From Streptomonospora salina (lineage in GTDB: Bacteria > Actinomycetota > Actinomycetes > Streptosporangiales > Streptosporangiaceae), in contig NZ_JACHLY010000001.1 of the NCBI RefSeq assembly GCF_014204715.1, positions 3,742,501 to 3,806,500 on the forward strand: DNA of 64,000 nucleotides, read 5' to 3'. Both the position numbers and the translations under genes were made by a program. The notes under the pieces were generated by a model. The model saw only the letters and a program-made list of their open reading frames with translations. It was not told where the DNA came from and did no database searches. Of the stretch, positions 1 to 64,000 are shown piece by piece (positions within the stretch are counted from its first letter, which is position 1; each line of letters opens with the position of its first letter).

Positions 1-1
1 G

Positions 2-1108
2 CTGGCCTTCTACGACCGCCTCGTCGACGAGCTGCTGGCCGCCGGCATCGAACCCGTGGCGACCCTGTACCACTGGGACCTGCCCCAGGCGCTGGAGGAC
101 GAGGGCGGCTGGCGCGTGCGCTCCACCGCGGAGCGCTTCGGCGAGTACGCCCGCATCCTCGCCGACCGCCTCGGCGACCGGGTCGGCCGGTGGATCACGC
201 ACAACGAGCCGTTCTGCGCCGCCTTCATCGGCCACGCCGTCGGCCGCCACGCCCCCGGAACGCGCGAGGGCACCCCCGCACTCGCCGCCGCACACCACCT
301 GCTGGTCTCCCACGGCCTGGCCGCCCGCCAGCTGCGCGCCTCTGCCGCCGAGCACGGCCGCAGCGCGGAAGTCGGCATCACGCTGAACCTGGACCGGATG
401 ATCCCGGCCACCGACTCCGCCGAGGACCGGGCGGCCGCCGACCGCGCCGAGACCCTGCACAACCGCGTCTGGCTGGATCCGCTGCTGCGCGGCCGCTACC
501 CGGAGAACGAGGCCGATACCTGGGGCGTGCTCGCCGACGGTTCCTACCGCCGGGACGGGGACCTGGACATCATCGGCCAGCCCCTGGACTTCCTCGGAAT
601 CAACTACTACCGGCCGGGCAAGGTCAAGGACGCCCCGCACGACGAGCCCGATCCCGCCCGCCGCACCGCCGACGACATCCGGGTGTCCGACGTGCCCTTC
701 GACGGGGTGCGCCACACGCAGATGGACTGGCCGGTGGTGCCGGAGACCTTCACCGACCTGCTGGTCGACCTCCATCGCCGCTACCCGAACCTGCCGCCCG
801 TGCTGATCACCGAGAACGGGTCGGCCGAGGCCGACACGGACCGCAGCGACGAAGGACGGGTGCGCGACACCGACCGCATCGACTACATCCGCGGCCACCT
901 GGACGCGGTCGCCGAAGCGATCAAGGCGGGGGTGGACGTCCGCGGCTACTTCGTATGGTCGCTGATGGACAACTTCGAGTGGGCGTTCGGCTACGACCGC
1001 CGCTTCGGGATCGTCCGGGTCGACTACGAGACCCTGGAGCGCATCCCCAAGGACAGCTACCACTGGTACCGCGGCCTCGTCCGGGAGCACACCGCCAAAC
1101 GCGGGTGA
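2..1108 (+). CDS. GH1 beta-glucosidase, C-terminal part (5' end outside window)
   Basis: Retaining glycoside hydrolase of family 1, which hydrolyses beta-glucosides such as cellobiose. The reading frame is open from base 2, so the N-terminus lies outside the window; about 368 residues are visible. The acid/base glutamate sits in ITHNEP (near 196-215) and the nucleophile glutamate in ITENG (near 806-820). The C-terminal block with WSLMDNFEW and FGIVRVDY is the usual aglycone-site end of the family. There is no signal peptide information because the start is missing. A strong hairpin follows the stop. The family is certain; the preferred substrate is not readable. Confidence 0.95.
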   Translation: MAFYDRLVDELLAAGIEPVATLYHWDLPQALEDEGGWRVRSTAERFGEYARILADRLGDRVGRWITHNEPFCAAFIGHAVGRHAPGTREGTPALAAAHHLLVSHGLAARQLRASAAEHGRSAEVGITLNLDRMIPATDSAEDRAAADRAETLHNRVWLDPLLRGRYPENEADTWGVLADGSYRRDGDLDIIGQPLDFLGINYYRPGKVKDAPHDEPDPARRTADDIRVSDVPFDGVRHTQMDWPVVPETFTDLLVDLHRRYPNLPPVLITENGSAEADTDRSDEGRVRDTDRIDYIRGHLDAVAEAIKAGVDVRGYFVWSLMDNFEWAFGYDRRFGIVRVDYETLERIPKDSYHWYRGLVREHTAKRG

Positions 1109-1115
1109 CCGGCGG

Positions 1116-1161
1116 GCGCCGGCCCTCGCGGCGACGGCACCGCCGCCGCGAGGGCCGGCGC
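1116..1161 (+). terminator. Strong hairpin after the GH1 gene
   Basis: A perfect 18-bp inverted repeat (arms 1116-1133 and 1144-1161) with a 10-base loop starts 7 bases after the GH1 stop codon. There is no T tract, which is common for actinobacterial intrinsic terminators. It lies between two genes of the same strand and probably separates their transcription. Confidence 0.75.
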
Positions 1162-1251
1162 GGTCCGGCCGCGCCGGGAATGACGGCTGTCACGGCCCGA
1201 CGCTGACATCGGCGACTACAGGGCGGATCCGCGCCGCGGGAGACTGGCGCC

Positions 1252-2856
1252 ATGGAACACGGCGCCCCCGCACCCCCGCCCCCGGCCGAAACCGCCCGGC
1301 GACGCCCGAAGACGGCGCTGCCTGCGCGCGCTCCGGGCCGCGTGTGGGCGGGTGCCGGAGCCCTCGGCCTCGCCGCGGCGGTGGCCGCCTACCTGGTCAT
1401 GCCCGGGAAACCGCCGGCCGAGCCCGGCGGGGCGGAGTTCGACGGGGACCCGGTCCTGGCGGATTCGGTGGCGGCGAGCGTCGACGGGCGCGAGGACCGC
1501 GTGCAGGGGCTGTCGGTGCTGGAGATCGACGGCGAAGAGACCCGCACCCTGGTAGGCGGCACGACCGGTGCCGGGGAGGCGGTGAGTGAAGAGACCCGGT
1601 TCGAGACGGGATCGGTGTTCAAGGTCGTCACCGCGATGACGCTCGCCGACCTCGCCGAGTCCGGCGGGACCTCGCCGGACCGCACCCTCGGCGAGGTGTT
1701 CGGCGACCTGGACTTCGCCTCGCCCGCAACGGCCGAGATCACCCTTGAGGAACTCGCCTCCCACCGCTCGGGGCTGCCGCGCATCCCGGCCGAGGCCACG
1801 GCCGCCGGCGTGGCCACCCCCTTCACGGTCACCGATCCCTACCGCGGCATGCCGCCGGTCGAGGAGTCGCTGGCGGCGGCGGTGCCCGCGCAGGGCGAGC
1901 CCGAATGGAGCTACTCGAACTTCGGCTACGCCGTGCTGGGCGCCGCGCTGGCCGAGGAATCCGGGACCGCCTACCCGCGACTGGTGCGCGAACGCATCTT
2001 CGACCCGCTGGGTATGGACGACACCGTCATGCGCGGAGCCGGTATCGACGGGCTCCCCGATGATGCGGCGCCGCCGCATGCGGTGCCGGGCAAGCGCACC
2101 GAACCGTGGCGGTCGCAGGACTACCTGCCCGTGGGCATCGGCACCTGGACCACTGCGGGCGACCTGGAGCGGTTCCTGCGCGCGGTCATGGACGGCACCG
2201 CACCCGGCGCCGCGGCCGCGGAACCGGCCCACCGCGGGCCGGCCCCCGAGAGCCGGATCGGTCTGGGCTGGATCACCACCGACTTCGGGGACGGCGTCGA
2301 GGTCGTGCAGCACGGCGGGGGGACCTACGGGTCCACAGCGTTCATCGGCTTCCAGGGGGAGCGCGGCGTGATCGTGCTCTCCAACAGCTTCGCCGCCGAC
2401 GCCGCCGTGATCGGGCCGCGCCTGATGGGCGCGCCCGACGTGCCTCCGCTGTCCGCCTCCCCGGCGACGTCGCCGGTGTGGGGGCTGGCAGCCACACTGC
2501 CGCTGGTGCTCCCGCCGCCGCTGCTGGCGCTGTCGCTCATGCTGCGCCGGCGCACCCTGGTGGGGCAGCGCCCCCTGGACCGGCTGCGTGTGGTCTCGAT
2601 GACCGCGGGAACGGCCGCCGTGCTCGCGGCGGCGCTGGTGACGGGCGACTGGGTCGCCGCACCGCCGGTCGTGTGGGCGGCGTCCGCCGGCGCTGTAGTC
2701 GCGGCGGCCGCGGTCGGCGCCTGGCGCTGGCCGCGCGCCGCGGTCGAGGCCGGTCGGTGGCGGTGGCTGCACGTCGCGTTCTTCTGCCTGTCGGCGTCCG
2801 TCTCCGCGGCGGTGGCGCTGACCGCGGCCGATGCGCTGCTGGCCGCCTACGGGTAG
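1252..2856 (+). CDS. Membrane-anchored serine beta-lactamase-like hydrolase (class C / PBP4-type fold)
   Basis: 534-residue serine hydrolase of the beta-lactamase/D-Ala-D-Ala peptidase superfamily. An N-terminal hydrophobic segment (about residues 32-50) should export and anchor it, placing the catalytic domain outside the cell. The nucleophile motif S-V-F-K lies at residues 121-124, the Y-S-N motif near residue 221, and an H-G-G-G motif near residue 354 replaces KTG. After the catalytic domain (about residue 400 on) come several hydrophobic segments predicted to span the membrane, an architecture common in Gram-positive FmtA/EstB-like proteins. The ATG start is preceded by a GGGAG-like ribosome site. 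Cell-wall peptidase, esterase or lactamase activity cannot be separated by reading alone. Confidence 0.88.
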   Translation: MEHGAPAPPPPAETARRRPKTALPARAPGRVWAGAGALGLAAAVAAYLVMPGKPPAEPGGAEFDGDPVLADSVAASVDGREDRVQGLSVLEIDGEETRTLVGGTTGAGEAVSEETRFETGSVFKVVTAMTLADLAESGGTSPDRTLGEVFGDLDFASPATAEITLEELASHRSGLPRIPAEATAAGVATPFTVTDPYRGMPPVEESLAAAVPAQGEPEWSYSNFGYAVLGAALAEESGTAYPRLVRERIFDPLGMDDTVMRGAGIDGLPDDAAPPHAVPGKRTEPWRSQDYLPVGIGTWTTAGDLERFLRAVMDGTAPGAAAAEPAHRGPAPESRIGLGWITTDFGDGVEVVQHGGGTYGSTAFIGFQGERGVIVLSNSFAADAAVIGPRLMGAPDVPPLSASPATSPVWGLAATLPLVLPPPLLALSLMLRRRTLVGQRPLDRLRVVSMTAGTAAVLAAALVTGDWVAAPPVVWAASAGAVVAAAAVGAWRWPRAAVEAGRWRWLHVAFFCLSASVSAAVALTAADALLAAYG

Positions 2857-2883
2857 CCGCCGGCCGCCGCGGGCCCCGCCGGC

Positions 2884-3834
2884 TCAGGCCGCCGGGAGGC
2901 GGTCGCAGACCTCCAGCAGCCGGGCCCGCAGGTCGCCGGAGCGTTCGGCGAAACCGCGCTGGGCCTCGACATAGGCGGCCTTGCCCTGCGGGGTTTCGAT
3001 CTCGACCGGTTCGTAGCCGTGGCCGCGCAGATCGTAGGGTGAGGCCCGCATGTCCAGTTCGCGGATGTCGCGGGCCAGTTCGAAGCAGTCGGCCACCAGT
3101 TCGCCGGGGACCCCGGGCGAGAGTTTGTAGGCCCACTTGTACAGGTCCATGTTGGCGTGCAGGCAGCCGGGCTGGTCCGTCTCCACCTGGGACTCGCGAG
3201 TGGGCTGGAGCGTGTTCCGGGGGCGGGCGGCGTCGGTGAAGAACCGGAACGCGTCGAAGTGCGAGCAGCGGACGCGGTGCGATTCGACGACCCGGTCGGT
3301 GCCTTCGGCGCCCAGCCGCAGCGGAACCTGCGCGTGGCGCATTTCGTCGGCGGGCAGCCGGTAGACCATGGCCCACTCGTGCAGCCCGAAGCAGCCCAGA
3401 TGGGCGGGCCGCTGCTGCACGGCGCCCAGCAGCGCGCGCACGAACTCCACCGTTCTGCCGCGTTTGGCGGCGAACGCCTCCGTGTCCAGGGCGGCGCCGC
3501 GCACCGTGCGCCCGCGCGCGTCGGCGGCGCCGGCTTCGCGGTACCACCCGCCGGCGCCGGAGGGGGCGCCGCCTTCGAGTAGCACCCCCGGGCCGGGGTG
3601 CCAGCGCCGCAGCTGCGCGGGACGGTGGCTGTAGTAGGTGAAGAGGAAGTCCTCCACCGGGTGGGCGATGCCGCGGCTGCGCCGGTCGAGGTGGCCGGCC
3701 AGCAGCGCGTCGACGCGCTCGTGGTGGCGCCGCTCGCGCTCGCGCCAGGTGGCGGCGTCGAGCACGCCGAGCGCATCGCGCGCGTCGGGGCCGCCCTCCG
3801 GAAGGGCCGCCGTCGCTTCACCGCTGTGCTCCAT
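2884..3834 (-). CDS. Conserved actinobacterial protein, often labelled 3-methyladenine DNA glycosylase
   Basis: 316-residue soluble protein with a conserved block containing HPVEDFLFTYYSHRPAQLRRW near the N-terminus. I recognise it as an actinobacterial family that databases often name 3-methyladenine DNA glycosylase. I see neither a helix-hairpin-helix nor another glycosylase signature, so that name should be treated as unproven. The frame stays open far upstream to 4623, but the conserved part begins just after the ATG at 3834. Upstream reading would run antisense through the gltS gene. It ends close to the convergent hydrolase stop at 2856. Confidence 0.8.
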   Translation of the reverse strand: MEHSGEATAALPEGGPDARDALGVLDAATWRERERRHHERVDALLAGHLDRRSRGIAHPVEDFLFTYYSHRPAQLRRWHPGPGVLLEGGAPSGAGGWYREAGAADARGRTVRGAALDTEAFAAKRGRTVEFVRALLGAVQQRPAHLGCFGLHEWAMVYRLPADEMRHAQVPLRLGAEGTDRVVESHRVRCSHFDAFRFFTDAARPRNTLQPTRESQVETDQPGCLHANMDLYKWAYKLSPGVPGELVADCFELARDIRELDMRASPYDLRGHGYEPVEIETPQGKAAYVEAQRGFAERSGDLRARLLEVCDRLPAA

Positions 3835-3850
3835 CGCCCCCAGGGTAGGG

Positions 3851-3894
3851 CGCCGCGCCGCCCCGGCCGTCCGGACGGCCGGGGCGGCGCGGCG
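3851..3894. repeat. 44-bp perfect palindrome in the divergent promoter region
   Basis: Bases 3851-3872 are the exact reverse complement of 3873-3894, with the centre at a TCCGGA word. It lies 17 bases upstream of the start of the minus-strand gene and 250 bases upstream of gltS. It could be a leader hairpin, an attenuator or an intergenic repeat. The rest of the gap 3835-4144 shows no gene that I can support. Confidence 0.7.
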
Positions 3895-4144
3895 GAGGAT
3901 CGCGAGCGTGAGCGTCGTCTCCCTCGCGCCCCCGCGGCGACCGCACGTACGGGCCGATCGCGGCAGTGGGCGGGCGAAGCGGCGCCTCGGGCGGGATTCC
4001 GGCGGGCGCGCCCGGGCCCGTCGCCGTCCGCGCGCCTTCGCGCACGGGACGTAGCATTGCGGAGCTGACCTCGGTGGGGACCGCGCCCGGCGCGGCCGGC
4101 CGGTCGGCGCCACCTCCTCACGGGAAAGGAACACCGGGCATCTG

Positions 4145-5578
4145 ATGTCACCCGAAGCGATCGGTTTCGCGCTCCTGCTCATCGGCGTCGTGCTGCTGGC
4201 GGCCAAGCTGGTCCGCGTGCGATGGAAGCTGGCCCAGCGGCTCTTTTTGCCCAGCTCGATCATCGGCGGCGGCATCGCGCTGCTGCTGGGCCCCGACGTT
4301 TTCGGGCGCGTCGCCTCGGCGCTGGGCACCGACCGCTTCGCCGAAGGCGGGCTATGGGGCGGCGGCGTACTGGAGGTCTGGAGCGCCCTGCCCGGTCTGC
4401 TGATCTCCGTCGTCTTCGCCGGGCTGTTCCTGGGCCGGCGCATCCCCAACGTGCGCGAGGCGGGGCGCCTCGCGGGGCCGCAGATCACCCTCGGGTTCGC
4501 GTTCAGCTCCGGCCAGTACGTCGTGGGCCTGCTGCTGGCGCTGCTGGTGCTGGGGCCGGTGTTCGGCCTGCCGCCGCTCACCGGCGCACTCATCGAGATC
4601 GGCTTCGAGGGCGGCCACGGCACCGCGGCCGGCCTCAGCGGGACCTTCGCTCAGGCGGGCTTTCCCGAGGGCGAGGACCTGGCGCTGGGCATGGCCACCA
4701 TCGGTCTGCTCACCGGCATCGTCGCCGGTGTCATCCTCATCAACTGGGGTGTGCGCACCGGACGCACCGCCGAGCTGTCCGCCTCGGCGGAACCGTCCGT
4801 GACCGAGCGGATGGGCGTGGTCGAGCGGGAGAACCGGACGGCGGCGGCGACCCTGACCGTGCATCCCTCCTCGGTCGAGCCGCTGGCGCTGCACTTCGGA
4901 CTGCTGGCGATCGCCGTGCTCATCGGGCAGCTGCTGCTGTGGGGCCTTCAGGCGCTGGAGGCCGCGTTGTGGGCCGACACCGTCGAGCTGTTCGCGTACG
5001 TGCCGCTGTTCCCGCTGGCGATGATCGGCGGTATCGCCATGCAGGTGGTCCTCGACCGCACCGACCGGCTGCAGGTCGTCGATCGGCAGATGGTCGAGCG
5101 CATCCAGGGCTTCTCGCTGGACGTGCTGGTCGTCTCGGCGCTGGGCACCCTGTCGCTGCAGGTCCTGGCCGCCAACTTCGTGCCGTTCGTGCTGCTGGCG
5201 CTGGTGGGCGTCGTCTACTGCATCGCGGTGTTCGTGTTCCTGGCGCCGCGGATGCTGCCGGACTACTGGTTCGAGCGCGGTATCGGCGACCTGGGCCAGT
5301 CGCTGGGCGTCACCGCCACCGGACTGATCCTGATGCGGGTGGCCGACCCCGAGCTGCGCACGCCCGCCTACCCCGCTTTCGGTTACAAGCAGCTCATCCT
5401 CGAACCGTTCTTCGGAGGCGGGCTGGTCACCGCGGCCGCGATCCCGCTGATCCTGCAGTTCGGCGCGGTTCCGCTGCTGGTGGTGATGGCCGTGCTGCTG
5501 GCGGCCTCGCTGCTGCTGGGCTTGCTGTACTTCGGCCGCCGTCGCGGGCCGGCCGGGGCCGCGGCCCCCCGTACCTGA
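4145..5578 (+). CDS. gltS: Sodium/glutamate symporter (GltS/ESS family)
   Basis: 477-residue polytopic membrane protein that takes up glutamate with Na+. It has the ESS-family two-fold repeat of about 10-12 hydrophobic segments. The family signature GFEGGHGTAAG is at about residues 153-163, and the second half carries SLGVTATGLIL. Its length is at the upper end for the family because of a hydrophilic loop in the middle (about residues 207-240). The gene stands alone between two minus-strand genes and converges with the protease gene downstream. Substrate specificity is inferred from the family; a related anion would also fit. Confidence 0.88.
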   Translation: MSPEAIGFALLLIGVVLLAAKLVRVRWKLAQRLFLPSSIIGGGIALLLGPDVFGRVASALGTDRFAEGGLWGGGVLEVWSALPGLLISVVFAGLFLGRRIPNVREAGRLAGPQITLGFAFSSGQYVVGLLLALLVLGPVFGLPPLTGALIEIGFEGGHGTAAGLSGTFAQAGFPEGEDLALGMATIGLLTGIVAGVILINWGVRTGRTAELSASAEPSVTERMGVVERENRTAAATLTVHPSSVEPLALHFGLLAIAVLIGQLLLWGLQALEAALWADTVELFAYVPLFPLAMIGGIAMQVVLDRTDRLQVVDRQMVERIQGFSLDVLVVSALGTLSLQVLAANFVPFVLLALVGVVYCIAVFVFLAPRMLPDYWFERGIGDLGQSLGVTATGLILMRVADPELRTPAYPAFGYKQLILEPFFGGGLVTAAAIPLILQFGAVPLLVVMAVLLAASLLLGLLYFGRRRGPAGAAAPRT

Positions 5579-5613
5579 CCCGGGAGGCCCGGGCCCGCGG
5601 TCCGGGCCCGCGG

Positions 5614-6651
5614 TCAGAACGACTGGGCGCGCTCGAAGAGCGTTTCGGCGGCGCCGCCCAGGTGGGGGCCGTACTGGGTGCGGCTGTCGTCGGCGTATTT
5701 GAAGCTGATCACCGAGACCACGGTGCCGGTGCCCGTCTCCGGGTCGAAGTCGTTGAGCCACGGGCCGCCGCTGGAGCCTTCGGTCATGGCACAGGCCATG
5801 CCCTCGGCGGTGGTGCCGCCGTCGTCGCCGACGGTGTCGCCCGTGCAGTAGCGCAGCCGGCGGCCCTCGAACCGGCCGGTGGCCGGGTACCCGAACGCGT
5901 AAGTGGGGTCGTCGGGCTCGGCGCCGAAAGCGATGGGCTGGGCGCCGACCCGGTCCTGGACGTGCTCGCCGTCCGAGGGATTGAGTACCGCCATGCCGAA
6001 GTCGTAGCTGTCGTCGGCCTGCTGCGACCACTCCGGGGCCACGAACATCTGCCGTGCGGTGTAGCGCCCGTCGGGGCTCTCGCCGTCGTCGTAGCCGGGC
6101 ACGAACGACCAGTTCTCCACCCACGGGCCGGTTCCGTCTTTGAGGCAGTGCCCGGCGGTGAGGACCGTGTCGCGGTTGTCGGCCGAGACGACCGCGGCGG
6201 AGCAGGTGAAGTCGCGCCCGTCGAGAGTGAGGAAGACCTTGCCGGTGGTCGCGGCGACGCGTCCGCCCCCGGTCCAGGGCCGGGCGGCGCCGGCGTCCCC
6301 GGACGCCTGCGGCTCGGGGGCGTCGGGCAGGACTCCGCCCGCGAGGTCGTCGAGGCCGGGGATCAGCGGGGTCGCCCCGGCCATGCGCCGCGGGGTCCAG
6401 TAGTCCAGGACCGCGCGGCGCTCGTCGTCGCCCACGGCCGCGGCCTGGCGCACGAATCCGGGGGCCCGCTCGACGGGCGCGGTCCGGTCCTGCGCCGGCT
6501 CGGGGGAAGGAGCGACGGCCGCGGTCGACGCTCCACCGCCTCCGCCCTGGTCGGCGTGGTCCTGCGCGGGCTGGGTGTCGGCCGAACCGGTCAGCGCAGT
6601 GACCGCGCCGAGCAGGGAGGCGATGAGTTTGCGGGAGGCGGGTGAGCGCAT
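5614..6651 (-). CDS. Secreted trypsin-like (V8/glutamyl endopeptidase type) serine protease
   Basis: 345-residue predicted secreted S1-fold protease. The N-terminus has basic residues followed by a short hydrophobic stretch, which fits a signal peptide, then a Pro/Ala/Gln-rich propeptide region. The catalytic triad is visible: His in LTAGHC, Asp in SYDFGMAVLN, and Ser in EGSSGGPW. This arrangement matches bacterial V8-like peptidases. The ATG at 6651 is the upstream-most start. It diverges from dxr across a comparatively AT-rich gap (6652-6796) that must hold both promoters. Substrate is unknown. Confidence 0.88.
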   Translation of the reverse strand: MRSPASRKLIASLLGAVTALTGSADTQPAQDHADQGGGGGASTAAVAPSPEPAQDRTAPVERAPGFVRQAAAVGDDERRAVLDYWTPRRMAGATPLIPGLDDLAGGVLPDAPEPQASGDAGAARPWTGGGRVAATTGKVFLTLDGRDFTCSAAVVSADNRDTVLTAGHCLKDGTGPWVENWSFVPGYDDGESPDGRYTARQMFVAPEWSQQADDSYDFGMAVLNPSDGEHVQDRVGAQPIAFGAEPDDPTYAFGYPATGRFEGRRLRYCTGDTVGDDGGTTAEGMACAMTEGSSGGPWLNDFDPETGTGTVVSVISFKYADDSRTQYGPHLGGAAETLFERAQSF

Positions 6652-6796
6652 GGCCCAGAATCATGCCACACTTTGCGTAATCGTGTGACTACTTTAAGAG
6701 AGTTGGCGGGTCGCTCCGGCGTCCGCGGGCCGTCGGCCCGCTCGCACGTGCGGTTCGGGCGCCGCCGGACGTGTCGGGATCGGCGACAATGGCAGT
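6652..6796. promoter_or_regulatory. Divergent promoter zone, protease / dxr
   Basis: The 145 bases between the two divergent starts contain an AT-rich patch at about 6660-6705 that stands out from the GC-rich surroundings. No single -35/-10 pair is convincing enough to assign. Confidence 0.35.
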
Positions 6797-8053
6797 GTGC
6801 GAATCGCGGAGCAGCTTCTTGCAGACGTCCCTGCCAAGCGCCGGCGCGAGGTCGTGATCCTCGGCTCCACCGGCTCCATCGGAACCCAGGCGATCGACGT
6901 CGCCACCGCCGAGCCCGACCGCTTCCGCGTCGTGGGGCTGGCCGCGGGCGGCGGCCGGCCCGACGTGCTGGCCCACCAGGCCGCGGTGCTGGGGGTCGAG
7001 GCGGTGGCCGTGGCCGACGAGCGCGCCGCCGGCGACGTCTCCGCGCGCCTGCGCGAGCACGGGTCCGCGGCCAAGGTCCTGGCCGGTTCCGAGGGCGTGG
7101 CCGAGCTCGCGGCCTGGCAGTGCGACGTGGTGCTCAACGGCATCACCGGCGCGCTGGGCCTGGAGTCCACGCTGGCGGCGCTGCGGGCCGGGCGGCTGCT
7201 GGCGCTGGCCAACAAGGAGTCGCTGATCATCGGGGGTCCGCTGGTGCGCGATGCCGCCCAGCCCGGCCAGATCGTGCCCGTCGACTCCGAGCACTTCGCG
7301 CTGGCCCAGTGCTTCCCGCGGGCCGCGCCGGGCGAGCTGTCCAGCCTCGCCCAGGGCCAGGTCGCCGCACCGCTGAAGGAGGTCCGCCGACTGGTCATCA
7401 CCGCTAGCGGCGGCCCGTTCCGGGCCCGCACCCGCGACCAGTTGGCGCGGGTGACCCCCGCCGAGGCCATGAACCACCCGACGTGGGACATGGGTCCGGT
7501 GATCACCGTGAACTCGGCCACGCTGGTCAACAAGGGGCTGGAGGTCATCGAGGCCCATCTGCTCTTCGACATCCCCTTCGACAGCATCGAGGTGGTGGTG
7601 CACCCGCAGTCGGTGATCCACTCGATGGTCGAGTACGTCGACGGATCCACCCTGGCCCAGGCCAGCCCGCCCAGCATGCGCATCCCCATCGCCTACGGCA
7701 TCGGCTGGCCCGAGCGCGTCGGAGCCGCCGCACCGCCCGTCGACTGGACCGCCGCCCATACGTGGACCTTCGCCCCCCTCGACGGCGAGGCGTTTCCCGC
7801 GGTGGCGCTGGCCTGCGAAGTCGGGGCGGCCGGAGGGACCGCGCCCGCGGTCTACAACGCCGCCAACGAGGAGGCCGTGGCCGCCTTCCTCGGGGAAACC
7901 CTGGCATTCCCCGCCATCGTGGACACGGTGGCACAGGTAGTCTCAGAACACCGGGCGGGGGCCGCAGCGTCCCGGCTGTCGACGGCCGAGCTGTACGCGG
8001 CCGACGACTGGGCGCGCCGCCGCGCCCGGGAGCTGATCGCGCGGGCGGTATGA
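6797..8053 (+). CDS. dxr: 1-deoxy-D-xylulose-5-phosphate reductoisomerase
   Basis: Second enzyme of the MEP isoprenoid pathway: it isomerises and reduces DXP to MEP with NADPH and a divalent metal. The GTG start gives 418 residues. The N-terminal NADP-binding motif GSTGSIG is followed by NKESLI, PVDSEH (metal and substrate), [15 protein letters not shown], and the NKGLEVIEA helix, all in family order. It leads the actinobacterial block dxr-rseP-ispG; rseP starts 22 bases after the dxr stop, so co-transcription is likely. Confidence 0.97.
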
Positions 8054-8075
8054 CGAGAGGTACGGGGAGAAGTCC

Positions 8076-9434
8076 ATGGTCGCGCTACTGACCGCAGCGG
8101 GGATCGTGCTGTTCTTCCTCGGGCTGCTCTTCTCCATCGCTTGGCACGAGCTGGGCCACCTCGCCACCGCCAAGATGTTCGGAATCCGCTGCACCCAGTA
8201 CATGGTGGGCTTCGGCACGACCCTGTGGTCGCGCACGCGCGGCGGCACCGAGTACGGCGTCAAGCTGGTGCCGCTGGGCGGCTTCGTGCGGATGGTGGGC
8301 ATGATCCCGCCCGCCGCGAAGCCCGCCGACGACTCGGCCAAGCCCATGTCGCGCTGGCGGGCGATGATCGAGGACGCGCGCGAAGCCAACAACGTCGAAC
8401 TCGAACCCGGCGACGAGCACCGCCAGTTCTACCAGCGTGCGCCCTGGAAGCGGATCATCGTCATGGCCGCCGGGCCCGGGATGAACGTGATCCTGGCCGT
8501 GGCGCTGTTCGCCGCCATCATGATGGGCATCGGCGTTCCGCAGAACACCACCACCGTCAACACCGTGACCAAGTGCGTGCTGCCCGCCGACGCCGCCAGC
8601 ACCGACTGCGCCCCCGGAGCCGAGCCCAGCCCGGCCATGGAGGCCGGAATCCGGCCCGGCGACGACATCGTGGGCGTGGCCGGCAACCCGGTCGACGACT
8701 GGCACGAGGCCAACACCGCGATCAAGCGCAGCACCGGGGCCACCGACATCACCGTCGAGCGCGACGGCCGGGCCCGCACTCTCACGGTCGACCTGATCGA
8801 GAACCGGGTGGTGGCCCGCGACGACGCCGGGGAGGTCGTCTACGAGACCGGCGCCGACGGCGAGCCGGTGACCGACGACCGCGGTTTCCGGGTGCCCGAG
8901 ACGGAGGAGGCCGGGTTCCTGGGCATCACCTTCGCCCAGGAGCGCGATCCGCTCACGCCCGCGCAGTCCGCCGGGCGGATGTGGGAGACGACCGTGGGTG
9001 TGTTCGACGCCCTGATCGGTCTTCCCGGCAAGGTCGACGACGTCTTCCGCGCGGCGTTCATGGGGGAGCAGCGCACCGTCGACTCCCCGGTGGGGATCGT
9101 GGGCGCTTCGCGCATCGGCGGGGAGGTGCTGTCCCAGCCGATCCCGCTGACCGACCGCGTCGTTTTCCTCGCCAACATGCTCGCCGGAGTCAACCTGTTC
9201 CTGTTCGCGCTGAACATGGTGCCGATCCTGCCGCTGGACGGCGGGCACATCTTCGGGGCGCTGTGGGAGTCGGTGCGCCGGGGTCTGGCCCGGCTGTTCC
9301 GGCGGCCCGACCCCGGACCCTTCGACGTGGCGAAGCTGATGCCCGTGGCCTACGTCGTGGTGGCCTGCTTCGTGGTCTTCAGCCTGATGCTGCTGGTCGC
9401 CGACGTGGTCAACCCCGTACGCCTCACGCAGTGA
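8076..9434 (+). CDS. rseP: Site-2 membrane metalloprotease (RseP/Rip1, M50) with PDZ domain
   Basis: 452-residue intramembrane zinc protease that cuts membrane-bound anti-sigma factors and similar targets. The HExxH zinc motif is in the first membrane segment (HELGH at about residues 23-27). A PDZ-like region follows (about residues 180-240), and the second catalytic motif near the C-terminus is LNMVPILPLDGGH, which carries the third ligand Asp. This position between dxr and ispG is the same as Rip1 (Rv2869c) in mycobacteria. The likely role is stress signalling and envelope homeostasis. A GC-rich hairpin follows the stop. Confidence 0.95.
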   Translation: MVALLTAAGIVLFFLGLLFSIAWHELGHLATAKMFGIRCTQYMVGFGTTLWSRTRGGTEYGVKLVPLGGFVRMVGMIPPAAKPADDSAKPMSRWRAMIEDAREANNVELEPGDEHRQFYQRAPWKRIIVMAAGPGMNVILAVALFAAIMMGIGVPQNTTTVNTVTKCVLPADAASTDCAPGAEPSPAMEAGIRPGDDIVGVAGNPVDDWHEANTAIKRSTGATDITVERDGRARTLTVDLIENRVVARDDAGEVVYETGADGEPVTDDRGFRVPETEEAGFLGITFAQERDPLTPAQSAGRMWETTVGVFDALIGLPGKVDDVFRAAFMGEQRTVDSPVGIVGASRIGGEVLSQPIPLTDRVVFLANMLAGVNLFLFALNMVPILPLDGGHIFGALWESVRRGLARLFRRPDPGPFDVAKLMPVAYVVVACFVVFSLMLLVADVVNPVRLTQ

Positions 9435-9443
9435 CACCGGGCG

Positions 9444-9475
9444 GCCCGGCCCGCGTGCGCGGTGCGGCCGGGCCC
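9444..9475 (+). terminator. Hairpin after rseP
   Basis: A 9-bp perfect inverted repeat (9444-9452 with 9467-9475, loop of 14) lies 10 bases after the rseP stop. It has no T tract. It may separate dxr-rseP from ispG. Confidence 0.5.
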
Positions 9476-9861
9476 CTGCCCGTTGTGACGGCGGACGCCC
9501 GCCGTGTCGGCGATGCCGCTGTGCTCCCGCTATCGTGCTGGATGGTGCGCATGGGGCCGGCGGGGCGGATATGATCGCCGTTCATCCGGCGTGTGCTTCC
9601 GCATGGCCCCGCTTCGCCGGTGATCTCCGGATCCCGATGCGGGGCGAATCACCGCAATCACGCTGCGAACGGTCACCCTCTGTTTTCCCGTCCAGGGCGT
9701 AACGTCCCTGTCGATACGGGTAGCCTTGGCGGCGTGTCGGAGCGTCCGGAGTCCGATCCGGCGCCCCCGGCGGCGGCTCTTCGCTGTCCGCTGCCCAGTT
9801 TTCAAACCGACTTCGAACGACGCTGCCGGCCGAGCCCCCGGCAGCCGTGAGGTGAGAACGC
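9476..9861. other. Intergenic leader upstream of ispG, no gene supported
   Basis: Open frames here (for example 9593-9850 on the plus strand) have compositions and low-complexity runs typical of chance GC-rich frames, so I do not call them. A TANNNT-type word (TAGCCT near 9721) is a possible -10 for ispG, but no -35 is convincing. Confidence 0.4.
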
Positions 9862-11019
9862 GTGACCGTCGATCTTGGAGTTCCCGCCGCCCGCCCCCGG
9901 CCGTTGGCCCAGCGGCGGCGATCGCGGCAGATCATGGTCGGCAATGTCCCGGTCGGTGGGGACGCCCCCGTTTCCGTGCAGTCGATGACGACCACCGTCA
10001 CGTCCGACATCAACTCCACGCTCCAGCAGATCGCCGAGCTGACCGCATCGGGCTGCCAGATCGTCCGCGTCGCGGTTCCCAGCGCCGACGACGCCGAGGC
10101 GCTGCCGATCATCGCCAAGAAGTCCCAGATCCCGGTCATCGCCGACATCCACTTCCAGCCCAAGTACGTCTTCGCCGCGATCGACGCCGGCTGCGCCGCG
10201 GTGCGCGTGAACCCGGGCAACATCCGCAAGTTCGACGACCGCGTCGGCGAGATCGCCAAGGCCGCGAACGACGCCGGGGTACCCATCCGCATCGGCGTCA
10301 ACGCCGGTTCGCTGGACAAGCGGCTGCTGGAGAAATACGGCAAGGCCACGCCCGAGGCCATGGTCGAGTCGGCGCTGTGGGAGTGCTCGCTGTTCGAGGA
10401 GCACGGTTTCCGCGACATCAAGATCTCGGTCAAGCACAACGATCCGGTCGTGATGATCAACGCGTACCGCCTGCTGGCCCAGGAGTGCGAATACCCGCTG
10501 CACCTGGGCGTCACCGAGGCCGGGCCCGCCTTCCAGGGCACCATCAAGTCGTCCGCGGCCTTCGGCGCCCTGCTGTCGGAGGGGATCGGCGACACCATCC
10601 GGGTATCGCTTTCGGCGCCGCCGGCCGAAGAGGTCAAGGTCGGCAACCAGATCCTCGAATCGATGGGCCTGCGCGAACGCGGCCTGGAGATCGTCTCCTG
10701 CCCCAGCTGCGGCCGTGCGCAGGTCGACGTCTACAAGCTGGCCGACGAAGTCACCGCGGGCCTGGAAGGCATGGAGGTCCCGCTGCGCGTCGCCGTCATG
10801 GGATGCGTGGTCAACGGCCCGGGGGAGGCCCGCGACGCCGATCTGGGCGTGGCCTCCGGCAACGGCAAGGGCCAGATCTTCGTCAAGGGCGAGGTCGTCA
10901 AGACCGTCCCCGAGGAACGGATCGTCGAGACGCTGATCGACGAGGCGCAGCGCATCGCCGAGGAGATGGAGACCGACGGCGCTGCCTCCGGCGAGCCCAC
11001 GGTCTCCGTCGCGGGCTGA
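9862..11019 (+). CDS. ispG: 4-hydroxy-3-methylbut-2-enyl diphosphate synthase (IspG/GcpE)
   Basis: Iron-sulfur enzyme of the MEP pathway that converts MEcPP to HMBPP. The GTG start is preceded by a GAGGTGAG-type ribosome site and gives 385 residues. The N-terminal barrel contains VQSMTTT and the ADIHF strand. The C-terminal Fe-S domain has the cluster cysteines in SCPSCGR and [11 protein letters not shown]. Together with dxr it accounts for two of the seven MEP steps in this block. Downstream, the usual GNAT neighbour is displaced by a secreted hydrolase gene. Confidence 0.97.
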
Positions 11020-11220
11020 CCCGCGGCGCCGGCCGCGCCGTTCGCCCCCGGGCCGGCCCGCAGCCGCCCCACCGCCCCACCGCTGTCGGCCCCGGCGGGC
11101 ACCGCGCCCGCCGGAGCCCGCCGCTGTCCGGATCCGCGCGGTGCCCCGCCCGCCGTTCCGCGCGGCTCCATGCCGTGTCGCTTCCGTATGCCCACTCCGG
11201 ATACGGAGAGAATTCACTCG

Positions 11221-12831
11221 ATGACACGACGTCGAAAGGGTGTGGGTGTGGCTGCTTCCCGACGGGCTGCCGCAGTGGCCCTGGCCGCAGCCGCCGCCGT
11301 GCTGGCGCCCGGAGCGGTCGCGGCCGACACCGGACCGCGGCCGCAGCCGCAGCCGGAGTGGGGGGAATGCACCGACCTGGACGTCCCCGACGGCATCGGG
11401 ATGCGCTGCGCCCGGCTGACCGTCCCCCTCGACCACGACGCGCCGAGCGCCCGCGGCGCCACGGCCGAGCTCGCACTGTCCCGCGTGCCCGCACGCGCCG
11501 AGCGCCGGGGCACGCTGGTGGTCAACCCCGGCGGGCCGGGCAGCCCCGGCCGCCTGTGGGCGGCGCGCACCGCCGCCTCGCTGCCCGACGAACTGCGCGA
11601 GCACTACGACGTCGTCGGCTTCGACCCCCGCGGTACCGGGGCGAGCACCCCCGCCGTCTCCTGCGACCCCGCCCACTTCGAGCCGCCGCGCCCCGACACG
11701 GTGCCTCGGACCCCCGCCGACTCCGCCAGGATGACCGACCGCGCCGCGGACTACGCCGCCGCCTGCGCCGACTCCTCCGCCGGGCTGCTGGAGCACATGA
11801 CCACCGCCGACTCCGCGGCCGACATCGACGCCCTGCGGACGTCGCTGGGCCTGGAGCGCATCGACTTCCTCGGCTACTCCTACGGCAGCCTGCTGGGCGC
11901 GGTCTATGCCACCCTCCACCCCGACCGGGTGCGCCGCCTCGTGCTGGACAGCGTCGTCCACCCCGGACGGCCCTGGTACGAGAGCAACCTGCGGCAGAGC
12001 CGCTCGCTCGACGACGCCGCCCAGAACTTCTTCGCCTGGGTCGCCCGCCACGACGACGCCTACGGCCTGGGCACCACCTCCGACGAAACCGCCGCCGCCT
12101 ACTACGGCACGCGCGCGCAGCTGGCCGACCGCCCCGCCGGCGGTGTCGTGGGCCCCCACGAACTGGAGAGCGCCTACCTCCCCGCCGCCTACAGCACCGC
12201 CGCCTGGCCCGACCTGGCGGGCGCCCTGGCCGACCACGCCGCAGGCGACGGCGCCGCCCTCGCGGACGTGTACGACACCTACGGGCAGAGCCCGGAGGAC
12301 GACGCCTCCTACGGCGCCTACCTCGCCACGCAGTGCACCGACGCCCACTGGCCGAAGGACTCGCGCACGTGGCTCGCCGACGGCGCCGAGACCCACGCCC
12401 GGGCCCCGTTCCACGCGTGGAACAACACGTGGTACAACATGCCGTGCGCCTCCTGGTCCGCCCCGAGCCGCACCTGGTTCGATGTCGACGGCGCCGCCGT
12501 CGACGACGCCCTGCTCGTCCAGGCGAGCGAGGACGGACCCACGCCTCTGCCGGGCGCCTTCGCCATGCGCGACCGCTTCCCCGGATCCCGGCTCGTCGTA
12601 GAGCGGGGCGGGCTCTCCCACGGTGTCGCGCTGGGCGGCAACCCCTGCGTCGACGGCGCGGTCGCCGACTACCTGGGCGAGGGGATCCTGCCCCCGGCCG
12701 CGGACGGAACCGGCGCCCCCGACCTCTCCTGCCCCGCCGAGCCCGCCCCCGAGCCGGCCGCCCCGGAGGACTCTTCCGGCGGAGCGGACCGCGAACCCCA
12801 GTCCGCGCCGCGCCCCCTCCTGCTGCGGTGA
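11221..12831 (+). CDS. Secreted alpha/beta hydrolase (tripeptidyl aminopeptidase-like, TAP C-terminal domain)
   Basis: 536-residue predicted exported serine hydrolase. The ATG at 11221 has a GGAGAG ribosome site and opens a classical signal peptide (Arg/Lys-rich, then an Ala-rich core ending near VAAD). The oxyanion region NPGGPGSPG, the nucleophile elbow GYSYGS, a catalytic Asp region VQASEDGPTP and the His in GGLSHGV follow the TAP family order. The C-terminal part matches the TAP-like domain. Members of this family remove tripeptides or act on esters. It sits between ispG and the GNAT gene that normally adjoin, so it looks like a lineage-specific insertion. Confidence 0.88.
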   Translation: MTRRRKGVGVAASRRAAAVALAAAAAVLAPGAVAADTGPRPQPQPEWGECTDLDVPDGIGMRCARLTVPLDHDAPSARGATAELALSRVPARAERRGTLVVNPGGPGSPGRLWAARTAASLPDELREHYDVVGFDPRGTGASTPAVSCDPAHFEPPRPDTVPRTPADSARMTDRAADYAAACADSSAGLLEHMTTADSAADIDALRTSLGLERIDFLGYSYGSLLGAVYATLHPDRVRRLVLDSVVHPGRPWYESNLRQSRSLDDAAQNFFAWVARHDDAYGLGTTSDETAAAYYGTRAQLADRPAGGVVGPHELESAYLPAAYSTAAWPDLAGALADHAAGDGAALADVYDTYGQSPEDDASYGAYLATQCTDAHWPKDSRTWLADGAETHARAPFHAWNNTWYNMPCASWSAPSRTWFDVDGAAVDDALLVQASEDGPTPLPGAFAMRDRFPGSRLVVERGGLSHGVALGGNPCVDGAVADYLGEGILPPAADGTGAPDLSCPAEPAPEPAAPEDSSGGADREPQSAPRPLLLR

Positions 12832-12918
12832 TCGGGCGCCGCACTCCGCAGCCGCCGCGCGCGGGCGACGGATGCGGCGGGGGAGCGCACCGGGAGCGGC
12901 ACGGCGCCCGGGGTCGTT

Positions 12919-12924
12919 TAGTCT
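12919..12924 (+). promoter_or_regulatory. Possible -10 element upstream of the GNAT gene
   Basis: TAGTCT fits the actinobacterial TANNNT -10 and lies about 100 bases before the GNAT start. No clear -35 is visible, so this is tentative. Confidence 0.3.
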
Positions 12925-13026
12925 GGGAAGCGAGGACATGACTGTTCACGGCGCGGGCCCGACCTTTCGGGCCGCTACCCGGCGGCCGCGCCCATGCCGG
13001 CGGACCGCTTGCGACCGGACGGGGTG

Positions 13027-13875
13027 ATGCGGGTGCTGCGGACCTCATCGGTGCGTGTACTCGGCGAAGGAGATCGCGACTCCGTCCGGGCCCTGCTCGA
13101 CGCCGACCCCGTCGGCAACGTCTTCGTCAGTTCGCGGCTGCGCAGCGCCGGCATCGACGCCGGCCGGCTCGGCGCCGAACTGTGGGGCTACATCGAAGGC
13201 GGCCGCATCACCGCCCTGTGCTACGCCGGGGCGAACCTGGTGCCGGTCGGTGCCGGGCCCGACGCCGTACGCCAGTTCTCCGAGCATGCCCGTTGGCAGG
13301 GCCGACGGTGCTCCTCCATCGTGGGCCCCGTCGACACGGTCACCGACCTGTGGAACCGCCTCAGCCCCGCCTGGGGCCCGGCACGGGCCATCCGCGAGCA
13401 CCAGCCCGTAATGGAGATATCCCGGATGCCCGCAGTCGGCGCCGATCCGCTGGTGCGCCGGGTGCGTCCGAGCGAGATCGGCATCCTGCTGCCGGCCTGC
13501 GTAGCCATGTTCACCGAGGAGGTCGGCGTCCCGCCCGACACCGGCGACGGCGGGTCGCTCTACCGCGCCCGCATCGAGGAACTGGTGCGCACCGGCCGCG
13601 CGTTCGCCCGCATCGAAGACGGCCGGATCGTGTTCAAAGCCGAGATCGGGGCCGTCACCGAGTACGCCTGCCAGGTGCAGGGCGTGTGGGTGCATCCCGA
13701 ACTGCGCGGGCGCGGGCTCTCCAGGACGGGGATGGCCGCGGTCGTGCAGTACGCCCTCGCCGAGATCGCCCCGCGCGTCACCCTCTACGTCAACGACTAC
13801 AACACCCCTGCCCGCGCCGCCTATCGCAGTGTGGGCTTCCGCGAGGTCGGAGCCGTGCGCTCGGTACTGTTCTAG
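13027..13875 (+). CDS. GNAT-family N-acetyltransferase with DUF4081 N-terminal domain
   Basis: 282-residue two-domain protein. The N-terminal half (LLDADPVGNVFVSSRL) resembles DUF4081. The C-terminal half is a GNAT fold, with the acetyl-CoA loop in GVWVHPELRGRGL and the closing strands LYVNDYNTPARAAYRSVGF. It corresponds to the gene that follows ispG in mycobacteria (Rv2867c). The ATG at 13027 matches the expected N-terminus; an in-frame ATG at 12994 would add 11 residues. The substrate is unknown. The gene converges with the CooC-like ATPase across an inverted repeat. Confidence 0.87.
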   Translation: MRVLRTSSVRVLGEGDRDSVRALLDADPVGNVFVSSRLRSAGIDAGRLGAELWGYIEGGRITALCYAGANLVPVGAGPDAVRQFSEHARWQGRRCSSIVGPVDTVTDLWNRLSPAWGPARAIREHQPVMEISRMPAVGADPLVRRVRPSEIGILLPACVAMFTEEVGVPPDTGDGGSLYRARIEELVRTGRAFARIEDGRIVFKAEIGAVTEYACQVQGVWVHPELRGRGLSRTGMAAVVQYALAEIAPRVTLYVNDYNTPARAAYRSVGFREVGAVRSVLF

Positions 13876-13912
13876 TCCGTTGCGGCGCCCACGCGCCCGC
13901 AGGCCGCCACCA

Positions 13913-13977
13913 CCGTCGATCTTGTAGCTACGGTGCGTGAAACCGTTTTCCCGTGACGTTAGCTACAAGATCGACGG
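13913..13977. repeat. 18-bp perfect inverted repeat between convergent genes
   Basis: Arms 13913-13930 and 13960-13977 are exact reverse complements around a 29-base, relatively AT-rich loop. The arms contain TCTTGTAGCTA and are not the usual GC-only hairpin. It sits midway between the GNAT stop (13875) and the ATPase stop (14001). It can serve as a bidirectional terminator but also looks like a small mobile intergenic repeat. Confidence 0.75.
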
Positions 13978-14000
13978 CTCTGGGCGGCGCGGAGGGTGCG

Positions 14001-14972
14001 TTAGCGGGCGCGTTGGGCCTCCAGCGCTTCCGGGCCCATCGTGAACTCCGGGTCGATCTGGGACTCCAGGTCGGCTCCGATGGCCGCGTCGGCCCACGCG
14101 CGTGCGTTGCGCGCGTGGAACTGGGCGCTCTGGCGGGTGAATCGGGCCCAGTCCTTGGGGGCGGTGTCGGCGCTGTCGCGCATCCACGCCAGCGTTTTGA
14201 CGTTGTCCTCTTCCAGTTCCGCCAGGCCGGGGTGGCGGCCCTTCTCCATGGCCCGCACGAACGGCGATTGGCCGAAGCACGCCGACAGCGCCGATCCCAC
14301 GTGCTCGCGCAGGAACTCCACGTCGCCTTCGTCCTGCACCTTGTTGCCGATGACGCGGATCTCCACGTCGTGGTCGCGCGCGTAGTCGGCGTACTGGCGG
14401 TACACGCCTACGCCGCGCAGGGTGGGTTCGGCCACCAGAAAGGTGACGTCGAAGCGGGTGAACAGGCCGGAAGCGAAGGAGTCGGCGCCGGCGGTCAGGT
14501 CGACCACCGCGTACTCGCCGGGCCCGTCGACCAGGTGGTTGAGGTACATCTCGGCGGCGCCGACCTTGGAGTGGTAGCAGGCCACGCCCAGGTCGTCCTC
14601 GTTGAAGGGGCCGGTGGCCATCAGGGTCGCGCCCGCGGCGGGCCGGCCGAAGCGGCGGTGGATCGGGTTGCCGGGGTCCATGTCCAGCAGCCGCGAGCCG
14701 CGTCCGGGCGGTGTGGTCTTGATCATGGTGTCGGCGGAGGCGATGCGCGGGTTGCCGCCGCGCAGGATCTCTTTGATCTCGGACAGGTGCGCCCCCAGCG
14801 GAGGGACGTCGGCCTGCTCGTCGGGCGCCAGTCCCAGGGCCGCGCCCAGGTTCTGGTTGATGTCGGCGTCGACGGCGACGACGGTGGCGCCCGCAGCCGC
14901 CAGGTAGCGGGTGAACAGGGCCGACAGCGTCGTTTTGCCGCTGCCGCCCTTGCCGGCGAATGCGATTTTCAC
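14001..14972 (-). CDS. CooC/MinD-like deviant Walker A ATPase
   Basis: 323-residue SIMIBI-class ATPase similar to the carbon-monoxide-dehydrogenase accessory protein CooC. The deviant Walker A motif GKGGSGKTT lies at residues 7-15. The switch region VVAVDADINQN follows, then a second Asp motif in AVVDLTAGADSFASG, and a family-typical NKVQDEGD near residue 210. CooC proteins load nickel into enzymes, but no CODH, hydrogenase or urease gene is visible here. Some actinobacterial homologues stand alone. The promoter is covered by a Fur/Zur-like palindrome, so a metal-related role is inferred. Client and metal are unknown. Confidence 0.88.
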   Translation of the reverse strand: MKIAFAGKGGSGKTTLSALFTRYLAAAGATVVAVDADINQNLGAALGLAPDEQADVPPLGAHLSEIKEILRGGNPRIASADTMIKTTPPGRGSRLLDMDPGNPIHRRFGRPAAGATLMATGPFNEDDLGVACYHSKVGAAEMYLNHLVDGPGEYAVVDLTAGADSFASGLFTRFDVTFLVAEPTLRGVGVYRQYADYARDHDVEIRVIGNKVQDEGDVEFLREHVGSALSACFGQSPFVRAMEKGRHPGLAELEEDNVKTLAWMRDSADTAPKDWARFTRQSAQFHARNARAWADAAIGADLESQIDPEFTMGPEALEAQRAR

Positions 14973-15050
14973 GGGGCCTCCCGGGTATGCGGTGACGGAT
15001 CACGGGGCCGCGGCGCGCCGCCGTCCCGCGGCGGCACGCCCGACAACGGA

Positions 15051-15084
15051 AACGATTATCGTTCCTGATGGGGGTGTCTGTCAC
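15051..15084 (-). promoter_or_regulatory. Promoter of the CooC-like gene overlapped by a Fur/Zur-like palindrome
   Basis: Read on the minus strand there is a -35 GTGACA (15084-15079), an 18-base spacer and a -10 GATAAT (15060-15055). The 13-bp palindrome AACGATNATCGTT (15051-15063) lies exactly over the -10, and flanking GGA/TCC bases extend it. Its core differs from the mycobacterial Zur core AATGATNATCATT by a symmetric T-to-C change in each half. It lies about 80 bases before the start codon. Confidence 0.6.
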
Positions 15085-15264
15085 TCGATTCACCGGATCG
15101 TGTCCTGGCGGCCCGGTGGGCCGGCCGCCGGGTGGGCGAGGCAGGTGCCAGCACATCCACGCCGCAGCTGCGCGTACCATGAACAGGCAGGTCACAGGGT
15201 CTTTCCGGTGTCGTTCCGGCCTCCCCCGGGCTGGGCCCGGTCCGACACGGTTCCGTGTTCTGCG

Positions 15265-15270
15265 GGGTAT
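15265..15270 (+). promoter_or_regulatory. Possible sigma-B-type -10 (GGGTAT) upstream of the RsbW-like gene
   Basis: GGGTAT matches the -10 of actinobacterial sigma-B-family promoters. The best upstream GNNT word (15249-15252) is 12 bases away, shorter than the usual 14-16, so the match is weak. It lies about 100 bases before the anti-sigma-type kinase gene. Confidence 0.25.
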
Positions 15271-15373
15271 GCGGGAGTCATCGCGGCCGGATGTGCTGTC
15301 CTGGTGGAGGTGTGGCGTTGTCTAAGGTGAGGCCGTCGGCTGTCGCCCGGTGGTGATGGGGAGTGAGACGGGA

Positions 15374-15946
15374 ATGAGCGATTCGCAGCGACTCCGCGAA
15401 CACGCCGCTGCCGACACGGCCACCGGCCTCCGTCCGGGCGCCCGCGGGCGCGGCGGCCCCGAGGACTCCGCAGAGGAGATCGAATCCGAGGCCGGTGCCC
15501 TGGAAGCGAGTGAGGACGCGGGAGCCGCTACCGACCACACCGTGTGGAGCTGTGTCGGCAACCTCACCGCAGTGCGTTCGATACGCGCCCGCGTACGGGA
15601 GTTCCTGGAGCGCTCCAAGCCGCCGCAGAACGTGTTGGACGACGCCGAGCTCGCCTCCAGCGAACTCGCCACCAACGCGCTGCTGCACTCCCGTTCGGGC
15701 CAGACCGGCGGGGTGATGACGCTGTTCATCCGCTCGGGCCGCGACCGCGTGCGCGTCGCCGTCGCCGACCAAGGCGAGAAGAACCAAGCGCCCGACTCCG
15801 GCGACACCGGTGCCGGCCGCACCGACACCGACGACTACGGACGCGGCAAGCTCATCATCGAGAGCTGCACCACCCGCAGCGGGGAGTACTTGACCGACAC
15901 CACCCACGTGGCGTGGTTCGAGATCGATATCGACGACGGGGCCTGA
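15374..15946 (+). CDS. RsbW-like HATPase (anti-sigma factor type serine kinase)
   Basis: 190-residue protein with a GHKL-type ATPase domain preceded by an acidic, low-complexity tail of about 55 residues. The N box is in SSELATNALLHS, the G1 box in VAVADQGE, and the G2 box in DDYGRGKLII. Such proteins bind sigma factors and phosphorylate STAS antagonists; many stand alone in actinomycetes. The ATG at 15374 follows GGGGAG at a suitable distance; an ATG at 15356 and a GTG at 15350 are also in frame. No partner sigma factor or antagonist gene is adjacent. It converges with a truncated adenylation-domain gene. Confidence 0.85.
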   Translation: MSDSQRLREHAAADTATGLRPGARGRGGPEDSAEEIESEAGALEASEDAGAATDHTVWSCVGNLTAVRSIRARVREFLERSKPPQNVLDDAELASSELATNALLHSRSGQTGGVMTLFIRSGRDRVRVAVADQGEKNQAPDSGDTGAGRTDTDDYGRGKLIIESCTTRSGEYLTDTTHVAWFEIDIDDGA

Positions 15947-15984
15947 CGTCCCGGCGCCCGGCACCGCAACCGCCCGCCGCGTGT

Positions 15985-16836
15985 TCAGCCCGCCGCGTGC
16001 CGGACGGCGATCCGGCGGGGCGTCGGCGAGCACCGCACAGTGGCGCCGTGGGTATCGGCTACGGCGGCGACGCCGCGGTCGTCGGCGGTGGTCGTGGTGA
16101 CCACCGAGGCGCCGGCCCACAGCGCGGCGGCGCCGAGCACGGCGCGCTCGGACTCGTCGCATCCGCCGTCGAGCACCACGCTGTCCCACCGGGTCAGCGC
16201 GAGCTCGCGGCTGACGGTGTGGAACCGGCTCAGCAGCTCGCGGTGGCCGTGCAGCGTGCTCTCGATCCCCGACGCCCCCGCGGAGCAGCTCAGGATCCCG
16301 TTGTCGAAGAGCCCCCGCGCGGGGTCGTAGCCGCTGCCGTCGGGGCTGGGCTGCAGGAGTTCCCTGAAGGGCGTGGTCTCGGGCGCGTCGCCGAAAGCGA
16401 CCACCTGGCGCACCCGGGAGCGGTCGGCCAGTTCACGGGCGATGCCCGCCAGCGGCGCGGTCACCAGGACCATCCGGGCGTCGACGGCGGTGAGGATGTC
16501 GGTGATGGTCTCCAGATCCGAATCCAGATCCAGTGGCAGGGCCAGTCCGCCCATCGCCATGACGGTGTATACGGCGGTCAGCCGATCGGGTCCGACCGGC
16601 GCGAGGACGCCGATGATGTCGTCGGGACACATGCCCCGCCGCCCCAGTCCCGCAGCGGCCCGCTCGACCGTGGCGGCGAAGTCCGCGGCCCCCACCGCGG
16701 TCTCCCCGTCGCCGGTCACGGTCGGGCGGGCCTCGGTGCGGCGCAGCCGGGCCAGCAGGCCGCCGGTGAGCGAGCCCACCGGTGCTGCGCCGCCGAGAAA
16801 GGGCGGTCGGTCGTCGTCGGCTCCGTCGGCCCTCAT
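15985..16836 (-). CDS. Truncated, degenerate AMP-binding (acyl-CoA synthetase-like) protein
   Basis: 283 residues resembling only the first part of an adenylate-forming enzyme. The region DDIIGVLAPVGPDRLTAVYTVMAMGG and the following strand-helix unit match the N-terminal Rossmann-like part. The ATP P-loop (A3) position reads CSAGASGIESTLHG, so the Lys and the TSGTTG pattern are missing. The protein stops at the strand ending SPTPRR, before the A5 and later motifs and the C-terminal domain with the catalytic Lys. It is unlikely to make acyl-adenylates. It could be a binding or regulatory protein or a decaying gene. The ATG at 16836 has a GGGGA site 4 bases upstream. Confidence 0.7.
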   Translation of the reverse strand: MRADGADDDRPPFLGGAAPVGSLTGGLLARLRRTEARPTVTGDGETAVGAADFAATVERAAAGLGRRGMCPDDIIGVLAPVGPDRLTAVYTVMAMGGLALPLDLDSDLETITDILTAVDARMVLVTAPLAGIARELADRSRVRQVVAFGDAPETTPFRELLQPSPDGSGYDPARGLFDNGILSCSAGASGIESTLHGHRELLSRFHTVSRELALTRWDSVVLDGGCDESERAVLGAAALWAGASVVTTTTADDRGVAAVADTHGATVRCSPTPRRIAVRHAAG

Positions 16837-17160
16837 CGGTCCCCCATCTAGCGTTCGCGGGCCGGGCTCGTCACGCCCCCTCCACGTGACGAGCCCGGCG
16901 CTCCCCGCGCGGCCGGTGCTCGGGCGCCTCCCCTCTGCGCGCCCGAGACCCCCGCGCGGGTTCCCAGCGTCCGCCCTGGACCGACCCGCGGTCGGCGCCA
17001 TCGGCCCCGCGCCCCCGATCGGCACGACGGGGGCGCGGCCGGGGCCTACCGCCGGCGCGGCGTCCACGGCGTCCCCGGAGGTTCCCCCCGGGGGGTTCGG
17101 GCCGCGTCCGCGTCGTCCGCCGGGGGCGTTGTTCCCGGACGCGATCCGATGTCTACGACT

Positions 17161-17253
17161 CTAGCGTTTTACTGCGCGTTTGCACATGCATAAACCCGTG
17201 CAGCTGCATATGTAGTTTCGGGTGGTCCGCTATGTAGTGCACGCAGATGCAGG
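17161..17253 (-). promoter_or_regulatory. AT-rich region with six TGCA words upstream of the adenylation-like gene
   Basis: Within the gap 16837-17264, bases 17161-17253 are clearly AT-richer and hold six TGCA tetramers (four at about 17180-17210, two at 17238-17253), plus two TATGTAG copies. This suggests regulator binding. The remaining part of the gap (16837-17160) is ordinary GC-rich sequence without a gene I can support. Confidence 0.35.
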
Positions 17254-17264
17254 TCATCCGCCGG

Positions 17265-19763
17265 TCACGAGGAGACCGAGTGTCGGCTCACCCATGAGGA
17301 GATCTGCCGGCGGGAGTTGAAGCCCATCTTGCGGTTGATGTTGGCGACGTGCCGCGCCACCGTCGCCGGAGCGATGACCAGCCCGTCGGCGATCGCGCGG
17401 TTGCTGCGGCCCTCGCCGACGAGCTCGGCGATCTGCTGTTCGCGGGGTGTGAGCGCCGCCCGCGGCGGCGCGGAGGACGGGGACGGATCCGGACGGGCAC
17501 GCGGCATCCGCCCGGACTCGGCGACGTTGGAAGCCAGCTCCACCGCCTCCTCCAAGGCGAGCCCGCGACCCTCCTCCCACCAGGCGCGGCCCTCCCCGGG
17601 CGCGCCCGGGGAGGTCGTGTCGACCGACAGGGGGAAGCGGGGCGAACCCGGCCCCGTCCCGCCGGCGTTCTCCAGCAGCGCCGACGCCGCGCCCGCGCAC
17701 CGTGCCGACTCGGCGGCCATCCCCTGCCCCGCGGCGACACCGGCGATCGAGACCAGCGCGTCGGCGATGCCGTCGCGCTGGCCCGTGGTGTGGCTGAGTT
17801 GGAGGCTCTCGCCGAGGTAGTCGTAGGCCTGGGCCACCGACCCGAGCCGGGGAGCGATCCGGCCCACGCCGGCCAGGCAGGCCGCCAGCTCCGGGAAGGC
17901 ACCGATGGTGCGGTGGATGTCCATCGCCTCGCGGTAGCAGCGGTCGGCCGTCTGCACGTCGCCCTGGGCCTCGGCCACCGTCCCCTGGACGGTGAGCGTC
18001 GTTCCCACGCCCCAGCGGTGGTCCATGCCGCGCATGATCATCAGAGCGGTGTTGAACCGCCCCTCGGCTTCGGCGAAGGCGCCGGTGCGGGCGGCCAGCG
18101 CCCCCTGGACGTTGAGCGCGATCGCTTCGTGCCACAGGTCGCCCGCGGAGCGCGCGAGCTCCAGCACCTCGTCGGCGATCCGGTGGGCTTGGGGGTCGGT
18201 TTCGGTGCCGCCGCGGACCGTGGCGAGCATGGCCAGCAGGGCCTTGGCGAGGCACACCGAGCCGAGGTCGCCCGCCGACCGGCACAGCTCCGCGCCCTCG
18301 CCCGCCTGCGCAGCGGCGTCGTCGAAGCGATTCCGCGGCCAGGAGAGCTCGGCCTGGTGCACCATCACCTTCCCGCGCAGCGCGTCGGTGCCGGGACCGT
18401 CGTCGCCGGCCGGCTGCGAACCGCCGTCCATGGCCAGAAAGGCCGCGGCCCACTCCTGGCCCTCCGTGAACCGGCATCCGGTGAACCACAATGGGCGCAG
18501 ACCCGCGCAGATCCGCAGACCGTCGCGGACCCGCCCCTGCCGCGCCGACCAGTGCAGGGCGGCGCGCAGGTTGTCGTACTCGGCCCACGCGCGGTCCCAG
18601 TAGGCGTACCGCTCGCTCCAGGGCATTGCGCGGCTCGACAGCGCCACGCCGCCCAGATCCTCGGCGAGGGCGATCATCCGGCCGGTGTGCCGGGCGTGCA
18701 CGGCCTCCTGCTCGCCGGACTCCGCCAACCGCGCGCAGGCGTGCTCGCGCACGGGCCCGGGCAGGCGGTAGCGCACACGGTTCTGGTGCTCGCCCGTCAG
18801 GGTGATCAGCGACCGGTCCAGCAGCGCCGAAAGCAGGTCGAGGACGTCGGCCTCCGCCAGTGGCGCGTCCGCGCAGACCTGCTCGGCCAGCTCCAGGCAC
18901 CAGTTGGGAAAGACCGAAAGCCGGCGCAGCAGTGCGCGCTCGGGATCGCTCAGCAGCGAGCAGCTCCAACCCACGACGGCGTCCAGCACCCGCGAGCGCG
19001 GATGGCCGTTGCGCTGATCGCCGGTCCCGGCGCCCTTCAGCGCCGCGGCCAGCCCGGCGTCGATCGCCTCGGCCCCGAGATGCCCGGCCCAGGCGGCGGC
19101 CAGCTCGACGGCCAGCGGGATGCCGTCCACGCGGCGGCAGATCCGCTTGGCCGCCGCCAGCTCCTCCGGAGTCTCGGCGTAGTCGCCGACCGCGGCGCGC
19201 GCCCGGTCCAGGAACAGCCGCACCGCGCCGTCCGCGGCGGGCTCGGCGCCCTCGGCGGAGGGCGGGACGGGCAGCGGCGGCACCCGCCAGACCGTCTCGC
19301 CGGCGATGCGCAGTGACGCACGCCCGGTCGTCAGCAGCGAAACCTCGGGGCACGACGCCACCAGCCGCGCGCCGACCTCGGTCACGTGCTCGGCCACACC
19401 GTCGACGCCGTCGAGAACGAGCAGCAGGCGGCGCCCGCGCAGCGCGTCGCACAGGGTCTCCAGCGGGTCGCGGCGACCCTCCTCGGTGATGCCCAGCGCG
19501 CCGCAGATCCGTGTGGCCACCTCGGCGCGCGTCGCGGAATCGGCCAGGGCGGCCAGCCACACGCCGTCGGAGAACAGCGCCGTGGCCTGCGCGGCCAGCC
19601 GCAGCGCCAACCGGCTCTTGCCGACGCCGTCGGCGCCGGTCAGCGTGAGCACGCGATCGGCCTCCAGCAGCCTGAGCAGGTCGCTCAGGTCGCGGTCGCG
19701 GCCGATGAGGCTGTCGGATTCAACGGGGAGATTCTGCCGCGCGGGCGCGGTCTGAGGTGCCAT
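17265..19763 (-). CDS. Large AfsR/STAND-type LuxR-family regulator 1
   Basis: 832-residue ATPase-regulator. The N-terminal NB-ARC/AAA-like domain has the Walker A motif GADGVGKSR near residue 43 and the Walker B strand LLLVLDGVD. A winged-helix part with RLSVFPNWCLELAEQ follows, then a long TPR-like helical region, and a C-terminal LuxR helix-turn-helix (LTPREQQIAELVGEGRSNRAIADGL). It has no N-terminal DNA-binding or BTAD domain, unlike AfsR/SARP proteins. The ATG at 19763 places the P-loop at the usual distance; an in-frame GTG three codons earlier is possible. It is a paralogue of the regulator at 22345-24780, and the pair flanks the GH62 gene. Confidence 0.88.
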   Translation of the reverse strand: MAPQTAPARQNLPVESDSLIGRDRDLSDLLRLLEADRVLTLTGADGVGKSRLALRLAAQATALFSDGVWLAALADSATRAEVATRICGALGITEEGRRDPLETLCDALRGRRLLLVLDGVDGVAEHVTEVGARLVASCPEVSLLTTGRASLRIAGETVWRVPPLPVPPSAEGAEPAADGAVRLFLDRARAAVGDYAETPEELAAAKRICRRVDGIPLAVELAAAWAGHLGAEAIDAGLAAALKGAGTGDQRNGHPRSRVLDAVVGWSCSLLSDPERALLRRLSVFPNWCLELAEQVCADAPLAEADVLDLLSALLDRSLITLTGEHQNRVRYRLPGPVREHACARLAESGEQEAVHARHTGRMIALAEDLGGVALSSRAMPWSERYAYWDRAWAEYDNLRAALHWSARQGRVRDGLRICAGLRPLWFTGCRFTEGQEWAAAFLAMDGGSQPAGDDGPGTDALRGKVMVHQAELSWPRNRFDDAAAQAGEGAELCRSAGDLGSVCLAKALLAMLATVRGGTETDPQAHRIADEVLELARSAGDLWHEAIALNVQGALAARTGAFAEAEGRFNTALMIMRGMDHRWGVGTTLTVQGTVAEAQGDVQTADRCYREAMDIHRTIGAFPELAACLAGVGRIAPRLGSVAQAYDYLGESLQLSHTTGQRDGIADALVSIAGVAAGQGMAAESARCAGAASALLENAGGTGPGSPRFPLSVDTTSPGAPGEGRAWWEEGRGLALEEAVELASNVAESGRMPRARPDPSPSSAPPRAALTPREQQIAELVGEGRSNRAIADGLVIAPATVARHVANINRKMGFNSRRQISSWVSRHSVSS

Positions 19764-19857
19764 GGCCTTCACGCGAGTAGGCGGTTCGGGGGCCGCACTC
19801 ACCTTGCCTGGAGGTAAGGGCGGGGTCGGGGACCGGGGGTGGTGCGTGCTCTCGTGC

Positions 19858-20170
19858 CTAGGGCTCTGTCTTATTAGGCCCACACTCGGTATGCAAGCGG
19901 AACGGTGGAATCGGCGGCGCCGATCGCGTCGGCACAGGCGGCGATCGCGGCGCCTCCCCCCGCCTCCGCCCTCCGCGCGGGCGGGGCGCGCGCCCGGACC
20001 GGGTGCTGGGCGCCACGGCCTACTCCTCGGCGGCGATCCGGTCCCATCTGCGCCGGCGCACCGGTGGCGACCAGATACGACACGCGGGCCGCGGTCTATG
20101 ACGGCACGGTCCAACTCGCCGCGATCCGGATCCGGCTGCGCGACCTCACCCGTTCGAAAACACGCCCCGG
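19858..20170 (+). mobile_element. Decayed IS5-family remnant A (transposase C-terminal pieces)
   Basis: Two fragments of an IS5-type transposase are readable in different frames: AYSSAAIRSHLRRR at 20018-20059, and from 20064 VATRYDTRAAVYDG followed by LAAIRIRLRDL. The frameshift and missing rest show an inactive remnant. The left edge CTAGGGCTCTGTCTT (19858) resembles the left end of remnant B. The right edge has GTTCGAAAACACG (20152-20164), also matching B. The remaining gap up to the GH62 start holds the operator described separately. Confidence 0.7.
20016..20042. repeat. 27-bp inverted repeat, left copy (partner 22266-22292)
   Basis: Bases 20016-20042 are the exact reverse complement of 22266-22292. 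Both copies are inside IS5-family remnants and encode the AYSSAAIR stretch of the transposase in opposite orientation, with the GH62 gene between them. Confidence 0.8.
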
Positions 20171-20335
20171 ATGTAATCTCCCGACGTGCGACGTTCCGGA
20201 ATGTTCCCGAAAATTTCTTGACGTCGAGCGCGTTATCACTCACATTCAGCGGCAAGGGCATCGACGCCCCCGACCTTCCGGGTGGGTCTGTCGCATCGGA
20301 GTCACGTCCAGGAATGCGGCAGGCCGCCCGGAGAA

Positions 20336-20351
20336 ATGTTAGCGCTAACAT
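20336..20351. promoter_or_regulatory. 16-bp palindromic operator (LacI-family type) upstream of GH62
   Basis: ATGTTAGCGCTAACAT is a perfect palindrome with the central CG typical of LacI-family operators. It ends 77 bases before the GH62 start codon, a natural place for substrate-dependent repression. No LacI-type gene is in the window, so the regulator would act in trans. Confidence 0.7.
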
Positions 20352-20428
20352 CCCCCAGTGCAGGCCTAGAGTTCGCGTCGGCCCCCTCCAGGCGGACCGT
20401 GCAGCTCCAGGCCTCGAGAGGAAGGATC

Positions 20429-21931
20429 ATGTCTACGTTGAGTAGGTTTCCGATCGCGCCGCCCGTGCGGCTGCGAGGGGTCCTGCGAGCCGTCATCGCC
20501 GGCGTGATGGTCATGGTGGTCGGCAGTGCCGGCACCGTGGTCGAACCGGCACCCGCCGCGGCCGCGACAGTCGACACGAACGCGTCGTACGTGCTGGTGA
20601 ACCGCGAGAGCGGCAAAGCGCTGGATGTGTACAACCGGGACACCGACAACGGGGCGCGGATCACCCAGTGGACCCGGAACGACCAGCCACAGCAGCAGTG
20701 GCGGTTCGTCGACTCCGGCGACGGTTACTACCGTTTGCAATCACGGATTTCGGACAAGGTGCTTGACGTCTACAACTGGTCGACCGCCAACGGTGCCGAT
20801 ATCGTCCAGTGGACCGACTACGACCAGGCCAACCAGCAGTTCCGGCTGGAAGACTCGCCCGGCGACTACGTCCGGTTGATCAACCGGAACAGCGATAAGG
20901 CCGTCGAGGTACAGGGCGCCTCGAACGCCGACGGTGCCGACATCGTGCAGGCCGACGACACGGGTGGCGACCACCAGCAGTGGCGACTCGTCCGGGTCGA
21001 CGACGAGGGGGCGGATGACACGTGCGCTCTCCCCTCGACGTACGACTGGACCTCGACCGGCCCGCTGGCGCAGCCGAGGCAGGGATGGGCTTCGCTCAAG
21101 GACTTCACCTACGCCCCCTACAACGGCCAGCATCTCGTCTATGCGACGAACCACGACACGGGATCGTCATGGGGCTCGATGAACTTCGACCTCTTCAACG
21201 ACTGGTCCGGCATGGACTCGGCCGGCCAGAACCCGATGCCCTTCTCCGCCGTCGCACCGACTCTCTTCTACTTCGCCCCCGGGGACGTCTGGGTGCTCGC
21301 CTACCAGTGGGGCGGACCCGCCTTCTCCTACCGGACATCAACCGATCCCGCCGACGTGAACAGCTGGTCGCAGGCGCAGACCCTCTTCGACGGAAGCATC
21401 GCCGACTCCGACACAGGCCCCATCGATCAGGCGCTCATCGGCGACAGCACGGACATGTACCTGTTCTTCGCCGGAGACAACGGCCGGATCTACCGGGACA
21501 GTATGCCTATCGGCGACTTCCCGGGCAGCTTCGGCTCGACCTCGACGACCGTCATGTCCGACAGCACCAACGACCTGTTTGAAGCGGTCCAGGTCTACAA
21601 CGTCGAGGGCCAGGACCAGTACCTCATGATCGTCGAAGCGATCGGCGCGCAAGGAGACCGCTACTTCCGCTCGTTCACAGCCGACAGCCTGGACGGCACG
21701 TGGACACCGCAGGCCACCACCGAAAGCAACCCCTTCGCCGGCCAGGCCAACAGCGGCGCCACCTGGACCGACGACATCAGCCACGGCGAGCTGATCCGCA
21801 CCGACCCCGATCAGACCATGACCGTCGATCCCTGCAACATGCAGTTCCTCTACCAGGGGCGCTCCCCCGAGTCCGGCGGCGACTACGGTCTCCTGCCGTA
21901 TCGGCCGGGTCTGCTGACACTGCAGCGCTGA
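20429..21931 (+). CDS. Secreted GH62 alpha-L-arabinofuranosidase with N-terminal ricin-type lectin domain
   Basis: 500-residue secreted enzyme that removes arabinose side chains from arabinoxylan or arabinan. The ATG at 20429 follows GAGAGGAAGG and opens a signal peptide ending near PAAAAA (about residue 46). Residues about 50-195 form a ricin-type beta-trefoil (CBM13-like) with three repeats each carrying an ALDVY or VLDVYN-type motif and a QQWR/QQFR-type end. From about residue 200 the GH62 catalytic domain begins ([13 protein letters not shown], then [17 protein letters not shown]). Base composition is somewhat lower in GC than its neighbours. It is bracketed by IS5 remnants and preceded by a LacI-type operator, which suggests acquisition and sugar-dependent control. 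Confidence 0.93.
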
Positions 21932-22140
21932 CAGGCAGCGTCGGACTGCGGGGGCCGGCTCGTCGTCGGTGGCGACGTTGAGCGGCTCCCAACACGAGAG
22001 GATGCGGTGGCGTCGGTCGAATCCGGAGCGTCGCCCTGCGAAAGCAGGGTCCCGGCGGTGCACCCGCGGGTGGAGCCGCCGTTCGGCGGTCGGTCCGACC
22101 GGCGCCGCCGCTCACCCACAGCGCTAGGCGGTGGCTCCGC

Positions 22141-22348
22141 TTAGGGTCTGTTTTTCGGAATCGGGAGTGAGGCAGGGCCCGCCCCGGCACACTCGACGGC
22201 CGTGTCCGGTCGTTTCGAGCTCACCGGTGCCGAGCGGGCCCTGCTCGCCCCGTTCATGCCCGCCTACCGGATCGCCGCCGAGGAGTAGGCCGCCAACGTC
22301 GCAGGAGCAAAGGTGCGGCGGGCGACCCGTTCGAAAACCACGCTCTAG
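22141..22348 (+). mobile_element. Decayed IS5-family remnant B, internally deleted, touching the end of regulator 2
   Basis: About 208 bases bounded by imperfect terminal inverted repeats, TTAGGGTCTGTTTTTCGGAA (22141-22160) and GTTCGAAAACCACGCTCTAG (22329-22348). From 22202 it encodes the start of an IS5 transposase (GRFELTGAERALLAPFMP) that hits a stop at 22286-22288, inside an inverted piece of the same transposase. The right end overlaps the stop codon of the neighbouring regulator gene (minus-strand TAG at 22347-22345). A MITE-like deletion derivative is the best description. The gap 21932-22140 holds nothing I can support. Confidence 0.65.
22266..22292. repeat. 27-bp inverted repeat, right copy (partner 20016-20042)
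   Basis: Exact reverse complement of 20016-20042. In remnant B this stretch is inverted relative to the transposase start next to it, which indicates a rearrangement. Confidence 0.8.
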
Positions 22349-24780
22349 CGCCGCAGCTTGTGGTCGTCGACCCACTCGGCCAGCTGCGCGCGGGAGGTGA
22401 TCAGCAGCTTGCGGAAGATGTTGGCGATGTGGCGGGCCGCGGTCGCCTGGCTGATGGTCAGCTCGTCCGCGATCTGCCGGTTGGACATCTCCTCGCCGAC
22501 CAGGGCGGCGATCTCGCGTTCGCGCCGGGTCAGCAGCGACGGCAGCGGCTTGCGCGGCGCCGGGAAGGAGCAGGCCTGCTCGACGACGTGGTCCAGCGGC
22601 AGCGTGCGCCAGGCCTTCCACGCCTTGTCGGCGACGTCGGACGCCAGTACGCGCTCCACCCGCTCGTAGAGTCGCTCCGCGCGCGGCGAGGGCTGCTGCA
22701 GCGCCGAGTACAGCCGCGCGGCCACACCGGCCAGCGAGGCTGCGCGCTCGGCCTGCTCTTCGACGAGCGCGAGCTCGGCCAGCGCCTCCAGCGACCGCGC
22801 CACCGCGCCGCGCCTGCCCGCCGCGGCGCTGATCCGCAGGGACCCGGCGAAGCGGCGCCGGGCGCCGGAGACGTCGCCGCGGGCCAGCTCCAGATGGCCC
22901 ATCGACGCCGAGCAGCGGGCGGTCTGCGGCTCGACCCCCATCTCGGTGAGGATGCGCATCGCCTCGCCGAGCAGGTCGGCCGCCGCCTCCAGGTCGCCGC
23001 GCTGGGTGGCCAGAACACCCAGGCCGTTCAGGCACCGCGCCACGCACCAGCGGTCGTCCAGCCGGTCGGCCACCGCGATGCTGCGCTTGAGGTAGCCCTC
23101 GGCGATGCCGGTGTCGCCGCGCCGGCGCGCCAACCGCCCCAGCGTTCCCAGCGCGGAGACTTCGGTGAAGTGGTCGGGCACCTGCTCGGCGGCCGCCAGC
23201 GCCGTGTGGGCGTTGGCGCTGCAGGCGTCGTCCTGGCCCATGCGCAGCGCGGCGGCCGTCAGCACTCCGAGCGCGATCGCCTCGGCCGGGGTGTCGTCGC
23301 AGCCGCGGGCGGTCTCCAGCGCCGTCGCGGCGATGGAGGAGGCGGTGCCGGCGCCTTCGACCTCCAGGCACAGCTCGGCGTGCACCGCCAGCGCGCGGGC
23401 GCGCACCCGCGGAGGCTGGGTCTCGGGCGCGACCCACAGCAGCTGCCGCAGCGAGCGGGTGCCGTCGATGAACAGTCCGCGTACGACCCAGTAGGGCCGC
23501 AGCGCGACGCACAGCCGCAGTCCCTCTTCGGCGCGGCCGTTGTGCTGGGCCCAGGTCAGCAGCCTCGCCGTGTTCTCACGGTGGTGGTCCAGGAGGTTCA
23601 GGTACTCCAGGCGGCGCTGCCAGGGCAGCGGCCGGGCGATCCGGGCGGCCAGATCCTCCATCCGCGCCACGGCCTCGTCCAGGCACCGCTGCCAGATCTC
23701 GGCCTCCTCGCCGGCCGCCGCCAACCGTTCGGCGGCGTAGGCGCGCACCGTGTCGGGCATCCGGTAGAACACGGTGCCGTCGAGCTCGGTGTCGAGCATG
23801 ATCAGCGACTTGTCCAGCAGGCTCGACAGCAGGTCCAGCACAGCGCCGGGTTCGACCCCGCTGTGGGCGCACACCCGTTCGGCCTGGTCCAGATTCCAGG
23901 TGCCGAAGACACTCAGGCGGCGCAGCAGCACCTGCTCGGAGCGGCCGAGCAGATGGTGGCTCCACTCCAGAACGGCGCGCAGCGTGCGCTGGCGGGCCGG
24001 AAGCCCGCTGCCGGAGGCGACCAGCAGCCGGAACCGGTCGTCGAGGCGGTCGAGGATCTGGGGGACCGACAGCACCCGCACACGCGCCGCGGCGAGCTCG
24101 ATGGCCAGCGGGACGCCGTCGAGCATCCGGCAGATACTGACGATGCCGTCGGCGTTTTCGGCGGTCACCGTGAACCCCGGCCGCGCCTGGCGCGCGCGGG
24201 CCGCGAACAGCCGCACCGCCTCGAACCGGTGGGCCTGGTCGGGCGTGGTCGCGCCGGGCGGGGAGCCGTCGGCGCCCCCGCGCGTCGGCGGGGGCAGCGA
24301 CATCGGCGGCACGCGCCAGACGGTCTCTCCGGGCAGGCGCAGCGGCTGGCGGCTGGTGGCGAGGATGTGCACGCCCGGGCTGGAGGACAGGACCGCGCGG
24401 CACAGCTCGGCCAACGGCTCGACCGCGCGTTCGCAGGTGTCGAGCAGCACCAGGGCCTGCTGGTCGCGCAGGTCGGTGACGATCGCGTCCAGGGGCGGTT
24501 TCTCGCTGTTCTCGAGGACCCGCAGCGAGCGGGCCACGGCGCGTACGACCTGGTCGGGCGAGGCGGCCTCGTCGAGGTCGACGAAGCGGACGCCGTCGGC
24601 GAAGGCCGGTGCGACGAGCTCGCTCACGCGCACGGCCAGGCGGGTCTTGCCCATGCCGCCGGTTCCGGTGAGGGACACCAGGCGGTTTCCGTCGACGACC
24701 CGGCACAGGTCGGCGATGTCGCGTTCGCGGCCGATGAGCGGGCCGGCCGCAGGGGGCGGGATTGAGCGCGGGGTGGTCAT
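22345..24780 (-). CDS. Large AfsR/STAND-type LuxR-family regulator 2
   Basis: 811-residue paralogue of regulator 1. The NB-ARC-like ATPase has Walker A GTGGMGKTR near residue 39 and the Walker B strand ALVLLDTCE. The Arg-finger-like ATSRQPL segment and the SVFGTWNLDQAE winged-helix part follow, then TPR-like repeats, and a C-terminal LuxR HTH (LTRREREIAALVGEEMSNRQIADEL). The ATG at 24780 is clear. The last residues (DDHKLRR) end at a stop codon lying within the right end of an IS5 remnant, so the native C-terminus may have been longer. The signal and targets are unknown; neighbouring GH62 is a candidate target. Confidence 0.88.
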   Translation of the reverse strand: MTTPRSIPPPAAGPLIGRERDIADLCRVVDGNRLVSLTGTGGMGKTRLAVRVSELVAPAFADGVRFVDLDEAASPDQVVRAVARSLRVLENSEKPPLDAIVTDLRDQQALVLLDTCERAVEPLAELCRAVLSSSPGVHILATSRQPLRLPGETVWRVPPMSLPPPTRGGADGSPPGATTPDQAHRFEAVRLFAARARQARPGFTVTAENADGIVSICRMLDGVPLAIELAAARVRVLSVPQILDRLDDRFRLLVASGSGLPARQRTLRAVLEWSHHLLGRSEQVLLRRLSVFGTWNLDQAERVCAHSGVEPGAVLDLLSSLLDKSLIMLDTELDGTVFYRMPDTVRAYAAERLAAAGEEAEIWQRCLDEAVARMEDLAARIARPLPWQRRLEYLNLLDHHRENTARLLTWAQHNGRAEEGLRLCVALRPYWVVRGLFIDGTRSLRQLLWVAPETQPPRVRARALAVHAELCLEVEGAGTASSIAATALETARGCDDTPAEAIALGVLTAAALRMGQDDACSANAHTALAAAEQVPDHFTEVSALGTLGRLARRRGDTGIAEGYLKRSIAVADRLDDRWCVARCLNGLGVLATQRGDLEAAADLLGEAMRILTEMGVEPQTARCSASMGHLELARGDVSGARRRFAGSLRISAAAGRRGAVARSLEALAELALVEEQAERAASLAGVAARLYSALQQPSPRAERLYERVERVLASDVADKAWKAWRTLPLDHVVEQACSFPAPRKPLPSLLTRREREIAALVGEEMSNRQIADELTISQATAARHIANIFRKLLITSRAQLAEWVDDHKLRR

Positions 24781-25006
24781 GGCCTCGTTCGCTAGGCAGC
24801 CGCGTCGTCAAGGCCGCACCGGGGGTGCGGCGGCGCCGGCACCGGTGTCGAGCCTGCCCGGCAGTGTTGCACGCGCCTGCCCCGGTGTCTTGCGAATGGC
24901 CGGTTCCGGCACAGGCACCGAACCGCCGCGACGTGGGCGCCCGCGCGTGGTAGACCGCGCGGTCCCCGACCGGGGCCGCCGCAGGCCGCCCCGGCCGGGG
25001 GTCGGG

Positions 25007-26326
25007 TCACGGGCGCCAGGACTCCGGGTCGGCGGTGGTCTGCTCGCCGCTGCCCAGGTTCTTGACCTCGTGCTCCCCGCCGTCCTCGAACGGCGGGAAC
25101 CAGACGTGGCCGATGCCCTTGCGCGAGGCGTACTGGATCTGCTTGCCGATTTTGGCCGCCTGGTGGAACACCTCGGTGTTGATACCGCGGTCGCGCAGCT
25201 GGGCGCCGATGCGCAGCGCATCGCCGCGGCGCTCGGCCGAGGGCACCGCCACCAGCACCTCCGTGGGGCAGGAGCGCCCCGGCGTGATGCGGCCTTCGGC
25301 CACGAGCTTGGCGAAGATGCGGGTCAGCCCGATCGAGATGCCCACACCCGGCAGCCGGCGTCGGATGAACTCCCCGGCCAGGTCCTCGTAGCGGCCGCCC
25401 GCGCAGATGCTGCCGTAGCCGGGGTCGTCGTCGAAGGCCGCCTCGTAGACGGTCCCGGTGTAGTAGTCCAGCCCGCGGGCGATCGACAGGTCGGCCACCA
25501 CGCTGCCGGCCGGCAGGTCGTCCAGGGAGTCCAGCACGAAACCGAGCTCTTCCAGCCCCTCGTCCAGCAGCTGCGACTCGACGCCCAGCCGCTTGACCTC
25601 GGTGACCACTGACGCGTCGGCGCTCTTGACGGCGGCCAGCTCCAGGCACGCCGCCGCCTGGCGTTCGCTCAGGCCCACCTGGTCCACCAGGATCGCGCGC
25701 ACGCCGTCGGCGCCGATCTTGTGGAGCTTGTCCACGGCGCGGATCACCGCGACCGGGTCCGTGATCCCCAGGCCCTCGTAGTAGCCCTGCAGCACCTTGC
25801 GGTTGTTCACGCTGATCGTCCAGGCGGGCAGGTCCAGCCCGGTGAGCACCTCGTGGACGATGCGCGGCAGCTCGGCGTCGAAGTGCAGCGGCACCTGGTC
25901 GGCGTTGATGACGTCGATGTCGCACTGGGTGAACTCGCGGAAGCGGCCCTCCTGCGGGCGCTCGCCCCGCCATACGCGCTGCATCTGGTAGCGCTTGAAC
26001 GGGAACGTCAGCTCGTTGAAGTGCTGGGCGGCGTAGCGCGCGAACGGCACCGTCAGGTCGAAGTGCAGACCGAGGCGGGCGTCGGAGGAGTCGCCCTCGG
26101 CGCCCTCCTGCAGCCGGTGCAGCGTGTAGACCTCCTGGGAGGTCTCGCCCTTGGCCATCAGCACGTCGAGGCTTTCCACCGACGGCGTTTCGACCGAAGC
26201 GAAACCGTAGCGCTCGAACCCCGTGCGGATATGGTCCAGCCAGGCCTGCTCCACGGACCGGATCTCCGGCGACCACTCGGGGAAGCCGCTGATGGGTTTG
26301 GGGCGGAGGATGCGCTGGTCGGACAT
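25007..26326 (-). CDS. hisS: Histidyl-tRNA synthetase
   Basis: Class II aminoacyl-tRNA synthetase charging tRNA-His. The ATG at 26326 follows AAGGAG and gives 439 residues. Motif 2 lies in KRYQMQRVWRGERPQEGRFR followed by EFTQCDID. The histidine-specific ARGLDYYTG motif and motif 3 (GVGISIGLTRI) are intact, and the C-terminal anticodon-binding domain carries VLVAVPS. An open extension to 26503 is low-complexity and is not favoured. The gene stands between an AfsR-like regulator and a DUF2877 remnant. Confidence 0.96.
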   Translation of the reverse strand: MSDQRILRPKPISGFPEWSPEIRSVEQAWLDHIRTGFERYGFASVETPSVESLDVLMAKGETSQEVYTLHRLQEGAEGDSSDARLGLHFDLTVPFARYAAQHFNELTFPFKRYQMQRVWRGERPQEGRFREFTQCDIDVINADQVPLHFDAELPRIVHEVLTGLDLPAWTISVNNRKVLQGYYEGLGITDPVAVIRAVDKLHKIGADGVRAILVDQVGLSERQAAACLELAAVKSADASVVTEVKRLGVESQLLDEGLEELGFVLDSLDDLPAGSVVADLSIARGLDYYTGTVYEAAFDDDPGYGSICAGGRYEDLAGEFIRRRLPGVGISIGLTRIFAKLVAEGRITPGRSCPTEVLVAVPSAERRGDALRIGAQLRDRGINTEVFHQAAKIGKQIQYASRKGIGHVWFPPFEDGGEHEVKNLGSGEQTTADPESWRP

Positions 26327-26529
26327 GGGTTCGGGTGGCTCCTTGAGGCCGGTATGCGGAAACAGCCCAATGGTAGGCCCTGTGCGCTCCGCGGGAGGAA
26401 TCCCCGGACCGGTCGGCCCGTTTCGCCGGCGGTGCGCGTGAGCGCCGCCTCCTGCTCGCGCGGACTGCTCGCGCCGGGCCCGCCGGAATCGAGCGCTGGG
26501 CATTCACCGTTCTCCGCCACTGCGCCGGT

Positions 26530-26840
26530 GCGAATCCCGCGCTCGGCGCTCGGGGCCAGGGCGGCCGGGGCCGCCGCCACCGGCCCGCGTGGACGGTACA
26601 CGGGCCGGTGGGGCCGTCGAACCGCGCGGAGCATCGACCGATGCGGACCGACGTCGCCTGGGCGACGTCGGCGAACGGCCCCACGCTCTGCGTGCCGACG
26701 AGGACCAGCCCGTTGGGCAACCGGACGGCGTCTCGTGCCAGGAGAGCGACGACGGTCGCCTCGTGCGGGCCCTCGACTTCAAGGTAGACCGCACGATGCG
26801 AGCCGCCCAGTATTCGCGACGGCCGAAATGGGCCGCTCAC
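26530..26840 (-). pseudogene. Remnant of a DUF2877-like protein (N-terminal part only)
   Basis: On the minus strand, from a GTG at 26840, the frame reads VSGPFRPSRILGGSHRAVYLE, then a stretch with VVALLARDAVRLPNGLVLV. Next comes GPFADVAQATSVRIGRC and a segment RWRRPRPPWPRAPSAG. This looks like the first hundred or so residues of DUF2877 proteins, but it is not followed by the rest of the domain. Without a stop the frame simply runs on into the hisS leader, which is in another frame. The right limit of similarity near 26530 is approximate. No ribosome site is obvious. The parts 26327-26529 and 26841-26935 hold no other gene I can support. Confidence 0.45.
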
Positions 26841-26935
26841 AATGTCATAAAGCGCGGAAGAGGCGGGAGCGGCCCGGCGCCCCCGCCGCGCCGGCACGGG
26901 CGCGGCGGGGGAGCGGTAGACGGGAACCGCGGGAG

Positions 26936-27667
26936 TCAGGCCTCGGGGAACGAGACGTCGCTGCAGGCGTAGAACACCTGGTCGTAGTGGCTCGCCTGCC
27001 AGATCATGTAGACGATGTGGTCGCCGGTGCGGCCGGGGGCGCTGACGTCGACGTCCATGGCGGCGCCGCCCAGGGACGGGTCGCCGGACCCGGAGCCCTC
27101 GCCGGGCGGGATGGTCCCGGTTTCGGCGGCCGGTTCCAGGTCGTCCCAGGCCAGGCGCTGGGTGGCGGGGTCGAAGCCCTGCTCGGTGACGAAGATGCGG
27201 ATGTAGTCGGCGCCGTGCCGGGCCTGGTCGTGGACGGTGGCGGTGAATTCGTTGTCGACCGGGGTGGTCTTCCAGGGGCCGGGTTCGTCCAGTGCGGCGT
27301 AGCGGTCGCCGCCGGTGCGCCCGGCGCTGCACAGTTGGCCGTCGGGGATGGCGCCGCGGTGGTCGCCGCCGACGTTCTCGCGGTAGAGGCCGTTCCAGTT
27401 CCACATGGCCGTGCTGTCGGCCTGCCAGGCCTGCCAGCACATGGGGTCCTCGTCGGCCATGTCGGGGTTCTGGAAGTCGTCGCCCCAGCGCTCCCAGCAG
27501 CCGTAGTTGCGCGAGGCGGGGTCGACGGTCGAGCCGTGGGCGAAGGCGCTACCGGAGAAGACGGTGGTCAAGGCGATCGGGACCGCGGCGCCGATGACGA
27601 GGGTGCGGCGCAGTGCGGTGCGGGCGGGGGACGAAGGGCGCGGTACACGGAGGGATTGCGCAGACAT
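26936..27667 (-). CDS. Secreted lytic polysaccharide monooxygenase (AA10, chitin/cellulose-active)
   Basis: 243-residue exported copper enzyme that oxidatively cuts crystalline polysaccharides. The ATG at 27667 has a GAGGA ribosome site. The signal peptide (about 40 residues) ends in SAFA, so the mature protein begins with His (HGSTVDPASR), the first ligand of the copper histidine brace. The second His is probably in the segment around VHDQARHGAD. The C-terminal FYACSDVSF supplies the family's aromatic end and disulfide Cys. No carbohydrate-binding module is attached. Chitin or cellulose preference is not decided. Confidence 0.93.
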   Translation of the reverse strand: MSAQSLRVPRPSSPARTALRRTLVIGAAVPIALTTVFSGSAFAHGSTVDPASRNYGCWERWGDDFQNPDMADEDPMCWQAWQADSTAMWNWNGLYRENVGGDHRGAIPDGQLCSAGRTGGDRYAALDEPGPWKTTPVDNEFTATVHDQARHGADYIRIFVTEQGFDPATQRLAWDDLEPAAETGTIPPGEGSGSGDPSLGGAAMDVDVSAPGRTGDHIVYMIWQASHYDQVFYACSDVSFPEA

Positions 27668-28255
27668 GAGTCCTCGAAGCGGTTCGACAGTGGGCGAGTC
27701 TCGCGGCCTCGACCCCCGGGGGTCCACTTCGTTCGAACTTTTATCGTAGGTCCGGCACGGCGCGCGCTCACGAGGCGGCACACGGTGTCCGCGGCGGCTC
27801 CGGGGCGTTCATGCGCGGTGCGCTCTTCGGTGCCGCGGCGGCTTCGGCGCGTGCGGCCGCGGGCGTCTGGGCGGGGTGCGGGCGGCGAGGCTGAATCCCC
27901 TGCGGGGCGGGGCGATCGCGGATATCGTATACGTCACTGTGTCCGGGCGGACCCGCCCCGGACGCGCGGACCGGGCAGGGGACGTCCCACGCGTGTGCGC
28001 ATCGTCTGAATCGTGCGGAAGGCCCGGATTTATCGATTCGGGACGTATTTCGGAGTGTTGTCGCTCTCTCGTAATCTGCTCCGGTAGTCGAGCGGTCACT
28101 TGGCGCTGCCGGGCGGTGCTAGGTTCGCTCCGTGGTGTCCCAGCGCCACCGCGCCGACCCGCATCTCCGTAGTCGCAGGCGTTTTCGCGTCGTCTGACAC
28201 GGTCCGCTACGAACGCCATGATTTGGCCCAGCGTCGTGAGGGAGCCGAGATCCAC
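27668..28255. other. Divergent intergenic region, AA10 / CvnD-like
   Basis: 588 bases without a supported gene. It holds a perfect 14-bp palindrome GACCCCCGGGGGTC (27711-27724), 44 bases before the AA10 start. AT-rich patches at about 27731-27752 and 27915-27940, and 28010-28080, are likely to carry the two divergent promoters. Open frames here are low-complexity shadows. Confidence 0.45.
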
Positions 28256-28867
28256 GTGAGCGAAACACCGAAACTGTCAACGAAGATCATCGTCGCCGGC
28301 GGATTCGGCGTGGGGAAGACGACCTTCATCGGTGCCGTTTCGGAGATCCCGCCGGTGCGCACCGAAGCGGCGGTCAGCGCCGCCAGTGCCGGCATCGACG
28401 ACCTCTCCCACACACCCGACAAGACCAGCACGACGGTGGCGATGGACTTCGGCCGCATCTCGCTGGAGACCGACCTGACCCTCTACCTGTTCGGCACCCC
28501 CGGCCAGCAGCGCTTCTGGTTCATGTGGGACGACCTGGTACGGGGCGCACTGGGCGCCATCGTGCTCGTCGACACCAGACGGCTGGAGGACTCCTTCCAG
28601 GCGCTGGACTACTTCGAGAAGCAGTACCGCCTGCCGTTCCTGGTGGCGCTCAACGACTTCGACGACGGCCCCGGCCACTCGACCGAGGAGCTGCGCGACG
28701 CCCTCGACCTCGGCGCCGACGTGCCGATCGTGCGCTGCGACGCCCGCGAGCGGCAGTCGGTCGCCGACACTCTGGCTTCCCTCGTGCGCCACGCGATCGC
28801 CGTGGAGGCGGCCCAGCGCGACGGCGGGCAGGGCCAGCCCGGGCAGCACGGACAGCTCGTTCGCTGA
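28256..28867 (+). CDS. Orphan CvnD-like GTP-binding protein (conservon type)
   Basis: 203-residue small GTPase of the family found as the fourth gene of actinomycete conservons (cvnABCD). The P-loop GGFGVGKTT lies at residues 13-21. The switch Thr region and DFGRI follow, and the G3-like LFGTPGQQRFW replaces DxxG, as usual for this family. ALNDFDDG stands for NKxD. The GTG at 28256 follows GGGAGC. The usual partners (sensor-like CvnA, roadblock CvnB, CvnC) are not next to it, so it is either an orphan or works with partners elsewhere. The C-terminus is Gly/Gln-rich. Confidence 0.87.
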   Translation: MSETPKLSTKIIVAGGFGVGKTTFIGAVSEIPPVRTEAAVSAASAGIDDLSHTPDKTSTTVAMDFGRISLETDLTLYLFGTPGQQRFWFMWDDLVRGALGAIVLVDTRRLEDSFQALDYFEKQYRLPFLVALNDFDDGPGHSTEELRDALDLGADVPIVRCDARERQSVADTLASLVRHAIAVEAAQRDGGQGQPGQHGQLVR

Positions 28868-28988
28868 GCCCGCCGGCGCCGCACACCGCGGACCGCGCGG
28901 GCTCCCCGGGGCCTCCCCGAGTCCGGTCGCCGAAATCTCGGTCGGCCGGATGGAACTGTGAAGCGTGTGTCAGCGTTACCCTTGCGTG

Positions 28989-31313
28989 GTGTTCGGACGA
29001 ATGGCTGATAGCGTCCGCCGTCTGCTGGGCAAGCCCGGCGCGGTGGATCTGCGCCCCTATACCAAGCTTCTGGAACCGATCGAGGCCCGCGAGCCCGACC
29101 TCCGCGAGCTCAGCGACGCCGAGCTGAGCGAAAAGGCGACGGAGCTGGGCAACGCGGATCTGCCGTACGACCGCCGAGACCTCGTCGAACTGTGCGCGGT
29201 CGGTCGCGAGGCGGCCCGCCGCACCCTCGACGAACGCCCCTACGACTCCCAGATGCTGGGCCTCATGGCCCTTCTGGACGGCCATATCGCCGAGATGGCC
29301 ACCGGTGAGGGCAAGACGCTCTCCGGTGCGCTGGCCGCGGCCGGGTTCGCCCTGCGCGGGCAGCGCGTGCACGTCCTCAGCGTCAACGACTACCTGGCGC
29401 GCCGCGACGCCGAGTGGATGTCGCCCCTCTACGACATGCTGGGCGTGGCCGCTTCCTGGATCGGCGAGGACTCCACCCGCGACGAGCGCCGCGCGGCCTA
29501 CTCCGCCGACGTCACCTACGCCTCGGTCAGCGAGCTGGGCTTCGACGTGCTGCGCGACCGCATGGCCACCGACCTCGACCAGCGCGTGGTTCCCGACCCC
29601 GGCATCGCGCTGATCGACGAGGCCGACTCCGTCCTGGTCGACGAGGCCCGCGTGCCGCTGGTGCTGGCAGGCTCCGCCGAGACCGCCGACCCCGACGCCG
29701 AGATGGCCGAGCTGGTGCGCCGCCTCACGCCCACCCTCGACTACGAGGTCGACGCCGAGGGACGCAACGTCCAGCTCACCGACGCCGGCATCGACAAGGT
29801 CGAGAAGGAGCTCGGCGGCATCGACCTCTACGACGAGGACGACACCTCGGTGCTGCCGCGGGTCAACCTGGCCCTGCACGCCCACGCCCTGCTCCAGCGC
29901 GACGTGCACTACGTCGTCCGCGACGACGAGGTCCGCCTCATCAACGAGTCCCGCGGCCGGATCGCGATGCTGCAGCGCTGGCCGGACGGGTTGCAGGCCG
30001 CCGTCGAAGCCAAGGAGAAGGTCGCGGTCTCCGACACCGGCGAGGTCCTCGACTCCATCACCGTGCAGGCGCTGGTGCTGCGCTACCCCACGCGCTGCGG
30101 CATGACCGGCACCGCCATGGCCGTGGCCGAGCAGCTGCGCGAGTTCTACGAACTCGAAGTCGCGGTCGTCCCGCCGAACAAGCCCTGCATCCGCGAGGAC
30201 GAGGGCACCCGGCTCTACGCCACCCTCGAAGAGAAGGAGGACGCCCTCGTCGAGGAGGTCGGCGAGGTGCACGCCACCGGGCGGCCCGTCCTCATCGGAA
30301 CCCAGGACGTGGCCGAGTCCGAAACGCTGGCCAAGCGCCTGGCCGACGAGGGCCTGGAGTGCGTCGTCCTCAACGCCAAGAACGACGCCGACGAGGCCTC
30401 CGTCATCGCCGAGGCCGGCACCCACGGCGCCGTCACCGTCTCCACCCAGATGGCCGGGCGCGGTACCGACATCCGGTTGGGCGGCAGCGACATGGCCGAC
30501 CGCGACCGGGTGGTCGAGGCGGGCGGCCTCTACGTCATGGGCTACGGCCGCTACCCCAGCAGCCGGCTGGACGACCAGCTGCGCGGGCGCGCGGGCCGCC
30601 AAGGCGATCCCGGCGCCTCCGCCTACTTCGTCTCCGTCGAGGACGACCTGGTCGCCAACAACGCCCCCGAAACCCGCGGCTACGAGGCCCAGGGCGACGG
30701 TGCCATCACCGACGACAGCTGGCTGCGGATGGTCGACCACGCCCAGCGGGTCTCCGAGGGCAAGCTGCTGGAGGTCCACCGCAACACCTGGCGCTACAAC
30801 AAGCTCATCGACGTGCAGCGCGGCGTCGTGCTGGAACACCGCGAGGCCGTGCTCTCCGACGATCTGGGCGACCGCCAGCTGCGCGTGGACTGCCCGGCCC
30901 TGCACGCCGAGCTGGTGGAGGCGGCCGGCGGGGAGGAGACCGCGCGGGCCGCGCGGCTGATCACCCTGTACCACCTCGACCGCGGCTGGACCGACCACAA
31001 CGCGTACCTGGCCGAGCTGCGCGAGGGCATCCACCTGCGCTTCCTCGGCCGGCGCGACCCGCTGGACGAGTTCAACGCCGACGCCGTCCCCGCGTTCAAG
31101 GGCTTCCTGGACGAGGCCCGCGCCCGTGCCGCCGAGACCTTCGCCGAAATCGAGGTCGGCGAGGACGGCACGATCGACGTCGCCGAGGTCGGCGTCAAGC
31201 GCCCCACCATGACCTGGACCTACATGGTCCACGACCACCCGTTCTCCTCCGGGCTGGAGAACGCGGCCGGCCGCTTCCGCGGAAAGCTCTCCGGGTCCGG
31301 TCAGATGGCCTGA
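28989..31313 (+). CDS. secA2: Accessory SecA (SecA2) ATPase
   Basis: About 774 residues, shorter than the housekeeping SecA and without its C-terminal zinc linker, as in mycobacterial SecA2. It drives export of a subset of proteins through SecYEG. The Walker A motif ATGEGKT, the VNDYLARRDA segment, the DEAD-type LIDEADSVLVDEAR and helicase motif MAGRGTDIRLGG are intact. The start is uncertain. ATG 28965, GTG 28986/28989 and ATG 29001 are in frame, and none has a ribosome site. TACCCT at 28977-28982 as a -10 would make a leaderless message from 28989. A strong hairpin follows the gene. Confidence 0.93.
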   Translation: MFGRMADSVRRLLGKPGAVDLRPYTKLLEPIEAREPDLRELSDAELSEKATELGNADLPYDRRDLVELCAVGREAARRTLDERPYDSQMLGLMALLDGHIAEMATGEGKTLSGALAAAGFALRGQRVHVLSVNDYLARRDAEWMSPLYDMLGVAASWIGEDSTRDERRAAYSADVTYASVSELGFDVLRDRMATDLDQRVVPDPGIALIDEADSVLVDEARVPLVLAGSAETADPDAEMAELVRRLTPTLDYEVDAEGRNVQLTDAGIDKVEKELGGIDLYDEDDTSVLPRVNLALHAHALLQRDVHYVVRDDEVRLINESRGRIAMLQRWPDGLQAAVEAKEKVAVSDTGEVLDSITVQALVLRYPTRCGMTGTAMAVAEQLREFYELEVAVVPPNKPCIREDEGTRLYATLEEKEDALVEEVGEVHATGRPVLIGTQDVAESETLAKRLADEGLECVVLNAKNDADEASVIAEAGTHGAVTVSTQMAGRGTDIRLGGSDMADRDRVVEAGGLYVMGYGRYPSSRLDDQLRGRAGRQGDPGASAYFVSVEDDLVANNAPETRGYEAQGDGAITDDSWLRMVDHAQRVSEGKLLEVHRNTWRYNKLIDVQRGVVLEHREAVLSDDLGDRQLRVDCPALHAELVEAAGGEETARAARLITLYHLDRGWTDHNAYLAELREGIHLRFLGRRDPLDEFNADAVPAFKGFLDEARARAAETFAEIEVGEDGTIDVAEVGVKRPTMTWTYMVHDHPFSSGLENAAGRFRGKLSGSGQMA

Positions 31314-31330
31314 TACCGGGCGACTCGTCC

Positions 31331-31375
31331 GCGGGGCCGGGCACCGCCGTATACGCGGCCGGTGCCCGGCCCCGC
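31331..31375 (+). terminator. Strong hairpin after secA2
   Basis: Perfect 16-bp inverted repeat (31331-31346 with 31360-31375, loop of 13) starting 18 bases after the secA2 stop and followed by TTGTG. It separates secA2 from the small secreted protein gene. Confidence 0.75.
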
Positions 31376-31513
31376 TTGTGGTTCGAACGTCGACACGCGG
31401 CCCCCGTCGTTGCGGTGCATGTCCCGAGCGTTAAAGTTCTGCGCGCCACGTCCGGTACTGGCGCGGTTCCGGAACGTGCGTACCTGACGCAGATATTCAG
31501 AGAACGGGGAAGT

Positions 31514-31897
31514 ATGCGCATCGGCAGTAGGATCGCATCCGTCGCGGCGACCGTCGCACTCACGGCCGGGGCGGGGCTGGCCCTGGCCACGCCGGCCGCC
31601 GCAGCGGGGGACTGCTGGTACAGCGACGGCAAGTGGTGGTGCAACAACGTGTCGGGCGCGCCGGTCTACGGCACCGTCGGCAACGGGACGGGCTTCCAGC
31701 CCGATCCGGACAACGTCGTCGGGTACATGAACACGAACCCGAGCTGGTTCGACTGCCGGCGGAAAAGCTTCCACTACGTGGGCGGTCCGCACCCGTACCG
31801 CTGGGAGCTGACCGTCGCCGACAACGGCGAGCTCGGTTTCATGAAGGACACCGACATCGCCAGCGAAACCGACCCGCTGCCCGTCTGCTTCCAGTGA
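31514..31897 (+). CDS. Small secreted protein of unknown function
   Basis: 127 residues. The ATG follows GGGGA and opens a clear signal peptide ending TPAAAAG. The mature part of about 95 residues is aromatic-rich with four Cys (CWYSDGKWWCNN, then FDCRRK and a terminal VCFQ), suggesting two disulfides and a compact extracellular domain, perhaps SH3-like. Segments such as APVYG, VVGYM and PHPYRWELT look conserved in similar actinomycete secreted proteins I have seen without assigned function. It lies directly after secA2 but has its own leader. Confidence 0.8.
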   Translation: MRIGSRIASVAATVALTAGAGLALATPAAAAGDCWYSDGKWWCNNVSGAPVYGTVGNGTGFQPDPDNVVGYMNTNPSWFDCRRKSFHYVGGPHPYRWELTVADNGELGFMKDTDIASETDPLPVCFQ

Positions 31898-32216
31898 CGC
31901 CGAAGGCCGGGTGATCCCGGAGGGGCGTGCCCCCTTCGGGCCCGGCACCGCCGGGCGCCCGCCGAGATCCTCCACCGGGGCGGTCGCCGACCGATCTCGG
32001 AGAGTGACGTTTCCGGCGTTCTGCGGTCCTTTCCGGTTCGTCGCATGCGTCTGTATGCTGCCCTGGCCGCCCCCTTCGAGCTCCGACGCCTAAATGCAAT
32101 TGCACGGTGGACGGGGTAAGGTTCGAATCACTCAAGGGCGGACCACCCTGCCCGGATCCCGCCCGCCCCCGCATGGGCGGAACCGGGACTTCTCGTATGA
32201 CGGGAGACGGTCGGAC
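31898..32216. other. Intergenic region, no gene supported
   Basis: 319 bases with a 10-bp TGCAATTGCA palindrome at 32095-32104 and an AT-richer patch near it that may be a promoter for the next small gene. A tRNA-like GGTTCGAATC at 32117-32126 does not pair and is rejected. Confidence 0.4.
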
Positions 32217-32486
32217 GTGGAGCACGAAATCGGTGCGGAAGAGCGGATCACCTACGGCCGGAACGATCGCTTCGTCGGCGGTCCCGTCGGTGGCGGGCGC
32301 TTCTGGCTGGAGAACGACGGCACCCCGGCGGCCAAGCTCGGAGGTCCGGACGAATGGGCGGATCGGGGCATGATCGACGTGCGCAGAGGTGACACGTTCA
32401 CCGTCGGCGGCCAGACGTGGCGCGTCGCCGACATCGTCGCCGCCGGCTCCGACGACGCCTACCTCACGGCGGTTCGCGTGAGCTGA
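32217..32486 (+). CDS. Small conserved-looking protein (possibly DUF6406-like)
   Basis: 89-residue acidic protein from a GTG at 32217, which has GGGAG 10 bases upstream. The C-terminal part VRRGDTFTVGGQTWRVADIV resembles small actinomycete proteins of a DUF6406-like type, in which a short beta-rich domain ends in such a motif. An upstream ATG at 32094 would add 41 residues of low-complexity sequence and is less likely. No signal peptide or metal site is visible. Function is unknown. Confidence 0.6.
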   Translation: MEHEIGAEERITYGRNDRFVGGPVGGGRFWLENDGTPAAKLGGPDEWADRGMIDVRRGDTFTVGGQTWRVADIVAAGSDDAYLTAVRVS

Positions 32487-32939
32487 GAGGTGCACGGACG
32501 CCGGTGCCCGGGCCCGCGTGCCCGGGCGCACGTGTGTTCGGAGCGCCGACGGGGCGTTGCGCCCCGGCCGCGCCGGAACGGAGTCCGCCGGGCGCGGCCG
32601 AGTCCGTCCGCGCAGCCCGCGGATATTCCCTTATATCCGGTTTATCCGGGCAGGTCACGCCGAACGGTTCGGCGGCCCCGAGTAAGCAATCGAGACATTC
32701 CGGTTACCGGATCAGACCGTTCGCGTGACCCGGGCCCGGTTACCGTCGTCAGCACGCGGTGCCCCATCGCGCGGCCCCATCCCCCGACCCCGCACGGTCG
32801 TCAGGCCGCGCAGCCGCGGTTCAACCCCCGTGTGCCGGCCCCAGGAGCTGTCCCCCGCCCCTGGGGCCGGATCCGGCTTCCCGTCCGCCCCGCGGTGCCG
32901 CCGCGGGCCCGGCGGGGCGCGTCCGGTAGCTTCGTGCTC
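32487..32939. other. Intergenic region, no gene supported
   Basis: 453 bases upstream of the Dabb gene. An AT-rich patch at about 32620-32650 (ATATTCCCTTATATCCGG) may be a promoter. Open frames in this interval have biased composition and no recognisable segments. Confidence 0.4.
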
Positions 32940-33236
32940 ATGGCACTTAGGCACATCGCACTGTTCCGCTGGTCCGAGGGCGTCACGCCCGCGCAGATCG
33001 CCCGGGTCGAGGAGGCACTGGGGCGCCTGCCCGGTCTGATCCCCGCGCTCGACGGCTACTCCTTCGGCCGCGACCTCGGCATCGGCCCCGACACCTACGA
33101 TTTCGCGGTGGTCGCCGACGTCGCCGACGAGGACGCGTTCGCGGCCTACCGCGACCACCCCGAGCACCAGGCCGCCCTGGGTGTCATCCGCCCGCTGCTC
33201 GCCGACCGGGCGTCGATGCAGTTCCGCGCCGACTGA
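32940..33236 (+). CDS. Dabb-family (stress-responsive A/B barrel) protein
   Basis: 98-residue single-domain dimeric alpha-beta barrel. The start LRHIALFRW and the later FAVVADVADEDAFAAYRDHPEHQ are typical of Dabb domain proteins. The conserved His after YRDHP is present. Such proteins are small ligand-binding or cyclase-like proteins of mostly unknown role. A perfect hairpin follows directly after the stop. Confidence 0.88.
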   Translation: MALRHIALFRWSEGVTPAQIARVEEALGRLPGLIPALDGYSFGRDLGIGPDTYDFAVVADVADEDAFAAYRDHPEHQAALGVIRPLLADRASMQFRAD

Positions 33237-33276
33237 GTCGCGGCCGCCGCCGGATCCCGTTCTCGCCGGCCGCGAC
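33237..33276 (+). terminator. Hairpin directly after the Dabb gene
   Basis: Perfect 10-bp inverted repeat (33237-33246 with 33267-33276) with a 20-base loop beginning at the base after the stop codon. Confidence 0.6.
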
Positions 33277-33510
33277 CGCCGCAGCGGACCGGTATGGGAA
33301 ACGGAGCACCGCCGCAACCGGGATCCGGCGGAAGCATTGCGGTGAAACCGGCTCTAGAGCTGGCTTCGGTAGTGAGGCCCGGCAGGGTGAGACCGGACGG
33401 CGGGGACCCTCCGCCGCCCGGCCGGCCACCGGGCGCCTGCGCGCCGCCTGCCGGCGTGGAACGCGCCCCGCCGCCGGCGGGTGGCGCCCCGGGATCCGGC
33501 AGCGCGCCCG

Positions 33511-33879
33511 TCAGTCGAGCAGCCGGCCCATCTCCCGAACGGTGGGGCAGGGCCAGCGCAGCATGCAGCAGCGGCAGCGCCGTGCTCCCGGTGCGCCGGC
33601 GCTGCCGAGGGCGCCGGCGTCGCGCGGGCGGTGGGTCTCCAACAGCGCCAGGCACAGGTCGGCGAAGGAGGCGATCTCCTCGCGGGCGTTGGCGTAGAAG
33701 GCGATGTCGTTGACCCGCATGAGCCCGTTGCCGTCGGCCTGGGTCGGGACACCGACCGTATCGGGGGCCCACGGGACCGCTTTGGCCGCGCGTTCGCGGA
33801 TGCCCTCCACGTGGATGCGCAGCCGCTCGTGGTCGTCGAGCCGACCGGCCGTGGACGCGAAGATGTCCGAGATCGACAT
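33511..33879 (-). CDS. Uncharacterised protein with a C-terminal cysteine cluster
   Basis: 122 residues. The ATG at 33879 has an excellent GGGGAGG ribosome site. The N-terminal part is helical (DDHERLRIHVEGIRERA), the middle contains GLMRVNDIAFYANAREEIASFADL, and the C-terminus has RCRCCMLRWPCP, giving four Cys in nine residues that could bind a metal. It is not WhiB (wrong Cys spacing). The family is unknown to me, though the well-formed sequence and start argue for a real gene. Confidence 0.75.
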   Translation of the reverse strand: MSISDIFASTAGRLDDHERLRIHVEGIRERAAKAVPWAPDTVGVPTQADGNGLMRVNDIAFYANAREEIASFADLCLALLETHRPRDAGALGSAGAPGARRCRCCMLRWPCPTVREMGRLLD

Positions 33880-34082
33880 GCGGCCTCCCCGTGCGGCGCC
33901 GGCCGCCCGCGACGAGCCGGGGCCGGCGACGGTGTTACCCCGAACCGGGATTGTCGCAGGCTACCGACGGTAATGATGCGTGAGCACGCCGTTTCGCCGC
34001 GTGTCCGACGTGCGCGCAGACCAGGGCGGCGGAGCGGAACCGGCCGCCGGCTCCGGTGCCCCGGAACCGGCGGCCGCGGCGG

Positions 34083-34196
34083 TCAGCTGCAGCCGCCGCC
34101 GCAGTTGCACGGACCGCCGCTCTGGCAGCCGCAGCCGCAGCTCGATCCGCAGCTGCAGCCGCCGGGCACCGGGGCTGCGGGGGACGTCTCGGGCAT
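34083..34196 (-). CDS. 37-residue Cys-rich, metallothionein-like peptide
   Basis: A very short gene with a strong GAGGAGG ribosome site just before its ATG at 34196. The peptide starts MPETSPAAPVPG and then carries eight Cys in 25 residues (positions 14, 16, 20, 22, 24, 30, 32 and 36), arranged as repeated C-x-C, with no aromatic residue. This is the composition of bacterial metallothioneins, which bind Cu(I), Zn or Cd. It lies 145 bases downstream of cydB on the same strand. It might share the cyd transcript or have its own promoter. No CsoR- or SmtB-type site is visible in the gap. The metal is unknown. Confidence 0.75.
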   Translation of the reverse strand: MPETSPAAPVPGGCSCGSSCGCGCQSGGPCNCGGGCS

Positions 34197-34341
34197 GGTG
34201 CCTCCTCGGAAGGGGGTGGCCGACGCCTACCGGGGCAGACATCGCACTGCGTCGGCACAGATGCCCGCTGGGATCCGCCGCCAACCGGTCCGCGGGGTGC
34301 GATGAGGGTTGCCGCCGGGGTGGGAGCCGGTTCCCGCCCGG

Positions 34342-35253
34342 TCATCCGAAGAAGCCCGGATCCGGCGCCGGTCGGCGCACCATCCGGTACAGCCAGACCT
34401 GGCCCAGCACCATGAACGGCACGACGGGTGCCAGCGCCGACCAGAACAGTACGGCGGTGCCCGCCGGAACCGGCTCCACGGGAAGATCCACGGCCGCCGC
34501 GATGAGCAGCGGAACCGACGCCAGCGCCGCCGCCGACGTGTGCCGCGACAGCCGCGGCCCCGACAGCCCCGACGTCGCCGCCGGCGCGCCCAGCACGACG
34601 AGCGCCGCCGCAGCGGCCGCCAGCGGGCGTTCGGCCGCGACGCCGCCCGGAAGCGCCGACGCCCCCGCCGCGACGGCGCCCGCGGCCAGCGCCGTACGCG
34701 CGAGCGGCCGCGTCGCCCGGGCCGCCGTGTCGGCAGACACCGGAAGCAGCCGCTCGGCGCCGAAGGCCGCGCCGCGCAGCGCGAACAGCGCCGCGGCGGC
34801 CGGTGCGCACGCGAGCGCGACCGGGCTCAGCACGCCGCCGCCGGCCAGCAGCCCGCCGACTACCGCGCCCCAGCTCAGCGCCAGCGCCCAGCTGCCCCCG
34901 ACGATCCCCGTGTCGCAGACCGCCCGGGCCGCACCCGTGCGCATGCGCCCGCGCATCCACAGCCCCGCGTCCCGCAGCAGCCACCCGGCCAGCAGCGCAG
35001 CGAAGACCGGCCACAGCCCCGTGAACACGTGGGACTTCAGGGCGGGCAGCAGCCCCATGGCCACCCCCACCGCGCCGATCAGCCACACTTCGCTGCCCAG
35101 GAAGTAGGGCGCCATGGCCGAGACCGCGCGCCTGCGCTCGGCACCCGTGCGGGCCACGTACGGCATGAGCATGCCCAGCCCGATGTCGCATCCGGCGAGC
35201 ACCAGGTACCCCGCCACGAGGCCGGCGAGGAGGAGGGCGGCGAGGAATTCCAC
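34342..35253 (-). CDS. cydB: Cytochrome bd oxidase subunit II
   Basis: 303-residue membrane subunit of the bd-type quinol oxidase, the high-affinity terminal oxidase used under low oxygen. The GTG start at 35253 follows AAGGAG. The first segment VEFLAALLLAGLVAGYLVLAG with its following CDIG corresponds to the conserved start of CydB, and about eight hydrophobic segments follow. It is slightly shorter than the E. coli form. It follows cydA by 52 bases and is certainly co-transcribed. No cydCD is nearby. Confidence 0.92.
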   Translation of the reverse strand: MEFLAALLLAGLVAGYLVLAGCDIGLGMLMPYVARTGAERRRAVSAMAPYFLGSEVWLIGAVGVAMGLLPALKSHVFTGLWPVFAALLAGWLLRDAGLWMRGRMRTGAARAVCDTGIVGGSWALALSWGAVVGGLLAGGGVLSPVALACAPAAAALFALRGAAFGAERLLPVSADTAARATRPLARTALAAGAVAAGASALPGGVAAERPLAAAAAALVVLGAPAATSGLSGPRLSRHTSAAALASVPLLIAAAVDLPVEPVPAGTAVLFWSALAPVVPFMVLGQVWLYRMVRRPAPDPGFFG

Positions 35254-35305
35254 GGCAGGCTCCTTCGGTAACGGGCCGTCGCGCATGCGGGCGCGACAGT
35301 CCGGG

Positions 35306-36568
35306 TCAGAACGTGGCGACGGGCGGGGGCCCGGTGCCGCCTTCGGCCGACCCGCCGGTGTGCGCGGGTGCGAGCGGGCCGCGGTACGGACCGAGCCGCG
35401 CGACGCGCACCAGCAGCAGATACGTCACGGCCGCCAGCGCCGCGAACGCGACGGTGAACAGCGAGAACGAGACCGCCGCCATCGCCGGCGTCAGGTCCGT
35501 CATCGCGTCGGCGGTGGTCAGCAGGTCCTCCACGGCCCAGGGCTGGCGCTGGGTCTCGCGCAGCACCCACCCGCCGACACTGGCCGCATACGGCAGGAGC
35601 GGCAGCAGCACCAGCGGCCACAGCACGCCCCGCCAGCGGTCCAGCCGGCGCAGCGCCCACACCGCCAGCAGCACCAGCATGACCATCGACATCACCGACC
35701 AGGACCCCATCATGAGCCCGTCGCCGAACGCGTCGAAGGAGTCGGGAGCGGCGCCCTCGGCCTCGATGGCGGCGATCTCGCCGGCCGAATAGGTCAGCCC
35801 GCTGCCGGGCGGGGACCGCTCGTGCAGGGAGAACTGCAGGTAACCGACGTGGGCCGTGGGATACAGCGCCAGCGAGAACACGGCCGTTCCCCACCGGATG
35901 CCGCGCCCGAACATCCGGTCGGGGTCGGTGCGCCGGGCCAGGTGGTAGGCGCTGACCGCGATGAGCACCGTCGATCCCAACAGCAGCGCACCGAAGCAGA
36001 TGTGGGCCAACGCCAGCAGCGTCGACGGATTGGTCATCAGCGCCGCCGGGTCGCCGACCCGCGCCGTGCCGTCCTCGATCCGCAGGCCGCCCACCGGATA
36101 GCGCAGGAACCCGTTGGCCACCAGCACCCAGTAGGCCGACAGGTAGGCGGTCGCGGTCACCACCGCGAAGCACCCCAGGTGCGCCCACCGGTTCATCCGG
36201 TCCCAGCCGAAGATCCACAGACCCAGGAACGTCGATTCGACGAAGAAGGCCCCCATGGTCTCGACGGCCAGCGGAGCACCGAAGGCGTAGCCGAACATGT
36301 CGCCGAGCCCGCTCCAGTTCAGCGCCAGCTGCAACTCCATGACCAGGCCGGACAGTACGCCCATGGCGTAGTTGACGACGTAGAGGCCGCCCCAGAAGCG
36401 CACCGCGCGCATCCGGCCCTCGTCGCGGCGCACGGTGGCGCCCAGTTGGCCGGCCAGGATGAACGGGGCCAGGCCCAGGGTCAGGGCCACGAAGAGGTAG
36501 TGCACGCTCGCGGTCAGCGCGAACTGCATGCGCGCCAGCAGGAGGGGATCGTCGAACGGGGTCGGCAT
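35306..36568 (-). CDS. cydA: Cytochrome bd oxidase subunit I
   Basis: 420-residue heme-bearing subunit that oxidises quinol and reduces oxygen to water. The N-terminal LARMQFALTASVHYLFVALTLG contains the heme b595 ligand His. The conserved FGYAFG, ETMGAFF and FFVEST-type helices are present, and RYPVG is visible. The Q loop region is short, as in the S-type found in many Gram-positives. The ATG at 36568 opens the cydAB operon. Oxygen or redox control (for example Rex) is likely, but I see no convincing operator. Confidence 0.93.
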   Translation of the reverse strand: MPTPFDDPLLLARMQFALTASVHYLFVALTLGLAPFILAGQLGATVRRDEGRMRAVRFWGGLYVVNYAMGVLSGLVMELQLALNWSGLGDMFGYAFGAPLAVETMGAFFVESTFLGLWIFGWDRMNRWAHLGCFAVVTATAYLSAYWVLVANGFLRYPVGGLRIEDGTARVGDPAALMTNPSTLLALAHICFGALLLGSTVLIAVSAYHLARRTDPDRMFGRGIRWGTAVFSLALYPTAHVGYLQFSLHERSPPGSGLTYSAGEIAAIEAEGAAPDSFDAFGDGLMMGSWSVMSMVMLVLLAVWALRRLDRWRGVLWPLVLLPLLPYAASVGGWVLRETQRQPWAVEDLLTTADAMTDLTPAMAAVSFSLFTVAFAALAAVTYLLLVRVARLGPYRGPLAPAHTGGSAEGGTGPPPVATF

Positions 36569-36808
36569 GGCGGCGGCGCCTCACGGGTCGGCTCGAACTG
36601 GCGGCTACGAGCATGGCCGCGCGGCGCCTCGCGGGGCATCGCCCGGAGGGAGGCTCTGCGGCTGCGCCCACGGGCGCGGACGGCGGCGTCCGGCTACCGC
36701 CCGCGGCGTAGGGGAACCCGCAGACCGACTCGGGGACCGGCGGGTGACGGCCCCGCGGTCGGCGACGGCTCTACGCCGCCGGGAGTATGCGGGGCGGAGA
36801 GGCCGGCC

Positions 36809-37828
36809 TCAGCCCGTTCCGGACCGGCGGCGGCGCCGGCGGCGGTTCAGCACTCCGGCGGCGTAGTCCGTGCCCATCGCGGCCGTGAGCACGGCGGCGC
36901 CGGCCGCGCCGATCGCGGTCATCTCTTCGCCGAGCAGTGCCATGGACAGCAGCGCCGCGGTCAGCGGCTCGGTGATCGTGCCGACGGCGGCTCCGGCGTC
37001 GGAGGCCCGGCTGACCCCGCCGAAGTAGGCGAGGTAGGCCAGCACCGTGGGCACCAGACCCAGGTAGGCCAGCAGAGCAAGCGGCGCGGGCTCCAGCGGG
37101 ACGGCCATGCCCGCGTAGAGCCCCGCCGGCAGCAGCAGCACCCCGCCGATCAGCAGCCCCGCTCCGGCGTTGACCAGCGGGTCCAGCCCGACCACGGGCG
37201 TGCGGTTGATCAGCGTCATCGCGGAGAACGTCAGTCCGGCCGCGAGCGCGCAGGCCATGCCCAGCGCCAGATCGGCGGGGCTCGCGTCGGTCGCGGGGAA
37301 TCCGACCAGCAGCGCCATCCCGGTCACCGCGAGCAGGACCGAGACCGCCAGGCGCGGAGTGGGCGCGCGCCGGGCCAGCAGGCAGATGCCGGCCGCCACG
37401 AACACCGGCACGCTGCCGATCTTGACCAGGGTCGCCAGTCCGACGGGCACCAGGGTCAGCGAGGCGAAGTAGAAGCACTGGAAGGCCGCGTGCAGTAGGC
37501 CGTTGACCAGCAAGCGGACGGCCACCCGGCGGTTGCGCGGCAGGCGGAGCAGCCGCCCCGACAGTGCGAGGTAGCCGCTGATGGCCACACCCGCGAACAG
37601 CAGCCGGTAGCAGGCCACGGCCAGAACGGTGACACCCGCCGCTTGCAGGCCGTGACCGGCGATCCCGCTGGTTCCCCACAGCAGGCCGGCGGTCACCAGC
37701 AGGACGAATCCCCGCTGGGCGGTATCGGGGCCCGCGGCTCCGCCGGGGCGGTCGGCGCGCACCGGCTGCGCCGCCGCCGGTGCGGATCCGGCCGCGGCGG
37801 AGGACGAGGGTACGGACGGTTCGGACAC
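36809..37828 (-). CDS. EamA/DMT-family transporter
   Basis: 339 residues with a low-complexity hydrophilic N-terminus of about 38 residues and then ten hydrophobic segments in two EamA halves. The first has LLWGTSGIAGHGLQAAG and the second LAYFGGVSRASDAGAAV followed by LTAALLSMALLGEE. Members export amino acids or metabolites. The GTG at 37828 has GGAG at a suitable distance. It stands upstream of cydA on the same strand but 240 bases away, so it probably forms its own unit. Confidence 0.9.
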   Translation of the reverse strand: MSEPSVPSSSAAAGSAPAAAQPVRADRPGGAAGPDTAQRGFVLLVTAGLLWGTSGIAGHGLQAAGVTVLAVACYRLLFAGVAISGYLALSGRLLRLPRNRRVAVRLLVNGLLHAAFQCFYFASLTLVPVGLATLVKIGSVPVFVAAGICLLARRAPTPRLAVSVLLAVTGMALLVGFPATDASPADLALGMACALAAGLTFSAMTLINRTPVVGLDPLVNAGAGLLIGGVLLLPAGLYAGMAVPLEPAPLALLAYLGLVPTVLAYLAYFGGVSRASDAGAAVGTITEPLTAALLSMALLGEEMTAIGAAGAAVLTAAMGTDYAAGVLNRRRRRRRSGTG

Positions 37829-38091
37829 GGTCGGCCACTCCGGTGTCGACGGCGGCGGTCGGGGATTCGTCGGTGGGGCGGACGCCCCGTCAGGCCGATG
37901 GAGGGGGAGTGGCGACGTGTCGGGTCCGCATGCCTACGAGGCTAGCGCACCATGACCGATCATGGGATGACCGGGACATTCGTGGGCGCCGCACTGCGGA
38001 CGGGGCGGGGAACGGGTGGGATACTGCAGGCGAGTGCGACGGCCCCGGCCGTCCGCCGAACGCTGTCCGCCCAGGAGCGAGCCTCTCCGCG

Positions 38092-38787
38092 ATGAACTCC
38101 CCGTCCGACCCCCGACCGCACGGGCGGTCCCTGCCCGCGTCCGGTGTGCACAGCCGCCTGCTCGCCGAGCCCTACGCCGCAGCTGCGCCCTACCTGCGGA
38201 TCATCCTCACCGGCGACCCGTCCGAGCTGGGCACCGACAAGCTCGCCTACTCCGTCAACCCGCAGTTGACCGCACTGCTGTGCTACCGGACCGACCCCCG
38301 CACTTACGAAGCGGCGGTGTTGGACCACCGCCACGCCCGGGCGTGGGGTGTCGCCAAACAGGACCTGTGGTTCGCGGCCATGGGCAACCTCGCCCACGAG
38401 CCCGTCGACCTGCAGAGCTTCCCCGCCGGCGCCGACACCCCGGTCAACATCGTGCACGGGATCGGGTGGCCGGGATCGGCGCACGTCATGCGGCTGGTCG
38501 ACGTGGCCCGCGAGCCCCTGCCCTACGGCGCGGTGGTCATGCTGCCCTCGCCCAACACGATGCTGTACGCCGTGCTGCGCAGCAAGCGCTCCGTCGCGCT
38601 CATCCCGTTCCTCTACCGGACGTTCCACAGCCTGCTGCAGGACGGCGGACCCGTCACCGACCAGATCATCTGGTGGCGCAACGGGCGCGTCACCGGGATG
38701 GGAACCCGGCCCGACCCCGGAGGCGGCGTCGGCATCAGCCAGACACCGGAGTTCTCCCGCCTGCTGGACCACGAGCTGCCCGACTGA
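38092..38787 (+). CDS. Uncharacterised soluble protein
   Basis: 231 residues with no membrane segment or signal peptide. Well-formed segments such as NPQLTALLCYRTDPRTYE, QDLWFAAMGNLAHEPV and VMLPSPNTMLYAVLRSK suggest a globular conserved protein, and the overall feel is of DUF1444-like proteins, but I cannot assign a family. The ATG at 38092 has AGGAG about 14 bases upstream. It converges with the methyltransferase-like gene, the stops being 15 bases apart. Confidence 0.72.
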   Translation: MNSPSDPRPHGRSLPASGVHSRLLAEPYAAAAPYLRIILTGDPSELGTDKLAYSVNPQLTALLCYRTDPRTYEAAVLDHRHARAWGVAKQDLWFAAMGNLAHEPVDLQSFPAGADTPVNIVHGIGWPGSAHVMRLVDVAREPLPYGAVVMLPSPNTMLYAVLRSKRSVALIPFLYRTFHSLLQDGGPVTDQIIWWRNGRVTGMGTRPDPGGGVGISQTPEFSRLLDHELPD

Positions 38788-38802
38788 CGGGTATCCGGAC
38801 GC

Positions 38803-39642
38803 TCAGCGCGCGAACACGTCGTCGGGCGGCGCCGGCGAATCGGTCGCCGAAGCGTCGCGCACCGCGGGCGCGCCTGCGACGAACCGCTCCAGCGTCTCGC
38901 CCTCCAGAACCCGGGCCATATCGGGATCGCGGTGCGCGCGCCGCGTGAGCTCCTCCGCAGGCAGAGGGCGCTGCGACCCCAGCAGCACGAAATTCCCGAA
39001 CCGCCGGCCGCGCAGCACCCCCGGAGCGGCGATCAGCGCTGTGTGGGCGAAGACCGCGCCCAGCGTGGCCGCCTGCGCGCGCACGTGCCGCAGCCGCCGG
39101 CCGTCGCCGACGTTGGCCGCGCACACCCCGCCCGCCTCCAGCACCCGGTCGGCGTCGGCGAAGAACTCCACCGAAGTCAGTGCGGCCGGTGTCTGCGCTC
39201 CGGCGAACACGTCGCAGACCACCAGGTCGGCGCTGTCGCTCTGGCGCCGGGCCAGCCACTCCCGCGCGTCGCCGGTCCCCACCCGCAGGTCGGTGCGGCG
39301 GTCCCACGGCAGCGATTCGCGCACCAGCTCGATCAGCCGCGGATTGTCGTCCACGGCGCGCTGCCGGGAACCGGGCCGGGTCGCCGCCACGTAGCGCGCC
39401 AGGGTCAGCGCCCCTGCGCCCAGGTGCAGCGCGCGGATCCGCCCGCCCGCCGGGAACGCCAGGTCGACAGTGTGGCCGATCCGCTGGACGTATTCGAAGT
39501 CCAGGTAGGCGGGGTCGGACAGGTCGACGTGCGACTGCGGGGTGCCGTCGACCATCAGCAGCCAGGATTCGGCGCGGTCGGCGTCGCGCATCAGCTCCAC
39601 CTCGGGCTGCCGCGTGTGTGCTCCGCCGCCGTGCGCCGCCAT
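38803..39642 (-). CDS. Spermidine synthase-like class I methyltransferase-fold protein
   Basis: 279 residues with the Rossmann fold of polyamine synthase-like enzymes. The N-terminal LDFEYVQRIGHTVDLAF matches the family's beta strands. The AdoMet/dcSAM motif reads ALHLGAGALTLARY, the acidic loop VDDNPRLIELV, and the catalytic-region DLVVCDVFAGAQTP. Many actinobacterial members are methyltransferases or of unknown use rather than true spermidine synthases. The ATG at 39642 is favoured; MRDADRAESW further in is an alternative. Confidence 0.83.
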   Translation of the reverse strand: MAAHGGGAHTRQPEVELMRDADRAESWLLMVDGTPQSHVDLSDPAYLDFEYVQRIGHTVDLAFPAGGRIRALHLGAGALTLARYVAATRPGSRQRAVDDNPRLIELVRESLPWDRRTDLRVGTGDAREWLARRQSDSADLVVCDVFAGAQTPAALTSVEFFADADRVLEAGGVCAANVGDGRRLRHVRAQAATLGAVFAHTALIAAPGVLRGRRFGNFVLLGSQRPLPAEELTRRAHRDPDMARVLEGETLERFVAGAPAVRDASATDSPAPPDDVFAR

Positions 39643-39897
39643 GCCGCTCCCGCCCGATCGCCTGCCGCTTCGCCGTGTACCGAACCGGTTCCAACGGTAC
39701 GGGCTCCGGCGGGTTCGCGGTGCCGGGGCGTGCCCGCCGGCCGCTAGCCTGGAACCCCTCGGAGTATCGCCCGCGGCGGTCGGTCCCCGTCTTCCGCGGA
39801 CCGCCGATCTCGAAGGCACGACCCGGGGCCGGATCCCGGTGCGGCCGGACCGGCCCGCGGATCCGACTGGACTTGCTGACTGACGTGAGGAGTGGCC

Positions 39898-41646
39898 GTG
39901 CTGCGGATGTCGACCCTGTTCCTGCGCACCCTGCGCGAGGACCCGGCGGACGCCGAGGTGCCGAGTCACAAGCTGATGGTGCGCGGAGGCTACGTCCGCC
40001 GCGCCGCGCCCGGCGTCTACTCCTGGATGCCGCTGGGCAAGATCGTGCTCGACAACGTCGCCGCGGTGATCCGCGAGGAGATGAACCGCATCGGCGGCCA
40101 GGAGATGCTGCTGCCCACGCTGCTGCCGAGCGACTACTACGAGGCCACCGGCCGCTGGACCGAGTACGGCGACGCGCTGTTCCGGCTCAAGGACCGCAAG
40201 GGCGGCGACTACGCGCTCACCCCCACCCACGAGGAGCTGTTCACCTCGCTGGTCAAGGGCGAGTACAGCTCCTACAAGGACTTCCCGGTGATCCTGTACC
40301 AGGTCCAGGAGAAGTTCCGCGACGAAGCCCGCCCGCGGGCCGGCGTGCTGCGCGGCCGCGAGTTCCACATGAAGGACTCCTACTCCTTCGATCTCGACGA
40401 CGAGGGCCTGCAGCACTCCTACGATCTGCACCGCCAGGCCTACGTCCGCATCTTCGGCCGGCTCGGTCTGCGCTTCGCCGTCGTCTCCGCGCAGTCGGGC
40501 GCGATGGGCGGTTCGCTTTCCGAAGAGTTCCTGGCCGAAACCCCCACCGGCGAGGACACCTTCGTCCGCAGCACCGGTTCCGACTACGCCGCCAACGTCG
40601 AAGCCGTCGACACCCCCGCGCCGCCCGCCGCCTCCGTCGAGGGCCGGCCACAGGCGCAGGTGCACCACACGCCCGACACCCCCACGATCGAAACGCTCGT
40701 CGGCTTCTTCAACGCCGCCGGCCTGGGGCGCACCTTCACCGCCGCCGATACGCTGAAGAACGTCCTGGTCAAAACGCGCCGACCCGGCGACGACGACTGG
40801 GAGATCGTGGGCGTGGGCGTGCCCGGCGACCGCGAGGTCGACATGAAGCGCCTGGAAGCCGCGCTGCACCCCGCCGACGTCGCGCTCCTCGACGAGGCCG
40901 ACTTCGAAGCCAACCCCTTCCTGGTCAAGGGCTATGTCGGTCCCAACGGGCTGCTCGCCAACAAGCTCCGCTACCTCGTCGACCCCCGCGTGGCCCCGGG
41001 TACCGCCTGGGTCACCGGCGCCGACAAGCCCGACCACCACGTGATGGACCTCGTCTGCGGGCGCGACTTCGTCCCCGACGGCACCGTCGAGGCCGCCGAC
41101 GTCCGCGAGGGCGACGCCTCGCCCGACGGGCAGGGCACCCTCTACACGGCGCGCGGCATCGAGATCGGCCACATCTTCCAGCTGGGCCGCAAGTACACCG
41201 ACGCCTTCGAGCTGGACGCGCTCGGCGCCGACGGCAAGCCCAAACGGGTGACCATGGGCTCCTACGGCATCGGCGTCTCCCGCGTGCTCGCCGCCGTCGT
41301 CGAGCAGTCCCACGACGGAAAGGGCATCGTCTGGCCGCGCGAGATCGCCCCCGCCGACGTGCACGTCGTGGGCACCGGCAAGGGCGATCAGATCGAGACG
41401 GCCCTGCGCATCGCCGAGGAGCTGGAGCAGCGCGGCGTTCGGGTGCTCGTCGACGACCGCAAGGGCGTCTCGCCCGGCGTGAAGTTCACCGACGCCGAAC
41501 TGCTGGGCGTTCCCACCGGCCTCATCGTGGGCAAGGGGCTTTCCGAGGGGGTGCTGGAGCTGCGCGACCGCGCCTCGGGCGAGAGCGAGGAGATCGCCCT
41601 GGACGCGGCCGTGGACCGCGTGGCCTCCGCCGTCGCGGCGGGCTGA
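39898..41646 (+). CDS. proS: Prolyl-tRNA synthetase (bacterial type)
   Basis: 582-residue class II synthetase charging tRNA-Pro, with the bacterial insertion (editing) domain between motifs 2 and 3. The GTG at 39898 lies five bases after GAGGAG. Motif 1 (GIYSW-like GVYSWMPLG), the TPTHEE loop, motif 2 in [17 protein letters not shown], and motif 3 in [13 protein letters not shown] are present. It opens the conserved proS-to-rbfA region. A terminator-like hairpin separates it from the convergent DUF4439 gene. Confidence 0.96.
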
Positions 41647-41674
41647 CGGCCCCCGGGCGGGCCCGGGGGACCGG

Positions 41675-41707
41675 CGGTGCGGGCGGCCCCCGGGCCCGCC
41701 CGCACCG
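41675..41707. terminator. Bidirectional hairpin between proS and the DUF4439 gene
   Basis: Perfect 12-bp inverted repeat (41675-41686 with 41696-41707, loop of 9) ending immediately before the stop of the convergent gene. It can end transcripts from both sides. Confidence 0.65.
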
Positions 41708-42196
41708 TCAGCCGCCGTCGCGGGACGGCGGCTCGCCGTCGGCGAAGCCCGGGAACACGCCCGGTTCGCCGCCCCACTCCATACCGCGCAGTGTCGCTTC
41801 CTGCAGGCAGCGCAGCGCCAGGTCCCGCACCGCCGGTTCCGGCGAGGCCGCCAGCTCCAGGTACGTCTGCGCCCCTTGGCGCTCCACGCGCCGGGCGTAG
41901 CCGTCCAGGTCCGATTCGCCGTCGCTCTCGGGCAGCTCGTAGGCGGTGTCGCCCGCGTCGGGGCGGGCGTCGCGGTCGCCGATCTCCACCCGCAGCGTGT
42001 CCCGCTGGGCGCGGTGGGCGTCGAGGTGTTCGTAGCAGCGGTCGCGCCGGCCGCCGTCGGACCGGGCGCCGACGTAGGTGTAGGCGTAGACCGCGGCGTG
42101 CTCGGCGCGCAGCGCCGCCTGCAGCGCTGCGACGGTGTCGACCCCCTCGCCCGTGCCGGGCGTCGCCGTCTGCGGGTCCTGCGGTGTGGCGGTCAT
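41708..42196 (-). CDS. DUF4439 ferritin-like protein
   Basis: 162 residues, mostly helical. The segment LQAALRAEHAAVYAYTYVGAR is typical of the DUF4439 ferritin-like domain, with Glu/His positions reminiscent of metal-binding helices. The ATG at 42196 has GGAGG upstream and overlaps the stop of the preceding gene (ATGA), which implies translational coupling. The pair lies between proS and rimP, as Rv2844/Rv2843 do in mycobacteria. The role is unknown. Confidence 0.82.
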   Translation of the reverse strand: MTATPQDPQTATPGTGEGVDTVAALQAALRAEHAAVYAYTYVGARSDGGRRDRCYEHLDAHRAQRDTLRVEIGDRDARPDAGDTAYELPESDGESDLDGYARRVERQGAQTYLELAASPEPAVRDLALRCLQEATLRGMEWGGEPGVFPGFADGEPPSRDGG

Positions 42197-42702
42197 CGGG
42201 CCTCCGCGAGCAGTCGGGCGTGTCCGGTCTCGCAGGCGCCGATGGAGGCGACGAGCTGAGCCAGACCGGAATCGGACAGGCGGGCGAGCTGGCGGGAGCG
42301 TGCAGCGGCGGCGCTCTGCTCCGCCACCTGCAGGCCCTCGACCGGTACCGGGCCGTCGCCGACGGGCTCGGGGCTGGGCCGCGGGCTCTCCTCATCGGCG
42401 TCGCGCGGACGCCCCGGTTTCTCGGGAAGCCGCTCCCGCAGCGCGGCGAGGTGCTCGCGGTGATGGCCCGCCACCCGCTCCAGCAGCTCGGCCGGGCCGT
42501 CCCCGGCGGCGATGCTCGCCTCGTACCGCTGGATCAGGCGCCGCTTCTCGGTGATCGCCGAGCGCAGCACGTACTCGTCGGGGCTGATCTCGCTCGGGTA
42601 CCACCGGGGCCCCCGGCAGCCGCTCAGCGCCGCGGCCGCGATCCCCGCGAGCGCGCCGGCGACGGCAGTACGGCGGCTGATGGCGCCGTCGTCGTTGGCC
42701 AC
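42193..42702 (-). CDS. Tat-type lipoprotein, partner of the DUF4439 protein
   Basis: 169 residues. The N-terminus has ISRRTAVAG, a twin-arginine motif, followed by a hydrophobic stretch ending in the lipobox LSGC, so a lipid-anchored extracellular protein is predicted. The remainder is helical and charged with a Pro-rich middle. Its stop overlaps the start of the DUF4439 gene by four bases. The pair diverges from rimP. Function is unknown; the genetic coupling suggests a shared job. Confidence 0.8.
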   Translation of the reverse strand: MANDDGAISRRTAVAGALAGIAAAALSGCRGPRWYPSEISPDEYVLRSAITEKRRLIQRYEASIAAGDGPAELLERVAGHHREHLAALRERLPEKPGRPRDADEESPRPSPEPVGDGPVPVEGLQVAEQSAAAARSRQLARLSDSGLAQLVASIGACETGHARLLAEAR

Positions 42703-43138
42703 CTTCCCTCCTCACCAGGAAGTCCCCGAATCCTGCCGGGGTGAGATGCGTTCGCCGTGCCGGCGGGGTACCGCACGCGTGCGGGAGGTGCGGCCGACGT
42801 CGCCGACATCCCGGACACCAGGGTGCGGATCGGTCCCCATCCTTCCATGATCGGCGCCGTGTGCGCGCGAGGCCCGCTCGCCGCCCGCCACCCCCCCCGC
42901 CCGCCGAAGGCGGCGCCGCGCGCCGTCTGCGTGTCCCGTGCCCGTTCCACCGCGCGCACGCCGCACCTCCGGCGGGGGATGTCCGCTGACGAGCACCGAT
43001 GTTCGGGCATGGGCAAGGGTCGACAGTGGATACCCTTGGCATCACACGACGTCGCCGCGACGTGCGGACGACGACTGCTATAGCTGGACCGCCCCGGACA
43101 CCGGTTCCGCGGGCGGAATTCGCCGAGGAGGATCACCG
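42703..43138. other. Divergent intergenic region, lipoprotein / rimP
   Basis: 436 bases without a supported gene. Promoters for the rimP-infB operon and for the lipoprotein pair must lie here; GTCGACAGTGGATACCCT (43019-43036) is a possible core of the rimP promoter. Chance open frames cover both strands but look low-complexity. Confidence 0.35.
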
Positions 43139-43621
43139 ATGGGCGCGCAGGCTCGCCAAGACCGCATCGCCGAACTGGTGCAGCCCGTGCTTGCCGAAGT
43201 CGGCCTGGAGCTGGAGGAGGTCGAGCTCACCCCGGCGGGCAAGCGCCGGGTGCTGCGGATCGTCGTCGACTCCGACGACGGTGTCGACCTCGACTCCGTG
43301 GGCGAGGTGGCACAGGAGATCTCCGCGGTGCTCGACGGGTCCGACGCCATGGGAAAGGCGTCCTACACGCTGGAGGTGACCTCTCCCGGGGTCGACCGCC
43401 CGCTGACCCGGCCCCGCCACTGGCGGCGTTCGCGCGGCCGGCTCGTGCGGGTGGCGATCGCCGACGGGAGCGAGGTCGAAGGGCGCGTGGCCGACGCCGA
43501 CGACTCCGGTGTCACCGTGGAGGTCGACGGGCAGAACTGCTTCTATGGCTATTCTGACCTGGGGCGCGGAAAGATCCAGGTGGAATTCCGCCGCGGTGCC
43601 GACGTTGACGCGGCGGACTAG
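43139..43621 (+). CDS. rimP: Ribosome maturation factor RimP
   Basis: 160-residue factor for 30S subunit maturation. The ATG at 43139 follows GAGGAGG. The N-terminal KH-like half has GLELEEVELTPAGKRRVLRI and VDLDSVGEVAQEIS. The signature LEVTSPGVDRPL and a C-terminal Sm-like domain follow. It opens the rimP-nusA-ylxR-infB unit; nusA starts 12 bases later. Confidence 0.95.
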   Translation: MGAQARQDRIAELVQPVLAEVGLELEEVELTPAGKRRVLRIVVDSDDGVDLDSVGEVAQEISAVLDGSDAMGKASYTLEVTSPGVDRPLTRPRHWRRSRGRLVRVAIADGSEVEGRVADADDSGVTVEVDGQNCFYGYSDLGRGKIQVEFRRGADVDAAD

Positions 43622-43633
43622 AGGGGGAGCCCC

Positions 43634-44686
43634 GTGGATATCGATATGAGTGTCCTGCGCAGCCTTGAGCGCGAGAAGGACATCTCGGTTGACCTCGTCG
43701 TCAAGGCGATCGAGGACGCTCTGCTGATCGCCTACCACCGCCAGGAGGGAAGCCAGGTCCGTGCGCGCGTCGAATTGGACCGCACCAGCGGGCACGTGAC
43801 CGTCTGGGCGGCCGAGACCGACGAGAACGGAACCAGGGTCGGCGAGTACGACGCTACGCCGACCGGTTTCGGGCGCATCGCGACCTCGACGGCCAAGCAG
43901 GTCATCCTGCAGCGCCTGCGCGATGCCGAAGACGAACTGACCCTGGGCGAATTCGCGGGCCGCGAGTCCGAGGTCGTCTCCGGGCTGATCCAGCAGGGCA
44001 AGGACCCGCGCAACGTGCTGGTGGACCTGGGCAAGGTCGAAGCGATCCTGCCGCCCCAGGAGCAGGTGCCCGGCGAGACCTACGGCCACGGCGAGCGGTT
44101 GCGCGCCTACGTGGTCCAAGTGCGCAAGGGCCACCGCGGCCCCTCGGTCACGCTCTCGCGCACCCACCCGCACCTGGTGCGCAAGCTCTTCGAGCTGGAG
44201 GTGCCCGAGATCGCCGACGGCACGGTGGAGATCTCGGCGATCGCCCGGGAAGCCGGCCACCGCACCAAGATGGCGGTGTTCTCCCACAAATCCGGCGTCA
44301 ACGCCAAGGGCGCCTGCATCGGCCCGCTGGGCAGCCGGGTCCGCAACGTCATGGCCGAACTCAACGGCGAGAAGATCGACATCATCGACCACTCGGAGGA
44401 CCCCGCCGCCTTCGTGGGCAACGCGCTCTCCCCGGCACGGGTCAGCGACGTCGAGGTACTGGACGAGGCCGGAAAAGTGGCCCGCGTCACAGTTCCCGAC
44501 TACCAGCAGTCGCTGGCGATCGGCAAGGAAGGGCAGAACGCCCGGCTTGCTGCCCGGCTGACCGGATGGCGGATCGACATCCGGTCCGACTCCGACCCGG
44601 GCGACCTGGACGAAACGTCCATCGACGCCTCTCCCGACGACGACCCCGGAGGGCCCGCCGGGCACGCAGATGCGCCGACACGCTAG
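43634..44686 (+). CDS. nusA: Transcription termination/antitermination factor NusA
   Basis: 350-residue RNA polymerase-binding factor. The N-terminal domain begins MSVLRSLEREKDISVDLVV; the S1 domain has LVDLGKVEAILPPQEQ. Two KH domains follow, with GACIGPLGSRVR and IGKEGQNARLAARLTGW. The C-terminus is short and acidic, lacking the alpha repeats of E. coli, as usual in actinobacteria. The GTG start is preceded by GGGGGAG. It precedes and slightly overlaps ylxR. Confidence 0.96.
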   Translation: MDIDMSVLRSLEREKDISVDLVVKAIEDALLIAYHRQEGSQVRARVELDRTSGHVTVWAAETDENGTRVGEYDATPTGFGRIATSTAKQVILQRLRDAEDELTLGEFAGRESEVVSGLIQQGKDPRNVLVDLGKVEAILPPQEQVPGETYGHGERLRAYVVQVRKGHRGPSVTLSRTHPHLVRKLFELEVPEIADGTVEISAIAREAGHRTKMAVFSHKSGVNAKGACIGPLGSRVRNVMAELNGEKIDIIDHSEDPAAFVGNALSPARVSDVEVLDEAGKVARVTVPDYQQSLAIGKEGQNARLAARLTGWRIDIRSDSDPGDLDETSIDASPDDDPGGPAGHADAPTR

Positions 44687-44984
44687 AATGGGGGGCCGCG
44701 GCCGTTCCCGGCCCGTACGCACGTGCGTCGGGTGCAGGTCGCGGGCAGCTCAGTCCGACCTTATGCGGCTGGTGGCCGACTCCGGCGCGGTCGTGCCGGA
44801 CCCCGCCGGGCGTATGCCTGGTCGTGGTGCGTATCTGCACACGGAACCCGGTTGCTGGGAGTCGGCGAAGCGGCGGAGAGTCTGGCAGCGGGCGTTTCGA
44901 ACCGCGCAGAGCCTCGACACGTCACGCGTCGACGCCCTGTTCGCCGTCGCTTCGCGCGTTGGCGACGCATCTGGATCCGGATAG
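44670..44984 (+). CDS. ylxR: YlxR-family (DUF448) RNA-binding protein
   Basis: 104 residues, basic, with the family motif VRTCVGCRSRA near the N-terminus and LVADSGAVVPDPAGRMPGRGAY following. These are nucleic-acid-binding proteins encoded between nusA and infB. The ATG at 44670 overlaps the nusA end by 17 bases; ATG 44688 just after it is equally possible, and neither has a good ribosome site. Confidence 0.9.
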   Translation: MRRHARMGGRGRSRPVRTCVGCRSRAAQSDLMRLVADSGAVVPDPAGRMPGRGAYLHTEPGCWESAKRRRVWQRAFRTAQSLDTSRVDALFAVASRVGDASGSG

Positions 44985-45155
44985 GGTTGGAATGATCACG
45001 CCGCCCCGTTGGTTGTGAAGACTGTACGGCGGCGGGTCTCGCCATGTCGGCATGAAGACGTGGCCGACCCATTGTTGTGTAACGACGAGGAAGCGGGTCG
45101 AGATTGCGATGAGCGCTCGATGAGTACGCAGCGATGAGTACGTCAAGCTAGCGAC

Positions 45156-45183
45156 GGTCCGGAACAAGCCCATGTCCCGGACC
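45156..45183 (+). promoter_or_regulatory. Small leader hairpin before infB
   Basis: GGTCCGG (45156-45162) pairs with CCGGACC (45177-45183) seven bases before the infB ribosome site. The upstream leader also carries two copies of CGATGAGTACG. It may tune infB translation; this is only structural reading. Confidence 0.35.
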
Positions 45184-45198
45184 GAGTAGAGGAGAGCA

Positions 45199-48100
45199 GT
45201 GGCCAAGGTCCGGGTATACGAACTCGCCAAGGAGTTCGGAGTCGAGAGCAAGGCTGTTCTGGCCAAGCTCAACGAGATGGGTGAATTCGTCCGGTCGGCG
45301 TCATCGACCATCGAGGCGCCCGTCGTTCGTCGTCTCAAGGAAGCTTTCAACAACGGTTCCGGTTCCGGTTCCGGCGAATCGAGCCCCAAGCAGGAATCCG
45401 GGCAGGAGAAGGCCGGCGGCGGCGAGAGCGAGGCGCGTCCGCAGGCCCCCGCGAACGCGGCGGCCGAGACGGATTCCGCTCCTGCCGCGCGTCCCGCGGC
45501 GCCCAAGCCGGGCCCCAAGCCCGGCCCGCGCCAGGAGCCCGCGAGCCCCGTTCCGTCCGCGAGCGCGGGCGAGACCGCCACCGCGGGCGAGCCTGCGAGC
45601 GCGGCCGAGACCGAGACCGCGGGCACCGGCCAGGCCGAGAGCACCGGCCAGCAGGCGCCGCAGCCCGGCCCGCGCCCCGGTGCAGGCGCCGGTTCCGGCC
45701 CGCCCAAGGGAAACGCGCCCAAGCCGGGCCCCAAGCCCGGCCCGCGCCAGGGGCAGCAGTCCAAATCCGACAAGAACGAAAAGCCTGGTGGCCGCTCGGA
45801 CAAGAGCGACCGCCCCGGGTCCTCGTCCGACGGCGGCAAGGCCCCGCGTCCGGGACCGCGCCAGTCCGGCCCGCGCCCCGGCAACAACCCGTTCGCCTCG
45901 ACCGCCACCGGCATGGGCTCCAAGCCCGCGCCGCGTCCCGGCCCGCGTTCGGACAAGCAGGGCGGCGGCCAGGGCCAAGGCGGCCAGGGCGGTCAAGGCG
46001 GCCAGGGCCAAGGCGGCCAGGGCGGCCAGGGCGGTCAAGGCGGCCAGGGCCAAGGTGGCCAGGGCCAGGGCGGCCAGGGTGCCGGCACGCGTTCCGGCGG
46101 CGGTGACCGCGGCGGTGCGCCGCGTCCGGGCCCGCCCAGCGGCGGCGGCCCCCGGCCCACGCCGGCCAACGTCCGCCCGTCCGGTCCGCGCCCCAGCCCG
46201 ATGAACATGCCCTCGTCGCGTCCGGCGCCTTCCGGCGGCCGCGGCGGCGGAGGCGGCCGTCCCGGCGGCGGTGCCGCAGGCGGCGGCGGAGGCCGCGGTC
46301 GCAGCGGCGCCCCCGCCGGTACCGGCACGGGCGCGCGTCCCGGCAGCGGTGGCGGCGGCGGCCGTCCCGGCGGCTTCGGCGGCCGGCCCGGTGCCGGTCG
46401 CGGCCGCGGCGGCGGAACGGCAGGCGCCTTCGGACGCCCCGGCGGCCGTCCGGGACGCCAGCGCAAGTCCAAGAAGCAGCGTCGCCAAGAGTTCAACGAC
46501 ATGCAGGCGCCGTCCTTCGGCGGCGTGAAGATCCCCAGCGGCAACGGGCAGAGCATCCGGCTGTCGCGCGGGGCGTCCCTGGCCGACTTCGGCGACAAGA
46601 TCGGTGTCAACCCGGCGTCGCTGGTGCAGGTGCTGATGCACCTGGGCGAAATGGTCACGGCCACGCAGTCGCTGAGCGACGAGGTGCTGCAGCTCATCGG
46701 TGACGAGCTGCGCTACACCGTCGAGGTCGTCAGCCCCGAAGACGAGGACCGCGAGCTCCTGGAGTCCTTCTCCATCGGGTTCGGCGACGTCGGGACCGAA
46801 TCCGACCGGCGCCCGCGCCCGCCCGTGGTCACCGTCATGGGCCACGTCGACCACGGCAAGACGAAGCTGCTCGACACCGTCCGCAGCACCAACGTGGTCG
46901 GCGGCGAGGCCGGCGGCATCACCCAGCACATCGGCGCCTACCAGGTCTCCACCGAGGTCGACGAAGAGGATCGCAAGATCACCTTCATCGACACCCCGGG
47001 CCACGAGGCCTTCACCGCCATGCGTGCGCGCGGTGCCCAGGCAACCGACATCGCCGTGCTCGTGGTCGCGGCCGACGACGGCGTCAAGCCGCAGACGGCC
47101 GAGGCCATCGACCACGCCAAGGCGGCCGAGGTCCCGATCGTGGTCGCGATCAACAAGGTCGACGTCCAGGGGGCCGACTCGCAGCGGGTGCGCGCCCAGC
47201 TGACCGAGTACGGCGTCGTGGCCGAAGAACTCGGCGGCGACGTGCAGTGCGTGGAGATCTCCGCGCTTCGCGGCGAGAACCTGGACGCGCTGCTCGAAGC
47301 GGTCGTGCTGACCTCCGATGCGGCGCTGGACCTGCGGGCCAACCCCGACATGGAAGCCCAGGGGCTGGCGATCGAGGCCTACCTCGACCGCGGCCGCGGC
47401 TCCATGGCGACGGTCCTGGTGCAGCGCGGCACGCTGAACGTCGGCGACTCGATCGTCTGCGGCGACGCCTACGGCCGCGTGCGGGCGATGCTGGACGAGC
47501 ACGGCGCCAACGTGAAGAGCGCCGAGCCTTCGCGTCCGGTGCAGGTGCTGGGTCTGACCAACGTGCCCAGCGCCGGCGACAGCTTCCTGGTCGTCAAGGA
47601 CGACCGGGTGGCCCGCCAGATCGCCCAGCAGCGCGAGGCGCGCGAGCGCTTCGCCCAGCAGAGCCGGTCCACCCGCCGGGTCACCATCGACACCTGGAAG
47701 GACGCGCTGGCCGAGGGCGAGCGCAACGAGCTGCTGCTGATCGTCAAGGGCGACATGTCCGGGTCGGTCGAAGCGCTTGAGGAGTCGCTGTCCAAGATCG
47801 ACGCCGGCGGCGAGGAAGTCGACATCCGCGTCATCGGCCGCGGTGTCGGTGCGATCACGCAGAACGACATCAACCTGGCCGCGTCCGCGGGTGCGATCAT
47901 CGTCGGGTTCAACGTCCGGCCGGAGGGCAAGAACAGCCAGCTCGCCGACCGTATGGGCGTCGACATCCGCTACTACTCGGTCATCTACCAGGCGATCGAC
48001 GAGATCGAGGCCGCGGTCAAGGGGCTCCTCAAGCCCATCTACGAGGAGGCCCAGCTCGGCTCCGCCGAGATCCGCGAGGTCTTCAAGGTCCCCAAGATCG

Positions 48101-48339
48101 GCAACATCGCCGGTTCGATCGTCCGCGGCGGCACGATCCGCCGCAACACGAAGGCGCGGATCATCCGCGAGGGGATCGTCATCTCCGAGAACCTCAACGT
48201 CGAGTCGCTCAAGCGGTTCAAGGACGATGCCACCGAGGTCCGCGAGGGCTACGAGTGCGGCATCGGCGTCGGCTACAACGACGTCCGCGTGGGTGACACG
48301 ATCGAGACCTACGAGATGCGCGAGAAGCCGCGGGAGTGA
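45199..48339 (+). CDS. infB: Translation initiation factor IF-2
   Basis: 1046-residue GTPase that brings fMet-tRNA to the 30S subunit. The GTG follows GAGGAGAG. The N-terminal IF2_N helix ([19 protein letters not shown]) leads into a low-complexity Pro/Gly/Arg region to about residue 430, with a Gly-Gln repeat block. The second IF2_N and G domain follow, with [20 protein letters not shown] and NKVD intact, then domains II-IV. The long disordered linker is typical for actinobacteria, but the repeat is extreme. A hairpin terminator follows. Confidence 0.97.
45961..46083 (+). repeat. Gly-Gln tandem repeats inside infB
   Basis: About 40 codons composed almost only of Gly and Gln ([10 protein letters not shown]-type units), built from repeated GGCCAGGGC/GGTCAAGGC words. 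Such tracts can change length by slippage but stay in frame because the units are multiples of three. Confidence 0.85.
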
Positions 48340-48357
48340 CCGCACCCACGGGTGCGC

Positions 48358-48401
48358 CCCGCCGCCGCCCCGGCCGTTCGGGCCGGGGCCGGCGGCGGGC
48401 C
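48358..48401 (+). terminator. Hairpin after infB
   Basis: CCCCGGCC pairs with GGCCGGGG around TTCG-type loop sequence near 48380, and the outer stem continues through GCCGCCG/CGGCGGC with one bulge. It starts about 20 bases after the infB stop and probably ends the rimP-infB transcript. Confidence 0.65.
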
Positions 48402-48505
48402 GCCCCGCCGGTACCACCGTCGCGAACGGCCCGGCCGCTCCGTGATGCGGCCGCCACATGACATCTGAATCGCGATCCGCGGCGCGCGGCACACGGGGTG
48501 AGCGC

Positions 48506-48802
48506 ATGTTCGTCGGGGCTTTGACGCTGGACATCCTGCTCGGTGACGTGCGTTCCCTGAAGCAGAAGCGCTCGGCAGTGCGGCCTATCGTGGCCGAGCT
48601 GCAGCGCGCGTGCTCCGCGTCGGTCGCCGAAACCGGCGACCAGGACCTGTACCGCAGGTCCGAGATCGGTGTGGCCGTCGTGGCCGCAACCGCCGCCCAC
48701 TGTTCGCACCTGCTCCAGACTTGCGAGCAGCTCGTCGCGGAGCGCCCCGAGGTCGAGCTGCTCTCCGCGAGGCAGCGGCTCTTCAGCCCAGAGGAAGACT
48801 AG
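48506..48802 (+). CDS. DUF503 protein
   Basis: 98 residues with the family pattern FVGALTLDILLGDVRSLKQKR and VAETGDQDLYRRSEIGVAV. This small protein accompanies infB-rbfA in many genomes and is of unknown function. The ATG at 48506 is the conserved start; an ATG at 48458 would add 16 non-conserved residues. rbfA starts six bases after its stop. Confidence 0.9.
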   Translation: MFVGALTLDILLGDVRSLKQKRSAVRPIVAELQRACSASVAETGDQDLYRRSEIGVAVVAATAAHCSHLLQTCEQLVAERPEVELLSARQRLFSPEED

Positions 48803-48807
48803 ACACG

Positions 48808-49248
48808 ATGGTTGACGCCGCACGAGCGCGCAAACTCGCCGACCGTATCCAGCGGATCGTGGCGGAGATGCTGGAGCGCCGGGTCAAGGACCCGCGCCTG
48901 GGCTTCGTCACCGTGACCGACGCGCGGCTGACCAACGACCTGCGCGATGCCACGGTGTACTACACGGTGTTCGGCACCGACGACGAGAAGGCCGGTACCG
49001 CCGCCGCCCTGGACAGCGCCAAAGGCATCATCCGCACCGAGGTCGGCCGCCAGACCGGGCTGCGCCATACGCCCAGCCTGACGTTCAAGAGCGACGACGT
49101 GCAGCGCAACGCCGCACACATCGAGTCGCTGCTGGATGAGGCCCGCCGCTCCGACGCCGAGGTGGCCCGCGCCGCCTCCGGAGCCGCCCCGGCCGGCGAT
49201 CCCGATCCCTACAAGACACCGCGCCAGCCCGAGGACGAGGAAGACTGA
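48808..49248 (+). CDS. rbfA: Ribosome-binding factor A
   Basis: 146-residue KH-type factor needed for late 30S maturation and 16S 5' processing. It has RARKLADRIQRIVAEML, then KDPRLGFVTVTDARLTNDLRDA, and PSLTFKSDDV near the end. It is followed by a charged, probably disordered tail. GAGGAA precedes the start. It sits directly after the DUF503 gene; the nanoRNase gene (nrnA) that often follows rbfA is absent, and truB comes next. Confidence 0.95.
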   Translation: MVDAARARKLADRIQRIVAEMLERRVKDPRLGFVTVTDARLTNDLRDATVYYTVFGTDDEKAGTAAALDSAKGIIRTEVGRQTGLRHTPSLTFKSDDVQRNAAHIESLLDEARRSDAEVARAASGAAPAGDPDPYKTPRQPEDEED

Positions 49249-49355
49249 CCCCGGGCAGTCGCGCGCCCCATCCGACCCGACGCCTCCGCTGTCGGCGCGG
49301 CCCCGTCCGCCCGGCCGGCGGCGGCGTCCCGTGCCGACGAGGAAGCCTCAGCTCC

Positions 49356-50243
49356 ATGACCGACAGCGGTGTCGCGATCGTCGACAAGCCGGCCGACTGG
49401 ACCTCCCACGACGTGGTCGCCCGCACGCGCAGACTCGCCGGCACCCGCAAAGTCGGCCACGCCGGCACGCTCGACCCCATGGCCACCGGCGTGCTCGTGC
49501 TCGGCATCGGCAAGGGGACCAAACTGCTGGGGCACCTCACCCTCGCCGAGAAGGCCTACACCGCCACACTGCGCCTGGGACTGGCCACCGACACCGACGA
49601 CGCCGAAGGCCGGCCCGGCGAGCGCACCGACGCCTCCGGGATCGCCGAGGAGGCCGTGCGGGCCGGCGCCGCCGCGCTCACCGGCACCATCAGCCAAGTA
49701 CCGCCGCAGGTCAGCGCGATCAAGGTGGACGGAAAGCGCGCCTACAAGTCCGCGCGTGAAGGAAAGAGCGTCGAGCTGTCCGCCCGCGAGGTGACGGTCG
49801 CGGAGTTCGCGGTGGACGGGATCCGCCGCGTCGACGACGCCGACGGGGCCTTCGTCGACGTCGACGCCCGCGTCTCCTGCTCCAGCGGCACCTATATCCG
49901 CGCCTTGGCCCGCGACCTGGGCGCCGCGCTGGGCGTGGGCGGCCACCTCACGGCGCTGCGCCGCACCCGGGTGGGGCCCTACGGCGCGGACCAGGCCCGC
50001 ACCCTGGAGCAGCTGGCCGAGGAGTTCACCGCGGTACCGCTGGCCCAGGCGGTGGCGGCGGCGTTCCCGGTGCGGCTGCTCAACGCCGAGGAGGTCCGCA
50101 GGATCGCCCACGGCAACCGCATCTCCCGCGGCGAACTCGGCCCCGGCCCGGTCGGGCTGTTCGCGCCCGACGGCGCGGTCGTGGCCCTCGCCGAGGACCG
50201 CGCCGACCACGCCAAACCCATCGTGGTATTCGAAGCGGCCTGA
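49356..50243 (+). CDS. truB: tRNA pseudouridine-55 synthase
   Basis: 295 residues. It makes pseudouridine 55 in the T loop of tRNAs. The catalytic Asp is in GHAGTLDPMATGVL, and the motif QVSAIKVDGKRAYKSAREG follows. The actinobacterial C-terminal extension of about 50 residues replaces the PUA domain. The gene follows rbfA by about 108 bases. Confidence 0.96.
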   Translation: MTDSGVAIVDKPADWTSHDVVARTRRLAGTRKVGHAGTLDPMATGVLVLGIGKGTKLLGHLTLAEKAYTATLRLGLATDTDDAEGRPGERTDASGIAEEAVRAGAAALTGTISQVPPQVSAIKVDGKRAYKSAREGKSVELSAREVTVAEFAVDGIRRVDDADGAFVDVDARVSCSSGTYIRALARDLGAALGVGGHLTALRRTRVGPYGADQARTLEQLAEEFTAVPLAQAVAAAFPVRLLNAEEVRRIAHGNRISRGELGPGPVGLFAPDGAVVALAEDRADHAKPIVVFEAA

Positions 50244-50466
50244 GAAGCCGCCGGGCGCCCGCTCGGGTTCTCGGCGGGACGGCCGCCGTCGGCCGCTTCC
50301 TACCGGACGGTACGGTTGGGCCGGACGCAGCCGGGCCGGGCCTCCGGCCCGACGGCGCCGAGCGCCCGCAGGACCGGACACGGCGGCCCGCCGCGCACGG
50401 TGCCCGCCGGTGCCGTGCGAAGCTGGTCGGCGGACGCGGCCACGTACCGGAGGGGAGCTGTTGGAC

Positions 50467-51417
50467 GTGCGGTCTTGGCACGGTCTGGAGGAGGTGCCTC
50501 GCGACTGGGGCCGGTCCGTCGTGACCGTCGGCGTCTTCGACGGCGTGCACCGCGGGCACCAGGCCATCATGCGCGCCGCTGTGGAGCGCGCCCGCGCCGC
50601 GGAGCTGCCGGTCGTGGTCGTCACCTTCGATCCGCACCCCGATTCGGTCGTGCGCGGCGGCGACCCGCCCGCGGTGCTGACCCCCGAGCCGCGCAGGGCC
50701 GAACTGCTGGCCGAGTGCGGAGCCGACGCCGTGTGCGTGGTGCCGTTCACCTCCGAGCTGTCGCGGCTCAGCGCCGAGGACTTCGTGCGCCGGGTGCTGG
50801 TCGAGACGCTGGGGGCGGCGGCCGTGGTCGTGGGCGAGGACTTCCGCTTCGGGTACAGGGCCGGCGGCACTGTGGAAACGCTGCGCCGCCTGGGGGAGGA
50901 GTACGGTTTCACGGCCCAGGGCCTGGAGTTGGTGACCGGGGGCGACACCGTGAGCTCCACGCGCATCCGTGCCTGCCTGGAGGCCGGCGACGTGGAGGGG
51001 GCCGGCCGGGAACTGGGCCGCCCGCACCGCGTCGAGGGCATGGTGGTGCACGGCGCGGCGCGCGGCCGCGAACTGCTGGGCTTTCCCACGGCCAACCTGG
51101 ACTGCCCGCCCGCGACGGCGGTGCCCGCCGACGGCGTCTACGCCGGGCGCATGCTGCTGGGCGACTCCGGTGCGGACGCCGCACCGTCCTGGCCCGCGGC
51201 GATCTCGGTGGGCACCAATCCCACGTTCGAAGGGGCGGCGCGCACCGTCGAGGCCTACGCGCTCGACCGCGACGACCTCGCCCTCTACGGTCGGCGCGCC
51301 GCCATCGACTTCACCCACCGCATCCGGGGGCAGCTGCGCTTCGACAGTGTCGAGGAGCTGCGGGAGGCGATGGCGCGCGACGTCGACACGGCCCGCGGGC
51401 TGACCGCCGCGAACTGA
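50467..51417 (+). CDS. ribF: Bifunctional riboflavin kinase / FAD synthetase
   Basis: 316 residues producing FMN and FAD. The N-terminal FMN adenylyltransferase domain has VTVGVFDGVHRGHQ and VVTFDPHP, and the ISTG-like SSTRIR. The C-terminal flavokinase domain has GRELLGFPTANLD and VGTNPTF. The GTG at 50467 agrees with the conserved start RSWHGLEEVP; a TTG at 50461 lies at a better distance from GGAGGGGAG and is possible. It is followed by rpsO. Confidence 0.95.
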   Translation: MRSWHGLEEVPRDWGRSVVTVGVFDGVHRGHQAIMRAAVERARAAELPVVVVTFDPHPDSVVRGGDPPAVLTPEPRRAELLAECGADAVCVVPFTSELSRLSAEDFVRRVLVETLGAAAVVVGEDFRFGYRAGGTVETLRRLGEEYGFTAQGLELVTGGDTVSSTRIRACLEAGDVEGAGRELGRPHRVEGMVVHGAARGRELLGFPTANLDCPPATAVPADGVYAGRMLLGDSGADAAPSWPAAISVGTNPTFEGAARTVEAYALDRDDLALYGRRAAIDFTHRIRGQLRFDSVEELREAMARDVDTARGLTAAN

Positions 51418-51482
51418 CCGCTGGCCCGCGGCGCCCCCGTCGGGGCGCCGGTCGGCGCATGTCATCGGGAGCCGCGCGGTGC

Positions 51483-51488
51483 TATAGA
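51483..51488 (+). promoter_or_regulatory. Possible -10 of the rpsO promoter
   Basis: The stretch CTATAGACT (near 51482-51490) in the 295-base gap between ribF and rpsO matches actinobacterial -10 words such as TAGACT. It lies about 225 bases before rpsO. The -35 is unclear. Confidence 0.35.
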
Positions 51489-51712
51489 CTGGAGCGGCAA
51501 GATCGCATGCGCATGTCCGGATCCTTTTCCGGGCTAGCGGCCGGATGCGGCGCCCGCTGAGTTCGCGCGGGCGATCCCGGGCCGCTGACGGTGACTGTTC
51601 GTACGCGTGGTCACCGGCCCGTGCGCGATTTCCGACCGGCCTGCGACCGGATCGGCCGTTTCGCGCCCGGGGTCCCTGACGTCTGCGTACCGAGAACGCG
51701 AGAAGGAGCGAC

Positions 51713-51982
51713 GTGTCGACCGACACCGCCACCAAGCAGCAGATCATCGCCGACTTCGGCACGAAGGAAGGCGACACCGGTTCCCCTGATGTCCAGGTCG
51801 CGCTGCTGACGCACCGCATCACGGAGTTGACCGAGCACCTGAAGACCCACAAGCAGGACCACCACAGCCGCCGCGGGCTGCTGCTGATGGTCGGCCGGCG
51901 CCGGCGCCTGCTCAAGTACATCGCGAAGCACGACATCAACCGCTACCGCCGCCTTATCCAGCGGCTGGGCCTGCGCCGCTGA
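51713..51982 (+). CDS. rpsO: 30S ribosomal protein S15
   Basis: 89-residue ribosomal protein binding 16S r[21 protein letters not shown]-type sequence (here [11 protein letters not shown]) and [14 protein letters not shown], then [13 protein letters not shown], are all in place. The GTG start follows AAGGAG. As in most bacteria it precedes pnp, with a terminator in between that may allow partial readthrough. Confidence 0.97.
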
Positions 51983-51995
51983 CGACGCAGGGATC

Positions 51996-52025
51996 GGGGA
52001 GTGGCCTCGGCCACTCCCCTTCTTA
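51996..52025 (+). terminator. Intrinsic terminator after rpsO
   Basis: GGGGAGTGGCC (51996-52006) pairs perfectly with GGCCACTCCCC (52009-52019), followed by TTCTTA. It is the clearest intrinsic terminator in the window. The rest of the gap to pnp (52026-52374) is a long leader without a supported gene; PNPase leaders are often self-regulatory. Confidence 0.85.
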
Positions 52026-52374
52026 GTAGTGTGGACCTATCGGCCAGACCCCTGGCCAGCGGGTATCGTCCGAATGGACGATGCGTCGCATGACGCAGTC
52101 CACAACCGCATCCGAACCGCACGGCTCGTGGCAGAGTGCTCTCGCGCTCCCGACCTCGGCTGCCGCGTCGAGGCCGGTCCTCGGTAGTGGTCTGCGGCCT
52201 TCCCGTTACCGGGCGAGCCGCAGGCTTCGATCGATGGCCGGCCGCTGGCGGTCCCGCTGCGCCGGCAGGCTTCGCTCTGCCCGCGCCGCCGGGCGGCAGC
52301 GACTCTCGACGAATCCTCCGGGGCTGCGAACGCGGGACGACCGAACAGCCGTAACCCTTATGAGGAGGACGCCC

Positions 52375-54687
<2,313 letters not shown>

Positions 54688-54843
54688 CCGCTGTTCATGA
54701 CCGACGGGGCGGTCGCACCTGACGGTGCGGCCGCCCCGCGTCTTTGCGGCCCCCTGTGCGGTCGTGTACGGAGGATCCGTGCGCTGCCGCCGCCGACCGC
54801 ACGACCACACGAACGCCACCCGACGAGGAAGGCGAACCCGAGT

Positions 54844-56178
54844 ATGAGCTCTGTGCCCATCGCCGCCGAGCAGGAGCCCGGCAGCACCGTCACCGTGATG
54901 GAGCCGGGTACCGGTTCCGGCCTGGTGCGGCGGACGGTCCTGCCCGGCGGGCTGCGGGTGGTGACCGAGGCGATGCCCGGCCTCCGTTCGGCGGCCTTCG
55001 GGATCTCGGCCACGACCGGCTCGCGCGACGAGGACCGCGATCACGCCGGCTCCGCCCATTTCCTGGAGCATCTGCTGTTCAAAGGCACCCGCAAGCGCGA
55101 CGCGATGGCGATCTCGGCGCTGCTGGACAGTGTGGGAGCCGACCACAACGCCTACACCGGCAAAGAGCACACCTGCTACTACGCCAAGGTCCTGGACCGG
55201 GACCTGCCGCTCGCGGTGGACGTGGTGGGCGACATGGTGGCCGATTCGGTGCTGGACGCCGGCGAGGTCGAGACCGAGCGCGGGGTCATCCTCGAAGAGA
55301 TCGCCATGAACGAGGACGAGCCGGCCGACCTCATCGACGACGTCTTCGCCGAGCACGTCTTCGCCGATTCCGCACTGGGCCGGCCCATCCTCGGCACCAA
55401 CGACACCATCGGCGCCCTGACCCGCGACCGCATCATGGAGCAGTACCGCAGCGCCTACGTTCCCGGTGAGCTGGTCGTCGCCGCGGCCGGAAACCTGGAC
55501 CACGACGCCGTCGTCGCCCAGGTCGAGGCCCTTTTCGCCCGCCAGTCGGCGGCCGCGGGCGACGCACGCCCCGCGCGCCCCCGCGTCGGCGGCGATCCGG
55601 TGCGCGCCTACACCGGTACCACCCTGGTCGGCCGCGACACCGAGCAGGCGCACCTCATACTGGGCCGCGAAGGGCTGGCGCGCACCGACGAGCGCTGGTA
55701 CGCGCTGCGGGTCCTGGGCTCGGCGCTGGGCGGGGGGATGTCCTCCCGGCTGTTCCAGGAGGTACGCGAGAAGCGCGGGCTGGCCTACGCGGTGCAGGCG
55801 TTCCACAGCTCCTACGCCGAAACCGGCGCGTTCCAGATCTATGCGGGCTGCCTGCCCGACAAGATCGACGAGGTGCTGGGCGTGTGCCGCGAGGAGCTGG
55901 CCAAGGCGGCCGCCACCGGGATCGGCGGCGAGGAGCTGGAGCGCGCCAAGGGCCAGATCAAGGGTTCCTGGGTGCTGGGCAGCGAGGGCAGCAACTCGCG
56001 TATGGGCCGGCTGACGGTCCACGAGCTCGACTACCCGCGGCACTTCTCGCTCGACGACGACCTGGCGCTGTTCGACGCGGTGACGGAGGAGGACGTGGCC
56101 GAGGCGGCCGCCGACGTCCTGAACCGCCCGGAGATGCTCGCGGTCATCGGCCCCTACGAGCAGGGGCGGGCCTTCTAG
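54844..56178 (+). CDS. M16-family zinc peptidase (processing peptidase-like)
   Basis: 444 residues with the inverted zinc motif in SAHFLEHLLFKGT (HxxEH) and the distal Glu in ERGVILEEIAMNEDEP. The second half has REKRGLAYAVQAFHSSY, the substrate-binding repeat of the family. The pairing of pnp with an M16 peptidase is conserved in many Gram-positives. No signal peptide is visible, so it is likely cytoplasmic. Substrates are unknown. Confidence 0.93.
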   Translation: MSSVPIAAEQEPGSTVTVMEPGTGSGLVRRTVLPGGLRVVTEAMPGLRSAAFGISATTGSRDEDRDHAGSAHFLEHLLFKGTRKRDAMAISALLDSVGADHNAYTGKEHTCYYAKVLDRDLPLAVDVVGDMVADSVLDAGEVETERGVILEEIAMNEDEPADLIDDVFAEHVFADSALGRPILGTNDTIGALTRDRIMEQYRSAYVPGELVVAAAGNLDHDAVVAQVEALFARQSAAAGDARPARPRVGGDPVRAYTGTTLVGRDTEQAHLILGREGLARTDERWYALRVLGSALGGGMSSRLFQEVREKRGLAYAVQAFHSSYAETGAFQIYAGCLPDKIDEVLGVCREELAKAAATGIGGEELERAKGQIKGSWVLGSEGSNSRMGRLTVHELDYPRHFSLDDDLALFDAVTEEDVAEAAADVLNRPEMLAVIGPYEQGRAF

Positions 56179-56188
56179 GGAGCCGCCG

Positions 56189-56267
56189 CCGGCGGTGCCG
56201 CGCGGCGCCGCGCGGCACCGCCGGGCGTACACGAAGGCGCCCGGCCGAACGGATCGGCCGGGCGCCT
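56189..56267. terminator. Two perfect hairpins between convergent M16 and hsp20 genes
   Basis: The first is an 18+18-bp palindrome (56189-56224) without loop; the second has 14-bp arms (56235-56248 and 56254-56267) and a 5-base loop. Both lie between stops on opposite strands and probably end transcription in both directions. Confidence 0.8.
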
Positions 56268-56297
56268 GGGCGCTGGTGCGCGGAGCGGAAGCGGCGG

Positions 56298-56774
56298 CTA
56301 GCGCTGCTGCTTCTTCTGGCTCGTCACCTGGATGGTGCGCGGCCCTTCGGCATCGGCCGCACCCTTCACGCGGACCGTGAGGAGGCCTTCGTCGAAGGTG
56401 GCCTCGATCTCGTCGTCGTCGACGCCCGTGGGCAGGGTGATCTCCCGGCGGAAGGTCCCCAGGTAGCGCTCCGAGGCGTAGTAGATGATCTCCGAGTCGT
56501 CCCGCATGCGCTCACCGGCGATGGTCAGCGTGCCGTGGGAGAACGACACCTCCAGGTTCTCGGCGAGGATCCCCGGCAGGTCGCACCGGATGTAGAGGTC
56601 CTCGCCCTTGGCGAAGATGTCGGTGGGAGGGCTCCAGGCGTCGGAGTGCCCGCGCGGCGTGGCCGTCGCGGAGCTGGTCTCCAGGTTCGACATGGTGTCG
56701 GAGATGCGGTTCATCTCGCTCATCATGTCGATGACGCCGCGGAACGGATTGTTCCACTTCTTCTTGGTCGGCAT
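56298..56774 (-). CDS. Hsp20 / alpha-crystallin small heat-shock protein
   Basis: 158-residue chaperone that holds unfolding proteins. The alpha-crystallin domain spans about residues 48-145 (DLYIRCDLPGILAENLEV, LTIAGER, then FRREITLPTGVDDDEIEATFDEGLLTVRV). The C-terminal IxV-like TIQVTS motif follows. The ATG at 56774 lies eight bases from GAGGA; an ATG three codons earlier is too close to it. No HAIR/CIRCE or HspR box was found upstream; the start is only 22 bases from the end of the BCCT gene, so it may be co-transcribed. Confidence 0.92.
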   Translation of the reverse strand: MPTKKKWNNPFRGVIDMMSEMNRISDTMSNLETSSATATPRGHSDAWSPPTDIFAKGEDLYIRCDLPGILAENLEVSFSHGTLTIAGERMRDDSEIIYYASERYLGTFRREITLPTGVDDDEIEATFDEGLLTVRVKGAADAEGPRTIQVTSQKKQQR

Positions 56775-56796
56775 GCCCGTCATTCCTCACTGAATC

Positions 56797-58518
56797 TCAA
56801 GCGCCGCTGTCACTGCTGTCCGACGGGCCCGAATTGTCCACGGTGCCCGAAGCCGACGTGGAGCCCGATTGGGCCTTGGAGCGGTCCACGTCCCCGGGAG
56901 GGGCCACGTGCACCTTCGATTCGCCTCCGCGGGAGGGAGGAGTCGTCCCGGGGACCTGTACCCGCACGTCCTCGGTCCGCAACGCCTTGAGGATGCCGAA
57001 GCAGATGATGATGAGGACGACGGCGAACGGCAGGCCGGTGATCAGCGAGGCCGATCGCAGTGCGTTCAGCGGGTCGGTATCGCCTGCGGCCATGCCGGCT
57101 CCAGCCGCGATCAGCACGATGGTCACCAGGCCCTCGGTGACGGCCCAGAAGAACCGTTGCAGCTTGATGGGGTGCGGGTCGCCGCCGTTGGTCAGCATGT
57201 CGATGACCAGCGATCCCGAGTCGGACGATGTCGCGAAGAACAGCACGACGACGACGATGGTCAGGACCGACAGCAGCCCGGCGAGGATATCGGGCATGGG
57301 CAGGTTGCCCAGAAGTTCGTACATCGCCAGGTCCGACGACACGTCGGCGATGCCGGTGTCGCGCACGTTGTCGTAGTACAGCGCGGCGCCGCCGAAGACG
57401 CTGAACCACACGATGGAGGCGCCGACCGGGGCGAACAGGGTGCCGGTGATGAACTGGCGGATGGTGCGCCCGTAGGAGATGCGCGCGATGAACATGCCCA
57501 CGAACGGCGACCAGGCGATCCACCAGCCCCAGTAGAACAGGGTCCAGGCCTGCTGGAACTCGAAGCCGTTCGGGTCGGTCGCCGGATCGGCGACGTGCAG
57601 ACTGGTCTGCGGCAGGTGCTGGATGTAGTAGCCGGCGAAGTCGGCCATGCCCGTGAGGATGTACAGCCGCGGTCCGAACAGGAACACCGCGACCATCAGG
57701 GTGACGGCCAGCCAGAGGTTGATCACCGACAGGCGGCGGATGCCTTTGTCGATGCCCAGCATCACACTGAGCACCGCGACGCTGGTGATCGCCGCGACGA
57801 TGAGGGCCTGCACCCACCAGACGTTGGGGAGACCGAACAGTTCGCTCAGGCCGGCGTTGACCTGCCGGGAGCCGAGGCCCAGGGATGTGGCGAGGCCGAA
57901 CAGGGTGCCGAACACGGCCAGGATGTCGACCAGGTTGCCGAGCCAGCCGTAGATGCGGTTGCCGATCAGCGGGTACAGCGCCGAGGCCGGCCGCATCGGC
58001 AGGCCCTTGCGGAAGCAGAAGTAGCCCAGAGCCAAGCCGAGCACGATGTAGATGGCCCACGGGTGCACGCCCCAGTGGAACAGCGTGAAGTTCATCGCCT
58101 CGGAGGCGGACTCCGGCGTATTGGGCGTGACCTCGTCGGGGTTGGGGCCGCCGCCGGCGTTGTAGCCCGCCGGCTCGCTGACGCCGTAGAACACCAGGCC
58201 GATACCCATACCGGCGGTGAACAGCATGGCGAACCAGGCGGTGGTTCCGAACTCCGGCCGCGACGAGTCAGGGCCCAGGCGGATGTTGCCGAACCGGCTG
58301 AACATCAGCCAGAGGACGAAGACCAGGAAGAAGGTCGCCGTAATAATGTAGAACCAGCCGAAGTACGTGGTGATCCACGTGAGGGCGTTGCCGGCGACTG
58401 TGGCGAGCCCACCGGTGAACAGGGCGCCCCAGATCAGGAAAGCCAGGATGACGGCGCCTGAGATGAAGAAGACCGGTGGGTTCGTGTGTTCTTGTATGTA
58501 GGACCTGAATCGAGAGAT
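56797..58518 (-). CDS. BCCT-family osmolyte (betaine/choline/carnitine) transporter with non-canonical start
   Basis: About 573 residues, twelve hydrophobic segments and a Ser-rich cytoplasmic tail. The family-signature Trp-rich segment reads FYWGWWIAWSPFVGMFIARISYGRT. The first ATG in frame (58305) is inside the family and would lose the first two membrane helices (VFFISGAVILAFLIWGAL and TTYFGWFYIITATFF), which are clearly encoded upstream. The only ribosome site, AAGGAG at 58529-58524, stands five bases before an ATC codon at 58518-58516, and no ATG, GTG or TTG occurs in between. Initiation at ATC is inferred; a base-call error or mutation is the alternative. Confidence 0.85.
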   Translation of the reverse strand: MSRFRSYIQEHTNPPVFFISGAVILAFLIWGALFTGGLATVAGNALTWITTYFGWFYIITATFFLVFVLWLMFSRFGNIRLGPDSSRPEFGTTAWFAMLFTAGMGIGLVFYGVSEPAGYNAGGGPNPDEVTPNTPESASEAMNFTLFHWGVHPWAIYIVLGLALGYFCFRKGLPMRPASALYPLIGNRIYGWLGNLVDILAVFGTLFGLATSLGLGSRQVNAGLSELFGLPNVWWVQALIVAAITSVAVLSVMLGIDKGIRRLSVINLWLAVTLMVAVFLFGPRLYILTGMADFAGYYIQHLPQTSLHVADPATDPNGFEFQQAWTLFYWGWWIAWSPFVGMFIARISYGRTIRQFITGTLFAPVGASIVWFSVFGGAALYYDNVRDTGIADVSSDLAMYELLGNLPMPDILAGLLSVLTIVVVVLFFATSSDSGSLVIDMLTNGGDPHPIKLQRFFWAVTEGLVTIVLIAAGAGMAAGDTDPLNALRSASLITGLPFAVVLIIICFGILKALRTEDVRVQVPGTTPPSRGGESKVHVAPPGDVDRSKAQSGSTSASGTVDNSGPSDSSDSGA

Positions 58519-59321
58519 GACAACTCCTTCCCGAGGTCCGGACCGGGAGTCCCGGCGCAGGTACCGTCTTCGAGACGCGCCTTCGCTGTGCAGGGCCTGG
58601 CCCTCTCCTCCCGACCCCGTGAAGGTGCCTGCACGGGACCGCAGCTGGTTCCGGAGTACATTCCGTTGCGCTATTCGCAGTCCTCGACCGGAAACCCTAC
58701 GGCCAAACGGGACAGACTTCGCTATTGCCTGCCGGATGGTTATAGGATATTGACCCCGGCGCTGTCGCGCCGGAGCAATGAACGCCCCGGTTCGTGCGTG
58801 TTGACGTTAGCGCAGCGGCTACTGCGCTCCGCGGTTGCGACACGGAGTCGAAATCGCGAGATTCATCGCTTCTTCTTCGCCTTCGCAACGCTCCTCTCGT
58901 TCGCCGTCGAGCGGTTTCGCGGCCCGCGACTCGCGGGTGCCGCCGAACGGGCTGTCGCCGCCGGGGCGCCATGATAGGCCCGATCCGGCAGCGGCCGGTG
59001 TGTCCGCTGGGGAGCGGCCGGGCCCATGCGGCACACGGGGATCCTCCCAGACCGCGGCGGCGCCCGGAGTTCCGATCCCCGCTGCGCAGTGGGAACGGCC
59101 CGGTGCACCTGTGCGCTCTTTACCCCGTAGCGCCGGGTTCATGTCGCAACAGGTGCGATATTCGTCGCAGGTGGTGACGGTCGCAGCCATCGCGGTGCGT
59201 TCGGTCGGAGCGGCGTCTGGGCCGGCGGCCGTTCCCGGGGGCGGCGGGGCCGGAGCCGGCCCCGAGGCCGTTTTTGTGCCGCAGTGCGCGGTACGTCCGG
59301 ACCGTTGCCGCCCCTCGGCGG
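58519..59321. other. Long intergenic region upstream of the BCCT gene
   Basis: About 800 bases without a supported gene. AT-richer patches at 58735-58755 and 59105-59170 may hold the BCCT promoter; a small inverted repeat AGCGCAG/CTGCGCT lies at 58809-58828. Open frames on both strands are of low-complexity type. Confidence 0.4.
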
Positions 59322-59537
59322 TCACCAGTCGGGCAGTTCCCGGCGGATCAGTTCCGACCACAGTTCCTCGACGCGCGCGGGGTCCGGGTCGACGGCGCGC
59401 GCGGACCGCCCGGCGCGGTCGTCGTCCGCCGCGGCGCGGAGCGCGTCGGCGGGCAGGATGGGGCACAGCCAGACCCCGCCTGTCAGCAGCCGGCGCACCG
59501 CCGAGCGGAGCGATTCGAGGGTCAGCGTGGGCAGCAT
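59322..59537 (-). CDS. Small hypothetical protein
   Basis: 71 residues from an ATG at 59537, divergent from the MFS gene. It reads like a real small helical protein (LTLESLRSAVRRLLTGG at the start and ARVEELWSELIRRELPDW at the end), but it has no recognisable family and only a weak ribosome site. Confidence 0.45.
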   Translation of the reverse strand: MLPTLTLESLRSAVRRLLTGGVWLCPILPADALRAAADDDRAGRSARAVDPDPARVEELWSELIRRELPDW

Positions 59538-59657
59538 GCCGCCTTTTTACCCGCTGAATGCCAGGGGATCCACCGCCGCACCCGCCACTCGGCGGAGTCC
59601 CCGCCCGCCCCGCCGGCGCTCTCCTTCCGGTTCCCGCACGACGTCGCATCACACGAG

Positions 59658-59686
59658 TGCGCATATACGCACATGTTTGTTATGTT
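59658..59686 (+). promoter_or_regulatory. ArsR-type operator and -10 before the MFS gene
   Basis: TGCGCATATACGCA (59658-59671) is a 14-bp near-palindrome with one mismatched pair, of the kind bound by SmtB/ArsR-family repressors. A TATGTT word (59681-59686) ten bases downstream fits the TANNNT -10. The operator would overlap the spacer/-35 region, 61 bases before the MFS start. Confidence 0.5.
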
Positions 59687-59731
59687 GGCGCCGTCCGGAG
59701 GGCGGCCGGGGCCGTGCGGTGAGGAGGCGCC

Positions 59732-60976
59732 ATGCTGGGGTTGCTACTGCGAGCGCGAACCTACCGGCGGCTGCTGGCCGCGCAGGTGGTCGCTCTGGCC
59801 GGCACGGGCCTCGCGACCGTCGCGCTGGGACTGCTCGCCTTCCGGCTCGCCGGCGACGACGCCTCCCGCGTCATGGCCACAGCACTGACGATCAAGATGG
59901 TCTGCTACGTCGTGGCCGGGCCGCTGCTGGCAGGGCTGACCGTGCGCCTGCCGCGGCGCGCCGTCCTCGTCGGCTCCGACGCCGTGCGCGCCGGCGCCGT
60001 CGCGGTTCTGCCCTGGGCCGACCAGCTCTGGCAGGTGTATGCGCTCGTGGCACTGCTGCAGACCGCCTCGGCCGCGTTCACCCCCGCCTTCCAGGCCCTC
60101 ATCCCCGAGATCGTCGACGACGCCGACTACACCTCCGCCCTGGCGCTGTCGCGCCTGGCTTACGACCTGGAGGCGGTCGCCTCCCCGGCACTGGCCGCCG
60201 CACTGCTGCTGGCCGTGCCGTTCAGCGGCCTGTTCGTCTGCACCGCCGCCGGGTTCGCCGCGTCGGCGCTGCTGGTGGCGGGCACCCGGCTGCCCGGCTC
60301 CACCGGCCGCGGGTCGCCGTCGCGGCTGGCGGGTGCGCTGGGCGGGATGCGCGCCTTCGCGGCCCGGCCGCCGCTGCGGGCGCTGGCGGCGCTCAACCTG
60401 GCCGTCGCCGCTCCGACGGCGCTCGTGCTCGTCGACACCGTCGTCTACGTCCGCGGACCGCTCGGCGGGACCGACACCGGCGTCGCCCTGGCTCTGGGGT
60501 GCTTCGGCGCCGGATCGATGGCCGTGGCACTGACCCTGCCGCACCTGCCCATGCCCGCCGGTGTGCGGCCGGTGATGCTCGCGGGCCCGGTGCTGGCGGC
60601 GGCGGCCGCGGGGGCGCTCGCCGCCGGGTGGGCGATCGCGCCCGGCCCTGTACCGCTGGCCGCCGCCTGGGCCGCACTGGGCGCGGGATGCTCGCTCGTG
60701 GCCACCCTCACGGGCCGGGTGCTGCGCGACAGCGGCGCGGACTGCGGCCTGCCGCCGCTGTTCGCCGCGCAGTTCTCCCTGTCCCACGCGTGTTTCCTGG
60801 CCACCTACCCCCTGGCCGGATGGGCGGGTACCCAGCTCGCCCCCGAGGCGGCCTTCGCGGGCACCGCCGCGGTCTCCGCCGTGGCGGGCGGCGCCGCCGC
60901 GCTGCTGTGGCGCGGTGCGGTGCCGACGCCGGCTCCGGTGGCGGTGCGCACCCGCGCGGCGGCGGGCCGCAGCTGA
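59732..60976 (+). CDS. MFS transporter, likely efflux, under ArsR control
   Basis: 414 residues with about twelve hydrophobic segments. The N-terminal part (RRLLAAQVVALAGTGLATVALGLLAFRLAG) and the A-motif-like loop RLPRRAVLVGSDAVRAG are typical MFS. The start has a good GAGGAGG site. The next gene encodes an ArsR-family metal-type repressor, and an ArsR-like operator lies upstream, so metal or metalloid efflux is the likely job. No His-rich tail is seen. The substrate is inferred only from the regulator. Confidence 0.85.
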   Translation: MLGLLLRARTYRRLLAAQVVALAGTGLATVALGLLAFRLAGDDASRVMATALTIKMVCYVVAGPLLAGLTVRLPRRAVLVGSDAVRAGAVAVLPWADQLWQVYALVALLQTASAAFTPAFQALIPEIVDDADYTSALALSRLAYDLEAVASPALAAALLLAVPFSGLFVCTAAGFAASALLVAGTRLPGSTGRGSPSRLAGALGGMRAFAARPPLRALAALNLAVAAPTALVLVDTVVYVRGPLGGTDTGVALALGCFGAGSMAVALTLPHLPMPAGVRPVMLAGPVLAAAAAGALAAGWAIAPGPVPLAAAWAALGAGCSLVATLTGRVLRDSGADCGLPPLFAAQFSLSHACFLATYPLAGWAGTQLAPEAAFAGTAAVSAVAGGAAALLWRGAVPTPAPVAVRTRAAAGRS

Positions 60977-61028
60977 TCGCGGCACCAGGCCGGCGGCGCC
61001 GCGTCGCCCCCGATGCCCGGCGCGGACC

Positions 61029-61034
61029 TAGACT
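61029..61034 (+). promoter_or_regulatory. -10 element for a leaderless arsR transcript
   Basis: TAGACT fits the actinobacterial -10, and the ATG of the ArsR gene begins six bases after it, so a leaderless mRNA starting at the A of ATG is expected. There is no ribosome site, which agrees with this. Confidence 0.5.
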
Positions 61035-61040
61035 GCCCGT

Positions 61041-61397
61041 ATGGAGACCCGAGAGACCGCGGCCCCGAGCCTGTCCCACGAGACGCCGCCCGAGGCGGAG
61101 CGCCTCGCCGTGGCCGCCGACGTCTTCCGGCTCCTGTCCGACCCCACCCGGCTGCACCTGCTGTGGGTCCTGGGCAACCGCGAAGCCGACGTCACCGAGC
61201 TCACCGAGGCCTGCGCCGCTTCACGCACCGCCGTCTCGCAGCATCTGGCCAAGCTGCGCCTGGCCGGGCTGGTGGAGTCGCGCAAGCAGTCCCGGCGCGC
61301 CATCTACCGCCTGCGCGACGGACACCTGCGCCGCCTCGTCCTCGAAGCCGTCAACCACGCCGACCACGTCGTCACGGGCGAACCGCCGCACCGGTAG
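61041..61397 (+). CDS. ArsR/SmtB-family metal-sensing repressor with alpha-5 site
   Basis: 118-residue winged-helix repressor. The recognition helix region reads ASRTAVSQHLAKLRLAGLV. The C-terminal helix carries D93, H95, H106 and H109, with spacing (D-x-H, x10, H-x2-H) identical to the zinc/nickel alpha-5 site of CzrA and NmtR. The alpha-3 CxC-type site of SmtB/ArsR is absent. It lies 64 bases after the MFS gene and probably controls it through the operator at 59658-59671. It converges with the PPOX gene. Confidence 0.88.
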   Translation: METRETAAPSLSHETPPEAERLAVAADVFRLLSDPTRLHLLWVLGNREADVTELTEACAASRTAVSQHLAKLRLAGLVESRKQSRRAIYRLRDGHLRRLVLEAVNHADHVVTGEPPHR

Positions 61398-61408
61398 ATC
61401 CGCGGGCG

Positions 61409-61834
61409 TCAGTCTGCCATCTCGAAGCCGGCCACGACCTTCGCCGGGCGCACGCGCACGACCAGTTCCCCCGGAGCGCCGTTGCGCCGGCCGAACTCGT
61501 CGGCGCGCTCGGCCCCCATGTAGCGGCCCGCGATGACGGTGGCGGTGCGCAGGAGCTCATCGGGGTCTTCGGAGACCTCGGCGACGCCTTGGACCTGCAC
61601 GAACGCATACGGCGGCGTCTCGACGTCGACGACCAGCGCCAGACGCGGATCGCGGGCGATGGCCCGGCCCTTGGCCGTGTCCGCGCCGGTGTTGAAGACG
61701 ATCGTGTCGCCTTCGAGGACGAACCAGATGGGCGCGGCCAGCGGACGGCCGTCGGACGCCGTGTAGGCGAGCGTGCCGGTGCGTGTGCCCTCGTTCAGGA
61801 GTTCGCGCACCCGGGGATCGGTGATGGAAGCCAT
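61409..61834 (-). CDS. PPOX-class (F420/FMN-dependent) oxidoreductase-like protein
   Basis: 141-residue split beta-barrel of the pyridoxamine-phosphate-oxidase-like superfamily. The typical stretch TGTLAYTASDGRPLAAPIWFVLEGD is followed by RDPRLALVVDVETPPYAFVQVQG. Actinobacterial members commonly use F420, less often FMN; the reaction here is not identifiable. The stop lies 11 bases from the ArsR stop on the other strand. Confidence 0.87.
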   Translation of the reverse strand: MASITDPRVRELLNEGTRTGTLAYTASDGRPLAAPIWFVLEGDTIVFNTGADTAKGRAIARDPRLALVVDVETPPYAFVQVQGVAEVSEDPDELLRTATVIAGRYMGAERADEFGRRNGAPGELVVRVRPAKVVAGFEMAD

Positions 61835-61967
61835 AGCGCCACCTTAGCGGGGATCGCGCGGCACCCGCCGACCGCACCGCGGCATGTCGGACCCCGGCGC
61901 CGCCCCGGAAACGGGGGAGCCCGGCGGTCCGTGCGGGACCGGCCGGGCCGAGTCGTGTCGGGCGGGT

Positions 61968-62573
61968 TCAGCTCACCTCGGCGGTGTGGGCCTCGCCCAT
62001 CACGCCGGAGTGTGTGACCGAGACCGGCTCGGAGGAGCCGGGGAAGAGCACGACGCCGCTCTCGCTCTCGCCGTCGGCCAGGTCGAGCGCCTCGAACGCG
62101 TCGTCCTGGGTGGTGGTTTCGAACAGGTCGGCTTCGACGGTCTGGCCGTCGGCGTCCTCCATGCTGAAGTACAGCGGATTGACGTCGAGGCTCTCACCGG
62201 TGTTGTTGGTGAGGGTGACGTTCACGGCGACGTAGTCGTCGCCGTCGCTCAACACGGTGGTCTGGTACTCGGCGGATTCGGCGGTGATCTCGACGGGGGC
62301 GCCGCTGTCGGCCGGCTCCTCGTCGGCGGGCGCCGTGTCCCCGCCCTGGCCCTCGCCCTGCTCCGGTGCGGAGTCGCCCGAGTCGCCGCCGGAGCCCCCG
62401 CCGGCTTCGTCGTCGCCGCCGGTGTTGACGATGACGGCGAAGATGATGACGATTCCGAGGACGAGGGCCAGCGCGCCGCCGCAGCCGAAGCACCCCACGA
62501 GCCAGTAGTTGGGCTTCTTCTCGGGCTGGGGCGCCGGGTAGGGCTGGGGCTGGGGTGGATACTGAGAGTACAC
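61968..62573 (-). CDS. Membrane-anchored DUF4352-like protein
   Basis: 201 residues from a GTG at 62573. The N-terminus is Pro/Gln/Tyr-rich (YSQYPPQPQPYPAP), then one membrane segment (ALALVLGIVIIFAVIV), a low-complexity acidic Gly/Ser linker, and a C-terminal beta-sandwich with YVAVNVTLTNNTGESLDV and GVVLFPGSSEPVSV, which is characteristic of DUF4352. The extracellular domain is probably a binding module. No ribosome site is seen before the GTG, so the start is tentative. Confidence 0.78.
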   Translation of the reverse strand: MYSQYPPQPQPYPAPQPEKKPNYWLVGCFGCGGALALVLGIVIIFAVIVNTGGDDEAGGGSGGDSGDSAPEQGEGQGGDTAPADEEPADSGAPVEITAESAEYQTTVLSDGDDYVAVNVTLTNNTGESLDVNPLYFSMEDADGQTVEADLFETTTQDDAFEALDLADGESESGVVLFPGSSEPVSVTHSGVMGEAHTAEVS

Positions 62574-62907
62574 GGAGGTCCCTGTGAGTCGTGAGTGCGG
62601 CTTTTGCGGCTTATGCGCATTCTGGGGGCCAGAAAAGCGTACAGCGGGCCGGTGAAGCCGGGTGCTGAACGGCCCGACCCGCCGTCGTCGGCCGGTCGGG
62701 CCACCGGTCGGCCACTGCCTGACCGCCCGGCGTCGCGGCATCCCGTAGGACGGTCGTCATCCGGTGCCGGTTCCGTCCGTTCCGCCCGCTCTTCGCCGAC
62801 GGATGCGACACCTCCGCCGACACCGGAACCCCCGCCTCTGACCGCATCCGGTCAGCCGCGGCATCCGATCGGACACCGCCGCCGGCCGCCCGTCCGCTCG
62901 GCCGGGC
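62574..62907. other. Intergenic gap, no gene supported
   Basis: 334 bases between the DUF4352 gene and the PfkB kinase stop. It contains GC-rich direct words and an AT-richer stretch at 62600-62640 likely carrying the DUF4352 promoter; no supported gene. Confidence 0.35.
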
Positions 62908-63876
62908 TCAACCGAATCCGGCCAGCTCGGCGGCCGTGGGCGGGTCGGCGCCCGGGCGGGTGCAGTTGATCGCGGCGCAGGCGGCGGCCGACGCCAGCAG
63001 CGCCCGCAGATCCTCCGCACCCGTCGGCACCGCGCCGCCCGAGGCGCACTCGCTGACCAGGGCCGCCATGAACGTGTCGCCGGCACCGATCGTGTCGTGC
63101 ACCGCCACCCGCGGTGTGGACACGTCGGCGCGCCCTCGGGCGCTGAGCGCGAAGGCGCCCGCGCCGCCGAGCGTGACCACCACCGCTTGCGGACCCAGCC
63201 CCAGCAGGTGCCGGGCCGCTTCCTCGGCGGAGGTACCGGGATACAGCTCGGCGAGGTCGTCGTCGCTGGCCTTGACCAGATGGCTGACGCGGCAGAAGTC
63301 CTCGACGCGGGCGCGGGCGCGGTCGGGACCGGGCAGCGTCGCCATACGTACGTTCGGATCGAAGGTGACGATGCGGCGCCGCCCTTCGCTGCGGGCCAGC
63401 TCCAGAAGTTCGGCGTCGCCGGGCGGACGCAGCGCCGCGATCGACCCCAGATGCAGCGCCCGCACCGAGTCCGGAAGCGCGCCGGCGAGTTCGGCGCGCG
63501 TCCACGACCAGTCGGGGGCGTCCTCCAACCAGAAGTCGTAGCGCGCGGACCCGTCGTCGGCCAGCGTCGCCACGGCCAGCGCCGAGGAGCCCAGACCGGC
63601 CGGGCAGCGGCTCAGGTCGACCGACTCCGCGGCCATCCGCGCGCGCAGCCGCTCGGCGAAGGCGTCGCCGCCGAACCGCGACAGCAGCATCGTGGGTGTG
63701 CCCAACCGGGCGGTGGCCACGGCGATGTTGGCCGGTCCGCCGCCGGGCACCGGCCGCAGCACGCCGCCCGCCTCCGGCAGCAGGTCCATCACGTGCTCGC
63801 CGGCGATCGCCGCCTGCGGAGCCTCCTGCGCCGCCGCCCGGTGCTGCGCGGCCTGCGCGTGTCCGTGCGTGCTCAC
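62908..63876 (-). CDS. PfkB-family sugar kinase (fructokinase/ribokinase type)
   Basis: 322 residues. The family's first signature lies in PGGGPANIAVATARLG and the second in HDTIGAGDTFMAAL, with the catalytic Asp in GAGD. The GTG start has GGGGAGGA upstream. Its start overlaps the stop of the upstream AGE-like gene by four bases, so the two are translated together. Fructose or mannose as substrate would fit an epimerase partner, but this is inferred. Confidence 0.92.
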   Translation of the reverse strand: MSTHGHAQAAQHRAAAQEAPQAAIAGEHVMDLLPEAGGVLRPVPGGGPANIAVATARLGTPTMLLSRFGGDAFAERLRARMAAESVDLSRCPAGLGSSALAVATLADDGSARYDFWLEDAPDWSWTRAELAGALPDSVRALHLGSIAALRPPGDAELLELARSEGRRRIVTFDPNVRMATLPGPDRARARVEDFCRVSHLVKASDDDLAELYPGTSAEEAARHLLGLGPQAVVVTLGGAGAFALSARGRADVSTPRVAVHDTIGAGDTFMAALVSECASGGAVPTGAEDLRALLASAAACAAINCTRPGADPPTAAELAGFG

Positions 63877-64000
63877 GCGTGCGTCCTCCCCTCGGGTGCG
63901 GCCCCGGCCCCGCGTACCGCGTAGCCGGGGATCGGCGTTCCCGCCGCGAACGACAGCGCAGTGTAAGCGTGGTACACGTCGGGCCGGCCGCTCCAGACGG
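63873..64000 (-). CDS. C-terminus of an AGE-family (N-acylglucosamine 2-epimerase) protein, partial
   Basis: Only the last 41 residues are inside the window. They contain VWSGRPDVYHAYTALSF, which matches the C-terminal W-x-G-x-P-D-x-Y-H-A motif of AGE/mannose-isomerase-type sugar epimerases. The tail TPIPGYAVRG and a short extension follow. The stop overlaps the kinase start (GTGA), so it is the upstream gene of a coupled sugar operon. Confidence 0.65.
   Translation of the reverse strand, partial: VWSGRPDVYHAYTALSFAAGTPIPGYAVRGAGAAPEGRTHA

Follow-up and report, generated by a model that had tools for sequence, protein, structure and literature searches.

The locus considered here lies on the minus strand of a 64,000-nucleotide stretch of the Streptomonospora salina genome, which is called the window in what follows. 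At its centre is a very short mtpA-like gene (34083-34196, minus strand), recognized by its open reading frame, its conservation and its coding selection, and encoding a metallothionein-type peptide of 37 amino acids, MPETSPAAPVPGGCSCGSSCGCGCQSGGPCNCGGGCS. The eight cysteines of this peptide occupy positions 14, 16, 20, 22, 24, 30, 32 and 36, all of them inside 23 residues, and neither aromatic residues nor histidine are present. A Shine-Dalgarno motif, AGGAGG (34201-34206, minus strand), precedes the ATG by 4 nt, while directly 3′ of the stop codon there is a terminator-like hairpin with a 16-bp stem and no T-run (34041-34076, minus strand). The upstream gap contains a conserved promoter-like element, GGTTGGCGGCGGATCCCAGCGGGCAT (34261-34286, minus strand), which ends 64 nt before the ATG. 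On the same strand, and outside this unit, lie the cydB gene of a second, short bd-type oxidase (34342-35286; PF02322, 6.4e-29), whose end is 145 nt from the ATG of the peptide gene, and a short cydA of 420 aa (35306-36568; PF01654, 1e-85). The downstream neighbour, also on the minus strand, encodes a conserved hypothetical protein of 122 aa with the C-terminal sequence CRCCMLRWPCPT (33511-33879).

The exact Cys spacing C.C...C.C.C.....C.C turns up at a single place when all six frames of the window are read, and never in 200 mononucleotide shuffles. Cysteine density alone, by contrast, is weak evidence for a gene, because this GC-rich window has further open segments of equal density: three segments, the mtpA-like gene included, reach 8 or 9 Cys per 25 aa, and Cys runs (GGC TGC repeats) are possible in several frames of GC-rich DNA. 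The codon usage of the frame is also unlike that of ordinary genes (log-odds -12.1). Both observations are what a spurious open reading frame in GC-rich DNA would produce, but such an explanation is hardly credible given that the Cys pattern, the ribosome site and coding-type substitutions are conserved across two bacterial families. It is this conservation in relatives that places the frame above chance, and although a Cys-dense sequence is by itself insufficient to prove a gene, the conclusion that 34083-34196 is one still holds.

When the single peptide was searched in its own genome and 40 relatives, eight clear homologues were recovered in addition to the query, with E from 3e-13 to 4e-6. 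When a profile of nine members was used, 59 out of 341 genomes of the same family as the window (Nocardiopsaceae in NCBI terms) matched at E <= 1e-3, with one match each, and the carriers span 14 of 68 genera. Leaving out one locus for which no start was called (L221), these 59 loci provided 58 called peptides of 34-38 aa and 55 distinct sequences, all with exactly eight Cys. The full Cys spacing plus an invariant Q fits 56 of the 58, F, W and Y are all absent from 55, and 57 are preceded by a Shine-Dalgarno motif at 5 or 6 of its 6 bases. The same-family peptides thus carry the hallmarks of metallothioneins: they are short, Cys-rich and C-x-C-containing, with few aromatic residues. As the loci were selected through their Cys pattern, the conservation of the cysteines is partly by construction; the peak of base variation at the third codon positions of the gene is free of that bias. 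In the peptide frame, pN/pS is 0.30 for 29 same-family loci, 0.24 for six Streptomonospora and 0.20 for 17 Streptomyces loci, whereas the two alternative sense frames and two of the antisense frames exceed 1, and the third antisense frame stays at 0.48-0.49. Of the 29 same-family loci, moreover, 2, 16 and 3 have stops inside the respective antisense frames. An overlapping antisense gene, considered as a candidate, finds no support in either its pN/pS values (at least 0.48) or these stops.

Most of what an earlier, sequence-only reading had described agrees with these results. It had called a short minus-strand gene of 37 aa with a strong Shine-Dalgarno, bearing eight Cys within 25 residues in C-x-C repeats and no aromatics, and all of these features are in place, the cysteines being even more compact than stated. 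It had also presumed that standard length cut-offs would miss the gene, and a frame so short is indeed easily overlooked by them in spite of its conservation. Of the checks that it had suggested, the Cys pattern turned out to be conserved in relatives, and no conserved gene on the opposite strand could be supported. Comparative sequence evidence therefore confirms a real gene at this place, and the metallothionein-like character assigned to its product fits the conserved C-x-C pattern, which would suggest metal binding.

Outside the family, the distribution of the peptide is dominated by one genus. Every one of 101 genomes in a Streptomyces-genus sample matches at E <= 1e-3, and a profile built from same-family peptides alone matches the Streptomyces peptides with E down to 8.9e-10 per genome. 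In a sample of the class, 66 of 394 genomes match at E <= 0.01, and those below 1e-4 belong either to the window's family or to Streptomyces. A sample of the phylum gave matches in 15 of 396 genomes: 11 belong to Streptomyces, one is the own genome and three are weak; the full core is absent from these three, two of them having no core and the other (L141) only its first half, within a far longer open frame. L100, a degenerate second copy, and the weak matches L104 and L105 were dropped from a set of 20 loci, their Cys pattern being unmatched. A DNA pattern for the core retrieved 70 stretches with named sources from genome contigs, an undercount because one of its positions admits only part of the possible codons (not TCN for Ser, for example). 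They come from Streptomyces, Kitasatospora, Mangrovactinospora, Nocardiopsis, Streptomonospora, Marinactinospora, Thermobifida and Actinorugispora, with single records labelled Streptosporangium nondiastaticum, Glycomyces fuscus and, for a MAG, 'Actinomycetes bacterium'. Two predicted viral contigs of IMG/VR (L282, 7092-7148; L283, 1425-1481) also carry short peptides related to it, in which the Cys core is the same, with no PHROGs match for either. Among plasmids, a single 49-aa Streptomyces peptide used as query found no match, a weak negative obtained with the low-complexity filter on.

The peptides of both lineages, about 27-55 aa in length across the family, share the core C-x-C-G-x2-C-x-C-G-C-Q-x-G-x2-C-x-C, to which those of the window's family add an eighth Cys. 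An alignment of 22 members from the two lineages contains 11 invariant columns (seven Cys, G17, G23, Q25 and G27), with a variable N-terminal part followed by an invariant Cys-rich end. Of the Cys columns, the two lineages have only seven in common, and the 17 Streptomyces peptides have seven (5), eight (8) or nine (4) cysteines. Short Gly/Cys peptides can come to resemble each other by convergence. The shared invariant columns include three G and one Q, and we conclude that the window peptide is homologous to the Streptomyces peptides encoded next to phoU. The contrast between a variable beginning and an invariant end could also suit a precursor, made by the ribosome and then modified, with a leader and a Cys-rich core, and a bacteriocin-precursor model is in fact weakly matched by one of the 22 members (E 0.026). 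We give this origin very little credence, as no cluster resembling a modification enzyme appears among the recurrent neighbours, that is, those found in at least 3 of 46 loci, part of which were covered by the Pfam search. The recurrent clusters are phoU/phoR/phoP, cydAB, a kinase-regulator pair, the 122-aa hypothetical and housekeeping genes.

In Streptomyces, the usual neighbour of the peptide gene is phoU. A PhoU gene (PF01895 in the one member searched) is called directly upstream, within about 1.1 kb, in 15 of the 17 loci, the exceptions being L092, where it is 3.2 kb off, and L103, where it was not called. Two loci (L099 and L106) continue on that strand with a gene for a protein of 83-91 aa belonging to one cluster, and the L099 member matches PDB 4OI3, a 'Nickel responsive protein', at 2.4e-39. 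This PDB entry is SCO4226, according to PMC4186839. The order phoU, peptide, SCO4226 homologue agrees with that of SCO4228 (phoU), SCO4227 and SCO4226 in S. coelicolor, and this gene order suggests that the phoU-adjacent peptide gene is SCO4227, or mtpA. In the literature, SCO4227 is tabulated as 'Metallothionein protein (mtpA)' (PMC2267785), but it is termed a hypothetical protein in PMC4991794. The latter places both SCO4226 and SCO4227 under PhoRP regulation, and printed accounts, this one and one other, disagree on PhoP. A PhoU-cluster gene was called at none of the 29 same-family loci within the 12-16 kb read around the peptide. The window gene likely belongs to the MtpA family of putative metallothioneins, which is known but has been studied little, and it would be a member that has changed its place. 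Considering both lineages together, a phoU match is found in 30 of the 70 named loci. Seven others (L159, L168, L178, L182, L204, L209 and L211) carry the peptide with no match to any of eight neighbour queries (phoU, phoR, gpm, cydA, cydB, the 122-aa gene, Dabb and an SCO4226-like gene). They are perhaps second copies, although phoU may simply be unseen in L168, L178 and L211, because fewer than 700 bases upstream are covered there.

Such a peptide can be passed over by annotation, because the members tested match no convincing NCBIfam or PHROGs model and, in Pfam, only Metallothio_5, weakly and in 2 of 22 members (best E 0.0056). A text search with the string CGCGCQSG found no paper, and the word 'metallothionein' is absent among the matches listed for the literature on Nocardiopsis, Thermobifida and Streptomonospora. 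Regarding structured RNAs, Rfam gave over 33800-34500 just three chance-level miRNA matches, far under the cut-offs. Annotation may in this way overlook an MtpA-family peptide that occurs in all 101 sampled Streptomyces genomes and in 14 of 68 same-family genera.

The mtpA-like gene of the window looks monocistronic, because it has its own upstream element and its own downstream hairpin. The pattern GNTTG-N14..17-GGG[ACT]A, which describes the upstream element, is present in 27 of the 29 same-family loci from which it was derived, against a mean of 0.3 and at most 3 after shuffling. It also occurs in 29 of 30 same-family loci outside that sample, 56 of 59 overall. The upstream patterns were written from the first 46 loci, so the 30 later loci test the same-family version only, and as the species are related, the occurrences are not independent events. 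The spacing is 15 in 50 of the 56 element-bearing loci. None of 491 control regions contains the pattern, and a looser version appears in three of them; these controls lie upstream of the remaining genes predicted within the 12-16 kb read at each of the 46 loci. A related element, GTTG-N15..16-GGG[ACT]AY, precedes 11 of the 17 Streptomyces loci (in-sample), and the narrow pattern is found in 15 of the 70 named loci from both lineages. We consider the upstream element a putative promoter. At the other end of the gene, the 34041-34076 hairpin folds at -40.5 kcal/mol (z -3.47), and strong hairpins are found at the same place in all four relatives folded (z -5.0 to -2.6), while a hairpin in the 5′ leader of the window is not significant (z -0.22).

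Further copies of the element were observed elsewhere. One lies directly before pspA in four Streptomonospora genomes (L245, L258, L268 and L278), identical in three of them and one base off in the fourth. Another (L251) is placed 9 nt before the start of a DUF488 gene, as if the mRNA were leaderless.

The layout of the element, GRTTGG-N14-GGGMAY, resembles that of sigma-B/F promoters. Simple patterns for metal-sensor sites (Zur, CsoR and CueR-like) each gave no match in the 59 same-family or the 17 Streptomyces upstream regions, so that metal induction is without support, and those for Rex and DosR sites gave none either. An equally simple SigR pattern matched 3 of the 59 and none of the 17. 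Control through a PHO box was rejected, its simple two-repeat pattern being found in 0/59 and 0/17 of these regions. Together with the copy before pspA, the sigma-B/F-like layout and the lack of metal-sensor sites are compatible with a redox or thiol buffer rather than a metal detoxifier, a Cys cluster for general stress that would scavenge oxidants, and release metal upon oxidation, under a general-stress promoter. PMC7866108 suggests that the mtpA product takes part in the sensing of oxidative stress or in resistance to it. Several observations make this alternative unlikely, however. The strict sigma-B consensus is absent from all 46 upstream regions, and the copy of the element before rbpA presumably fits a sigma-R site better. 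Genome-wide, the tight element has only 9 matches in the own genome versus 3 in the reversed control, and the wider one 40 versus 25 in three relatives. Moreover, S. coelicolor SCO4227 does not increase but decreases under oxidative stress, down to 0.14-fold and in an HbpS-SenS-SenR-dependent manner, as reported in PMC4991794.

The bd oxidase genes offer a second possible context for the peptide. The sequence-only reading had noted that the gene is clustered with this oxidase, and had taken this to suggest a link between metal (Cu/Zn) load and respiration under low oxygen. The first part stands for the window itself, with cydB and cydA upstream on the same strand, and for many relatives: both genes lie upstream in 41 of the 59 same-family loci, only a cydB match in 9, and neither in another 9. 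But contig ends cut 2 of the 18 cydA-less loci (L226 and L227), which leaves 16 of 57 informative loci where the peptide is kept with no cydA upstream. In eight informative loci with cydB only, the best match is to no more than the last 29-76 residues of cydB, and the peptide gene is present. A whole-genome search with PF01654 in ten genomes (eight lacking the oxidase beside the peptide gene, one having it and one cut) found a full-length canonical cydA in all ten. The own genome has a canonical cydA as well, about 94 kb away. Of the eight that lack the oxidase beside the peptide, three (G164, G165 and G096) have a short cydA at another place, and the other five (G127, G166, G152, G143 and G095) have none. 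The peptide hence outlives the oxidase. Obligate linkage, as expected for a member of a cydAB operon, does not hold, since the peptide persists where cydAB has been lost.

The short CydA is a divergent second form, distinct from the canonical CydA, with Pfam positions about 234-318 unmatched. Its occurrence in the family is patchy, and in some cases of absence a 3′ remnant of cydB is left behind. Upstream of the short cydAB, a pair of a histidine kinase and a LuxR-type response regulator is found in 19 of the 21 loci where these genes were called, among the 29 same-family loci for which 12-16 kb were read; the pair is present in L034-L040, L109-L112, L114-L120 and L126, and missing in the window and L041.

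A peptide that works together with cydAB and couples the metal load to respiration at low oxygen would agree with the frequent same-strand arrangement and with the 145 nt that separate the window's cydB from the ATG. Such a partnership is nevertheless very unlikely in the face of the cydA-less loci, of the eight with nothing but a cydB remnant and of the five genomes with no short cydA at all; in addition, the conserved promoter-like element separates cydB from the peptide gene, and the usual neighbour in Streptomyces is phoU, no cydAB gene having been called within the 12 kb read at the 17 loci of this genus. The respiratory link is accordingly unsupported. The 122-aa gene, downstream of the peptide in 52 of 59 same-family loci, is a more constant neighbour than cydAB; its product has no match in Pfam (window protein and a homologue) or in NCBIfam. 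The cydAB neighbourhood looks like lineage-specific synteny shared within the window's family, and not like a shared function. As neighbours vary with the lineage (cydAB or phoU) while the Cys core is constant, function should not be inferred from gene neighbours.

The reading that we favour, and regard as probable, is that of an MtpA-family peptide of metallothionein type, a thiolate cluster buffering metal and thiol state, expressed from its own promoter-like element and with cydAB as mere synteny. According to this proposal, the gene would be transcribed as its own short unit from the conserved element, not within cydAB, and its small product, probably cytosolic, would hold soft metal ions in a thiolate cluster through the conserved cysteines, mostly C-x-C pairs. 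This cluster would in turn buffer both free metal and the cellular thiol state. That the peptide works like a metallothionein is well supported, whereas its metal binding, its preference for Cu(I) and its buffering role are inferred. Short, Cys-only thioneins rich in C-x-C tend to bind Cu(I), as does the Neurospora one (1T2Y), and the His-containing SmtA types bind Zn. Histidine is not a kept ligand here, being absent from 22 of the 58 called peptides and placed after the first Cys in a single same-family locus out of 59 (L219). Because Cys-only, C-x-C-rich thioneins lean towards Cu(I), this ion is our first guess and the most likely ligand, with Zn as a possible one. More tentatively, MtpA peptides might serve Streptomyces and the window's family as a core buffer of thiols and Cu(I) that is nearly universal there and found also on some predicted viral contigs, with a general-stress promoter independent of metal sensors and of any fixed neighbourhood, and with a housekeeping role in redox and metal balance instead of metal resistance. 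If the peptide binds Cu(I), the genus that produces most antibiotics would have in it a core buffer for metal, and one that is easy to target genetically.

Among known systems, the bacterial metallothioneins of the SmtA/BmtA type (PF02069) are likewise small Cys-rich peptides, but this model is unmatched in the own genome and gives nothing over the cut-off in 20 relatives. The copper metallothionein of Neurospora crassa (PDB 1T2Y) comes closer in design, as it is very short, with Cys as the sole evident ligand and C-x-C pairs in a Gly/Ser frame. However, it belongs to a eukaryote, has another Cys spacing and is not recovered by the peptide profile, which reached no PDB chain at E <= 10 (a weak test for 1T2Y, a chain of 25 residues contained in that set), so this likeness is likely a case of convergence. 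MymT of mycobacteria is likewise a short, Cys-rich peptide from actinobacteria, and binds Cu. The closest known system is MtpA/SCO4227 of Streptomyces coelicolor and S. lividans, the putative metallothionein encoded beside phoU; the phoU-adjacent Streptomyces peptides, which would represent it, have the Cys core of the window's family and are recovered by the same-family profile. Compared with them, the gene of the window's family has cydAB and the 122-aa gene as neighbours where Streptomyces has phoU, and its product usually has a shorter N-terminal part and a constant eighth cysteine, where Streptomyces peptides vary from seven to nine.
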